DNA of 46,827 nt from Paludibacteraceae bacterium. GTDB taxonomy: Bacteria; Bacteroidota; Bacteroidia; Bacteroidales; Paludibacteraceae. The stretch covers positions 1-46,827 of the forward strand of contig JAFOFC010000031.1 of the NCBI GenBank assembly GCA_017387515.1, in the 5' to 3' direction. A model generated the notes under the pieces. The model was not told the origin of the DNA and ran no database searches. It worked only from the letters and a program-made list of their open reading frames with translations. Shown piece after piece: positions 1 through 46,827 of the stretch (positions are counted from its first letter, which is position 1; every line of letters begins with the position of its first letter). Both the position numbers and the translations under genes were made by a program.

Positions 1-118
1 CATCACCTTGGGGCTTGCAGCTAATCATTGGCAGGAACACCTCTCCGCCTACAACCCAGCACCAACTTTCCGGTATTTCAAAGGGTACATTCTCATAATG
101 TGACTTATGTATATTATC
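1..118 (-). pseudogene. HsdS-like specificity subunit fragment, no start codon, cut by window edge
   Basis: Reading the minus strand from 118 down to 1 gives 39 open codons containing HYENVPFEIPESWCWV. The FEIPESWxWV core is a recurrent motif at the start of a target recognition domain in type I restriction-modification specificity subunits (HsdS). The frame is bounded upstream by an in-frame stop (TAA, plus-strand 119-121) with no ATG between that stop and the motif, so this copy cannot start translation here. It continues beyond the left edge. The adjacent plus-strand recombinase makes a silent cassette of an invertible hsdS locus the best explanation. A decayed remnant is the alternative. 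The short length limits confidence. Confidence 0.65.
87..101. repeat. Short inverted repeat inside the HsdS fragment, possible recombination core
   Basis: ACATT (87-91) and AATGT (97-101) form perfect 5 bp arms around a 5 nt spacer, just before the conserved FEIPESW segment of the HsdS fragment. Tyrosine recombinases act on inverted arms flanking a short spacer, so this could be a crossover site. A 5 bp arm can arise by chance, and no partner copy is visible in the window. Confidence 0.25.
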
Positions 119-147
119 TTATTACCATACTCACTTACAAAAGAATT

Positions 148-954
148 ATGGAAAATAAGAAATTCGAGAACTTCTTGGCAAAGTCAGACTTAGCAAAGAA
201 TACCATTGCATCGTATTTGTGGACAGTAAATCATTTTGTCATAAATTATGGCGAGTTTAACAAAGAAAATTTACTCTCGTACAAAGGCTATTTGATAGAA
301 AATTTTAAGCCTCAAACTGTTAATCTTAGATTGCAAGGAATAAACAAATACCTTGAGTTTTTCAAGAAAGAAAAATTGAAACTAAAGTTTATCAAGGTAC
401 AACAAAAGAACTTCTTGGAAAATGTTATCAGCGATGCTGATTATAAATTTCTCAAAGAATGTTTGAAACGAGATGGTCTTACAGAGTGGTATTTTGTTGT
501 TTGGTTCTTAACAGCTACTGGTGCTCGAGTTAGTGAATTATTGCAGATTAAAGTAGAACATATCCAACTTGGCTTTTTAGATCTATACACAAAAGGAGGT
601 AAAATACGTCGTTTGTATATACCTAAAAAATTACGTATTGAAGCAATGGAGTGGATAAAACAGAAAGATATAACATCAGGGTATCTTTTCCTTAATAGAT
701 TTGGAAAACAAATTACATCGCGTGGGATAGCTACACAACTCAAACATTATGCATCAAAATATGGATTAAACCCGAAGATGATTTATCCTCACTCTTTCAG
801 ACATCGTTTCGCTAAAAACTTTCTTGATAGATTTAACGACATAGCATTATTAGCAGATTTAATGGGACATGAAAGTATAGAAACAACTCGTATATATTTA
901 CGAAGAACTGCTAGTGAGCAGAAGCAGATAGTAGACAAAGTGGTAAATTGGTAA
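148..954 (+). CDS. Tyrosine recombinase/integrase (probable hsdS invertase)
   Basis: A 268-residue site-specific recombinase. Residues 1-90 look like a SAM-like core-binding domain (NTIASYLWTVNHF). The catalytic domain has the full set: Arg127 (ATGARVSELLQI), Lys152 (TKGGKIRR), His215 and Arg218 (HSFRHR), His241 (MGHESIETT) and the nucleophile Tyr250. The start at 148 is chosen because the frame upstream, open to 28, runs through the HsdS fragment on the other strand and has no integrase character. Its length matches Xer-like and DNA-invertase recombinases. It is more AT-rich than dusB next to it, which suggests acquired DNA. Lying beside a start-less hsdS piece, it probably inverts specificity cassettes; the substrate is inferred, not shown. 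Ordinary XerC/D-type or element integrases remain possible. Confidence 0.88.
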   Translation: MENKKFENFLAKSDLAKNTIASYLWTVNHFVINYGEFNKENLLSYKGYLIENFKPQTVNLRLQGINKYLEFFKKEKLKLKFIKVQQKNFLENVISDADYKFLKECLKRDGLTEWYFVVWFLTATGARVSELLQIKVEHIQLGFLDLYTKGGKIRRLYIPKKLRIEAMEWIKQKDITSGYLFLNRFGKQITSRGIATQLKHYASKYGLNPKMIYPHSFRHRFAKNFLDRFNDIALLADLMGHESIETTRIYLRRTASEQKQIVDKVVNW

Positions 955-1017
955 ACAAGCATCTCATTACATTCAACAAATTTCATTACCTTTACGAACT
1001 CAAACTAATCAGTACCT

Positions 1018-2001
1018 ATGCAAATAGCACACCTTACATTTCCCGATAAGCCGTTGTTTTTGGCGCCCATGGAAGACGTTACCAACCCTAATTTTAGGAT
1101 GCTTTGTAAACGTTATGGGGCCGATATGGTGTACACCGAATTTATATCGGCCGATGCGCTGATTAGAAGCGTATCGCGCACCGAACAAAAACTAACCATT
1201 AACGAGGGGGAACGTCCTGTGGCTATTCAGCTATATGGCAAAGACCCCGTAGCCATGGCAGAGGCTGCCCAAATTGCCGAAAGTGCCCATCCCGACATTA
1301 TTGACATTAACTTTGGGTGCCCCGTAAAAAAAGTAGCAGGAAAAGGCGCAGGCGCAGGGCTGTTGCGCGATGTTCCTAGGATGCTTGCCATTACCAAAGC
1401 CGTTAAAGATGCCGTTAAAACACCTGTTACCGTTAAAACCCGTTTGGGCTGGGACGATAGCAGTAAAATTATAGTTGACTTAGCAGAAAGGCTGCAAGAC
1501 GAAGGCATAGCCGCCCTAAGCATACACGGCCGTACCCGTGCGCAAATGTACAAGGGCGATGCCGATTGGACCCTTATTGGGGCGGTAAAAAACAACCCCC
1601 GCATGCACATTCCCATTATTGGCAATGGCGATGTTACCACCCCACAGCGCGCCAAAGAATGTTTTGACCAATACGGTGTAGACGCCGTTATGGTAGGACG
1701 CGCCAGCATTGGTCAGCCCTGGATTTTTAAAGAAATGAAGCACTTTTTACTCACTGGCGAAGAAATACCTCCCATGACTTTCCAAGAAAAAATGGAAATC
1801 ATTAAAGAGCAAGTGTTGCGCAGTGTAGAATGGCTAGACGAGCGCCGTGGTGTATTGCACATACGCCGACACTTGGCCGCCACACCCGTATTTAAAGGCA
1901 TATCGCACTTTAAAGAAACCCGTATTGCCATGTTGCGCGCCGCCACCGTAAAAGAATTGTTTGCTATTTTCGATAAAATCGAACAACAATATGGTCAATA
2001 G
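1018..2001 (+). CDS. dusB: tRNA-dihydrouridine synthase B
   Basis: This 327-residue FMN enzyme reduces specific uridines in the tRNA D-loop to dihydrouridine using NADPH. The TIM barrel opens with PLFLAPMEDVTNPNFR. The catalytic cysteine is Cys101 in DINFGCPVKKVAGKGAG, typical of the DusB subfamily. Phosphate-binding strands GNGDV and VMVGRASIGQPWIF follow, and the helical tRNA-binding domain fills the last 80 or so residues (RRHLAATPVFKG). The next gene starts within its last codons, so the two are probably co-transcribed. A weak TAccTTTA element near 987-994 could be its promoter. Dus paralogues cannot be fully separated by eye. Confidence 0.93.
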   Translation: MQIAHLTFPDKPLFLAPMEDVTNPNFRMLCKRYGADMVYTEFISADALIRSVSRTEQKLTINEGERPVAIQLYGKDPVAMAEAAQIAESAHPDIIDINFGCPVKKVAGKGAGAGLLRDVPRMLAITKAVKDAVKTPVTVKTRLGWDDSSKIIVDLAERLQDEGIAALSIHGRTRAQMYKGDADWTLIGAVKNNPRMHIPIIGNGDVTTPQRAKECFDQYGVDAVMVGRASIGQPWIFKEMKHFLLTGEEIPPMTFQEKMEIIKEQVLRSVEWLDERRGVLHIRRHLAATPVFKGISHFKETRIAMLRAATVKELFAIFDKIEQQYGQ

Positions 2002-3235
2002 TCGCAAGTCCCAAGTAGCAAGTCAGTGCAAGGGGAGCTTGCTTATAGTAACCGATGCTTTTCCGCCAGCTTTTGCGCCACGCATGGGTGCGCTATCGTG
2101 CAACCTAGAAAAAATGGGGTGGGACGTAACCATTGTAGCAGAAGAAAACAAAGATGTGCATTATAGCATGCCCCATTTGCCTAAAAAGGTGTATAAATAC
2201 AACTATCAGTCTAATTTAAGCGCTGCCCAGTATTACTATAAAACCTTTTTAAACCTAATAACAGCACACAAAACCAATTTTTTTTGGAAAAAATGCTATA
2301 AAGAAATTAAAAACGATAAATTTGATTTGGTTTTATGCAGTACCTTTAACGAATTTCCATTAAACTTGTCGTACAAAATAGCAAAAAAATGGAACATTCC
2401 ACTGGTATGCGATATTAGGGATTTGGTAGAGCAATTTGGTCCGAACTTTTATAGCAGAAATCAACTAGCCCATAATGCTTTAAACCGATTTTTTGCCCAA
2501 CTGATTAGAAAAAAAAGAATTAACGCCAGAAATAAGATCATTAAAAAAGCCGATGCCATTACCACGGTTTCGCCATGGCACCAAGAATACATACGTCAGC
2601 TTAATAACAATGTACATCTTATTTACAATGGATATGCTAACGATATGTTTTGCCCTGCGGCAATAAAATCGGAAACATTTGACATTATTTATGCGGGTCG
2701 ATTATTAGATCCCCAAACGCAAGATCCAATTCTTTTATTTCAAGCAATAGAAGAATTACAACTAGAAAAAATAAGACTGGTTTGGTACGTAGATGCTATT
2801 TCTAAAGAAATTATCGAAAAATTACTAGCAGATTACCCTACTGCCAAAGGCATCTCTGCCATACACAGTTTAGTAGAGGCAGATAAAGTACCCACGTTAC
2901 TAAACCAAAGTTCTATTGTTTTGGTCTTAACCAATAAGGCCGATAACAACGGCCCCAAAGGCATAATGACCACTAAATTTTTTGAGGCCATAGGCGTAGA
3001 AAAACCTGTTCTGTGCGTTAGAAGCGACCAAGGCTGCCTTGCCCAAGTTATACAAGAAACCAACGCAGGAATAGCCGCCAATAGCGTAGAAGAAGTAAAA
3101 TCGTTTATAACGCTAAAGTACAAAGAATGGCAAGAAAAAGGCTTTACTAGACAACCCATACTAGCACGCCACCAATTTTCTAGAGAAAACCAGGCCAAAC
3201 AATTTGTAGAAATTTTTGATACCTTACTTAAATAA
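1991..3235 (+). CDS. Glycosyltransferase family 4-like
   Basis: A probable GT-B glycosyltransferase of 414 residues. The N-terminal Rossmann half starts LLIVTDAFPPAFAPRMGALSCNLEKMGW, and a substrate-binding stretch VCDIRDLVEQFG follows. The C-terminal nucleotide-sugar half includes IIYAGRLLDP, and KFFEAIGVEKPVLCV corresponds to the conserved donor-binding E-rich loop. The start at 1991 overlaps the dusB stop by 11 nt; an ATG at 1961 is also in frame. The first 15 or so residues (VNSRKSQVASQ) come from DNA resembling this genome's AAGTCxxAAGTC dispersed repeats, so the N-terminus is probably a late addition. It shares one base with the next GT gene (TAATG). Sugar and acceptor are unknown; a surface polysaccharide role is inferred. 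Confidence 0.8.
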   Translation: MVNSRKSQVASQCKGSLLIVTDAFPPAFAPRMGALSCNLEKMGWDVTIVAEENKDVHYSMPHLPKKVYKYNYQSNLSAAQYYYKTFLNLITAHKTNFFWKKCYKEIKNDKFDLVLCSTFNEFPLNLSYKIAKKWNIPLVCDIRDLVEQFGPNFYSRNQLAHNALNRFFAQLIRKKRINARNKIIKKADAITTVSPWHQEYIRQLNNNVHLIYNGYANDMFCPAAIKSETFDIIYAGRLLDPQTQDPILLFQAIEELQLEKIRLVWYVDAISKEIIEKLLADYPTAKGISAIHSLVEADKVPTLLNQSSIVLVLTNKADNNGPKGIMTTKFFEAIGVEKPVLCVRSDQGCLAQVIQETNAGIAANSVEEVKSFITLKYKEWQEKGFTRQPILARHQFSRENQAKQFVEIFDTLLK

Positions 3236-4077
3236 TGCTTTCGATATTAATTCCAACATACAATTACGATTGTTCTAACCTTGTAGAAGAACTTTATACC
3301 CAATGCACCCGTGCGGCCATTGAGTTTGAAGTAATAGTTGCCAACGACGGAAGCACTATTAAATTAGAAAAGTTAAGCGCATTGAGCAACCACCTAGCGC
3401 ATTTTAGGTTGTTAGATTTTGCAGAAAACAAAGGCCGATCGGTTATTAGAAACATTCTAATTAACGAATCTAAATACGAAAGACTACTTTTTATAGATAG
3501 CGATATGCTTATCTGCAAAGACGATTTTATAGTAACCTACCTTAAAGAAGACGCTCCCATGGTATCGGGCGGCATAGGCATCATCGACGATAATAACCAA
3601 AACTACATTCTGCATAAAAAGTACGAAAAGAACCGATCAGAAAACATCGCCACCACATCGAACCTATACATACTAAAGAAAATTCTAAACGAATTTAAAT
3701 TTATCGATGTAAAAAAATACGGATACGAGGACATTATCTTTTCTTACCAAGTAGCTAAAAAATACAACATCAAATTTATTCAGAATGCCCTTATTCATTG
3801 CGGCGCCATTCCTACCGACGATTACCTTAAACGATTAGAAGAATCTACCGAAGTGCTAGTAGATTTATACAAAAACCCACAATACAGAAACGATATTATT
3901 GGGTGTTCTAAATTGCTAAGAGCCTACCTAAAAATTAAATACGTTAGGGTGCTATTTTTGCTTGCCTTTGCTACCATAAAACCTTGCATCCTAAAACAAC
4001 TAAAATCAAAAAATCCCAACCTGTACCTGCTAGACATCTACAAGCTAGGACTGCTGTGCAAAAAAATTAAAGGATAA
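3235..4077 (+). CDS. Glycosyltransferase family 2
   Basis: A 280-residue GT-A type enzyme with the classic opening MLSILIPTYNYDCSNLVEEL. Asp38 lies in the NDGS nucleotide-binding motif, and the metal-binding DxD is DSD at 88-90 (LLFIDSDML). GYEDIIFSYQ around residues 160-170 is the acceptor/catalytic ED motif. A hydrophobic C-terminal stretch (VLFLLAFATIKPCIL) could anchor it to the membrane. It is translationally coupled to the GT4 gene by a one-base overlap, so the pair likely acts in one glycan pathway. No wzx, wzy or sugar-nucleotide genes are nearby to identify the product. Confidence 0.85.
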   Translation: MLSILIPTYNYDCSNLVEELYTQCTRAAIEFEVIVANDGSTIKLEKLSALSNHLAHFRLLDFAENKGRSVIRNILINESKYERLLFIDSDMLICKDDFIVTYLKEDAPMVSGGIGIIDDNNQNYILHKKYEKNRSENIATTSNLYILKKILNEFKFIDVKKYGYEDIIFSYQVAKKYNIKFIQNALIHCGAIPTDDYLKRLEESTEVLVDLYKNPQYRNDIIGCSKLLRAYLKIKYVRVLFLLAFATIKPCILKQLKSKNPNLYLLDIYKLGLLCKKIKG

Positions 4078-4437
4078 CCCCATACCCCGTTTTTAGGGGC
4101 TTATTAGTAAAATGATGCGAATAGAGGGTTGAAAGAGGAGTGAGATAAAATCTACGAGTGTTATTCCTCTACCTTCAGGAACCCATTTTGGAATGCATCG
4201 GGGAAATTAAATTTCTTTTCGCATGATTAAATAAACTGGCTAATTTTTTTGTTGCTATTATAGTTTTGTATCGTAATGCCCGTTACGGTAATGGTTGTTA
4301 CGGTAAAAAACATGCTATCTTTCAACAAACTTTTTGATTTTGCATTATACAATATGCAGATTTTGCTATTTTCTGCACAATTCATTACGCAATAACAAAA
4401 TATTAGCTATATTTGCAGTGACATTAAAAGGTAAATT
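4078..4437. other. 360 nt AT-rich intergenic region
   Basis: No convincing gene. A short hairpin (CCCC, GTTTTTA, GGGG near 4085-4099) follows the GT2 stop but lacks a T-run. GTTACGGTAA-like direct repeats occur near 4280-4305. Inverted arms TGCAGA (4356-4361) and TCTGCA (4373-4378) lie upstream of the ATPase promoter and could be a regulatory site. The only start-stop frames are very short. Confidence 0.5.
4408..4415 (+). promoter_or_regulatory. Bacteroidetes -7 element for the ATPase gene
   Basis: TATATTTG matches TAnnTTTG and lies 22 nt before the ATG of the ATPase gene. No clear TTTG is seen at the usual -33 spacing. Confidence 0.5.
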
Positions 4438-5616
4438 ATGGAAAGATTATTCACAAGTTCAAGAAAGTTAGTGCAAAATATAAAAACGCATTATGTAAGA
4501 GATATGCATAATGACATCAACTGGAATAGTCGTTTGGTTGCCATACTAGGTTCTAGAGGTACCGGAAAAACTACTATGATGTTACAACACATTCAACTGT
4601 ACGAAGACCTAAACGAGACCCTATACGTTACAGCAGATGACTTTTACTTTACTACTCATCGCCTAGAAGAACTGGCAGAAAAATTTGTTTTATACGGAGG
4701 TAAACATCTTTATATTGACGAAATTCACAAATACAAAGGCTGGACTACAGAGATAAAAAACATATACGATAAATATACTGATTTAAAAGTGGTTTATAGC
4801 GGTTCATCAATATTGGAATTAGAAAAGGGTGGATCCGACTTAAGTAGAAGAAAAATAGAGTATCATTTACCTGGATTAAGTTTTAGAGAATATATTAACA
4901 TAAAAGAGAATTTACACCTGCCTAAATATACATTAGAAGATATTTTAGCAGGAAAGGTGGATTTTCCCTATCAAACTCTAAAACCTCTTCAACTATTTGA
5001 AGAATATATTAGAGAAGGTTATTATCCGTTCTTCATAGAGGGAGATTATTCAATGAGACTTACCGGTGTTATAAAACAAATAGTAGAAGAAGATGTTCCA
5101 AATTTTGCAGATTTTGATGTAGCGTCTGTACATAAATTAAAGAAATTCCTCTACGTCCTAGCTCAAAGTGTTCCTTTTAAACCAAATTATTCGAAACTTG
5201 AAAGAGATTTAGGGATATCTAGAAACACACTACCGCAATATCTACTATACCTAGAAAAAACAGGGCTTATAAGTTTGTTACGCGAAAAAGCTAAAGGCAT
5301 TAAATTGTTGGAAAAGGTGGAAAAAGTGTATTTACAAAATCCAAACTTATCATACGTTCTATCTGAAACAACACCTGATATTGGTCATATAAGAGAAACA
5401 ATATTCTTTGCATGGATAAAAGTGAATCATTTTATTTCATCATCCAAAGTATCCGATTTTGAGATAGATGAAAACACCTTTGAAATAGGTGGTAAAAATA
5501 AGACAAGAAAGCAATTATCTAGCATTGATGCAGAAAAAGCATACGTTGTAAAAGATGGTATTGAATATTCATTTCAGCACACCATACCCCTTTGGATGTT
5601 TGGATTTATATACTAA
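4438..5616 (+). CDS. AAA family ATPase (AAA_14 plus DUF4143 type)
   Basis: A 392-residue ATPase. The Walker A motif is GSRGTGKTT (38-46), Walker B is LYIDEIH (from 91), and a sensor-like YSGSSILELEKG follows. The middle segment (LPGLSFREYI) and the C-terminal wHTH-like and DUF4143-like region (LGISRNTLPQYLLYLEKTGLI, KVYLQNPNLSYVL) match the architecture of a widespread archaeal and bacterial ATPase family of unknown function, often found on mobile or variable DNA. The gene stands alone behind its own -7 element. It is more AT-rich than the housekeeping genes around it, which fits horizontal transfer. The function is unknown; a role with mobile elements or a toxin-like module is only a guess. 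Confidence 0.85.
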   Translation: MERLFTSSRKLVQNIKTHYVRDMHNDINWNSRLVAILGSRGTGKTTMMLQHIQLYEDLNETLYVTADDFYFTTHRLEELAEKFVLYGGKHLYIDEIHKYKGWTTEIKNIYDKYTDLKVVYSGSSILELEKGGSDLSRRKIEYHLPGLSFREYINIKENLHLPKYTLEDILAGKVDFPYQTLKPLQLFEEYIREGYYPFFIEGDYSMRLTGVIKQIVEEDVPNFADFDVASVHKLKKFLYVLAQSVPFKPNYSKLERDLGISRNTLPQYLLYLEKTGLISLLREKAKGIKLLEKVEKVYLQNPNLSYVLSETTPDIGHIRETIFFAWIKVNHFISSSKVSDFEIDENTFEIGGKNKTRKQLSSIDAEKAYVVKDGIEYSFQHTIPLWMFGFIY

Positions 5617-5682
5617 TATTATCTAAACAAAAGCATAAAAAATGAAGTATTAGCACTTTTTTTCAAAAAAAATTGGTTTTCC

Positions 5683-5713
5683 TTTGGTATTTTCAAATTT
5701 ATACTTACCTTTG
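5683..5713 (+). promoter_or_regulatory. Promoter of tRNA-Leu
   Basis: TTTG (5683-5686), a 19 nt spacer and TACCTTTG (5706-5713) form a textbook Bacteroidetes sigma-A promoter that ends 12 nt before the tRNA. Confidence 0.85.
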
Positions 5714-5725
5714 CAAACCATTTCT

Positions 5726-5807
5726 GCGGCTGTGGCGTAATTGGTAGCCGCGCCAGACTTAGGATCTGGTGCCGAGAGGCGTGGGGGTTCGAGTCCCTTC
5801 AGCCGCA
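5726..5807 (+). tRNA. tRNA-Leu (anticodon UAG)
   Basis: The acceptor stem pairs GCGGCTG (5726-5732) with CAGCCGC (5800-5806), with discriminator A at 5807. The anticodon stem CCAGA/TCTGG encloses CTTAGGA, giving anticodon TAG at 5760-5762, which reads CUN leucine codons. A long variable arm (GCCGAGAGGC region) gives 82 nt, as expected for a type II leucine tRNA. GTTCGAGTCCC supplies the T-loop. CCA is not encoded. Confidence 0.97.
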
Positions 5808-5818
5808 CTTATTTAAAC

Positions 5819-5856
5819 AAACCGTTGCTTAATGGGCAGCGGTTTATTTTATTTTT
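5819..5856 (+). terminator. Terminator of the tRNA-Leu transcript
   Basis: AAACCGTTGC (5819-5828) pairs with GCAGCGGTTT (5836-5845), with one G-U pair and a 7 nt loop. The stem is followed by the T-rich run ATTTTATTTTT. Confidence 0.75.
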
Positions 5857-5873
5857 AATTAGTTTTAAAACGT

Positions 5874-7226
5874 ATGAATGTAAATCAAAACAACATCGAC
5901 GCGGTAAATGCTACCTTGTTGGTAACCGTTGGCAACGCCGACTATGCCGAAAAAGTAAACAAAGCCATTAAAGACTTCTGCAAAAAAGCCAACATGCCTG
6001 GTTTCCGTAAAGGATGCGTACCTGCTGGATTGGTTAAAAAAATGTACGGTAAAGGTTTATTGGCCGAAGAAGTAAACAAATTGGTTTCTAACGCTCTTTA
6101 CGACTACATCAAAGATAACAACCTTAATATATTAGGCGAACCTCTTCCTACCGAAGGTTTCGCTGCTCCATCGCTTGTAGAAGGCGAAGACTTTACTTTC
6201 TCTTTCGACATTGCTTTGGCTCCCCAAGTAAGTGTTGATTGGAACAATGCTAAAGTTCCTTACTACACCATCGATGTAGACCAAACTTTAATTGACAAAC
6301 AAGTTGCTGCTTATCGTGGCCGTTATGGCAAATACGTACAAGCCGACGCTGTTGCCGAAAAAGACGTTATTAAAGGCGAATTGGTAGAACTAAACGCTGA
6401 CGGTAGCGTAAAAGAAGATGGCGTTAAAGTAGAAAACGCTATGCTTAGCCCTAACTACATGAAAGATAAAGACGAACAAGCTAAAGTATTGGGCGTTGCT
6501 AAAGAAGCATCTTTTGTGTTTAACCCTGCTAAAGCATTTGTAAACGAAGCAGAAATTGCATCGCTTTTGCAAATTAAAGCAGAAGAAGCTAAAGAATTTA
6601 CTGCCGATTGCCAATTTACTGTAAAAGAAATTACACGTTTTGCCGAAGCAGAAATGAACCAAGAGTTCTTTGATGCATCGTTTGGCAAAGACACTGTAAA
6701 AACCGAAGAAGAATTCTACGCTAAAATTAAAGAAGGTTTGCAAGAACAATTTGTGGCCGATAGCGACATTAAATTTGTAATTGACCTTCGCGATTATGCT
6801 TTGGCTCAACTAACAGACGTTCAATTTGCTGACGCTACCCTAAAACGTTGGTTAAAATTGAACAACGAAAAAATGACCGACGAAGAAATTGCCAACGAAT
6901 ATCCTAAAATGATTGAAGATTTGAAATGGCAAATGGTTAAAGACGGCATCGCAAAAGAAAACAACGTAAAATTGGAAAAAGAAGACATCGAAGCCGTTGC
7001 TAAACGTTCTGCTAAAGCTCAATTTGCTCAATACGGTATGCTAAACGTACCAGAAGACATCTTGGCTAACTACGTTGAAGAAATGCTAAAAGACCAAAAT
7101 GGTGCTCGCAACGCTGCCGAACGCGCTAGCGAAAACAAAGTGGTAGCTATCATCAAAGAAAAAGTTAGCATCGATAGCAAAACCGTATCGTTCGACGAAT
7201 TCAACAAATTCTTTGAAGGAAAATAA
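5874..7226 (+). CDS. tig: Trigger factor
   Basis: A 450-residue ribosome-associated chaperone. The N-terminal ribosome-binding domain ends in the signature PGFRKGCVP (residues 42-50), which docks on L23 at the exit tunnel. The central region (about 150-250) aligns in position with the FKBP-type PPIase domain but shows no clear FKBP active-site pattern, which is common in Bacteroidetes trigger factors. The C-terminal helical arms carry many charged residues (EEEFYAKIKEGLQEQF, ERASENKVVAIIKEK). It has an AAAGA-rich codon pattern and lies 66 nt after tRNA-Leu behind that gene's terminator, so it needs its own promoter, which I could not pin down. A strong terminator follows. Confidence 0.93.
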   Translation: MNVNQNNIDAVNATLLVTVGNADYAEKVNKAIKDFCKKANMPGFRKGCVPAGLVKKMYGKGLLAEEVNKLVSNALYDYIKDNNLNILGEPLPTEGFAAPSLVEGEDFTFSFDIALAPQVSVDWNNAKVPYYTIDVDQTLIDKQVAAYRGRYGKYVQADAVAEKDVIKGELVELNADGSVKEDGVKVENAMLSPNYMKDKDEQAKVLGVAKEASFVFNPAKAFVNEAEIASLLQIKAEEAKEFTADCQFTVKEITRFAEAEMNQEFFDASFGKDTVKTEEEFYAKIKEGLQEQFVADSDIKFVIDLRDYALAQLTDVQFADATLKRWLKLNNEKMTDEEIANEYPKMIEDLKWQMVKDGIAKENNVKLEKEDIEAVAKRSAKAQFAQYGMLNVPEDILANYVEEMLKDQNGARNAAERASENKVVAIIKEKVSIDSKTVSFDEFNKFFEGK

Positions 7227-7247
7227 GTAAATTCTCCCGATACTAGC

Positions 7248-7277
7248 AAAGGACAACCTTAGGGTTGTCCTTTTTTT
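7248..7277 (+). terminator. Rho-independent terminator after tig
   Basis: GGACAACC (7251-7258) and GGTTGTCC (7263-7270) pair around TTAG. Flanking AAA/TTT extends the stem, and seven Ts follow from 7271. Confidence 0.92.
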
Positions 7278-7306
7278 GTGGTGTTAGCTGTAAGGTATGA
7301 ATTATT

Positions 7307-7338
7307 TTTGCATATACCTTTGATATTCACTAACTTTG
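7307..7338 (+). promoter_or_regulatory. Promoter of the spmAB-ybeY-mnmG operon
   Basis: TTTG (7307-7310), a 20 nt spacer and TAACTTTG (7331-7338). A second TACCTTTG overlaps at 7315-7322. The predicted transcript start near 7345 rules out the TTG at 7343 as a start codon and supports ATG 7361. Confidence 0.8.
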
Positions 7339-7360
7339 TAAGTTGCAAATTTTATATCCG

Positions 7361-8596
7361 ATGGTTTTAAGTTACATTTGGGCTGCATTTTTTCTAATTG
7401 CATTTGTGGTTGGAATTATTCAACTTACTGTTTTTCAGGATGTTGATATTTTTTCGCGCATGGTGCAAAGTACATTCGACATGTCTATCTTTGCCGTTAT
7501 GGACATTGCCTTACCTTTGGTGGGTGTAATGACATTGTGGCTAGGCCTGATGAACATAGGCGAAAAAGCTGGGTGCGTTAATTTTTTGGCGCGCATCATT
7601 GGCCCATTTTTCTCTAAACTATTTCCAGAGATTCCTAAAAATCACCCTGTAAACGGCCAATTGTTGATGAACTTTTCGGCCAATATGCTGGGGCTTGACA
7701 ACGCTGCTACCCCATTGGGGTTAAAAGCCATGCAAAGTTTGCAAGAATTAAACCCTAAGAAAGACACCGCATCGAACGCCCAAATTATGTTCCTTGCGCT
7801 TAACACATCGGGGCTAACCCTAATTCCCATTGCCATTATGGCACAACGCTCTATTCTGGGCGCCGCCAACCCTACAGACATCTTTATTCCACTTTTAATG
7901 GCTACGTACTGTTCTACCCTTATTGCTATACTTTACGTTGGAATTAAGCAAAAATTACCCCTTTGGAACGCTACTTTTTTGGGCTGGATAGGCGGTATTA
8001 CGGCACTTATTGCTGCGCTGGCTTGGTACGTTTCTACCCTATCTCGCGATGAAATGTTGGTATTTTCTAACCTATTTAGCAACATTCTACTCTTTACCAT
8101 TATCATTGCCTTTATAGGCGGTGCACTATACAAAAAAATAAACATCTTTGAGGCGTTTATAGACGGCGCTAAAGAGGGTTTTAGCACCTCGGTTAAGATT
8201 ATCCCTTACATGGTGGCTATGTTGGTAGGAATCGCCGTATTTCGCGCTTCTGGAGCCATGGATTTATTGGTATTGGGCATAACCAAAATAGTAGGCCTAT
8301 TTACCGACCAAACCGATTTTGTAGGAGCACTACCTACTGCCTTTATGAAACCACTTAGCGGCAGTGGCGCCAAAGCCATGATGGTAGAAGCCATGAAAAC
8401 GTACGGCGTAGACTCGTTTATAGGCCGACTTTCTTGCCTGTTCCAAGGGGCTGCAGATACCACCTTTTACATCATAGCTTTGTATTTTGGTTCGGTAGGT
8501 ATTAAGAAAACCCGTTATGCCGTAGGTGCAGGGCTTATTGCCGACATTGGCGGCGTAATTGCAGCCATATTTATTGCGTATTTGTTTTTTGCCTAA
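7361..8596 (+). CDS. SpmA-SpmB fusion (nucleoside recognition/Gate domain membrane protein)
   Basis: A polytopic inner-membrane protein of 411 residues. The N-terminal half corresponds to SpmA (VMDIALPLVGVMTLWLGLMN, then NMLGLDNAATPLGLKAMQ) and the C-terminal half to SpmB (GFSTSVKIIPYMVAMLVGIA, ALPTAFMKPLSGSGAKAMM, QGAADTTFYIIALYFGSVG). Both halves are Gate (nucleoside recognition) domains, about eight to ten membrane segments in all. In Bacillus spmA and spmB act in spore core dehydration; this organism has no sign of sporulation, so the role here must differ, perhaps transport. The start follows from the promoter position. It is 10 nt from ybeY, so they are probably co-transcribed. Confidence 0.88.
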   Translation: MVLSYIWAAFFLIAFVVGIIQLTVFQDVDIFSRMVQSTFDMSIFAVMDIALPLVGVMTLWLGLMNIGEKAGCVNFLARIIGPFFSKLFPEIPKNHPVNGQLLMNFSANMLGLDNAATPLGLKAMQSLQELNPKKDTASNAQIMFLALNTSGLTLIPIAIMAQRSILGAANPTDIFIPLLMATYCSTLIAILYVGIKQKLPLWNATFLGWIGGITALIAALAWYVSTLSRDEMLVFSNLFSNILLFTIIIAFIGGALYKKINIFEAFIDGAKEGFSTSVKIIPYMVAMLVGIAVFRASGAMDLLVLGITKIVGLFTDQTDFVGALPTAFMKPLSGSGAKAMMVEAMKTYGVDSFIGRLSCLFQGAADTTFYIIALYFGSVGIKKTRYAVGAGLIADIGGVIAAIFIAYLFFA

Positions 8597-8606
8597 ATTA
8601 TAGATT

Positions 8607-9035
8607 ATGATTAGTTATCATACAGAAGACATTAAAAAACCCAACATTTGTACTAGACGTACATCGGCATGGGTAAAAAGTGTAGCCGCATCGCACGGTA
8701 AAACCATCGGTGAAATCGCTTATATTTTCTGTTCCGACCCCTACATTTTAGAGGTGAATAAACAGTATTTGCAGCACGATTATTTTACCGATATCATTAC
8801 GTTCGATTACAGCGAAGGCAATAAAATATCGGGCGATTTATTTATTTCGCTCGATACGGTTAAAAGCAATTCCGAACAATTTGGAACCGATTATTACGAA
8901 GAGTTAGAGCGCGTCATTATTCACGGCATATTGCACCTTTGCGGCTTTAAAGACAAAGAGCCTGCCGACGAAGCACGCATGCGCGAAGAAGAAAATAAAG
9001 CCATTTCATCGTTAGAAAAACCACTTAAAAAATGA
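8607..9035 (+). CDS. ybeY: Endoribonuclease YbeY
   Basis: A 142-residue zinc metalloprotein involved in 16S rRNA 3' end maturation and ribosome quality control. The metal motif is IIHGILHLCGFKDKEP: two histidines spaced HxxxH as usual, with Asp at the place of the third His of the E. coli enzyme (HxxxHxxxxxH). Asp at this place appears usual in Bacteroidetes homologues, so I do not treat it as a defect. The upstream region IAYIFCSDPYILEVNKQYL and DIITFDYSE are family hallmarks. It overlaps mnmG by 4 nt (ATGA), indicating translational coupling. Confidence 0.92.
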   Translation: MISYHTEDIKKPNICTRRTSAWVKSVAASHGKTIGEIAYIFCSDPYILEVNKQYLQHDYFTDIITFDYSEGNKISGDLFISLDTVKSNSEQFGTDYYEELERVIIHGILHLCGFKDKEPADEARMREEENKAISSLEKPLKK

Positions 9036-10906
9036 CATTTGAATACGACGTTATTGTAGTAGGCGCCGGCCATGCCGGATGCGAAGCAGCAGCTGCTGCT
9101 GCCAACATGGGTTCAAAAACCTTGCTCATTACCATGGACATGAACAAAATTGCCCAAATGAGCTGTAACCCTGCCATTGGGGGCATTGCCAAGGGGCAAA
9201 TTGTGCGCGAAATTGACGCTATGGGCGGTTTCCAAGGATTGGTAACCGACCGCAGTTCGCTTCAATTTAGAATGCTAAACCGTTCTAAAGGCCCTGCTAT
9301 GTGGAGCCCACGTTCGCAATGCGACCGCATGAAATTTATTCAAAATTGGCGCTATGTGTTAGAAAACACCCCTAACCTTTACATTTGGCAAGACACCGCC
9401 GTTGGACTCATTATAAAGAACAATACGGTTTGTGGGGTAAAAACGGCATTAAACGTCGATTTCATCGCAAAAAGCGTGGTGCTTACCAATGGCACTTTCT
9501 TGAATGGTTTGATGCACATAGGCAAAACTCAATTGGCTGGTGGCCGCTGTTCCGAACCTGCTAGCTACGGCATTACCGAGCAGCTAAAAGAAATTGGTTT
9601 TACTACCGACAGAATGAAAACAGGTACCCCTGTAAGAATTGATATCAGAAGTGTAGATTTTGCCCATCTCACCGAACAACCTGGCGAATACGATTTTCAT
9701 AAATTTTCGTATTTAGACGAACCATTACGCCCCCTAAAACAGCTGCCTTGCTACACCCTTACTACCAACGAGGCAGTACACGAAGTGTTACGAGGTGGCC
9801 TAAAAGATTCGCCCCTTTACAACGGACAAATTAAAAGCATTGGGCCAAGATATTGCCCCAGTATAGAAACCAAAATTGTAACCTTTGGCGACAAAGATTC
9901 GCATCCTTTGTTTTTGGAACCAGAAGGCGAAAACACCACAGAATATTACTTGAATGGGTTCTCGTCTTCCCTACCCTTAGAGGTACAACTAAACGCATTG
10001 CAACAAATCCCTGCGTTTAAAAACATTCATATTTTCCGTCCTGGTTATGCCATAGAATACGACTTTTTTGACCCAACACAACTATTGCATAGCTTAGAAA
10101 CTAAGTTGGTTAAAAACCTATTTTTTGCCGGTCAAATCAATGGAACTACGGGCTACGAAGAAGCCGGTGGACAGGGCTTAATTGCGGGCATAAACGCCCA
10201 CCTTGCTACCCAAGGAACAGACCGTTTTAGCCTAGGCAGAGACGAAGCTTACATTGGTGTACTAATAGACGATTTGGTTACCAAAGGCGTTGACGAACCC
10301 TACCGCATGTTTACCTCGCGCGCCGAGTACCGCATTCTTTTGCGCCAAGACGATGCCGATGCACGCCTAACTCCTAAGTCTAGAAAAATTGGTTTGGCCG
10401 ACGATAGACGTTGGAATTTATTGCAAGAAAAGCAACAAAAATGCGAAGAGTTGAGCGCATTATTGCGTGCCGAAAGTGCTACCCCCGATCAAGTAAACGA
10501 AGGCTTACGCGCCATTGGAAGCACCGAAATTAAGCACCGTCATCGCCTAAACGAATTGCTTTTGCGCCCTGGTATTGACCTAAACTTTTTGGCCGAGCGT
10601 GTGCCCATTTTGTGCAATGCCATTGATGCCCTACCCAACCGCAAAGAAGAGATAATGGAAGAGGTAGAAATTACCTTTAAATATGCTGGCTACATTGACC
10701 GCGAAAAACTAATTGCCGAAAAATTACACCGCCTAGAGCACATCAAAATTAAAGGCAAATTTGACTATGCTTCCATTACCGCTATATCGACCGAAGCCCG
10801 CCAAAAACTAATCAAAACCGACCCAGAAACCATTGCTCAGGCCAGCCGCATTCCTGGTGTTTCGCCCAGCGATGTAAACATCTTGCTAGTAATGATGGGA
10901 AGGTAA
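9032..10906 (+). CDS. mnmG: tRNA uridine-5-carboxymethylaminomethyl modification enzyme MnmG
   Basis: A 624-residue FAD enzyme that with MnmE installs the cmnm5 group on U34 of certain tRNAs. The dinucleotide-binding motif is VVGAGHAGCEAA (10-21). The family signatures NPAIGGIAKGQIVREIDAMGG, GTPVRID, GPRYCPSIE and the second FAD segment NGTTGYEEAGGQGLIAG are all present. The C-terminal helical domain ends RIPGVSPSDVNILLVMMGR. It is full length and coupled to ybeY. In many bacteria mnmG lies close to oriC and parAB; here a parS-type palindrome lies 87 nt after its stop. Confidence 0.97.
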   Translation: MTFEYDVIVVGAGHAGCEAAAAAANMGSKTLLITMDMNKIAQMSCNPAIGGIAKGQIVREIDAMGGFQGLVTDRSSLQFRMLNRSKGPAMWSPRSQCDRMKFIQNWRYVLENTPNLYIWQDTAVGLIIKNNTVCGVKTALNVDFIAKSVVLTNGTFLNGLMHIGKTQLAGGRCSEPASYGITEQLKEIGFTTDRMKTGTPVRIDIRSVDFAHLTEQPGEYDFHKFSYLDEPLRPLKQLPCYTLTTNEAVHEVLRGGLKDSPLYNGQIKSIGPRYCPSIETKIVTFGDKDSHPLFLEPEGENTTEYYLNGFSSSLPLEVQLNALQQIPAFKNIHIFRPGYAIEYDFFDPTQLLHSLETKLVKNLFFAGQINGTTGYEEAGGQGLIAGINAHLATQGTDRFSLGRDEAYIGVLIDDLVTKGVDEPYRMFTSRAEYRILLRQDDADARLTPKSRKIGLADDRRWNLLQEKQQKCEELSALLRAESATPDQVNEGLRAIGSTEIKHRHRLNELLLRPGIDLNFLAERVPILCNAIDALPNRKEEIMEEVEITFKYAGYIDREKLIAEKLHRLEHIKIKGKFDYASITAISTEARQKLIKTDPETIAQASRIPGVSPSDVNILLVMMGR

Positions 10907-10923
10907 TTAAGGCGCTGCGCGCC

Positions 10924-10990
10924 GGTGAATCGGTGAATCGGTGAATCGGTGAATCGATAAAGAGTGGAGAAAGGAGAAAGGAGAAAGGAG
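10924..10990. repeat. Tandem short repeats after mnmG
   Basis: Four copies of GGTGAATC (10924-10955) are followed by three and a half copies of GGAGAAA (10966-10990). The 8-mer is the complement of the GATTCACC-type repeats seen before thyA and folA. These are typical of the genome's intergenic filler. Confidence 0.85.
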
Positions 10991-10993
10991 CGA

Positions 10994-11009
10994 TGTTCCA
11001 CGTGGAACA
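10994..11009. promoter_or_regulatory. parS-type centromere site 1
   Basis: TGTTCCACGTGGAACA is a perfect 16 bp palindrome with the ParB-binding form TGTTnCACGTGnAACA. The symmetry extends to 24 bp (10990-11013). ParB loads on such sites near chromosome origins. No parA or parB gene is in the window. Confidence 0.85.
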
Positions 11010-11013
11010 TCGC

Positions 11014-11130
11014 GAGTAAGTGAGGGCAGAGTCCAAATTTATTTGGGCTATGCCGAACGTGAGCGATGTGTGCGTAGCGCAGCGGAGCACAACAATCAAC
11101 GCCTAAACGAATAAACGAATAAACGATTAA
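11014..11130. repeat. Dispersed palindromic repeat and AAACGA-type tandem repeats
   Basis: GCGAGTAAGTGAG, then a palindromic CCAAATTTATTTGG core, then GCTATGCCGAACG, closely resembles 35072-35130. It is followed by AATAAACGA-type tandem units at 11103-11130, just ahead of apt. No coding potential. Confidence 0.7.
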
Positions 11131-11141
11131 CATATCAAAAT

Positions 11142-11666
11142 ATGACCTTACAAGAAGCAAAAAACATTATCCGCATTGTGCAGGATTTTCCTAAACCTGG
11201 CATTGGATTTATTGATTTGGTACAGCCTTTGCAAAACACAGCCTTTATTAGCTGCGTTAGAAACGAACTAAAATCGTTGTATCAAGACAAAGGAATTACC
11301 AAGATTGTAGCCATAGAGTCGCGCGGATTTTTCTTTAGTTCTATACTTGCTTGCGACATCAACGCTGGCCTTGTACCTATCCGCAAAAAAGGGAAATTAC
11401 CTCCCGAAACCATTAGCGCAACCTACCAAAAAGAGTACGGCCAAGACAGCATTGAAATGCTAAAAGATTCGCTTACTAAAGACGATGTGGTTTTGCTTCA
11501 CGACGATATTTTGGCCACGGGCGGCACCATTCAAGCAGCGTGCAATATGCTTAAAGAAATTGGCGTAAAAAAGATTTACCTCAACTTTATTGGCGAGATC
11601 GATTTTTTAGAAGGTCGCAAGCTTATTGACCCAACCATAGAAACCACCGCGCTGTTTCATTTTTAA
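11142..11666 (+). CDS. apt: Adenine phosphoribosyltransferase
   Basis: A 174-residue purine salvage enzyme that converts adenine and PRPP to AMP. The PRPP-binding loop is VVLLHDDILATGGTIQAA (about 115-132). The N-terminal part carries FPKPGIGFIDLVQPL and IVAIESRGFFFSS, and the flexible-loop segment RKKGKLPPETISATYQKEYG is typical of Apt. The length is normal. It stands alone between two repeat-filled gaps, each holding a parS-type site. No promoter could be separated from the repeats. Confidence 0.95.
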   Translation: MTLQEAKNIIRIVQDFPKPGIGFIDLVQPLQNTAFISCVRNELKSLYQDKGITKIVAIESRGFFFSSILACDINAGLVPIRKKGKLPPETISATYQKEYGQDSIEMLKDSLTKDDVVLLHDDILATGGTIQAACNMLKEIGVKKIYLNFIGEIDFLEGRKLIDPTIETTALFHF

Positions 11667-11721
11667 TGCTGACTAATCAGCAAAAAAGTCGAAAGCCAAA
11701 GGTCGAAAGTTGAAAGTTGAA

Positions 11722-11752
11722 AGCACGGACACACGGCTCGTGCGTCCGTGCT
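11722..11752. repeat. Long hairpin of the GGCTCGTGCGTCC repeat family
   Basis: AGCACGGACACAC and GTGCGTCCGTGCT pair over 13 positions with one mismatch around a GGCTC loop. The core ACGGCTCGTGCGTCC recurs twice at 34926-34991. No T-run follows, so it is probably not a terminator. Confidence 0.8.
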
Positions 11753-11795
11753 ACAAAACCACAACACCTTTTTGTATCGGTGCTGCGCTTCGCTT

Positions 11796-11936
11796 GCACG
11801 ACATCGCTACCGCTCGGCAATGATTAAGCAAACTTATCATTGCTCTCGCTTAATCTCAGTTGTGCGATGCTGCGCACCGCACGACATCGCTACCGCTCGG
11901 CAATGATTAAGCAAGCTTATCATTGCTCTCGCTTAA
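11796..11936. repeat. Two 58 nt near-identical direct repeats with internal palindrome
   Basis: Copies at 11796-11853 and 11879-11936 differ at one base (A11832 versus G11915). Each holds CAATGATTAAGC facing CTTATCATTG, an internal inverted repeat, and ends in CTCTCGCTTAA, complementary in style to the GCGAGAGC repeats elsewhere. Confidence 0.85.
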
Positions 11937-11942
11937 CCGCGA

Positions 11943-11958
11943 TGTTCCACGTGGAACA
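11943..11958. promoter_or_regulatory. parS-type centromere site 2
   Basis: A second exact copy of TGTTCCACGTGGAACA, 949 bp from site 1. The flanking bases are not symmetrical here, so the palindrome is the 16 bp core only. Confidence 0.85.
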
Positions 11959-12097
11959 GTGCAAAAAAAAACACAGACACCGAACTCAACGACTAAACGA
12001 CTAAACGACTAAACAAATACTCGGGCACTTTAATATCTTTGGCTTCGCCTCGGCTAAGTTCAAGCAAGCTTGACTCAGCACTCGGCTCGCACAAAGA

Positions 12098-12119
12098 TTC
12101 GACAAGCTCAGTGACCGAG
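12098..12119. repeat. TTCGACAAGCTCAG dispersed element
   Basis: TTCGACAAGCTCAGTGACCG, a short element also present inverted at 40563-40583 and in direct orientation at 45182-45202. Confidence 0.75.
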
Positions 12120-12154
12120 TAGGAACAACTAAACATCGATTCACCAACCAAACT

Positions 12155-13954
12155 ATGCCCTACACCGACCACATAAAACAATTGGTTTCTGCCCTGCCTA
12201 ATAGTCCGGGCGTATACCAATATTTTAACCAGGAGGGGACTATAATTTACGTTGGAAAGGCAAAAAATTTAAAACGAAGGGTATCGTCGTATTTCAATAA
12301 AAAGGAACAAAGTGCAAAGGTAGCGGCATTGGTTAAACACATTTACGATTTAAAATACATCGTAGTAGAAACAGAAAACGATGCCCTACTGTTAGAAAAT
12401 AACCTGATAAAACAATACCAACCGCACTACAATATTTTGCTTAAAGATGGCAAAACGTATCCGTGGTTGTGTATTACCAAAGAAGAATTTCCACGTATTT
12501 TTAAAACCCGTCAAATTATGCGTGGTGCCGAATATTTTGGCCCATACAGTTCGGTTTGGGTACTGGATACATTGCTAGAATTAATACGCAGCATCTACCC
12601 CATTAGAACGTGTAAATTTCCCCTATTCACCGATAAAATTAACCAAGGCAAATACAAGCTTTGTTTAGAATACCACATTAAAAATTGCAAGGGTCCGTGC
12701 GAGGGAAAACAAAGCAAAGAAGAGTACCAAAAGATGATTGCCGAAATTAGGGAAATTGCCAAAGGTAACAGTTCGGTAATAACGGGTATGCTAACGCAAG
12801 AAATGAAACAATTGGCAGCGGAATATCGATTTGAAGAGGCGGCCGCTGTAAAGGCCAAATTAGACGCTCTGTTGCAATATCGCACCAAAACGGTAATAAC
12901 TACCACCGCCACCGAAAATATGGACGTAGTGGGCTACGAAGAAGACGGTAGCGCTGTTTACATCAATATGCTACACATTATAGAAGGATCGATAGTAAAA
13001 GGGCTTACCATCGAATACAATAAACTGATGGACGAACCAGCAGAAGAGGTGTTGGCGATGGGCATATTGGAACTACGCGATCGCTTGCAAAGTACGGCAA
13101 AAACCATATTGGTACCCTTTATGCCTGCCATAGCATTAGACGGGGTAAACATGAATATTCCAATACGGGGCGACAAGAAAAAATTGCTGGATTTATCGGC
13201 ACAAAACGTAAAACAATACAAGGTAGATAAATACAAGTTATCGGAAAAACTAAATCCAGAACAACGCCAAACACAGGTGCTAAATGCCCTAAAAGAACAC
13301 CTAAAATTAGATAAATTGCCGCTACACATTGAGTGTTTTGATAACTCTAATATTTCGGGCGATAGCGCAGTGGCAGGATTAGTGGTGTACAAAAAAGGCA
13401 AACCATCAAAGCAAGATTACCGCAAGTACAACATTAAAACCGTACAAGGACCCGACGATTATGCCTCTATGCGCGAGGTGGTATACCGCCGCTATAAACG
13501 GATGATGGACGAGCAAACTCCCCTACCCGATTTAATTGTAGCCGATGGCGGGGTTGGTCAAATGGAATCGATAAGGCAAGCGATAGAAGACGAGCTAAAG
13601 TTAAACATTCCCATTGCGGGCCTTGCCAAAAACGATAAACACCAAACACGCGAATTGCTTTTTGGGTTTCCACCGCAAACCATCGGACTAAAAGCCAACG
13701 ACCCTTGCTTTAAATTTTTAGCGGGTATGCAAGAAGAGGTGCACCGATACGCCATAGAATTTCATAGAGACAAGCGGAGCAAGAAACAAACCGCCTCAGA
13801 ATTGGATCAAATTAAGGGAATTGGCGAAGAAACCAAAAATAAACTTTTGTTAACATTTAAAAGCGTAAAACGCATCAAAGAGTCAACACTAGAAAATCTA
13901 GAAAATTGCATTGGAAAACACAGAGCATCAATTGTTTACAATCATTTTCATTAA
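12155..13954 (+). CDS. uvrC: UvrABC system protein C
   Basis: The 599-residue excinuclease subunit that makes both incisions in nucleotide excision repair. An N-terminal GIY-YIG nuclease domain (GVYQYFNQEGTIIYVGKAKN, with catalytic Arg in KRRVSSYF and Glu in LLLENNLIKQ) makes the 3' cut. A UVR/UvrB-binding motif lies around residues 218-245 (YRFEEAAAVKAKLDAL). The RNase H-like 5' nuclease domain starts near 389 (IECFDNSNISGDSAVAGLVV, with LIVADGGVGQ). Tandem HhH motifs close the protein (IKGIGEETKNKLL). Full length; the start is the first ATG after the repeat-filled gap. Confidence 0.97.
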   Translation: MPYTDHIKQLVSALPNSPGVYQYFNQEGTIIYVGKAKNLKRRVSSYFNKKEQSAKVAALVKHIYDLKYIVVETENDALLLENNLIKQYQPHYNILLKDGKTYPWLCITKEEFPRIFKTRQIMRGAEYFGPYSSVWVLDTLLELIRSIYPIRTCKFPLFTDKINQGKYKLCLEYHIKNCKGPCEGKQSKEEYQKMIAEIREIAKGNSSVITGMLTQEMKQLAAEYRFEEAAAVKAKLDALLQYRTKTVITTTATENMDVVGYEEDGSAVYINMLHIIEGSIVKGLTIEYNKLMDEPAEEVLAMGILELRDRLQSTAKTILVPFMPAIALDGVNMNIPIRGDKKKLLDLSAQNVKQYKVDKYKLSEKLNPEQRQTQVLNALKEHLKLDKLPLHIECFDNSNISGDSAVAGLVVYKKGKPSKQDYRKYNIKTVQGPDDYASMREVVYRRYKRMMDEQTPLPDLIVADGGVGQMESIRQAIEDELKLNIPIAGLAKNDKHQTRELLFGFPPQTIGLKANDPCFKFLAGMQEEVHRYAIEFHRDKRSKKQTASELDQIKGIGEETKNKLLLTFKSVKRIKESTLENLENCIGKHRASIVYNHFH

Positions 13955-14032
13955 TTTTTAAGTGCCTCAGAATTTAAAATTTAAACATCGACCGTACAAA
14001 TAGTCGTAAAAAACAGCATAAAACAAGCAAAA

Positions 14033-14485
14033 ATGAGGGTAGTTATACAACGTGTTACTTTTGCTAAAGTAGAAGTAGATAAAAAAGTAGTTGGCGAAAT
14101 TGAAAAAGGCATGATGATCTTGGCCGGCTTTGAAAACGAAGACAACGACGAAGATTTAACGTGGATGGCAAACAAAATTACCGCACTTAGAATTTTTGAC
14201 GACGAGCAAGGCGTAATGAACAAATCCATCATCGATGCCGATGGTGATATTTTATGCATCAGCCAATTTACCTTGCACGCTCAAACTAAAAAAGGAAACA
14301 GACCATCGTACTTTAAAGCAGCCAAAGGAGAAATTTCTAAACCGCTATACGACGAATTCTGCAAAAAATTAGCAGTCAACTTGAATAAAGAAATAAAAAA
14401 AGGTATTTTTGGGGCTGATATGAAAGTGTCGTTACTAAACGACGGCCCTGTTACCATTTGCATCGATTCTAAAAACAAAGAATAA
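14033..14485 (+). CDS. dtd: D-aminoacyl-tRNA deacylase
   Basis: A 150-residue enzyme that removes D-amino acids from mischarged tRNAs. It opens MRVVIQRVTFAKVEV, has the catalytic-pocket motif SQFTLHAQTKKGNRPSY and the cross-subunit NDGPVT motif (corresponding to the family's NxGPxT). Length is normal. It shares one base (TAATG) with deoC, so these two are translationally coupled. It follows uvrC after 78 nt with no clear terminator. Confidence 0.95.
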   Translation: MRVVIQRVTFAKVEVDKKVVGEIEKGMMILAGFENEDNDEDLTWMANKITALRIFDDEQGVMNKSIIDADGDILCISQFTLHAQTKKGNRPSYFKAAKGEISKPLYDEFCKKLAVNLNKEIKKGIFGADMKVSLLNDGPVTICIDSKNKE

Positions 14486-15357
14486 TGAAAGACTTTAACC
14501 AACTTTTTGAGGCGTATCCCCTACCCGCTACCTTAGAACAAATTAAAGCGGAAGTAAAAAATATCATCGACAAACGATTTGAACAAGCAGACCGATTAAG
14601 CGTTTGCAAAGACTTGTTTGCGCACTTGGAACTTACCACCCTAAAGGTTACCGATACCGAAGATAGCGTAAAGGCCTTGGTAGAAAAAATAAACGACCTG
14701 GACGAAAACTTTCCAGAATTGAGCAAACCCATGGGCATTTGCGTATACCCATCGTTGGTAGAAACCGCTAAAAACAACCTTACCGAAGACGTAAAAATTG
14801 TTACCGTTATTGGTTTTCCATCGTCGCAAACCTTTTTAGAGGTAAAATTAGCAGAAACCGCGTTAGCGCTTTCGTACGGAGCCGACGAGATTGATATGGT
14901 ATTACCCGTAGGAAAATTCTTGCAAGGCAACTACGACGAAGTATTTGATGAAATTTCTGAAATTAAAGACTGTTGTCGTGGGGCTAAACTAAAAGTGATA
15001 CTAGAAACAGGTGCATTAGACAGCATCGAAAACATTTACAAAGCCGCTATTTTGGCCATGGAAGCCGGGGCAGACTTTATCAAAACCTCTACCGGTAAAG
15101 ACAACCCTACCAACCTATACCACGTGTATGCCATGTGCAAAGCTATTGATGCATACTACAAGCAAACACAAAAACAAGTGGGTATTAAAGTAGCTGGCGG
15201 CGTAAATACCAAGCAAGATGCCTTGCTTTACTACTGCGTAATAAGCGAACTTTTAGCAGAAGAATGGTTGTCGCCAGATTTGTTTAGAATTGGAACTAGC
15301 AAATTAGCCAACAACCTACTTACCGAAATAGAAAAAGAAGAGATAACCTACTTCTAG
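14485..15357 (+). CDS. deoC: Deoxyribose-phosphate aldolase
   Basis: A 290-residue class I aldolase that splits 2-deoxyribose-5-phosphate into acetaldehyde and glyceraldehyde-3-phosphate in deoxynucleoside breakdown. The Schiff-base lysine is Lys200 (DFIKTSTGK). The proton-relay partners are Lys235 (GIKVAGGVNT) and Asp137 (EIDMVLPVGKF). An N-terminal extension of about 30 residues precedes the TIM barrel compared with the E. coli enzyme. It is the last gene of a probable dtd-deoC unit. Confidence 0.95.
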   Translation: MKDFNQLFEAYPLPATLEQIKAEVKNIIDKRFEQADRLSVCKDLFAHLELTTLKVTDTEDSVKALVEKINDLDENFPELSKPMGICVYPSLVETAKNNLTEDVKIVTVIGFPSSQTFLEVKLAETALALSYGADEIDMVLPVGKFLQGNYDEVFDEISEIKDCCRGAKLKVILETGALDSIENIYKAAILAMEAGADFIKTSTGKDNPTNLYHVYAMCKAIDAYYKQTQKQVGIKVAGGVNTKQDALLYYCVISELLAEEWLSPDLFRIGTSKLANNLLTEIEKEEITYF

Positions 15358-15402
15358 CCAAAACAAAAACCCTATTATCAATACTACTGAACCTAAAATT
15401 AC

Positions 15403-18267
15403 ATGAAAAAATTACTCATCATTTTGCTAGGTTGTTTATTAACAATTTGCATGCAAGCTGCCATTCAACAACCCATCCAGAATTTTTATAAGCGCGATTA
15501 CAATTGGGGTAATCAAAACTGGGGAGTTGCACAGCAACGTAATGGTATTATGTACTTTGCCAACATGAATGGACTGCTTGGTTACAACGGAGAGTCATGG
15601 GAACATCACGAAATTCCTGGGATTGGAAATAACATGAAATCTATATGCATTGCTGGCGATGGTGACATATACATAGGCGGACACAACGAATTTGGTGTAT
15701 TTAGGTCTAAAAAAGATGGAATAAGCGAATATGAATCGCTTTCTAATAGATTAAAGGAAGAAGAAAAAAACATAGGAGAAATTTGGCATATTACCGCTAA
15801 TGATGCTGGCATCGCTTTTCAGACAAATACTCACATTGTACTTTATGCCAACGACGAACTTACCGTTATTAAAGCGCCTTTTTATATTCGTTTTTCGGCG
15901 GTAATTGCTAATATTAGGTACATAACATCCGATAGCGACGGGGTATACATTTTAATAGGAACACAATTTGTAACACTACCCAACTGCGACGATTTATATA
16001 ACAAATTGGTTTGTGGCATTGTACCTATGCCAGATAATTCTATTTTATTTGTTACAGATAATCATGGTATTTTTCATTATAAAAATGACCAACTAATTGC
16101 CTATCCACATGCCGTTAACGACGTATTAAAACAAAGCCAGGCTTTTTGTACCAAAATAAATGGAAATACATTAGCTGTGGGTACTGTTCAAAACGGAGTG
16201 GTTGTTATTGATGTTAATACGGGTGATTATTCAATCATCAACATTGAATCTGGTCTGCAAAATAACACTGTTTTAGACCTAGCTTTTGATAAAGAAAGTA
16301 ACCTATGGTTAGGACTAGATAAAGGTATTTCGTATATAAAGATAAACACTCCTTTTAGGAGTATTTTTCCACAAAATAACCCTTATGGCAGTGGCTATAG
16401 TTCACTTTACTTAAACAACATGCTATACCTAGGAACTAATCAAGGGTTATTCTTTACTACATATAAAAAAGGGCAAATAAGCAATATTATACCTGTTGAA
16501 AATACACAAGGGCAAGTATACAAAATTACACTAATTGATAAAAGAATTTATTGCTGCCATCACAAGGGCTTGTTTGAAATTACAGGTACATCTGCTAGAA
16601 AAATAGCAAACATAGAAGGTGTATGGACTGTACAACGCTTAGCTAGCAATCCAAATTATTTAATAGCTGGTTGCTACAAAGGACTTTTCATGCTAAAAAA
16701 AGTAAACGGAACATGGCAATATTCTCATCAAATTAAAGGTTTTGATGAATCATCACGCATTTTTGAACAAGATGAAACTGGAGCCATTTGGATGAGTCAC
16801 GGGTTAAAAGGAGTTTTTAAAATAAAACTATCTGACGACTATCTAAGTGTAAAGTCGGTTGACTTTTATGGAAAAGATAAAGGTTTTCCTAGCAACGAAC
16901 ACATTTCTGTTTATAGTATTAACAACCAACTTTTATTTAGTACCGATAATGGAATTTATAGCTACAATACCGAAACAGATAGCATGGAAGAAAGTAGCAT
17001 AAACCAATCGCTAATGGGTAACCAACCCTACTACTACTTAAAAGAAGACAAACAAAAACAACTTTGGTTTGTTACCAAAGATATTATTGGTTCTGCACTG
17101 CTTCAAAAAGAAGGTAAATATAGCATAAATAGCAATGAATCTTTTGCTATTCCCGAGGCATTAATGTACGAATACACAGACATAACTGAATTGGACTATA
17201 ATACATTGCTTATTTCTAACGAAGACGGATTTACCATAGTTAATTTGTCTATGCTAAATACTACCAATATATTTGACGTATTTGTAAGAAAAGTATGCAC
17301 ACTAAAAAGCAATAAAGTTATTGGTGCTCAGTATATTAAAGATGTAGAAAACAAAGTACAAATAGAAGTTCCATACACAGATAATTCATTACGCTTTTAT
17401 TATGGTACTGCTAGTTTTTCATCTGGTAAGAATAACCAAACCATGTATTCTGTACGCTTGTTAGGTTACGAAGAAGAATGGTCTGAACCCACCACACAAC
17501 AATGGTGTTCGTACACAAATTTGCACGAGGGAAAATACACACTTCAGGTTAAAACCATTAACAGAAATGCAGAAAATAGTTTTACTGAATATAGTTTTGT
17601 AATTTTGGCTCCTTGGTACCGTACCATTTGGGCTTACATTAGCTATGTCTTTATAGCAATACTTGTTTTAGTGGCCTTGCAACAATACATTATTTGGCGC
17701 GAAAACAAACTAAAAAAACAAAAACAAGTAGAAATGGAAGAACAAAGCAAGCGTTATCAAGAAGAATCTGCCGAAAAAGAAAAAGAAATTATAAAACTTA
17801 GAAACAAGCAATTAGCCGACGATTTAATGCATAAATCAAACGATCTTGCCAATTCTACCATGAACCTAATTAGAAAAAATGAGATTCTAATTGATATAAA
17901 AAACGAATTAGGCAAATTGGCAGATAATATGAGAAACGATAATCACAAAGAATACGCTAAAAAGCTGCAGTATGTAATGACCCAAATTAACGAGAACATT
18001 GAGCACGATAATGATTGGAAGAAATTTGAAGAAAACTTTGATAATATTCACCAAAACTTTATGAAACGATTGGGTGAACAATACAAAGGATTAACCATGA
18101 GCGATAAAAAATTGTGTGCTTATTTAAAAATGAACCTAGTTAGTAAAGATATTGCGCCTTTGCTAAACATCTCTATAAGAGGGGTAGAAATAAGTCGTTA
18201 TCGACTACGTAAAAAATTAAACCTAGAACGCGATGTTAATCTAACCGATTTCTTACAAAACTTTTAA
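15403..18267 (+). CDS. Membrane-anchored sensor transcription factor (beta-propeller, Y_Y_Y, coiled coil, HTH)
   Basis: A 954-residue one-piece regulator. It has a signal peptide (MKKLLIILLGCLLTICMQAA), a long periplasmic two-component-regulator propeller-type sensor (repeats such as NLWLGLDKGISYIK, AIWMSHGLKGVFKI and QLWFVTKDI), a triple-tyrosine (Y_Y_Y) domain up to about residue 738, one membrane helix (about 741-763) and a cytoplasmic coiled coil. A C-terminal LuxR-like HTH follows (LTMSDKKLCAYLKMNLVSKD, then IAPLLNISIRGVEISRYRLR). No histidine kinase or receiver domain is present, so it cannot be a classic hybrid two-component system; it likely binds DNA from the membrane. Signal and targets are unknown. 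Confidence 0.87.
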   Translation: MKKLLIILLGCLLTICMQAAIQQPIQNFYKRDYNWGNQNWGVAQQRNGIMYFANMNGLLGYNGESWEHHEIPGIGNNMKSICIAGDGDIYIGGHNEFGVFRSKKDGISEYESLSNRLKEEEKNIGEIWHITANDAGIAFQTNTHIVLYANDELTVIKAPFYIRFSAVIANIRYITSDSDGVYILIGTQFVTLPNCDDLYNKLVCGIVPMPDNSILFVTDNHGIFHYKNDQLIAYPHAVNDVLKQSQAFCTKINGNTLAVGTVQNGVVVIDVNTGDYSIINIESGLQNNTVLDLAFDKESNLWLGLDKGISYIKINTPFRSIFPQNNPYGSGYSSLYLNNMLYLGTNQGLFFTTYKKGQISNIIPVENTQGQVYKITLIDKRIYCCHHKGLFEITGTSARKIANIEGVWTVQRLASNPNYLIAGCYKGLFMLKKVNGTWQYSHQIKGFDESSRIFEQDETGAIWMSHGLKGVFKIKLSDDYLSVKSVDFYGKDKGFPSNEHISVYSINNQLLFSTDNGIYSYNTETDSMEESSINQSLMGNQPYYYLKEDKQKQLWFVTKDIIGSALLQKEGKYSINSNESFAIPEALMYEYTDITELDYNTLLISNEDGFTIVNLSMLNTTNIFDVFVRKVCTLKSNKVIGAQYIKDVENKVQIEVPYTDNSLRFYYGTASFSSGKNNQTMYSVRLLGYEEEWSEPTTQQWCSYTNLHEGKYTLQVKTINRNAENSFTEYSFVILAPWYRTIWAYISYVFIAILVLVALQQYIIWRENKLKKQKQVEMEEQSKRYQEESAEKEKEIIKLRNKQLADDLMHKSNDLANSTMNLIRKNEILIDIKNELGKLADNMRNDNHKEYAKKLQYVMTQINENIEHDNDWKKFEENFDNIHQNFMKRLGEQYKGLTMSDKKLCAYLKMNLVSKDIAPLLNISIRGVEISRYRLRKKLNLERDVNLTDFLQNF

Positions 18268-18270
18268 AAG

Positions 18271-18302
18271 ATTAAGGCTCTCAGTTCGCTGAGAGCCTTA
18301 AT
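18271..18302. terminator. 14 bp UUCG hairpin between convergent genes
   Basis: ATTAAGGCTCTCAG (18271-18284) pairs perfectly with 18289-18302 around a TTCG tetraloop. It lies between the ends of the regulator gene and ychF. The arms end in A/T runs on both sides, suggesting a bidirectional terminator. Confidence 0.85.
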
Positions 18303-18357
18303 TATTAGTCAAATATTATAAACTTACTTTTAAAGGAGGAATTTCAAGGCGTCTTTA

Positions 18358-19455
18358 CTAAACATTAAAACGGAAATGCATGATATCACCGTCTTGCACC
18401 ACGTATTCTTTACCCTCTACGCTCATTTTGCCAGCTTCTTTGCAAGCAGCTTCAGAACCTAAAGCAATAAAATCTTCGTACTTGATTACCTCGGCGCGGA
18501 TAAAACCTTTTTCAAAGTCGGTGTGGATTACACCTGCACATTGAGGAGCTTTCCAACCACGGTGAAAAGTCCATGCACGTACTTCTTGTACACCTGCGGT
18601 AATGTAAGTTTGCAAGTCTAACAACTTATAAGCAGCTTTAATTAAACGAGCTACACCCGATTCTTTTAAGCCTACTTCTTCTAAGAACATTTGGCGTTCT
18701 TCGTAGGTTTCAAGCTCGGCAATATCGGCCTCGGTAGCAGCGGCAACTATTAAAATTTCGGCATTTTCTTCTTTTACAGCCTCGCGTACAGCATCTACAT
18801 AAGCATTGCCATTTACTGCACTGGCCTCGTCTACGTTGCACACATACATAACAGGCTTATCGGTAAGCAAGCAAAGATCGCGCACCAACTTGCGTTGTTC
18901 TTTGTCTAATTCTACGGTTCTAGCCGATTTACCTTGTTCTAAGGCCTCTTTATACATAGCATAGATAGTATAAAGTGCTTTGGCATTTTTATCGCCTGCA
19001 TTGGCTTGTTTGTACACTTTTTGAATACGCGAATCGATGGTTTCAAGGTCTTTTAATTGCAACTCTAGGTCGATGATTTCTTTGTCGCGAACGGGATTAA
19101 CCGAACCATCTACGTGGGTTACATTTTCGTTATCGAAACAACGCAAAACGTGCAAAATAGCATCGGTTTCGCGAATGTTAGCCAAGAATTTATTACCAAG
19201 GCCCTCGCCTTTGCTAGCTCCTTTTACCAACCCAGCAATGTCTACAATCTCTACCGTTGTAGGAACGATGCGTTGTGGATTGATTAATTTGGCTATTTCG
19301 TTAAGACGTTCATCGGGTACAGTAATTACACCTACATTGGGTTCGATGGTACAAAAAGGAAAATTGGCAGCTTGTGCCTTTGCGTTTGATAAACAGTTAA
19401 AAAGGGTGGATTTTCCTACATTAGGAAGCCCTACAATGCCGCATTGTAATGCCAT
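18358..19455 (-). CDS. ychF: Redox-regulated ATPase YchF (Obg-like)
   Basis: A 365-residue P-loop NTPase that binds ribosomes and hydrolyses ATP in preference to GTP. G1 is GLPNVGKST (near residues 8-16), switch II is DIAGLVKGASKGEGLGN, and the base-recognition motif is YVCNVDE in place of NKxD, which explains the ATP preference of the family. A coiled-coil domain occupies the centre, and a TGS domain the C-terminus (YITAGVQEVRAWTFHRGWKAP). Length is usual. It is monocistronic and divergent from the coiled-coil membrane protein gene. Confidence 0.97.
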   Translation of the reverse strand: MALQCGIVGLPNVGKSTLFNCLSNAKAQAANFPFCTIEPNVGVITVPDERLNEIAKLINPQRIVPTTVEIVDIAGLVKGASKGEGLGNKFLANIRETDAILHVLRCFDNENVTHVDGSVNPVRDKEIIDLELQLKDLETIDSRIQKVYKQANAGDKNAKALYTIYAMYKEALEQGKSARTVELDKEQRKLVRDLCLLTDKPVMYVCNVDEASAVNGNAYVDAVREAVKEENAEILIVAAATEADIAELETYEERQMFLEEVGLKESGVARLIKAAYKLLDLQTYITAGVQEVRAWTFHRGWKAPQCAGVIHTDFEKGFIRAEVIKYEDFIALGSEAACKEAGKMSVEGKEYVVQDGDIMHFRFNV

Positions 19456-19480
19456 AACATAATTTAATTTAAATTGAACG

Positions 19481-19488
19481 CAAAAGTA
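19481..19488 (-). promoter_or_regulatory. -7 element of ychF
   Basis: On the minus strand this reads TACTTTTG, 25 nt before the ychF ATG. A TTGG about 22 nt further upstream is a poor -33 candidate. Confidence 0.6.
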
Positions 19489-19501
19489 GTAAAAATTTAC
19501 C

Positions 19502-19509
19502 TATTTTTG
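19502..19509 (+). promoter_or_regulatory. -7 element of the coiled-coil membrane protein gene
   Basis: TATTTTTG fits TAnnTTTG and lies 18 nt before ATG 19528, which supports that start over the upstream in-frame TTG at 19474. Confidence 0.5.
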
Positions 19510-19527
19510 TCCAATATTTCCGTTACA

Positions 19528-20415
19528 ATGAGTAAAAGAGCAAAAATATTCCTTTCTATATCCATCGTACTAATTGCTTTACTGGCAGGGTTGTTGGCAT
19601 ACAACTACCTTTTATTAACCCAAAAAGAAGCCGAAATAAAAGAAATTGAGCAAGAAATGGAGTTTGAAAAACAAGCCTCCATCGAAGAATTTGAGCAACT
19701 TTCGCAACAGTACGAAGAATTTTACATCGAAACCAACAACGATTCGCTGCTTAAACTTATTGACGAAGAAAAGCAAAAAGTAAAAGACCTTTTGCAAGAA
19801 CTAAAAACGGTAAAAGCAACCAATGCCAGACGTATTAGGGAATTGCAAAAAGAATTGGGCACCGTACGTGGCGTTTTAAAACAATACGTGGCTCAAGTTG
19901 ATTCGCTTAATACGCTTAATAAACAACTTACTCAAGAGAATGTAAAGGTGCGCAAACAATACGAATCGGCTACCCAAACGGTAAAAGAAATGGAAGAAAA
20001 AAATGCCGAACTGGGTAAACTCATTGATATGGCAGCCATTTTAGAAGCGCATAATATTCAACTTAAAACCCTAAACAATAAAGGCAAAGAAACATCGCGC
20101 CTTAAACGCATTACCAAATTAGAAATTTGTTTTACGGTACTACGTAACATCACGGCCGAAAGAGGCGAAAAAACCATTTACATTCGCATTAACCAGCCCA
20201 ATGGCGAGGTAATGAGTTTATCGCCAGAAAACGTATTTACATTCGAAGAGAACGAAATTGCCTATTCGGCCAAAAAAAACATAGCCTATACAGGCGAAAA
20301 CACCGATGTTTGCATCTACTATAACATTGATACAACCCTAGAAAAAGGAACCTACCACATCGGTATTTTTGGGGATGGCAACTTAATTGGTACCACCGCC
20401 TTTTCGCTAAATTAA
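19528..20415 (+). CDS. Membrane-anchored coiled-coil protein of unknown function
   Basis: A 295-residue protein with one N-terminal membrane helix (IFLSISIVLIALLAGLLAYN), then a long heptad-rich coiled coil from about residue 30 to 180 (EAEIKEIEQEMEFEKQASIE, KEMEEKNAELGKLI). A beta-rich C-terminal domain of about 100 residues follows (LEICFTVLRNITAERGEKTI, IGIFGDGNLIGTTAFSLN). Similar proteins occur widely in Bacteroidetes without a known role. The C-terminal domain probably faces the periplasm. It is 3 nt from hemW, so they are likely co-transcribed. Confidence 0.8.
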   Translation: MSKRAKIFLSISIVLIALLAGLLAYNYLLLTQKEAEIKEIEQEMEFEKQASIEEFEQLSQQYEEFYIETNNDSLLKLIDEEKQKVKDLLQELKTVKATNARRIRELQKELGTVRGVLKQYVAQVDSLNTLNKQLTQENVKVRKQYESATQTVKEMEEKNAELGKLIDMAAILEAHNIQLKTLNNKGKETSRLKRITKLEICFTVLRNITAERGEKTIYIRINQPNGEVMSLSPENVFTFEENEIAYSAKKNIAYTGENTDVCIYYNIDTTLEKGTYHIGIFGDGNLIGTTAFSLN

Positions 20416-20418
20416 AAC

Positions 20419-21522
20419 ATGAGCAGTATTTACATCCATATTCCTTTTTGCCAATGTAGGTGTTCTTACTGCGATTTTTATTCTACCACTCAACTTGCAA
20501 CAAGAGATAAGTACGTTAAAGCACTTTGCACCGAACTGGTGGAGCGCAAAAACGAACTACCCCCCTCTCCTATTCAAACCATTTACCTGGGTGGGGGTAC
20601 ACCTTCTGTGTTAAGCATTGGTCAATTGGAGCAAATTTTTTCTACCATTGCAGCTCATTACAACCTAAGCCAATTAGAAGAATGTACCATAGAATGCAAT
20701 CCAGACGATGTTACAACTAGTTTTTTAGCAGATTTACAATCGCTACCCATTAATAGAATTAGCATGGGTGTACAATCGTTTAACGATGCAGAATTAAACC
20801 TAATGAATAGGCGCCACACGGCTAAAGAAGCCATTGCAGCGGTACACAACATGGTAAACGCAGGGTATACTAATTGTAGCATTGATCTTATTTACGGATT
20901 ACCCAATCAAAGCATAGAAACGTGGCAATCTAACTTACAAACCGCTTTATCGTTGCCCATTAAGCACTTATCTGCCTACCATCTTACCTACGAAGAAGGT
21001 ACTAAAATGTACCAATTACGCCAGCAAGCAGTAAGCGAAGATACCAGCTATTTAATGTTCCAAACCCTGCATCAGTACATAGAAGAAGCGGGCATGGAAG
21101 CGTACGAAATATCCAATTTTGCGTATCCAGGCTATCGTTCTAAACACAACAGTAGGTATTGGCAAAATAAACCCTATTTAGGCATTGGTGCTGCAGCCCA
21201 TTCGTATAACGGAAGCAATAAAAGACGCTGGAATGTTTCAGATTTAACTAAATACATAAACGGAATTACGCAAAATAATACTATTTTTGAGGATGAATTA
21301 CTTAGCGACGATGACTTATACAACGAACTAATTATAACGTCGCTACGCACAAAAGAAGGGGTAAATACCTTGCTTATTCAATCCCAATACCAACCACACT
21401 TTGCCAAACAAAGTAAAAAATACCTAGACAGTGGCATGCTTGCAATAAAAGATGGTTGGTGTAAATTAACCCAAAAAGGAATTTTTATTTCTGATGGTAT
21501 TATATGCGATTTAATGGTATGA
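20419..21522 (+). CDS. hemW: Radical SAM heme chaperone HemW
   Basis: A 367-residue 4Fe-4S protein related to oxygen-independent coproporphyrinogen oxidase. The cluster motif CxxxCxxC is formed by Cys11, Cys15 and Cys18 within HIPFCQCRCSYCDF; the Phe after the last cysteine is typical of HemW rather than HemN. SAM-binding GGGTPSVL and ECNPDDV, then YHLTYEEGTKMYQLRQQ and the HemN C-terminal region (HNSRYWQNKPYLGIGAAAHS) are in place. The stop overlaps the next start by 4 nt (ATGA). Confidence 0.95.
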   Translation: MSSIYIHIPFCQCRCSYCDFYSTTQLATRDKYVKALCTELVERKNELPPSPIQTIYLGGGTPSVLSIGQLEQIFSTIAAHYNLSQLEECTIECNPDDVTTSFLADLQSLPINRISMGVQSFNDAELNLMNRRHTAKEAIAAVHNMVNAGYTNCSIDLIYGLPNQSIETWQSNLQTALSLPIKHLSAYHLTYEEGTKMYQLRQQAVSEDTSYLMFQTLHQYIEEAGMEAYEISNFAYPGYRSKHNSRYWQNKPYLGIGAAAHSYNGSNKRRWNVSDLTKYINGITQNNTIFEDELLSDDDLYNELIITSLRTKEGVNTLLIQSQYQPHFAKQSKKYLDSGMLAIKDGWCKLTQKGIFISDGIICDLMV

Positions 21523-22031
21523 AATGGGTAAAAACATACAAAAAAACCATTTTATTCAGTATTTTTTTACTGATTGTATCGCTCATAAAAATACCATCGC
21601 CCGACGATTTGTTAAACATGTTATGGGTAGACGTGGTTCCTATTCATCCTACCATCGAAAATTCGATTGTTAGCATTAGTACCACCCCTAATGTAGATAA
21701 ATACGAACATTGCTTTTTATATGCTATTTTAGCCTTTATTTTATGGCTAGAAATCCCTCATAAAAAGAAAGGAAAATCTTATCTTTTTATTTTTGAATAT
21801 GGATTTACTTTAGGATTAATCATTGAATGTTTACAAGCCATAACACCCCATCGAAGCTTTAACATCATGGACGCCGTAGCCAATACTTGCGGCATTTTAA
21901 TTGCCTTAATTCTTATTTTTATAATTTCTTACGTGTATGAACGAATACGAAAAAGTTTGTCAAATAGCTCTTACGCTACTAAAAGGTGTTGGGTACACCA
22001 ACGCCAAAAATTTAGTAAACTGTTTAGGTAG
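21519..22031 (+). CDS. VanZ-like membrane protein
   Basis: A 170-residue protein with about four hydrophobic segments. The VanZ signature is DKYEHCFLYAILAFILWLE, then GLIIECLQAITPHRSFNIMD and AVANTCGILIALILIF. The start at 21519 uses the ATGA overlap with hemW; another ATG at 21504 is in frame. The domain ends near 21930, but the frame runs on 95 nt into dprA, adding a charged tail (KRCWVHQRQKFSKLFR) not expected for the family. The role of chromosomal VanZ-like proteins is unclear. Confidence 0.8.
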   Translation: MKWVKTYKKTILFSIFLLIVSLIKIPSPDDLLNMLWVDVVPIHPTIENSIVSISTTPNVDKYEHCFLYAILAFILWLEIPHKKKGKSYLFIFEYGFTLGLIIECLQAITPHRSFNIMDAVANTCGILIALILIFIISYVYERIRKSLSNSSYATKRCWVHQRQKFSKLFR

Positions 22032-23067
22032 TGCCAGTAACCTTTTTTCTTGTACCAAACAAGATTTACTAAGCCTACCAGGTGTACAATCTAAAAGCCT
22101 TGTATATAGTTTAATAGACCAGTTTTCTACGGTTTTAAAAACAGCAGAAAAAGAGTACCAACTGTGCTTACAGCAAGGTATTACCCCTATTTTTTATACC
22201 GATAGTGCCTATCCAACGCAACTAAACGAATGTACCGATGCTCCCCTACTCTTGTTTCAGAAAGGAAATATTTCGTTAAAACAAGGTACATTTGTATCGA
22301 TAGTAGGTACCCGTCAGGCTACTAATTACGGAAAAGAACAATGTTTTAAATTGGTAAACGACCTGGCTAAACAAATACCAAATTTGGTAATTGTAAGTGG
22401 ATTGGCCTATGGTATTGATATTGCAGCCCACAAAGCTGCTTTGCAATGTAATGTGCCTACTATTGGGGTAATGGCTAGTGGATTTAATAGAATTTACCCC
22501 ACTGCACACAGGCAAATTGCCAACGATATGTTGCAAGACGGAGGTATTTTAACTGAACAACTGTATTACGACGAACCGCTTAAACCCTACTTTATTAAAA
22601 GAAACAGAATTATTGCAGGCTTGTGCGAGGCTTTGGTGGTAGTAGAAAGTGCCGCTAAAGGCGGTGCATTGGTAACAGCCAGCATAGCAGGCACCTATAA
22701 TAAAGATGTGTTTGTTTTTCCGGGCAGATGCAACGACAGTGTATCGGCAGGTTGTAATGCGCTTATTAAACACAACAAAGCTTCTTTAATAGAAAATGCT
22801 GCTGATTTATTGTATATGATGGGTTGGGAGAAAGGAAAAATACCTAAGTCATTGGCTATCGAATCTACTCTTCCGCCATTTTTTAACCAACTTTCTACAG
22901 AAGAACAACGTATTGTTAGTTGCATTTTTAACGAAAAGATGATTCACATTGACGATCTTTCTAATAAAGTGAACATGGGTGTTAGCGATTTATTGCCGCT
23001 TTTATTGATGCTTGAATTTCAGAATGTAGTAATTTGCTTACCAGGAAATAGGTACAAATTGAAGTAA
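21937..23067 (+). CDS. dprA: DNA-processing protein DprA
   Basis: A 376-residue protein that loads RecA on incoming single-stranded DNA in natural transformation. An N-terminal HhH/SAM-like segment (IALTLLKGVGYTNAKNLVNC) precedes the Rossmann core with VSIVGTRQATNYGKE, VIVSGLAYGIDIAAHKAAL, the FIKRNRIIAGLCEALVVVES strand and GGALVTASIAG. A C-terminal winged helix (HIDDLSNKVNMGVSDLLPLL) completes the usual architecture. It starts inside the VanZ-like gene. It is the only clear competence gene here, though an HhH/barrel protein lies close by. Confidence 0.95.
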   Translation: MNEYEKVCQIALTLLKGVGYTNAKNLVNCLGSASNLFSCTKQDLLSLPGVQSKSLVYSLIDQFSTVLKTAEKEYQLCLQQGITPIFYTDSAYPTQLNECTDAPLLLFQKGNISLKQGTFVSIVGTRQATNYGKEQCFKLVNDLAKQIPNLVIVSGLAYGIDIAAHKAALQCNVPTIGVMASGFNRIYPTAHRQIANDMLQDGGILTEQLYYDEPLKPYFIKRNRIIAGLCEALVVVESAAKGGALVTASIAGTYNKDVFVFPGRCNDSVSAGCNALIKHNKASLIENAADLLYMMGWEKGKIPKSLAIESTLPPFFNQLSTEEQRIVSCIFNEKMIHIDDLSNKVNMGVSDLLPLLLMLEFQNVVICLPGNRYKLK

Positions 23068-23091
23068 ATGAGTACCCTATAAAAAAACAAA

Positions 23092-23113
23092 AGGTAGTCA
23101 CGCCTGACCACCT
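23092..23113 (+). other. Hairpin downstream of dprA
   Basis: AGGTAGTCA and TGACCACCT pair with a single A-C mismatch around CGCC. No T-run follows on the plus strand, but a run of seven As lies upstream, so on the minus strand it could end transcription. It lies 26 nt before the short ORF start. Confidence 0.6.
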
Positions 23114-23139
23114 ATTTGCTAACCTTAAAATCAAATACT

Positions 23140-23211
23140 ATGAAAAAATCACAATGCAAATGTAGACTAATTTTACTGCACAACAAGCATCAAGCAATAA
23201 ATATTGATTAA
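23140..23211 (+). CDS. Putative 23-residue leader-like peptide
   Basis: ATG AAA AAA TCA opens a 23-codon frame ending TAA at 23209-23211. The peptide has a Cys-Lys-Cys-Arg core (KKSQCKCRLILLHNKH). The spacing from the hairpin and the AAAATCAAATACT stretch before the ATG look like a real Bacteroidetes translation start. Nothing supports expression; it could be a regulatory leader, a small protein or a chance frame. Confidence 0.35.
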   Translation: MKKSQCKCRLILLHNKHQAINID

Positions 23212-23452
23212 AAGGCATTAAATAACAGCTTTTTATTACATTCGGTTTACATTGTTGTTAATAAGCTATTACAAAGTGTTCAAAACCCTGTTCATAACTA
23301 TTGGTAAATAGTAAAAAATAAATTTGGATTTTAGAAAACTAATTTGGCATGTATCTTTTTTTTATACCTCCAAATAAAGTTGTTGGCTATTATTCAAAAA
23401 AAATAAACATGCTTATTAACCTATTTTTTATGGATAACCGTAAAAAGTTTCT

Positions 23453-23460
23453 TACATTTG
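23453..23460 (+). promoter_or_regulatory. Possible -7 element upstream of nadA
   Basis: TACATTTG matches TAnnTTTG, but no TTTG is found at -33 spacing and it lies about 200 nt before nadA. Confidence 0.35.
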
Positions 23461-23665
23461 CAGTTATAAACACTATGTTAATAACTAGGTCAACGTACAA
23501 ATTATAAAGGAGTTACTCTGTTAATAAGTGGTTAATAACCTATTTTCTGTTGATTATAACTTTAAAAGCAAATTTATAGCTAGATTTTTATCAACTTATT
23601 AACAAGCCCTTATTCTTCCTTTTTAATTTCTTTTTTTAATGTTTTTAATTTAAATAAAAAATAAA

Positions 23666-24583
23666 ATGGATTGGGTTAAAAAGATAGCCGAGCTAAAGAA
23701 GCAAAAAAATGCCATCATTATGGCACACTATTATCAAGATGCCAGCATACAAGATATAGCCGATTATGTAGGCGATAGTTTGGCTTTGGCACAATGGGCT
23801 GCCAAAACCGATGCCGATATTATTGTAATGTGCGGGGTACATTTTATGGGCGAAACAGCTAAAATTTTATCGCCTAGTAAAAAAGTATTGGTTCCCGATA
23901 CAGCAGCAGGTTGTTCGTTGGCCGATAGCTGTCCTGCCGCCGAATTTGCATCGTTTATAAAACAACATCCAGGGCATACCGTAATATCGTATGTTAATAC
24001 AACAGCAGCTGTAAAAGCGTTAACCGATGTGGTGGTAACTTCTACCAATGCTAAAGCCATAGTAGATACTTTCCCAAAAGATGCTCCTATTATATTTGGC
24101 CCTGATTATAATTTAGGTAATTACATCAATAGTGTTACAGGCAGAAACATGGTTTTGTGGAATGGCGCTTGTCATGTACACGAAAAATTTACCGTCAATA
24201 ACATCAAAGCCTTAAAAGAGCAATACCCAGATGCCCCTGTTTTAACGCACCCAGAATGTAAACAAGAAATAGTAGAAATTTCTGATTATGTTGGTTCTAC
24301 ACAGGCTATTTTGAACTATGCAGGTAAATCGGAGGCTTCTACCTTTATTGTAGTAACAGAGAGTGGTATATTGCACAAAATGAGGCAAGCATATCCTACC
24401 AAAACCTTTATAGCTCCATCTGTAGAAGGTGCTACTTGCAACGAATGCAATTACATGCGTTTAAATACCTTAGAAAAGGTGTATAATTGCTTGTTAAACG
24501 AATCGCCAGAGGTATTGGTAGACGAAGCATTAGCACAAAAAGCCGTAAAACCCATTGTGCATATGTTAGAATTGTCTAAATAG
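23666..24583 (+). CDS. nadA: Quinolinate synthase A
   Basis: A 305-residue 4Fe-4S enzyme that condenses iminoaspartate with dihydroxyacetone phosphate to quinolinate in NAD synthesis. The three cluster ligands are readable: Cys83 (AGCSLAD), Cys169 (WNGACHVHEKF) and Cys258 (GATCNECNY). Substrate motifs AHYYQDASIQDIADYVGDS and MCGVHFMGETAKIL are present. nadB and nadC are not in the window. Its stop codon directly abuts that of the convergent gene downstream. Confidence 0.97.
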   Translation: MDWVKKIAELKKQKNAIIMAHYYQDASIQDIADYVGDSLALAQWAAKTDADIIVMCGVHFMGETAKILSPSKKVLVPDTAAGCSLADSCPAAEFASFIKQHPGHTVISYVNTTAAVKALTDVVVTSTNAKAIVDTFPKDAPIIFGPDYNLGNYINSVTGRNMVLWNGACHVHEKFTVNNIKALKEQYPDAPVLTHPECKQEIVEISDYVGSTQAILNYAGKSEASTFIVVTESGILHKMRQAYPTKTFIAPSVEGATCNECNYMRLNTLEKVYNCLLNESPEVLVDEALAQKAVKPIVHMLELSK

Positions 24584-26488
24584 CTACCATTTGTATTGAA
24601 CCAAACAGTGAAAAAAAGTTTGACTAGGGCCATTTATGGCTTCATTTCCAGTCCCAATGCTGTTTTGATTCCAATACCACGTATGCGCAATTTTTAGGAA
24701 TATACCCCACCCTTTATACGGTTTATAGCCTATATTTAGGTAGGTTCTTATTCCTTTTCCATAATAAGCCGTGTTCGAAAATGCATACAACACATCGTTT
24801 TCGTACACGGTTATTTTATTGTCGTAATTGGGAATATCAAAAAATGCCAACCTAGCTATTAGGTTTAGGGTATTGTTTTTCCATCCTATGTCTTGATACA
24901 TTAAATTCCCTATGCGTAATTCATCGGTATGGTACTGAAAAAAATGAATTTCGCTTCCTAATTTTAATATCATTCCGTTGTTAAAATTGCCTTGGTAAGT
25001 TACTAGTACCCTATTTTTAGTATACGGATGGGTGGGTAAAATACCATCGTTGCTAGTAGCGGCATTTCTTTCTGATAAATACCATTGCCATTTGGCCAAT
25101 ACTTGTTGGTTTTGTTTGGGTGTTAAGGTAATAGATGCAAAGGTTTTATAGTGAATAGCAGGTTTGCTAATGCGATAGGCTTGCGATAACGATTGGTATA
25201 CATCGGCACAGGTATTTAGTTTAAAAGTAGGGGTAATTTGCCATTCTAACCCCATAAAAACCCCTGCTTCGCCGTTTTTATAACTACTTTCTATGCTATT
25301 GTATCCCAAGGCATTGTTATAATTTTTGCTGTAATACCTAGCTTGTATAGCATATAGTAAGCTGCTGTGTAATTGTACTTGAATATTTTGCAAAGTAGCT
25401 ATTTTTCCTTGATGATTAACGGCAATTTCGCCCGAAAATTGAAAATTTTTAAAATAGGTTCTGTAATCCAATCCCATAAATGCTGTTTGTGTAAAAGAAT
25501 CGTACATGGCCGTAGTACCTATTTTAAAATGCGTGTAACGGGCCATGATATTGCCCCCTACCAACCAATTATATCCGCTTTTTTTCTTTTCTAATTCGTT
25601 TAATGTTCGATGCAGCCCTGCAGCTAAATCGGTATATTTAATAGAACCCAAAGCCGTAAAAGTCCAATGTTTACTTTGTAACGATAATGCTGCTCCACGT
25701 AAAAAATACGTTTCGGATCCTTTCTTTTTGCCGCTTATTTTGTCTTGTCTTTTAATCATCGAACTTAAATTAGCCCAATTGCCAAACGAACCCCCATTGC
25801 CCATTACCAATCCTTGGCCAAATTGAGGGGTATAATCTCCTATTACTATGTCTTTTACAATGCCTATATTTTTCCATGCTATGTGTCCGCCGTAAAAATC
25901 AAAACCAGCATTATAAGGCAATGTAAAGGGTTCTAAGGCATCTTTTTCCATGGTAGCACTAATAGAAAATTGGTTATGATTTAATTGATAATTGATATAA
26001 CCTGCCCATGGTTTACCCAAATACAACGGGTTTACGTTTGCTAATTTTTGCTGAAACGTATAGTCAAAACGTGTGTTTATTTGTTGCGAGGCATTTTTAA
26101 AACAAGTGCGAAAAGAAAATGCTTGTTTTTCTTCTAAAGGCAAAGCCACTACAAAAGGCATCAAAAGCGATAGGGTATTTTCGTCAAATCCTTCTATTAA
26201 ACTCAATTCGTAAGGGGTAGCAAAAAAATCCCTATCGTGTCGGTATTCTAGCAAATTTTCTATTTGTAGTTCGGATAAAAACGCAAATTGTTCTAAGGTT
26301 TCTCTGTTTACTGTATTTAGGTTAATAGGATGCGCTAGTTTATCCATCAATACCTGATAAATAGTTTCGGCTTGTTCCTCATTGTCTGTATAATCTGCTA
26401 ACCATGTTTCAACCACTATAGGAAGCGATGTAGCGTGTATTCCTATACCCATAAAAAAAACAAGTAATAGGGCTGTTATTCGTTCCAT
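24584..26488 (-). CDS. Helix-hairpin-helix protein with predicted outer-membrane beta-barrel
   Basis: A 634-residue exported protein: signal peptide (ITALLLVFFMGIGIHA), then a ComEA-like tandem HhH region around residues 50-115 (INLNTVNRETLEQFAFLSEL, SLIEGFDENTLSLLMPFV). The remaining 500 or so residues alternate aromatic strands and turns (FDYTFQQKLANVNPLYLG, GDYTPQFGQGLVMG) and end FHCLVQYKW, a barrel-type C-terminus with a terminal aromatic residue. HhH domains usually bind DNA, which is odd in an envelope protein. It overlaps the upstream PorV/PorQ-like gene by 13 nt, so the two are one operon. The function is unknown; DNA uptake is a speculation strengthened slightly by dprA nearby. Confidence 0.78.
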   Translation of the reverse strand: MERITALLLVFFMGIGIHATSLPIVVETWLADYTDNEEQAETIYQVLMDKLAHPINLNTVNRETLEQFAFLSELQIENLLEYRHDRDFFATPYELSLIEGFDENTLSLLMPFVVALPLEEKQAFSFRTCFKNASQQINTRFDYTFQQKLANVNPLYLGKPWAGYINYQLNHNQFSISATMEKDALEPFTLPYNAGFDFYGGHIAWKNIGIVKDIVIGDYTPQFGQGLVMGNGGSFGNWANLSSMIKRQDKISGKKKGSETYFLRGAALSLQSKHWTFTALGSIKYTDLAAGLHRTLNELEKKKSGYNWLVGGNIMARYTHFKIGTTAMYDSFTQTAFMGLDYRTYFKNFQFSGEIAVNHQGKIATLQNIQVQLHSSLLYAIQARYYSKNYNNALGYNSIESSYKNGEAGVFMGLEWQITPTFKLNTCADVYQSLSQAYRISKPAIHYKTFASITLTPKQNQQVLAKWQWYLSERNAATSNDGILPTHPYTKNRVLVTYQGNFNNGMILKLGSEIHFFQYHTDELRIGNLMYQDIGWKNNTLNLIARLAFFDIPNYDNKITVYENDVLYAFSNTAYYGKGIRTYLNIGYKPYKGWGIFLKIAHTWYWNQNSIGTGNEAINGPSQTFFHCLVQYKW

Positions 26489-27309
26489 AAATAAACTATT
26501 CCAACAGCTGTATTTAATCCTGTTTTAAAATGGTATTGTACCCCTATGTCTATTCTGCATTTTTTTATGCTAAGGCCAAGGCCTAACGATGGGGTAATAC
26601 CTTGGCAAACGTACATACCTGTGCGCAATGCTAATGCTTTTATAACCTGATAATCAAGGCCTATACTGTAGGCAAATGGTTGGTCTAAAGCTTTGTTAGC
26701 ATCGGCTGTAATCAGTACTTTTTGTGCAATGTGGTATCCTATACCTAATCGAAAAATAACGGGTAGGCGTGTATTTTCTGTGTTTATTTTAAAAGCCGAA
26801 AAAGTAATGTTATATACCGAAAATCCTACACGCATGTTTTTAAATGGAAAGGCTTGTAAACCTATATTAAGCCCGCCACTGTGTACATAGCCATTTTTAG
26901 GCGATTGATACAACCCATGATACGATGCTTGTAAGGCAATGGCGATATAGGGTTTAAAAAAATGGCCTAACGATACTTCTGCCGAAAATTCATGATAAGC
27001 ATCAAATCCATGAAAATTACCTTTACATGCTACGTTTACGTATCGATTAGAATAAACCAAGCCTACATTATATAGTCCAAGTGTTGGTAGTGTGGCTTTA
27101 TTTTGCAAGTAGGTTTGTACCGAACTGCTAGTTTGTAAAGCCACAGAAGCCACATTAGTTCCCAAATAATGCGACGATATGCAGCAACTGGCATTTCCCA
27201 TAGCTACAGAAATAGGGTCATGATGGTGACCATATTGCATCGCATAAATGGGCGTTAAGTAAAAAAAATAAATTATTTTTGTAAGTATGATAAGCGTAAA
27301 ACGTTTCAT
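26476..27309 (-). CDS. PorV/PorQ-like outer-membrane beta-barrel protein
   Basis: A 277-residue protein with a signal sequence (KRFTLIILTKIIYFFYLTPIYA). The mature part starts with DPISVAMGNASCCIS, which resembles the conserved opening of PorV/PorQ family barrels (RxxxMGGA), and continues as amphipathic beta-strands to GIVYLWNE. ATG 27309 is chosen because the upstream Met at 27330 adds seven residues before the signal peptide. The first 23 nt overlap the start of the divergent DUF4294-type gene. It is shorter than PorV or PorQ proper, so an exact T9SS role is not claimed. Confidence 0.65.
   Translation of the reverse strand: MKRFTLIILTKIIYFFYLTPIYAMQYGHHHDPISVAMGNASCCISSHYLGTNVASVALQTSSSVQTYLQNKATLPTLGLYNVGLVYSNRYVNVACKGNFHGFDAYHEFSAEVSLGHFFKPYIAIALQASYHGLYQSPKNGYVHSGGLNIGLQAFPFKNMRVGFSVYNITFSAFKINTENTRLPVIFRLGIGYHIAQKVLITADANKALDQPFAYSIGLDYQVIKALALRTGMYVCQGITPSLGLGLSIKKCRIDIGVQYHFKTGLNTAVGIVYLWNE
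27274..27281 (+). promoter_or_regulatory. -7 element of the DUF4294-type gene
   Basis: TATTTTTG lies only 5 nt before ATG 27287, so the transcript would begin at or next to the start codon. Confidence 0.45.
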
Positions 27310-27898
27310 AGTATTTTTTCTGCTGGGCATGTTTAGTATAACAGCATGGTCTGTACCGTATTATAGCGAACAATTACAAGGTTATTTGTTGGCTGGCGAA
27401 TGGTATAAAGGCGAAATAATACCTGTAACAGAATTAAACGAAATACCCGTTTTTCCACGTTTAAAGTTTAAAACCAAAAAGAGCGAAAAATTTTATTGGA
27501 GAACCGTGCGCGACGTTAAAAAAGTGTATCCATATGTAAAATTTGTGGGACAAGAATACCGTAGAATTGATGCCATGTGCGATACCATATCCGATAAAAA
27601 AGAAAAAAAGAAGTACCTAAAAAAGTACGAAAAAGAGTTGTTGGCAAAATACAAGCCCATTATGAAAACCTTTACCTTATCGCAAGGTAAAATGATGATT
27701 AAATTAATAGACCGCGAGTGCGATAAGAACTCGTACGATTTGATTAAGCAATTTAGGGGCGGTTTTGTGGCATGGTGGTGGCAGGTTTTTGCTAAAATGC
27801 TAGGTGCCGATTTAAAAGACGATTATGATATTTCGCAAAAAGAACAAGATAAAATAATAGAGCGCGTTATTTTGCTTTACGAAGCAGGGGCCTTATAA
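27287..27898 (+). CDS. DUF4294-type exported protein
   Basis: A 203-residue protein with a signal peptide (KRFIVFFLLGMFSITAWS). The body is highly charged and helical, with the conserved block YWRTVRDVKKVYPYVKF, then LSQGKMMIKLIDRECDKNSY and FRGGFVAWWWQVFAKMLGA. This matches my recollection of the Bacteroidetes-specific DUF4294 family, of unknown function. It shares 23 nt with the divergent barrel gene. Its stop codon lies in the loop of the downstream terminator. Confidence 0.8.
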   Translation: MISVKRFIVFFLLGMFSITAWSVPYYSEQLQGYLLAGEWYKGEIIPVTELNEIPVFPRLKFKTKKSEKFYWRTVRDVKKVYPYVKFVGQEYRRIDAMCDTISDKKEKKKYLKKYEKELLAKYKPIMKTFTLSQGKMMIKLIDRECDKNSYDLIKQFRGGFVAWWWQVFAKMLGADLKDDYDISQKEQDKIIERVILLYEAGAL

Positions 27899-27914
27899 TA
27901 GCCCCTGCTTTTTT
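27882..27914 (+). terminator. Terminator overlapping the stop of the DUF4294-type gene
   Basis: AAGCAGGGGC (27882-27891) pairs with GCCCCTGCTT (27901-27910) around a 9 nt loop that contains the TAA stop. A T-run extends to 27914. Confidence 0.9.
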
Positions 27915-27915
27915 A

Positions 27916-28710
27916 CTATTCAACCTCTACTTGTTGGGTACTCCATTTACTCCATAATCCAAGCGCATCTTTTGCCCTAACACTTACGCTGTACGTGCCT
28001 GGTGCTTGAAAAATATGGTAAATAGAATAAATAGGCGTGGCTGTAATGTATGTACCCCCTTTGGCAGCTCTTCCGGCATTAGCATTGGGAACATAGGGGT
28101 TAAAATCTTCTGTTTCGTACCCTATTTGGTTAAATACCAGTTCGCTAGCATCTTGCGAACCAATTACAAATTCGTAGGCTACAATGGCATCTTTTTCTGG
28201 ATCGGTACTGTTATAGGCATTGATGCGAAATTCCCTGTCTTCTTTTTGTGTTATGATAAAAGATGGAGTAGGGGGTTGGTTAGGATGTATGCTAACCTTA
28301 ATCCAAGCACTACCTTGTGTTTGGTAATAATCTTCTAACCCCACTTGAATGGTGGCTTTGGTAATGGTATCGGTTAGGGTAGTAACGGGTAGCAAACTTT
28401 CTATTTTAATTTTATTGGTATGCGCTATACGTCTAGCCAATAGGGCATTTTGTTTACCTTCGTGCGTTATAATGCCAAATAGTAATGAATCTTTTACGGT
28501 ATATTCATCGTTGTATTCGTAATACAAGATGCGTTCTTCGCCGTAGCGCATGTCTAACCTAAAGGTATCGTTAGCTAGGTCCATGTGTTCATTATCTGCA
28601 AGTAATATAATGGGAGCAGTGTTATTATTTTTAAATACGTCGCTTCTATTTTCGCATGCGGCAAAAAGCATTACAATTGCAAGTAAACCGCCAAATATTA
28701 GTTTTTTCAT
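27916..28710 (-). CDS. Lipoprotein with PKD/Ig-like C-terminal domain
   Basis: A 264-residue lipoprotein. The signal MKKLIFGGLLAIVMLFAAC has the lipobox LFAAC, and the mature Cys is followed by ENRSD. The C-terminal part (PTPSFIITQKEDREFRINAY, STDPEKDAIVAYEF, GTYSVSVRAKDALGLWSKWS) has the look of a PKD-type beta-sandwich. The start is at 28710; an upstream Met at 28746 lies inside the preceding gene. It starts 4 nt after the T9SS cargo stop and is the third gene of that operon. Role unknown; probably a surface partner of the cargo. Confidence 0.78.
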   Translation of the reverse strand: MKKLIFGGLLAIVMLFAACENRSDVFKNNNTAPIILLADNEHMDLANDTFRLDMRYGEERILYYEYNDEYTVKDSLLFGIITHEGKQNALLARRIAHTNKIKIESLLPVTTLTDTITKATIQVGLEDYYQTQGSAWIKVSIHPNQPPTPSFIITQKEDREFRINAYNSTDPEKDAIVAYEFVIGSQDASELVFNQIGYETEDFNPYVPNANAGRAAKGGTYITATPIYSIYHIFQAPGTYSVSVRAKDALGLWSKWSTQQVEVE

Positions 28711-28714
28711 AAGA

Positions 28715-31700
28715 TTATTGTTTAAAGATTTTATAAAGTGTACCATCTACTTGTAATAGATAATAGCCCGCTTTTAATTGGGGCAATGGTAAATTGTAGT
28801 TACCATTAGCCGTAAATGGATCAATAAGCTGTTGTCCTACTACGTTGTACAAGGCAACTTGGTAGTTTTGTTTGTTGGTGTTAATGTGTATAGAATATCC
28901 GTTTTGTGCATTCAGTAGGGTAGGATATACCTCTTGTAGCCATAGTTGACCTACTTGGTAGCTATCTTCTGTTTCAAAATACGATTCAATAGCCCTTCCT
29001 TGTGCTCCCTCTACGTAAATATTTTCGGCCAATACGGTTTCGTTGCATCCATTTTTAGAGGTAGTGGTAAGCTTAATTTTATGTTGCCCCAAGTTGTATA
29101 AATAACAAGAAGGGTTTACTAGGGTAGAGGTACTACCTTCTACTATGCGACCATCGCCCATGTAATTTTCTTGTACTTGTAGCACCCATTTGTTTAGGTG
29201 TTCATCGGCATTAACGGTTTGGTTAATCAGTTGAATTTTACTACCAGGTGGTACTACTAGTTTTTCGTCTAAACCATATTCGTGCAGGTTGTATAAAATA
29301 CTAAAACCAGTATTAAAGGCTTCTACGCTGATGGGAATTTCTACCGTATTGCTTCTTACCCCAGTTGCGGTATCGTATCGGTAAACACGTATGGTAAAGT
29401 TTTCTGTAGCATCTTGTATAATGCATTTATTGTCTATGGTGCTATATTGCGTACTAATGGTAGATAGAACTAGTTTGGGGTTGGATGCACTCCAAATATA
29501 GCGGGTATTTTTGTTAATTAGTTCGTCGGGTTCGTTTACCACTACACTTACCTTTTCGTTAGGACATTCGGCATTAAAAACTTGTATGTTTTCTTCGCTC
29601 AGCATAGCAGAACTAAGCATCCATAGGCTGTTAGATATAGATACAATCTGGCTTTTTTCGTCGCCATTTTTGCGCGAATACACAAAGCGGGCAATTTCCC
29701 AATTTTCTTGCATGTCTTTTAGTGTTTCATCCGGCAATGAAACGTATTTGGTACTAGAATTTATTTTTTTAGTACCGCTATCGGTTACTTGGGCATAATA
29801 CCTTGAGTTGATAACAATGGGCTCCCATTCGCCGTTGGTAGATTTACGCATCCATTGGTAAGTAAAACTAAGTTTTTCTTCTTGGTTTACTTCGCCATAC
29901 CCACCAGCAACTGGGTAAGAACCAATAATATAGGGGTTACCTTGGCCAGATGGTACAAAAACCGTATCGGCAGCAGTGTGTTTAAATTCAATGATATTAC
30001 CAGTAATGGGTTGTACGTATTTTAGGTCTATTTTAATGGTATCTGATACACAACCATGAACATTGGTTTTACGAATGTAAAACGATGGGTTGGGTCTTTC
30101 TTTTACATACGGAAGTAGGGTAGTACCTTCTATGTTTTTTGTAAAGGGTTGCCAGCTATTTTCTGCTTTGTATTCGTACACGTTACCCACGTTATTATTT
30201 TTAATGGTAATGCTAGGCGAATGTTCGTTAAGGCATAGCAATTGTATATAGTTGTTGATGCTATCTGCCTTAGCAATGGCTGCCGTAGAGCTAAGTTGCG
30301 ATAGCAAAATATTATCTTGTTTAAAACGATAAATGTAAATATCCTTGCTTAAACTATCGCCGCACAACGAAATTACACATTGGTAGTGGGTGGTATCTTG
30401 CGCTAATGCGGGAATGTTGTAGGTATTTTTTTGCGATACCAGTTTTTTATTTCCCTCTACATCTACTTGGTAAATGCTATAAGAAGCATGCTGTTTTAAT
30501 AGGTTTACTTCGTGATCTGATATATGAATGTCTTTTACTAAATCAAATTGAATAAGTTTTTGTTGCAGTTCTTCTTGCGGACACAAATAGGTATGGGTAG
30601 GCCATTCGTAACCCATAAAACCAAAATTTTGTGCCATGGGTTTGCTTAGGGCACGATAGGTATAAAAATCGGTTGATGCTACACTGATGTAATAGTAGGT
30701 TTTACCATTTACCTCGATGGGATAGTTATAAAGGTCGCTTTCTTCGGTAGAAGCAAACGATTTTAATACGCACAATTGCCTAAAATAAAGTGGCTTACCA
30801 TTTTTTAGGATGGTAGATTTAAGCAATAAATCTTTGCTATCAATAATGGTTATTTGGTCTGACTCGTCTGCATTTACACGGTTTGGATCGTTATCGGCTA
30901 TGTTTTTCCAGGTTACTCCGTTAGTAGACATTTGCCAAATATAATAAGGGCTGTATACCGTAGGCGATGTGTTAGGACAAACAATCGATTTCCCTACCAA
31001 ATGAATAAGGGTGTTACTTTCTTCGGTAGCACAAATGCGCATTTCTTCTTGCTCAGCAGTCGATAGTGTGGGGAAGTACACCTTAGGAACCAACTTAAAC
31101 ATCAAGCAATTTTGTCCAAAAAACAGGTAAGGGTAGTTTTCATTATTGCTTCCATAGGTGGTTAATACGTTATACGATGGGCCATAGAACGAACAACCCA
31201 ATGCTTGCGTAACATCATGTACCTTGTTGTACGAATAATGCATTTTATTCCAAACCTTAAATACATTATGGTCGTTAATGTTGCTATTGGGAAATTTAAC
31301 TTGCTCTAAATCTCGTACATGGTACGTTCTAGTAAACCAAGTAGTTCCTGTTTTTTCGTAGTCGCTTAACTTGCTAATGGCATTTTCGTTAAATAAGGTT
31401 GCTGCTTGGTTAACGCTTTGCAGTAATACGCCTCTGGGTCTTACTATTCCGTACCAACCATCTGCATTTACTTGCGAGGCGCCATCTACAAATTCCCCAT
31501 TGTTGTATTTATTCTTGATAAAACTAAATAGGGTAGGATTGGAGTGTTTTACCAATTCAATGCACCTCAGGTTATTGTAGTTGGGTTGTTGGTTGTTTTG
31601 GCACTCTTTTATTTCTTTATCTAACATGCTGGTACTGGGAATTTGGTAACTTTCGCCCACCCCACAAATAAACGTGCTGTAACCATGGTATTTTTTACTG

Positions 31701-32530
31701 TCGATGATGGTATCAACAGGCGTATTATCGGTAGTTAAACTGACATTAAAAATAGCGTCGGGATGGTTGTATACTAGGCGATATCCTTCTTCGTTTAATG
31801 GGTTATACGTGGAGTTTCCCTGAATAACCGATTTATTACTATTAACGTATTCAATTTTTATAATACCGCCCGATCTGTTTTGGTTGCTGGTTGTTGTATG
31901 GCCAGTGCTTACTGTTCCATTGATGTGTTTAATGGCACTTTCGTATTTGCAAAAAATATTATTGGCGCCGTTTTCGTAGTGTCTCCCTACGGTTGGGGTA
32001 GTGGTAGGTGCTATATCGCTAGCACTAATAGATACCAAAAGCATAAATTGGTAGGTACCTTCTTTTAGTCCATTGGGCAATGTCCATTGAATGGTATTTT
32101 CAAATGGTTTTTTATCTATTTTAACCACATTTCTTTTGTAATCTATAATAGGCGCTTCGTGTAGAGCAATATCATTGTCTATGTAGTAGTGAGTACCCTC
32201 TGTACCCAACGTATATTTTTCTTGGTTTGCTGCTTTGTAGAACAATTTGTAATGAATGTCAAATTTACCAAACGACCATACATACCAGCAATTTAAAGCT
32301 TTTACTTGCATGTTGTACCACGTTAAATTGCCTCCATACGTAAAGGTAATGGTTTTGTTGCTTTTGGTGGTTACTACTTCTTGTTCGCAGTTAAGGTATA
32401 CTTCGGTGGGTTCCCCGCTTTTTTTAAAGTAATTAAGTAGGTATTCGTTATCTTCTATCAGGTAGTCGGTAGCGAATAGTGGACTTATGCATACCAATAG
32501 CATAAGCCACAGGGTAAACGTTTTTTTCAT
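28715..32530 (-). CDS. Large secreted T9SS cargo protein with C-terminal sorting domain
   Basis: A 1271-residue protein with signal peptide (FTLWLMLLVCISPLFA). It is built of beta-rich segments with no recognised enzyme motif; sequences such as YQWMRKSTNGEWEPI and YYIWQMSTNGVTWKNI look like Ig-like repeats of surface adhesins. The last 75 residues form a type A T9SS sorting domain (VALYNVVGQQL, then LPLPQLKAGYYLLQVDG, ending YKIFKQ). The protein is therefore exported across the outer membrane and attached or released. It is the middle gene of a three-gene minus-strand operon with a small barrel protein and a lipoprotein. Confidence 0.88.
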   Translation of the reverse strand: MKKTFTLWLMLLVCISPLFATDYLIEDNEYLLNYFKKSGEPTEVYLNCEQEVVTTKSNKTITFTYGGNLTWYNMQVKALNCWYVWSFGKFDIHYKLFYKAANQEKYTLGTEGTHYYIDNDIALHEAPIIDYKRNVVKIDKKPFENTIQWTLPNGLKEGTYQFMLLVSISASDIAPTTTPTVGRHYENGANNIFCKYESAIKHINGTVSTGHTTTSNQNRSGGIIKIEYVNSNKSVIQGNSTYNPLNEEGYRLVYNHPDAIFNVSLTTDNTPVDTIIDSKKYHGYSTFICGVGESYQIPSTSMLDKEIKECQNNQQPNYNNLRCIELVKHSNPTLFSFIKNKYNNGEFVDGASQVNADGWYGIVRPRGVLLQSVNQAATLFNENAISKLSDYEKTGTTWFTRTYHVRDLEQVKFPNSNINDHNVFKVWNKMHYSYNKVHDVTQALGCSFYGPSYNVLTTYGSNNENYPYLFFGQNCLMFKLVPKVYFPTLSTAEQEEMRICATEESNTLIHLVGKSIVCPNTSPTVYSPYYIWQMSTNGVTWKNIADNDPNRVNADESDQITIIDSKDLLLKSTILKNGKPLYFRQLCVLKSFASTEESDLYNYPIEVNGKTYYYISVASTDFYTYRALSKPMAQNFGFMGYEWPTHTYLCPQEELQQKLIQFDLVKDIHISDHEVNLLKQHASYSIYQVDVEGNKKLVSQKNTYNIPALAQDTTHYQCVISLCGDSLSKDIYIYRFKQDNILLSQLSSTAAIAKADSINNYIQLLCLNEHSPSITIKNNNVGNVYEYKAENSWQPFTKNIEGTTLLPYVKERPNPSFYIRKTNVHGCVSDTIKIDLKYVQPITGNIIEFKHTAADTVFVPSGQGNPYIIGSYPVAGGYGEVNQEEKLSFTYQWMRKSTNGEWEPIVINSRYYAQVTDSGTKKINSSTKYVSLPDETLKDMQENWEIARFVYSRKNGDEKSQIVSISNSLWMLSSAMLSEENIQVFNAECPNEKVSVVVNEPDELINKNTRYIWSASNPKLVLSTISTQYSTIDNKCIIQDATENFTIRVYRYDTATGVRSNTVEIPISVEAFNTGFSILYNLHEYGLDEKLVVPPGSKIQLINQTVNADEHLNKWVLQVQENYMGDGRIVEGSTSTLVNPSCYLYNLGQHKIKLTTTSKNGCNETVLAENIYVEGAQGRAIESYFETEDSYQVGQLWLQEVYPTLLNAQNGYSIHINTNKQNYQVALYNVVGQQLIDPFTANGNYNLPLPQLKAGYYLLQVDGTLYKIFKQ

Positions 32531-32558
32531 AAAAAATAAATTAAGTGGTTATAAAAGA

Positions 32559-33104
32559 TTATTGAATGTTGTATCTAACTCCAGCAGTAAACAGCGGGCA
32601 AAAATAGTGTGTGTAACCCGTATTTAAAAAACTATATTTCCATCCTTGCTGGGCAGCCAATGTAAACGATAGTTGAGGTAAGGCATAAAATTCTAAATTA
32701 ATGCCCAGAGCAAGACCAATGCTTGCTCCATGACTGTTTTTATTAAGGTCTTTGTTTTCCCAATGGTCGTAACCTACCAAGGCATTGGCGGTACCATGCA
32801 AGTACAACCATCTGGTAGGTTGCCAAATGGCACCTTCTATGCCTGGCATAAAATTAACGCACCAAAAACCCGATTTTTCAAAAAAGCCCTTTTCGTAGTC
32901 AAAAGCACCTACTACCGACCATCGTCTGTGAAAATAATAGTGGTACGATAAGCCAACATCAAATGTATCGCCCCAGCCAGTGCCAGCACGAAGCCCTACG
33001 GTATGTGTATCTTTAATGTGGAGTAAACTGAGCGGAGATACCGCCCACAATGGCGCTATGCTTATTGTTAATAGCAGCCATGAAGTGAATAATTTTTTCT
33101 TCAT
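32559..33104 (-). CDS. Small outer-membrane beta-barrel protein
   Basis: A 181-residue protein: signal peptide (LFTSWLLLTISIAPLWA), then about eight amphipathic strands (TVGLRAGTGWGDTFDVGLSY, FMPGIEGAIWQPTRWLYLHG) ending LFTAGVRYNIQ. Faintly similar in layout to TraO-like barrels of conjugative elements, but no tra genes are nearby and the match is weak. ATG 33104 is chosen because of the signal peptide and the promoter position; the upstream Met at 33170 is before the promoter. It is the first gene of the T9SS cargo operon and may be its surface partner. Confidence 0.72.
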   Translation of the reverse strand: MKKKLFTSWLLLTISIAPLWAVSPLSLLHIKDTHTVGLRAGTGWGDTFDVGLSYHYYFHRRWSVVGAFDYEKGFFEKSGFWCVNFMPGIEGAIWQPTRWLYLHGTANALVGYDHWENKDLNKNSHGASIGLALGINLEFYALPQLSFTLAAQQGWKYSFLNTGYTHYFCPLFTAGVRYNIQ

Positions 33105-33140
33105 AACAGAATTAAAATGGATAAAATATTTGCGGACGTG

Positions 33141-33171
33141 CAAAGGTAGAGAGTTTTTTTGAATTTGCAAA
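33141..33171 (-). promoter_or_regulatory. Promoter of the barrel-cargo-lipoprotein operon
   Basis: On the minus strand: TTTG (33171-33168), a 19 nt spacer, TACCTTTG (33148-33141). This is a consensus promoter with the ATG 37 nt downstream. Confidence 0.85.
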
Positions 33172-33180
33172 TTTTTCTAT

Positions 33181-33211
33181 TTTGCACATTGCCTAGATTT
33201 GCGTAATTTTG
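33181..33211 (+). promoter_or_regulatory. Promoter of the CCG-H-C motif gene
   Basis: TTTG (33181-33184), a 19 nt spacer and TAATTTTG (33204-33211). It supports ATG 33241 and excludes the in-frame TTG at 33199. It diverges from the minus-strand promoter about 10 nt away. Confidence 0.8.
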
Positions 33212-33240
33212 TCGCATCTTTTGCACTAAACTTACGCAAC

Positions 33241-33765
33241 ATGAAACAAATTATATTGCTTGCAGCTTTTATATTATTGGGTATAGTAATTGCCCTTTTA
33301 AACAAATACACCCGTTCTAAAAAAGAGGCACAGCCTGACAATCGGCTTGACAAATCGACGAATCAACTAAGCGGTGAATCGAATAGTGCAGAATCGTCTA
33401 AACAACTAAACGACTCAACAACTAAACAACAAAAGACCGATATTGCTTCTGATGAAGAATATGAACGCCCCGAAGGGTGTTGTGGGGCCCACGAAGTGTG
33501 CGAAAACGAAAGCCTTTTGGCATCTAATACCAAAATTATTTATTTTGCCGACGAGGAGTTGGACGATTTTAAAGACCGCGATGCAGAATCGTATACCAGC
33601 GAAGAAATAGAAATGTTTGAGGAGGTATTTTTTACACTGCGCGAAAACGAACTAGTAGATTGGCTTAAAAGCCTACAACTGCGCCATGTACCCTTGCCTC
33701 CTGCTATCAAAGAGCAAGCCTTGATGATTATTGCCGAACGTCGCAAAGAACCAGCCATCGATTAA
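33241..33765 (+). CDS. Membrane-anchored protein with CCGxHxxC motif, unknown function
   Basis: A 174-residue protein. An N-terminal membrane helix (IILLAAFILLGIVIALL) is followed by a low-complexity linker (about residues 30-75, rich in Ser, Asn, Gln and Thr). A conserved core then starts ERPEGCCGAHEVCEN, a possible metal or redox site, and continues DEELDDFKDRDAESYTSEEI and SLQLRHVPLPPAIKEQAL. Similar Bacteroidetes proteins sometimes carry the name phospholipase without basis visible here. The linker DNA consists of units like AACAACTAAACGAC that match the genome's intergenic repeats. It ends 10 nt before the methyltransferase gene. Confidence 0.75.
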   Translation: MKQIILLAAFILLGIVIALLNKYTRSKKEAQPDNRLDKSTNQLSGESNSAESSKQLNDSTTKQQKTDIASDEEYERPEGCCGAHEVCENESLLASNTKIIYFADEELDDFKDRDAESYTSEEIEMFEEVFFTLRENELVDWLKSLQLRHVPLPPAIKEQALMIIAERRKEPAID

Positions 33766-33775
33766 ATTATCCCTT

Positions 33776-35059
33776 ATGGAAACTTTTGTAGCAAAAACCC
33801 TGCAAGGCCTAGAAGAAGTATTGGCCAACGAACTAAAACAAATTGGAGCCGATAACGTAACCATAGGCCGTCGTGCCGTTACTTTTGATGGAACGCTAGA
33901 AACGCTTTACAAAGCCAACGTGCACAGCCGTACCGCCTTGCGCATCTTACGTCCCATTGCTACGTTTAAAGCAAGTAGCACCGACCAGTTATATGCAGGT
34001 GCTAAGGCTATTCAATGGGAAAACTACATGGATGTGGACCAAACATTTTTAATAGAAACCACGTTATATTCGCCCGTTATTACCAATTCGCGTTTTGCTA
34101 CCTATAAAGTAAAAGATGCCATAGCCGATTATTTTAACGAAAAATGCGGCAAGCGTCCTTCTATTAGTGTTACCAAGCCCGATATTTACATAAACTTACA
34201 CATATCCGATACCACTTGTACCTTGTCGTTAGATAGTTCGGGCGAACCCTTGTTTAAACGTGGTTACCGCGTGGCACAAACCGAAGCCCCCATCAACGAA
34301 GTATTGGCTGCAGGTATGTTATTGTTAGCCGGTTGGAGGGGTCAATCCGATTTTATGGATCCCATGTGCGGTTCGGGTACCATTGCCATCGAGGCAGCCC
34401 TTATTGCGCTTAACATTCCGCCCGGCATATTCCGCCAATCGTTTGCCTTTGAAAATTGGAAAGATTTTGATGCCGATTTATTCGATGCTATTTACAACGA
34501 CGATAGCCACGAACGTGTATTCAAGCACACCATTTATGCATCGGATATTTCTAAAAAAGCCTTGGCAGTAGCCGAAGCCAATGCCAAAAACGCAGGCCTA
34601 AGCAAATACATTCAGTTTACTGCATGTTCGTTTGCCGATGTGCCAACGCAAAGCAAACCCTTGCTAATGGTAACCAATCCCCCTTATGGCGAACGCCTAA
34701 ACCGCGACGACGTAAATGCCCTTTACAACATGATTGGTTCTACCTTAAAACACAAATTTGCTGGTTCCACCGCGTGGGTTATCAGCTCTAATTTAGAAGC
34801 CTTTGATAAGGTGGGCTTAAAACCCGATGCCAAAATTCACCTAATCAACGGCAGCTTGCCTTGCGATTTTCGCAAATACACCCTATTCTCTGGTAAGCAC
34901 AAGGAGTTTAAGTCAAAAGTAGTAGGGACGCACGGCTCGTGCGTCCGCGGTTCAAAGTCGAAGGTTGTAGGGACGCACGGCTCGTGCGTCCGCGGTTCAA
35001 AGTCGAAGGTCGAAGGTCCAAGGTCAGTGCGAGCCGAGCGCAGAGGCAAGTTTATTTGA
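33776..35059 (+). CDS. THUMP-domain class I SAM-dependent RNA methyltransferase (RlmL/YpsC-type)
   Basis: A 427-residue enzyme that likely methylates 23S rRNA guanine (N2, RlmL-type). An N-terminal THUMP domain spans about residues 40-150. The methyltransferase core has SDFMDPMCGSGTIAIEAAL (motif I) and the catalytic NPPYGERL. It ends, as the family does, with LINGSLPCDFRKYTLFSGKH. Beyond this, the last 50 or so residues are translated repeat DNA: KSKVVGTHGSCVRGS occurs twice, in a 45 nt period. ATG 33776 is chosen over a TTG at 33731, which lies inside the previous gene. E. coli RlmL has an extra C-terminal methyltransferase domain that is absent here. Confidence 0.88.
   Translation: METFVAKTLQGLEEVLANELKQIGADNVTIGRRAVTFDGTLETLYKANVHSRTALRILRPIATFKASSTDQLYAGAKAIQWENYMDVDQTFLIETTLYSPVITNSRFATYKVKDAIADYFNEKCGKRPSISVTKPDIYINLHISDTTCTLSLDSSGEPLFKRGYRVAQTEAPINEVLAAGMLLLAGWRGQSDFMDPMCGSGTIAIEAALIALNIPPGIFRQSFAFENWKDFDADLFDAIYNDDSHERVFKHTIYASDISKKALAVAEANAKNAGLSKYIQFTACSFADVPTQSKPLLMVTNPPYGERLNRDDVNALYNMIGSTLKHKFAGSTAWVISSNLEAFDKVGLKPDAKIHLINGSLPCDFRKYTLFSGKHKEFKSKVVGTHGSCVRGSKSKVVGTHGSCVRGSKSKVEGPRSVRAERRGKFI
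34922..35011. repeat. 45 nt tandem repeat with hairpins inside the methyltransferase 3' end
   Basis: Two near-exact 45 nt units (from 34922 and 34967) each hold GGACGCAC, GGCTC, GTGCGTCC, an 8 bp hairpin at 34926-34946 and 34971-34991. They are followed by GGTTCAAAGTCGAAGG-type units. The period is a multiple of three, so the frame stays open. Confidence 0.9.
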
Positions 35060-35396
35060 CTATGCCGAAAGTTGCGAGTAAGCGAGAGCGGAGATTAAAT
35101 TTATTTAAGCTATGCCGAGCGAGAGCAACTTCAGCGAAGCTAATGCGATGCCTGACTTATTACATGATTTTAGGCTTCGGTTCAGCATAACCCATGTAAA
35201 CATGGTTTCTGCATTCACCTTGCGCTAAAATTCATGAGGGCGAAGCCTGAATAAAGTCGAAATCACCCCGTAGGGGTTAAACTAAATAATAGGCAGGTTT
35301 TAAGCGAGCAAAGCGAGCGCAAGGCCTGTGTAAAAGTCCAAAGTTCAAGGTCAAAGGTATCGATTCGCCGATTAGTCGGTTCGCCGATTTACCAAA
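35060..35396. repeat. Repeat-filled gap after the methyltransferase gene
   Basis: No gene. GCGAGTAAGCGAGAGC with TTAAATTTATTTAA and GCTATGCCGAGCG (about 35072-35125) matches 11014-11060. A hairpin at about 35190-35206 (AACCCATG/CATGGTT), ACCCCGTAGGGGT, AAGTCCAAAGTTC-type units (35336-35358) and CGATTCGCCGATTAG-type units (35360-35389) follow. Confidence 0.75.
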
Positions 35397-35399
35397 TAT

Positions 35400-35481
35400 T
35401 TTAACATTTTGAAATGTTAAATTCAAATGTTAAAATTAAATGTTAAATGTTGGTAAGAAAAGTACCAACTGAAATGTTAAA
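35400..35481. promoter_or_regulatory. AAATGTTAAA array upstream of rprX
   Basis: AAATGTTAAA occurs at 35412-35421, 35425-35434, 35438-35447 (13 bp spacing) and 35472-35481, plus the inverted copy TTTAACATTT at 35400-35409. GTTGGTA (35449-35455) and TACCAAC (35463-35469) form an inverted repeat within it, over the -33 region. A binding site array for a regulator, perhaps RprY itself, is inferred. Confidence 0.6.
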
Positions 35482-35485
35482 ATAC

Positions 35486-35493
35486 TACATTTG
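35486..35493 (+). promoter_or_regulatory. -7 element of rprX-rprY-porE
   Basis: TACATTTG matches TAnnTTTG and lies 19 nt before the rprX ATG. There is no TTTG at -33; the inverted repeat occupies that place, which suggests activator dependence. Confidence 0.65.
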
Positions 35494-35512
35494 TTTTCGC
35501 TAATAATTCACT

Positions 35513-36976
35513 ATGCGAAAACAAAGCATCATATTACTAGGCGTTGCCATGGTGGTAACCTTTTTGGGGTTAGTACTGGTGCAATTTAACTACTTTAATA
35601 CGCTTATCGATATGCGTCGTGCGCATTTTGATAAGGGGGTTAAGCAAAGTCTTTACCAAACGTGCCGCATATTAGAAGAAGAAGAAACCATCAATTACCT
35701 AAACGAGGCTTTGCAGTCGGAAGGTAAAGACATGCACGACGAGTTGGTAAAAGCAGGTATATTGCCCATGCCTGCCACGCTAAAATCGTTTCATCCTACC
35801 TCTTTTAATAGCAACATTGCCCACGATTTACACAATAGGCTTAAAAAGAACTACATTCGCCAAAAGGTAATGATGACCGATGTGGCCATGAAGTGGCTAA
35901 AAGAGGCCCCCGAGCAACCCATCGAGCAGCGTATAAATACCAAACACGTAGAAGATTTGCTAGAAAGAGAGTTAACCAACATGGGCATTGAAACTCCTTT
36001 CTTTATGGCTTTGGTAAACTATCAGGGCGAGCATGTGTACGAAAGTGCTAGCTTTGATACCACCAATATTTCGCACGATTACTATTCGCAAATTTTATTC
36101 CCCAACGACTATAATCCTAAAATGAATTTGTTGCGCGTGTATTTTCCCAAGCGCGATGGGTACATTTTTCAGTCGATGTTTCAGTCGGCATTTACCTCTA
36201 TTATTATGAGTGTAGTGCTATTTTTAACCTTTGTTTTTACTATTTACCTAATGATTCGTCAACATAGAGTAGCCGAAATTAAAACGGACTTTATGAACAA
36301 CATGACGCACGAGTTTAAGACCCCCATATCTAGTATCTCGCTGGCATCGCAAATGTTGAACGACGAAAACATAGCCAAGTCGCCCGAACTGATGAGGCGC
36401 ATATCGCGCACCATTGGCGACGAAACCAAGCGACTTAGTTTTCAGGTAGAAAAAGTGCTTCAAATTTCGTTGTTAGAAAACGAAAGAGCCATCATGAAAT
36501 TTAAAGAAGCCGATGTAAATACCATTATAGAAGATGTAGTAGAGAACTTTAACATTAAGGTTAAGAGCAAGGGTGGCAGCATAGAAAGCGATTTGATGGC
36601 AACCGAAAGTTTGGCAACCGTAGACGAACTGCATTTTACCAACGTTATATTTAACTTGCTAGACAATGCAGTAAAATACGCCAAACCCGATGAGCCTTTG
36701 CATTTGGTAGTGCGCACACGCAATAACGACGACTGTTCGCAGCTAATTATAAAGATAGAAGACAACGGCATTGGTATCTCTAAAGAGCACCTAAAAAAAA
36801 TATTCGAAAAATTTCACCGCGTACCCACAGGCAATGTGCACAATGTAAAAGGTTTTGGTTTGGGTTTGGCTTATGTGTATAAAATGATCCAAAAACACAA
36901 CGGAACCATTAAAGCAGAGAGCGAATTGGGCGTAGGTACCATATTTACCATAGTAATTCCAACCTTAAAAAAATAA
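35513..36976 (+). CDS. rprX: Sensor histidine kinase, RprX-like
   Basis: A 487-residue membrane kinase: TM1 at about 5-27, a periplasmic domain, TM2 at about 225-248, then HisKA with phosphorylated His266 (NNMTHEFKTPISSISLASQM) and an ATPase domain with LLDNAVKYAKPD (N box), IEDNGIGISKEH (G1) and KGFGLGLAYV (G2). The start MRKQSIILLG and the YQ-rich periplasmic entry are close to Bacteroides RprX as I recall it. It is 3 nt from the response regulator. Possibly it regulates its own operon through the upstream AAATGTTAAA array. Confidence 0.88.
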   Translation: MRKQSIILLGVAMVVTFLGLVLVQFNYFNTLIDMRRAHFDKGVKQSLYQTCRILEEEETINYLNEALQSEGKDMHDELVKAGILPMPATLKSFHPTSFNSNIAHDLHNRLKKNYIRQKVMMTDVAMKWLKEAPEQPIEQRINTKHVEDLLERELTNMGIETPFFMALVNYQGEHVYESASFDTTNISHDYYSQILFPNDYNPKMNLLRVYFPKRDGYIFQSMFQSAFTSIIMSVVLFLTFVFTIYLMIRQHRVAEIKTDFMNNMTHEFKTPISSISLASQMLNDENIAKSPELMRRISRTIGDETKRLSFQVEKVLQISLLENERAIMKFKEADVNTIIEDVVENFNIKVKSKGGSIESDLMATESLATVDELHFTNVIFNLLDNAVKYAKPDEPLHLVVRTRNNDDCSQLIIKIEDNGIGISKEHLKKIFEKFHRVPTGNVHNVKGFGLGLAYVYKMIQKHNGTIKAESELGVGTIFTIVIPTLKK

Positions 36977-36979
36977 GTT

Positions 36980-37690
36980 ATGAACGACGAAAAAGTAAAA
37001 ATCCTTTTATGTGAGGATGACGAAAACTTGGGTATGTTGCTTCGCGAATACCTACAAGTAAAAGGTTATGATACCGATTTAATGTCGGACGGAGATGCAG
37101 GTTTAAAAGCATTTATGAAAAACACCTACGATGTTTGTGTGTTTGACGTAATGATGCCTAAAAAAGATGGTTTTGCTTTGGCGCAAGAAATTAGAGCCAT
37201 CAATACCGAAGTACCTATTTTATTCTTAACAGCTAAAACCTTAAAAGAAGACATCATTGAAGGTTTTAAAATTGGTGGCGACGATTACATTACCAAGCCT
37301 TTTAGCATGGAAGAATTGTTGTTCCGTATCGAGGCTATTTTGCGTCGTGTAAAAAGCCGCAAGGTAAAAGATAAAGTGGTATATCGTTTGGGTAAATTTG
37401 TTTTTGATTCGCAAAAACAACAACTTACCATTGGCGATAAATCTACTAAACTTACTACCAAAGAATCGGAATTGTTGTCGCTATTGTGTGCCAATGCCAA
37501 CGATATTTTGGAACGTAACTATACCTTAAAAACCATTTGGATAGACGATAACTACTTTAACGCACGTAGCATGGACGTTTACATTACCAAGTTGCGTAAA
37601 TTGTTAAAAGACGATTATCCAGCCGTACAAATCATCAACATTCACGGTAAAGGTTACAAATTGATTGTACCCGAACATTCCAATGATTAA
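36980..37690 (+). CDS. rprY: Response regulator, OmpR family, RprY-like
   Basis: A 236-residue regulator. The receiver domain has the acidic pocket EDD (12-14), phosphoacceptor Asp56 (VCVFDVMMPKKDG) and the switch Lys in LFLTAKTLKED. The C-terminal OmpR-type winged helix reads TTKESELLSLLCANANDILE, then RSMDVYITKLRKLL and INIHGKGYKL. The segment LLCEDDENLGMLLREYLQ resembles RprY of Bacteroides and Porphyromonas strongly. It overlaps the next gene by 8 nt (ATG at 37683, stop at 37688). Confidence 0.9.
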   Translation: MNDEKVKILLCEDDENLGMLLREYLQVKGYDTDLMSDGDAGLKAFMKNTYDVCVFDVMMPKKDGFALAQEIRAINTEVPILFLTAKTLKEDIIEGFKIGGDDYITKPFSMEELLFRIEAILRRVKSRKVKDKVVYRLGKFVFDSQKQQLTIGDKSTKLTTKESELLSLLCANANDILERNYTLKTIWIDDNYFNARSMDVYITKLRKLLKDDYPAVQIINIHGKGYKLIVPEHSND

Positions 37691-39674
37691 GCGCATAGCA
37701 ATAGGGTTGTGCCTATCGGTGGCATTGATGTCGTGTAGCATCAATGCCCGCATCGCAAAAGCCGATAAAAAGTTTGAGCTGGGCGAGTATTACAAGGCAG
37801 GAGAGATGTACAAAGGCATTTATCCTAGTATCAATGCGCGAAAAAATAAAAAACAAAAAGCCGAGGTTGCCTTTAAAATGGGCAACGCTTATAGGCTGAT
37901 AGAAAGCAACAAGCGAGCCGAATCGGCATTAAAAAATGCCATTCGGTACGCTTATAAAGACAGCATAGTTTACTACTATTATGCTGAGGTTTTGCGCGGC
38001 AATGGCAAGTACGAGTTGGCCCGCAAAAACTACGAAACCTACCTAAAATCGTATCCTACTAGCCAGGTGGCCTTGCGCGGACTAGTTTCGTGCGATTCGA
38101 TGCTGGCCAAAACCAAACGTGTGTCGCGTTATGTGGTAGAACAACCCAAAGTTTTTAACTCTAAGTATGCCGATTTTTGCCCTGTTTATGCAGGCACCGA
38201 CTACGATTTGGTGTACTTTAACTCTACCCGTGGTGGCAAAAAAGTAAAAACCAGCCGCATTACGGGGCAGCGCAACAACGACATTTTCTTTTCTCGCGTA
38301 AACGTGCAAGGCGAGTGGGAAGCCCCAGAATTGTTAGAAGACGAAGGCATTAATACGGCTTTTGACGAAGGTGCATGTGCCCTTTCGGCAGATGGGCAAA
38401 CGCTCTATTATACCCTAAGCAAGCAAGTAAAAGGCGAAACCTTGGGCACGGCCATTTATGCCTCGCAACGTAGTGGCGGTGCTTGGAGCGAACCCAAACA
38501 GGTTAAACTGTTAAACGATTCTACCTTAAGCGTAGCGCATCCCGCCCCATCGCCCGATGGTAGGTACTTGTATTTTGTATCGGATATGCCAGGCGGTAAA
38601 GGGGGTAAAGACATTTGGCGCTGCGAAAAAAACGGCGAAGAGTGGGGCTTACCAGAAAATCTAGGCGCAAGCATCAATACCGAAGCCAACGAAATGTTCC
38701 CTTATTTTAGAGAAGACGGTAGGTTGTATTTTTCGTCGGATGGACACGGCGGTATGGGTGGTTTGGATATTTTTGAAGCCACGTTAAAGCCCAAACAAGT
38801 AAGCAAAGACCCCGACAGTTGGGATGTGGTGTTAATGCCTGCTCCTATCAACTCGTCATCGGACGATTTTGGTATTACCTTTGCCGGAAAAGAAAACCGT
38901 GGGTTTTTCTCGTCGAATAGGGGTAATAAGAAATTTTACGACCACATTTTTAGTTTCTACCAACCCGATTTGGTTTATTTAATGACAGGCACCATAGCCG
39001 ATGCTGCTGGCGAAGGATTGGGCGATGCCCGTATTAAGCTGGTGGGCAACGATGGTACCATTGCTACCATTCAGCCCAAAAAGAATGGTACCTATTCTTT
39101 TGCCTTAAAGCGTGGCACCAAATACGTTATGATGGGTGCTTGCCGCGGATTCCTAAACCAAAAGGCAGAATTAGAAGTGCCTGATATAGAAGAAAGTAAA
39201 GAATTTCCAGTAAACTTTACATTAACTTCGGTAAACAAACCGGTTAAAATGGAAAATATTTTTTATAAATTTGGGTCGGCAGAGTTAACACCCGAATCGT
39301 CGGCGGGCTTGGATGCTTTGGTTACTTTATTAAACGATAACCCTAACGTTACCATAGAAATTGGCGCCCATACCGACTATGTGGGTACTGACGAAGCTAA
39401 TATCAAGCTATCAGAACAGCGTGCACAAGCTGTGGTAAATTACCTAACCGCCAAAGGCATAGAAAAAGATCGTTTAACCGCCAAAGGTTATGGCAAATCA
39501 GTTCCTGTTGTTCCCGATAAAGAATTGGCTACCAAGTACCGTTTCTTGCGCTATAAAGTACCTTTAGACGAGGCCTTTATTTCTAAACTAAATAGCGAGC
39601 AACAAGAAATTGCTAACCAAATTAACCGTCGTACGGAGTTTAAGGTGTTAAAAACCACCTATAAGTTGTTTTAA
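37683..39674 (+). CDS. porE: PorE-like T9SS lipoprotein (TPR, propeller, CRD, OmpA C-domain)
   Basis: A 663-residue lipoprotein with signal IAIGLCLSVALMSC. Domain order: TPR region (about 25-140, KFELGEYYKAGEMYKGIY), WD40/PD40-type beta-propeller (about 150-420, HPAPSPDGRYLYFVSDMPGG, YFSSDGHGGMGGLDIFE), carboxypeptidase regulatory-like domain (about 435-515), then an OmpA C-terminal peptidoglycan-binding domain (IEIGAHTDYVGTDEANIKLS, EQRAQAVVNYL). This exact order and length fit PorE (PG1058) of Porphyromonas gingivalis, which anchors the T9SS to peptidoglycan. Other OmpA-family PD40 lipoproteins look similar, so the symbol is moderately sure. It overlaps rprY, indicating co-expression with RprXY. 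Confidence 0.8.
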   Translation: MIKRIAIGLCLSVALMSCSINARIAKADKKFELGEYYKAGEMYKGIYPSINARKNKKQKAEVAFKMGNAYRLIESNKRAESALKNAIRYAYKDSIVYYYYAEVLRGNGKYELARKNYETYLKSYPTSQVALRGLVSCDSMLAKTKRVSRYVVEQPKVFNSKYADFCPVYAGTDYDLVYFNSTRGGKKVKTSRITGQRNNDIFFSRVNVQGEWEAPELLEDEGINTAFDEGACALSADGQTLYYTLSKQVKGETLGTAIYASQRSGGAWSEPKQVKLLNDSTLSVAHPAPSPDGRYLYFVSDMPGGKGGKDIWRCEKNGEEWGLPENLGASINTEANEMFPYFREDGRLYFSSDGHGGMGGLDIFEATLKPKQVSKDPDSWDVVLMPAPINSSSDDFGITFAGKENRGFFSSNRGNKKFYDHIFSFYQPDLVYLMTGTIADAAGEGLGDARIKLVGNDGTIATIQPKKNGTYSFALKRGTKYVMMGACRGFLNQKAELEVPDIEESKEFPVNFTLTSVNKPVKMENIFYKFGSAELTPESSAGLDALVTLLNDNPNVTIEIGAHTDYVGTDEANIKLSEQRAQAVVNYLTAKGIEKDRLTAKGYGKSVPVVPDKELATKYRFLRYKVPLDEAFISKLNSEQQEIANQINRRTEFKVLKTTYKLF

Positions 39675-39682
39675 ATAATGAT

Positions 39683-39748
39683 GAATCGTTAAATCGTTGA
39701 ATCGCCTAAACATCAAATAACCAAATCACCAAATCACCGCATCACCAA
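39683..39748. repeat. Short tandem repeats between porE and thyA
   Basis: GAATCGTTAAATCGTTGAATCG-like units run into CCAAATCACCAAATCACCGC units, ending just before the thyA ATG. Same family as 40590-40628 and, inverted, 10924-10955. Confidence 0.8.
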
Positions 39749-39753
39749 CTATT

Positions 39754-40548
39754 ATGAAACAATACCTTGATTTACTAGACCGCATCATGACCGAGGGTAC
39801 TCAAAAAGAGGACCGCACCGGTACGGGTACCATTAGTGTGTTTGGCCACCAAATGCGTTTTAATATGGCCGATGGTTTTCCGTTGGTAACTACCAAAAAA
39901 CTGCACTTAAAGTCGATTATTCACGAATTGTTGTGGTTTTTAAAAGGCGATACCAATGTTAAGTACCTACAAGATAATGGGGTGCGTATATGGAACGAAT
40001 GGGCCGACGAAAATGGCGATTTGGGTCATATTTATGGTTATCAATGGCGTTCGTGGCCCGATTACAACGGCGGTTTTGTAGATCAAATTCAGCAAGCGGT
40101 AGATACCATTAAGAACAATCCCGATTCGCGTCGTATCATTGTTAGTGCTTGGAACGTGGCCGATTTGGATAACATGAACCTAGCACCTTGCCATGCCTTC
40201 TTTCAATTTTACGTAGCCGATGGCAAACTAAGTTTGCAATTGTACCAACGCAGTGCCGATACCTTTTTGGGCGTGCCTTTTAATATTGCATCGTATGCGT
40301 TGCTACTAAAAATGATGGCGCAAGTATGCGGCTTGCAGGAGGGCGATTTTGTGCATACCCTTGGCGATGCGCACGTGTACCTAAATCACATAGAGCAAGT
40401 AAAAGAACAGCTATCGCGCGATCCTAAACCCTTGCCTCAAATGAAAATCAACCCCAATGTAAAATCGATATTCGACTTTACCTACGACGATTTTGAATTA
40501 GTAGGCTACGAAGCGCATCCTCACATCAAGGGCGTAGTTTCTGTTTAA
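39754..40548 (+). CDS. thyA: Thymidylate synthase
   Basis: A 264-residue enzyme, the same length as E. coli ThyA, that methylates dUMP to dTMP with methylenetetrahydrofolate. Nucleophile Cys146 lies in [11 protein letters not shown]. The phosphate-binding arginines are in KEDRTGTGT and [32 protein letters not shown] binds dUMP. It is paired with folA, which recycles the dihydrofolate it makes. A repeat-filled gap of 80 nt separates them. Confidence 0.98.
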
Positions 40549-40562
40549 TGTTCAGTTAGATT

Positions 40563-40628
40563 CGGTCACTGAGCCTGTCGAAGTGCCCGAATCACCGCAT
40601 CACCGACTCACCAAATCACCAAATCACC
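40563..40628. repeat. Inverted GACAGGCTCAG-type element and CACCAAAT tandem repeats
   Basis: CGGTCACTGAGCCTGTCGAAG (40563-40583) is the inverted form of the element at 12098. Units of ATCACCG/AATCACC run from 40590 up to the folA ATG. Confidence 0.8.
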
Positions 40629-41120
40629 ATGAAAATCATCCTCATTGCTGCGATAGACCTAAACGGAGCCATTGGTAAAGACAACCAATTGCTTTGCCAT
40701 TTGCCTGCCGATTTAAAGCATTTTAAGCAATTAACCCAAGGTAAAACGGTTATAATGGGCCGTAAAACCTTTGATTCGTTGCCAGGTGGTGCCTTACCCA
40801 AACGTCGAAATATAGTGATTTCTAGGCAAACCGATTTAACATTGGCGAATTGCGAGGTGTTTAATTCTATAGATAGCGCGTTCGCTGCGTGTAAATCGGA
40901 AGATGAAGTATTTGTAATAGGGGGCGAAAATATCTACAAACAAACCATTGCGAATGCCGATGTGTTAGAAATAACCCAAATAGGCGCTCGCTTTGATGCA
41001 GACGCTTATTTCCCTACTATAGATAAGGCTATTTGGACGGCGGTAAACCAAGAAGAACACCCTGCCGACGACAAGCATGCCTATCCTTTTACCTTTATTA
41101 CCTACCAAAGAAGCAAATAG
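40629..41120 (+). CDS. folA: Dihydrofolate reductase
   Basis: A 163-residue NADPH enzyme that reduces dihydrofolate to tetrahydrofolate. The active site carboxylate is Asp28 (LPADLKHFKQ); NADPH loops are VIMGRKTFDSLPGGALPKR and VFVIGGENIYKQ. The usual Trp before the HLP segment (E. coli Trp22) is Cys23 here (LLCHLPADL), a position that is normally well kept. Coupled in function to thyA just upstream. Length and all other motifs are normal. Confidence 0.96.
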   Translation: MKIILIAAIDLNGAIGKDNQLLCHLPADLKHFKQLTQGKTVIMGRKTFDSLPGGALPKRRNIVISRQTDLTLANCEVFNSIDSAFAACKSEDEVFVIGGENIYKQTIANADVLEITQIGARFDADAYFPTIDKAIWTAVNQEEHPADDKHAYPFTFITYQRSK

Positions 41121-41165
41121 TTATTAACAATTTGTAAATTTATCTATTTCATAGATAACAGATAC

Positions 41166-41187
41166 ACTGCCGTTAGGCAGTTTTTTT
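41166..41187 (+). terminator. Terminator after folA
   Basis: ACTGCC (41166-41171) and GGCAGT (41176-41181) pair around GTTA, followed by a run of Ts to 41187. Confidence 0.88.
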
Positions 41188-41188
41188 G

Positions 41189-41196
41189 TAGTTTTG
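41189..41196 (+). promoter_or_regulatory. Possible -7 element of the purH operon
   Basis: TAGTTTTG matches TAnnTTTG directly after the folA terminator, 40 nt before the purH ATG. No convincing -33. Confidence 0.4.
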
Positions 41197-41236
41197 TAGC
41201 CATAAAGAATTTTGTACAAACACACACAAAATAGTT

Positions 41237-42757
41237 ATGGATAACAAAAGAATTAAAACTGCGTTAATTTCGGTTTTTCACAAAGAAAACCTTGACAAAA
41301 TTGTATTAAAACTACATGCCGAAGGTGTTCGCATCTTGTCTACTGGTGGTACCCAAACCTTTGTTGAGTCGTTGGGAGTTCCATGCGATGCGGTAGAAGA
41401 CCTTACCTCTTACCCTTCTATTTTAGGAGGTCGTGTTAAAACCTTGCACCCCAAAGTATTTGGTGGTATTTTGTGTCGTCGCGAAAATGAAACCGACCAA
41501 GCCCAAATTGCACAATACGAAATTCCAGAAATCGACTTGGTAATTGTTGATTTGTATCCTTTCGAAAAAACCGTTGCATCGGGCGCTCCCGAACAAGACA
41601 TTATCGAAAAAATTGACATAGGTGGTATTTCGCTTATTCGTGCTGCTGCTAAAAACTTTGCCGACGTGGTAATCGTGGCATCGCAAGCGCAATATGCTCC
41701 ACTAATGGATATGCTAGAAGAAAATGGCGCTCAAAGTAGCTTAGAACAACGTAAATTCTTTGCAAAAGAAGCATTTGCTGTTTCTTCTTTATACGATTCG
41801 GCTATCTTTAACTACTTTGATGGTGGAAATAGCACCGCTTTCCGTTATGCTAAAGACGATGCTAAAACTCTTCGTTATGGCGAAAATCCTCACCAAAAAG
41901 GATTCTTCTATGGCGACTTTGACCAAATGTTTGAACAATTGCAAGGCAAAGAAATTTCTTACAACAACTTGCTAGACATTGACTCTGCCATTAACCTAAT
42001 TGCCGAATTTGACGAGGTTACCTTTGCTATCTTAAAACACAACAATGCTTGTGGTTTGGCTTCGCGTCCTACGTTGCTAGAAGCTTGGAACGATGCCTTG
42101 GCTGGCGACCCTGTATCTGCCTTTGGTGGTGTATTGGTGGCCAATGCTCCTATCGACAAAGCAACTGCCGAAGAAATCAATAAAATTTTCTTTGAAGTAA
42201 TCATCGCTCCCGATTACGACATGGATGCGCTAGAAATTTTATCGCAAAAGAAAAACCGCATCATCCTTATTCAAAAACCATTTGCACGTCCCGAAAAACA
42301 ATTCCGCTCGTTGTTAAATGGCGTGTTGGTACAAGATCGCGACAACAGTACAGAAGGTGCAGAACAAATGAAAACCGTTACCGTTACCGAACCTACTGCT
42401 GCGCAAATTGAAGATATGATTTTTGCCAACAAAATTGTAAAACACACCAAATCGAACGCTATTGTATTGGCTAAAAACAAACAATTGTGTGCTAGTGGTG
42501 TAGGTCAAACATCGCGTGTAGATGCGTTGCGTCAAGCCATCGAAAAAGCAGGAACCTTTAACTTTGATTTGAACGGTGCAGTAATGGCATCGGATGCTTT
42601 CTTCCCCTTCCCCGACTGTGTAGAAATTGCATCAAAAGCAGGTGTTAATGCTGTGGTTCAACCTGGTGGTTCTATCAAAGATAATTTATCAATCGACTAT
42701 TGTAACGAAAACGGTATTGCTATGGTAACCACCGGTATTCGTCACTTTAAACACTAA
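41237..42757 (+). CDS. purH: Bifunctional AICAR transformylase/IMP cyclohydrolase
   Basis: A 506-residue enzyme catalysing the last two steps of IMP synthesis. The N-terminal MGS-like cyclohydrolase domain starts TALISVFHKENLDKIVLKLH and has RILSTGGTQTF and GGRVKTLHPKVFGGILCRR. The transformylase domain has LRYGENPHQKGFFYGD, KHNNACGLASRPT and FPDCVEIASKAGVNAVVQPG. Full length. mreB follows after 13 nt without a terminator, so purH may head a transcript into the cell-shape genes. Confidence 0.97.
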   Translation: MDNKRIKTALISVFHKENLDKIVLKLHAEGVRILSTGGTQTFVESLGVPCDAVEDLTSYPSILGGRVKTLHPKVFGGILCRRENETDQAQIAQYEIPEIDLVIVDLYPFEKTVASGAPEQDIIEKIDIGGISLIRAAAKNFADVVIVASQAQYAPLMDMLEENGAQSSLEQRKFFAKEAFAVSSLYDSAIFNYFDGGNSTAFRYAKDDAKTLRYGENPHQKGFFYGDFDQMFEQLQGKEISYNNLLDIDSAINLIAEFDEVTFAILKHNNACGLASRPTLLEAWNDALAGDPVSAFGGVLVANAPIDKATAEEINKIFFEVIIAPDYDMDALEILSQKKNRIILIQKPFARPEKQFRSLLNGVLVQDRDNSTEGAEQMKTVTVTEPTAAQIEDMIFANKIVKHTKSNAIVLAKNKQLCASGVGQTSRVDALRQAIEKAGTFNFDLNGAVMASDAFFPFPDCVEIASKAGVNAVVQPGGSIKDNLSIDYCNENGIAMVTTGIRHFKH

Positions 42758-42770
42758 AAAATAAAATATA

Positions 42771-43793
42771 ATGGGTTTATTTTCATTCACACAAGAGTTG
42801 GCCATCGACTTGGGTACAGCCAACACCATTATTATACAAAACGATAAAATTGTATTAGACGAGCCCTCTATTGTGGCGTTAGATACATCGGGCAATTTAA
42901 AAGCCGTGGGTTACCAAGCTAGCTTGATGCATGGTAAGTCGCACGCTAATATTCGTACCGTTCGTCCTTTGCGCGATGGTGTGATTGCCGACTTCGATGC
43001 CGCAGAGATGATGATTCGTGGCATGATTAAAAAAATCTCGTCGCGTAGTAGCATTTTTGCTCCATCGTTGCGCATGGTAGTTTGTATTCCTTCGGGTAGT
43101 ACCGAGGTAGAGATTCGTGCGGTGCGCGACTCTTCTGAACACGCAGGCGGCCGTGATGTGTACATGATTTTTGAACCTATGGCAGCAGCTATGGGTATTG
43201 GCTTGGACGTAGAAGCGCCTGTTGGCCACATGATTGTAGACATAGGTGGTGGTACCACAGAAATTGCTGTAATTTCGTTGGGTGGTTTGGTTTGTAACCG
43301 TTCTATTCGTATTGCAGGCGACGACTTTACCAGCGATATTCGCGAATACATGGGCCGTATGCACAACATCAAAGTTGACGATCCTACTGCCGAAGCCATT
43401 AAAATTAACGTAGGTTCTGCTTTAACCGAGTTGCCAGACGATCAAATTCCAGAAGATTACTTGGTAGTAGGTCCTAACCGTATGACCTCATTGCCACTTT
43501 CTATTCCAATTTCGTACCAAGAGGTGGCTCACTGTTTGGATAAATCAATTTCTAAAATAGAGGCGGCTATTCTTTCTGCTTTAGAAGCTACTCCTCCAGA
43601 ATTGTATGCCGATATTGTACGCAATGGTATTCACTTAACCGGTGGTGGTGCGTTGCTTCGTGGTTTGAGCCAACGTTTCTCAGAAAAAATGAACATTCCA
43701 TTCATTGTGGCCGAAGACCCATTGCACGCTGTAGCTCGCGGCACTGGTTTAGCTTTGAAGAACATCGACAAATATTCTTTCTTGATGCGTTAA
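42771..43793 (+). CDS. mreB: Rod shape-determining protein MreB
   Basis: A 340-residue bacterial actin that guides the elongation machinery beneath the inner membrane. The amphipathic N-terminus MGLFSFTQELAIDLGTANT includes phosphate 1; phosphate 2 is VDIGGGTTEIAV, and the adenosine motif is HLTGGGALLRGLSQRF. Length is normal. It is followed 22 nt later by mreC, in the conserved order mreB-mreC-mreD-mrdA. Confidence 0.98.
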   Translation: MGLFSFTQELAIDLGTANTIIIQNDKIVLDEPSIVALDTSGNLKAVGYQASLMHGKSHANIRTVRPLRDGVIADFDAAEMMIRGMIKKISSRSSIFAPSLRMVVCIPSGSTEVEIRAVRDSSEHAGGRDVYMIFEPMAAAMGIGLDVEAPVGHMIVDIGGGTTEIAVISLGGLVCNRSIRIAGDDFTSDIREYMGRMHNIKVDDPTAEAIKINVGSALTELPDDQIPEDYLVVGPNRMTSLPLSIPISYQEVAHCLDKSISKIEAAILSALEATPPELYADIVRNGIHLTGGGALLRGLSQRFSEKMNIPFIVAEDPLHAVARGTGLALKNIDKYSFLMR

Positions 43794-43815
43794 TGTTTAG
43801 CATAGCAAAAGACGC

Positions 43816-44649
43816 ATGGAGAACTTGTTGCAGTTTATAAAAAGATTTAGTTTATTGCTACTGTTTCTAGCTTTAGAGACGGTAGCAATAATCATGTTGG
43901 TACAGTTTAATAGCTATCAACGGTCTGTTTTATTTAGTTCTGCTAATTGGGTGTCTGGGGGATTTTATCAGGTGGTAGATGCCGTAGGGGGGTATTTTAA
44001 CCTGCGCGAGGTAAACCAGTCGTTATCGGCAGAAAATGCTGCCTTAAAAAACGAAATTGAACGACTAAAAGCACAACAACCTGCTTTGGTGTCCTCTACC
44101 GATTCTATGCTTATTACTACGGCCGATACGGCTTATTGGCAACCTTATACTTACGTTGCTGCGCATGTTATTCAACACTCTATTAACAAGGCGCAAAACT
44201 ACATTACTCTTAACAAAGGAACAGACGATGGTATCTTGCCCGATATGGGGGTAGTATCGCCCGATGGGGTAGTGGGTATTGTTAAATCGGCATCGCGTCA
44301 TTATGCCATGGTAATTCCCATTATTAATGTGCAATCGCGCATAAGTTGTAGGTTAGATTCTACGCAAAATTTTGGGTCGTTGGTATGGGATGCCTCCGAT
44401 TACCGCACGGCTATATTGCAAGAAGTACCTGGTCATGCCACCGTTAAGATAGGCGAAACCGTTAGTACCAGTGGTTTCTCTGCTATTTTCCCCAGTAACA
44501 TTCCTGTAGGAAAAGTGGCAGACGTTACGTTGATAGAAGAAAGCCAGTTTTTGCAAATTAAGGTAGATTTATCGGTAGATTTTGGCAAACTAGCAGAAGT
44601 AAACGTTATTCAATTTGCAGGAAACACAGAATTTAAAGCTTTACAATAA
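43816..44649 (+). CDS. mreC: Cell shape-determining protein MreC
   Basis: A 277-residue bitopic protein. One membrane helix (about 10-30, FSLLLLFLALETVAIIMLV), a coiled coil (about 60-85, LREVNQSLSAENAALKNEIE) and a periplasmic beta-barrel domain (NYITLNKGTDDGILPDMGVV, SPDGVVGIVKSASRHYA). It links MreB filaments to PBP2. Its stop directly precedes the mreD start. Confidence 0.95.
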   Translation: MENLLQFIKRFSLLLLFLALETVAIIMLVQFNSYQRSVLFSSANWVSGGFYQVVDAVGGYFNLREVNQSLSAENAALKNEIERLKAQQPALVSSTDSMLITTADTAYWQPYTYVAAHVIQHSINKAQNYITLNKGTDDGILPDMGVVSPDGVVGIVKSASRHYAMVIPIINVQSRISCRLDSTQNFGSLVWDASDYRTAILQEVPGHATVKIGETVSTSGFSAIFPSNIPVGKVADVTLIEESQFLQIKVDLSVDFGKLAEVNVIQFAGNTEFKALQ

Positions 44650-45147
44650 ATGCCATCCGTTTTACCTTATATATTGCGTTTTGTTGCAGTGCTGTTGCTG
44701 CAAGTGCTGCTGTTTAATAACCTAGACTTTATGGGTTATCTTAGTCCGTATATCTACCTTATTTTCTTTTTACGATTGCCCGTATCGTTTAAAACATCGT
44801 ATAGCATGTTGTTGGGCTTTTTAATGGGCTTGTTGGTAGATATTTTTGCCAATACCATGGGTGTACATACCTTTGCATGTGTGCTAGTATGTTTTGTGCG
44901 CAATGGTTGGATAGGTATGTTGTTTTCTACCTTAAATGCACAACAAGACGAGGTTTCTGCCGTGCGGGTAGGTTGGCTAGATTATTTTAAATACGTAGTC
45001 GGGTTGGTGTTGCTGCATCATACGGTTTTGTATATGCTAGAAGCCTTTACCTTTTTTGCTTTTGGCTACACGCTTTTGCGTATTGTACTCAATACGGTGT
45101 GTACCACAGGCTTTGTGCTATGTTACGAATATTTGCGCTCTAAATAA
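44650..45147 (+). CDS. mreD: Rod shape-determining protein MreD
   Basis: A 165-residue integral membrane protein with about five hydrophobic segments (ILRFVAVLLLQVLLFNNLDF, SPYIYLIFFLRLPVSF, MLLGFLMGLLVDIFANTMG). The segment GLLVDIFANTMGVHTFA is typical of MreD. It immediately follows mreC with no gap. Function as a partner of MreC in the elongasome is from family knowledge. Confidence 0.92.
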   Translation: MPSVLPYILRFVAVLLLQVLLFNNLDFMGYLSPYIYLIFFLRLPVSFKTSYSMLLGFLMGLLVDIFANTMGVHTFACVLVCFVRNGWIGMLFSTLNAQQDEVSAVRVGWLDYFKYVVGLVLLHHTVLYMLEAFTFFAFGYTLLRIVLNTVCTTGFVLCYEYLRSK

Positions 45148-45181
45148 ATTTTATTGCATCATCAGGTACCCTTTTACCATA

Positions 45182-45215
45182 CTTCGACAAGCTCAGCAAC
45201 CGGCTCAGGGACCGA
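45182..45215. repeat. TTCGACAAGCTCAG element between mreD and mrdA
   Basis: CTTCGACAAGCTCAGCAACCG followed by a partial second unit GCTCAGGGACCG fills half of the 71 nt gap, ending 4 nt before the mrdA start. Confidence 0.78.
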
Positions 45216-45218
45216 CTT

Positions 45219-46827
45219 ATGACTAATACGATGAAATACAAACGAAAACACCAAGATTCTAGGTCGCGCCAAATTGTAATGGTACTATTGGTACTATTGG
45301 TGGCGGGGTTGTTTGTGGTGCGCTTGTTTTCGTTGCAAGTATTAGACGATACGTATAAAGATAGTGCCGATAGCAATGCTTTTATGCGTAAAACCATTTA
45401 CCCCTCTAGGGGGCTAATTTACGATAGGTACGGAAAGTTAATGGTTTCCAATCAGCCTATTTACGATGTGATGTTGGTGATGCGCGAAATGACCCAATTT
45501 GATACCTTGGCTTTTTGCCAGGTAATGGGCATTACGCAAGTAGAGTTTGAAGAGCGTATAAGTAACATCAAAAATAGACGAAAAAATCCAGGGTACTCGC
45601 GCTACACCCCACAGGTATTTGCCTCGCAAATATCGTACGAAGAATACGGCCATTTACAAGAAAAGTTATTCCGTTTTCCGGGTGTTTTTGTACAACAAAG
45701 GGTAGCCAGAGAATATACCCTACCTTGTGCAGCCTTGCAAATAGGTTCGTTGGGCGAGGCTTCGCAAAAACAATTAGATGCCGATAATTACTACAAACGC
45801 GGCGACCACATGGGTCAATCGGGCATAGAACATCAGTACGAAAAACAGTTAAGAGGCACCAAAGGGGTAGAAATTTTGTTGCGCGATGCACATGGACGCA
45901 TCAAAGGAAAATACAACGACGGGGCCGATGATGTAGCGCCCATTCCGGGTAAAAACCTTACCTTGGGTATGGATATGGAATTGCAAGCCTACGGCGAAAA
46001 GTTGATGCAAGGTAAAATGGGAAGCATTGTGGCCATCGAACCTAAAACAGGCGAAATTTTGGCCATGGTATCGGCTCCTTCTTTTAATCCCGAATTACTG
46101 GTGGGTAAGGATCGTTCTAAAAATTATGCAGCCCTTAGTTCCGATAAAAACAAACCTTTGTTTAACCGCCCTGTAATGGCGCAGTATCCTCCAGGGTCTA
46201 CTTTTAAATTGGTACAAGCCCTAATTATGCAGCAAGAAGGTATTTTTTCTAGAAACACCTTGTTTCCTTGCAAAGAGGGTTATTATTATACCAAAACCAG
46301 AAAGGTGGGTTGTCACCATCACAAATCGCCCATCGATTTACCAACTTCTATAGAAACATCGTGCAATGCATATTATTGTTATGGCATGCGTCGTATGTTA
46401 GACGAACGTTTAGATAAGTACGGTTCTATCCAAGGAGCCTACAACGTGTGGCGCGATTATGTGTTTGGTATGGGCTTTGGCGACGAGTTGGGTATTGATT
46501 ACCCAGGCGAAAAGGGCGGAGTAGTGTACCGAAGCAGAACGTACGATAAAATTTATGGCAAAAAAGGATGGAAATCGTCTACCATTATTTCTATTTCTAT
46601 TGGCCAGGGCGAGATTTTGGCTACTCCATTACAAATTGCCAATTTGGCTGCTTTTATAGCCAACAGAGGCTACTTTTATACCCCTCACTTGGTAAAAGGC
46701 ATAGAGGGTGATAGCATAGATATGGCTTACCGAATACAGCATAAGGTGCCCATAAAAGATGCTTATTTTGATGTAGTTATAGAGGGTATGCAAAGGGCTG
46801 TACAAAAGGGAACGGCTAGGTTTGGGC
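45219..46827 (+). CDS. mrdA: Penicillin-binding protein 2 (transpeptidase), 3' end cut by the window
   Basis: The reading frame is open from ATG 45219 to the window end, 536 complete codons; a second ATG at 45231 is also possible. It has one membrane helix (about 19-38, VMVLLVLLVAGLFVVRLFSL), a PBP dimerisation domain (SRGLIYDRYGKLMVSN, HMGQSGIEHQYEKQLRGTKG), then the transpeptidase domain with nucleophile Ser327 (PPGSTFK) and the SxN motif SCNAYYC. The KTG motif lies beyond the edge. It cross-links peptidoglycan of the lateral wall with MreBCD. Confidence 0.95.
   Translation, partial: MTNTMKYKRKHQDSRSRQIVMVLLVLLVAGLFVVRLFSLQVLDDTYKDSADSNAFMRKTIYPSRGLIYDRYGKLMVSNQPIYDVMLVMREMTQFDTLAFCQVMGITQVEFEERISNIKNRRKNPGYSRYTPQVFASQISYEEYGHLQEKLFRFPGVFVQQRVAREYTLPCAALQIGSLGEASQKQLDADNYYKRGDHMGQSGIEHQYEKQLRGTKGVEILLRDAHGRIKGKYNDGADDVAPIPGKNLTLGMDMELQAYGEKLMQGKMGSIVAIEPKTGEILAMVSAPSFNPELLVGKDRSKNYAALSSDKNKPLFNRPVMAQYPPGSTFKLVQALIMQQEGIFSRNTLFPCKEGYYYTKTRKVGCHHHKSPIDLPTSIETSCNAYYCYGMRRMLDERLDKYGSIQGAYNVWRDYVFGMGFGDELGIDYPGEKGGVVYRSRTYDKIYGKKGWKSSTIISISIGQGEILATPLQIANLAAFIANRGYFYTPHLVKGIEGDSIDMAYRIQHKVPIKDAYFDVVIEGMQRAVQKGTARFG

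Follow-up and report, generated by a model that had tools for sequence, protein, structure and literature searches.

Candidate chromosomal replication origin between dprA and nadA in a Paludibacteraceae bacterium and its counterparts in other Bacteroidales

Does chromosome replication in a Paludibacteraceae bacterium start in the gap between dprA and nadA, away from dnaA? A preliminary description of this locus had proposed so. The window, i.e. the whole stretch of DNA that was analyzed (46,827 nucleotides), is contig C21 of a draft genome (G000) of 1.76 Mb in 81 contigs that is 86.9% complete. Both flanking genes are what that description took them to be: dprA (21937..23067, + strand) matches TIGR00732 with 213 bits (cut-off 191), and nadA (23666..24583, + strand), encoding quinolinate synthase, matches NF006878 and TIGR00550 above the cut-off, the best named relatives of NadA belonging to Paludibacteraceae and other Bacteroidales. 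The 598-bp gap between them (23068..23665), which as a whole constitutes the candidate oriC region, has a G+C content of 0.249, carries a cluster of DnaA-box-like sites, and corresponds in relatives to a place at or near the GC-skew minimum. From these features we infer DnaA binding and initiation in the gap: it is very probably a chromosomal oriC of the ordinary DnaA kind, unlinked from dnaA. The support for this interpretation comes chiefly from comparison with related genomes, the skew of the window itself being weak.

Seven candidate DnaA boxes were found in the gap. Four of them are exact copies of the nonamer TTATTAACA, namely box 1 (23256..23264, - strand), box 3 (23476..23484, - strand), box 4 (23519..23527, - strand), and box 7 (23596-23604, + strand), and each is invariant in the alignment of three species, G000, G013, and G007. 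The variant TTATTAACC forms box 2 (23413..23421, + strand), whose TTATTAAC is invariant in the same species and whose last base is not, and box 5 (23530..23538, - strand), which reads TTATCAAC in G013 and G007. Box 6, TTATCAACT starting at 23588, has one base in common with box 7, so that the two make up a tandem (23588..23604, + strand); box 6 differs in G013 and G007. The four exact nonamers and their near copies had been listed in the preliminary description and are all present; the box that it saw abutting an exact nonamer is box 6, and the one-mismatch DnaA box that it claimed also exists, an example of such classical boxes being TTATCCATA at 23429-23437 (- strand). An exact TTATNCACA does not occur in the gap, which thus does not conform to the classical TTATCCACA-box origin.

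Since the motif itself is AT-rich, AT-rich intergenic DNA might give such nonamers by chance. However, the four copies of TTATTAACA compare with 0.08 expected and the seven sites of the form TTAT[TC]AAC with 0.22 expected, and none of 5000 dinucleotide-preserving shuffles of the gap reached either count. The cluster therefore goes beyond chance, and a fortuitous origin of the repeats, which is refuted by the shuffles and is at odds with the invariance of the four TTATTAACA boxes in three species, has a practically negligible probability. Across the draft genome we counted 45 sites of the TTATTAACA spelling, to which this count was limited; four are in the gap, and no other two are as closely spaced.

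The same motif emerges from relatives when no motif is supplied. In 11 regions from the genus (not counting G008 and G014, where dprA is not followed by a long gap), GTTAATAA and TATTAACA are the top two enriched 8-mers. For the wider order we considered 80 named Bacteroidales loci, of which 5 had too little upstream DNA and 24 had a gap shorter than 250 bp (after an 80-aa ORF mask); in the remaining 51 nadA-upstream gaps, the top enriched 9-mer is TTATCAACA, with 54 copies against 0.77 expected, distributed over 34 gaps. Thus, both the place beside nadA and the unusual box TTATYAACA recur in many related Bacteroidales.

The DNA next to the cluster has the properties of an unwinding element. 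By nearest-neighbour energies, duplex stability in the 46.8-kb window is lowest over the 50 bp at 23617-23667, 12 bp past the tandem boxes; these 50 bp belong to a candidate DNA unwinding element (23605..23667) that reaches the nadA start codon. A DnaA-box array beside an AT-rich unwinding element is also the layout of the E. coli oriC, which differs in its box (TTATCCACA there, TTATTAACA here) and in its flanking genes. Another point of comparison is the BUS module of Bacillus subtilis, described in PMC8287927 as tandem DnaA boxes, a spacer, and DnaA-trios. Here too, the weakest DNA has tandem boxes beside it, whereas a scan for trios revealed no run of at least three [CT]TA; the looser NAN pattern given in PMC8287927 would hardly discriminate in DNA so AT-rich.

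A canonical dnaA-linked origin in the same genome had been named in the preliminary description as a finding that would contradict its proposal. The dnaA gene is on contig C25, apart from the contig of the window, and the 3.5 kb around it contain neither a TTATYAAC nor an TTATNCACA site; an origin linked to dnaA is thus not indicated there. In five complete relatives (G016, G139, G154, G167, and G178), dnaA lies about 1 kb into the record and at least 0.6 Mb from nadA round the circle; in G217, it is at 347 kb. Two parS sites TGTTCCACGTGGAACA (10994..11009 and 11943..11958), both exact matches to TGTTNCACGTGNAACA, are the only exact parS sites in the draft genome and lie 11-13 kb to the left of the gap, in agreement with the pair at 11-12 kb noticed before. 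They flank a phosphoribosyltransferase gene (11142-11666) located between mnmG (9032-10906) and uvrC (12155-13954). A ParB gene is on contig C70 of the same draft. The distance between nadA and parS is 11 kb in G016, 13 kb in G139, 32 kb in G167, 35 kb in G178, and 124 kb in G217; G208 has one exact parS, and exact parS sites are absent from 6 of the 13 genomes searched.

The preliminary description had also reported a change in the sign of the GC skew at the gap, on the basis of four hand-counted rows of 60 bases. These counts are exact (G/C of 8/16 and 8/23 on the left, 13/6 and 17/8 on the right), but the contrast that they suggest is overstated, as all rows taken together differ only modestly: C exceeds G in 188 of 389 rows to the left of the gap and in 154 of 391 rows to the right. 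The cumulative skew in the window has its raw minimum at 22.5 kb and its detrended minimum at 26.5 kb, i.e. 3 kb off the gap, and the detrended statistic is reached by 9 of 10000 block permutations. At third codon positions of + strand genes, the skew is -0.253 on the left (18 genes) and -0.125 on the right (13 genes; Mann-Whitney p 0.009), so that C exceeds G on both sides, and the strand of a gene affects the third-position skew more than the side does. The skew within the window thus supports an origin weakly and alone would not prove one, and the case is carried by the comparative evidence.

For this comparison, eight of 13 single-contig genomes were sampled, six of them round the whole chromosome (20 or 21 stretches each) and two (G180 and G223) near nadA only. 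A skew minimum elsewhere would have spoken against the proposal. In four of the six complete Bacteroidales genomes (G016, G154, G167, and G139), the sampled cumulative skew reaches its minimum at the stretch containing nadA; the minimum of G016, whose nadA is at about 2.526 Mb of a 3.686-Mb chromosome, is shallow and broad (2.2-2.5 Mb). The fifth genome, G178, has its raw minimum at position 1 and its minimum after detrending at nadA. In the sixth, G217, the minimum falls on the 2.33-Mb sample and the rise starts from 2.40 Mb, with nadA at 2.279 Mb (about 50 kb off) and parS at 2.403 Mb. A finer look at 20-kb stretches placed the turn of the skew within about 2 kb of nadA in G016, G154, G167, and G139, and was ambiguous for G178. 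The 20 kb around nadA in G180 and G223 show no skew minimum, and the link with nadA is thus not universal in the order.

In the congener G011, 16 stretches were chained along a 313-kb contig; their cumulative skew reaches its minimum at 197-198 kb, some 3 kb ahead of dprA-nadA (200-203 kb), and shows one reversal at 100 kb. Among named loci with 8 kb or more on either side of nadA (26 of the 51 with long gaps and 9 of the 24 with short gaps), the skew increases across nadA, from its upstream to its downstream side, in 24 of 26 long-gap loci (median +0.134) and in all nine short-gap loci (median +0.061); the rise is thus not tied to the gap itself. As a control, 117 stretches that lack nadA were taken from the six complete genomes and split in the middle; the skew rises in 57 of them, with a median of -0.003.

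This coincidence with the switch in strand composition also bears on another role for DnaA binding. In E. coli, datA and DARS are loci for the titration and reactivation of DnaA, located away from the origin, and they too bear clusters of DnaA boxes, so that the cluster in the gap could be a locus of this kind. Such a locus would not be expected at a skew minimum with parS nearby, and the 45 TTATTAACA sites found in the draft (87% complete) form no second cluster, as far as this one spelling goes. We therefore regard a titration or reactivation locus as very improbable.

A further explanation is regulatory: the repeats could be operators at which a transcription factor controls nadA (or dprA), and the gap a long AT-rich promoter region of the ordinary sort. 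The consensus TAnnTTTG is that of the Bacteroidetes -7 promoter element, and a sequence that fits it, TACATTTG (23453..23460, + strand), lies within the cluster, in a block that is invariant in the three aligned species. Similarly, TAACTTTGC, which is enriched in the 51 named nadA-upstream gaps along with the box, fits the -7 element and presumably represents the nadA promoter. The sites themselves are upstream of nadA in many named Bacteroidales loci, as operators of this gene would be. However, the cluster does not follow nadA through the genus. Besides the window, dprA and nadA are adjacent in 6 of the 12 congeners with a located dprA, and nadA is elsewhere in the other six; in four of the latter (G001, G003, G012, and G015), an AT-rich gap with 2-5 boxes still follows dprA. 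As the cluster keeps with dprA in these four congeners, a nadA operator alone would not account for it. Of the four copies of nadA located elsewhere for which upstream DNA was available, three have no site (G001, G012, and G015) and that of G014 has a single one. Most other genera examined have the AT-rich cluster beside nadA and no dprA match nearby, the exception being G017. In addition, a regulator would leave the skew switch at this place unexplained. Altogether, operator sites are a highly unlikely account of the repeats, and TACATTTG, a candidate -7 element, likely marks a promoter of nadA that is set within the origin.

After dprA in G008 (L251) and G014 (L244), we found neither a long AT-rich gap nor a box cluster, and the origin may be separated from dprA in these two congeners. 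The element thus appears independent of both genes: its distribution is poorly explained by an operator of nadA or a terminator of dprA, and is explained by an origin between drifting neighbours. In another genus of the family, G035 (L343), whose DnaA has the Asn discussed below, four TTATTAACA copies are located at most 300 bp upstream of nadA.

A separate neighbour, outside the origin proper, occupies the left end of the gap. A block at 23081..23152 (- strand), nearly invariant in G000, G013, and G007, contains a terminator hairpin and is preceded by a TAnnTTTG element at 23164-23157. We considered it as a possible new origin-linked RNA and rejected this idea, since Rfam identifies the block as FopS-like: the match to RF04319 is full-length (E 4.2e-7) and its score of 54.5 bits is below the gathering score of 56, hence the name FopS-like. 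In B. thetaiotaomicron, FopS sRNAs act as repressors of SusC-like transporters (PMC11697453). The draft genome has two such matches, the second one being at G000:C60:12011-12082. A FopS-like relative directly follows dprA in 7 of 12 congeners (G007, G008, G009, G011, G013, G014, and G015), and no match beside dprA was found in G001, G002, G003, G004, and G012. As the block follows dprA in G008 and G014, which lack the cluster there, and gave no match beside dprA in five congeners, its presence does not depend on that of the origin. A short ORF from 23140 (+ strand) was dropped as well; in the three-species alignment it is conserved, by eye, for no more than nine residues. Farther to the right in the window, a gene for a 1271-aa protein (28715-32530, - strand) has a match to a type IX secretion sorting domain just below the cut-off (22.6 bits vs 23), and nearby, 26476-27330 (- strand) has a weak match to the PorV family (29.1 bits, cut-off 90).

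Taken as an origin, the gap suggests the following scheme. DnaA, encoded on another contig, would bind the seven boxes between 23256 and 23604. By analogy, a DnaA oligomer extending from the tandem pair would melt the adjacent, very AT-rich DNA of the candidate unwinding element (23605-23667); the helicase would be loaded there, and two forks would depart in opposite directions. ParB, presumably bound to the two parS sites on the left, would segregate the new origins.

The unusual spelling of the box may have a counterpart in DnaA. The recognition helix of E. coli DnaA contains DHTTV, and Thr435 in it reportedly confers sequence-specific binding. In the genome of the window this helix reads RNHATVLHAC, so that NHAT stands in place of DHTT. 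HAT is present in DnaA of 42 of the 44 genomes read, with the exceptions of G028 (HTT) and G178 (HST), and it is preceded by Asn in all 13 genomes of the genus. From the sequences, a change at the position of Thr435 would fit the change from C to A at position 6 of the box. Of the two exceptions, G028 has no box of either kind in the 1.6 kb upstream of nadA and is therefore uninformative on this idea; in G178, TTATYAAC sites nonetheless occur near nadA. DnaA domain IV was matched twice in G014, with similar scores (C188 and C143); this genome has a listed contamination of 5%, and a strain mixture or contamination is a possible explanation.

We also considered whether position 5 of the box (C or T) covaries with the residue before HAT (Asp or Asn) among relatives for which both the nadA-upstream region and DnaA were available. 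As a rule this was rejected, only a tendency being seen. In its favor, genomes with Asn (G000, G004, G007, G013, and G035 of another genus) have 3-4 copies of TTATTAACA and no TTATCAACA, and genomes with Asp (G019, G032, and G038) have 2-3 copies of TTATCAACA and no TTATTAACA. G022 (Asp) runs counter to it, with three copies of TTATTAACA and no TTATCAACA, as do G029 and G027 (Asn), in which TTATCAACA alone occurs (two copies and one, respectively), and boxes are mixed in G009, G011, and G017 (Asn) and in G016 and G018 (Asp). Base composition could be the cause of the tendency. With somewhat less than even confidence, we propose that Bacteroidales as an order have re-specified the DnaA box to TTATYAACA, with A for C at position 6, in match with the helix HAT instead of the E. 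coli HTT, and that their origin resides in a recurrent nadA-oriC neighbourhood usable as an anchor; in the genus of the window, a further change from Asp to Asn would go loosely with the shift from TTATCAACA to TTATTAACA.

Origins of this kind are known. A large distance between oriC and dnaA is common in Bacteroidetes (DoriC, cited in PMC4755523), and the available text of the latter paper reports such a dnaA-distant origin for Prevotella intermedia OMA14. As there, the gap described here has DnaA-box-like sites at a skew transition and no dnaA in the vicinity. The two differ in that the P. intermedia report, in the same text, relies on E. coli boxes allowing one mismatch and mentions no neighbouring nadA, whereas here TTATTAACA dominates and an exact TTATNCACA does not occur. 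Among the literature matches listed, no title or abstract opening locates the origin of a Bacteroidales chromosome at nadA or describes its box as TTATYAACA; DoriC may well list these origins. The string TTATCAACA is contained in the available text of PMC4674748, a paper on Cyanothece origins.

The origin is the zero point for peak-to-trough estimates of growth, for gene dosage, and for chromosome organization. Bacteroidales are abundant gut bacteria, and searches relying on dnaA or on TTATCCACA could miss their origin. The recurrent place upstream of nadA and the box TTATYAACA would allow origins to be called in draft genomes, and a short DNA fragment at nadA would suit direct tests of DnaA binding. 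If the proposal is true, the nadA-oriC anchor would serve to find origins and to measure growth rates in draft genomes of gut bacteria.
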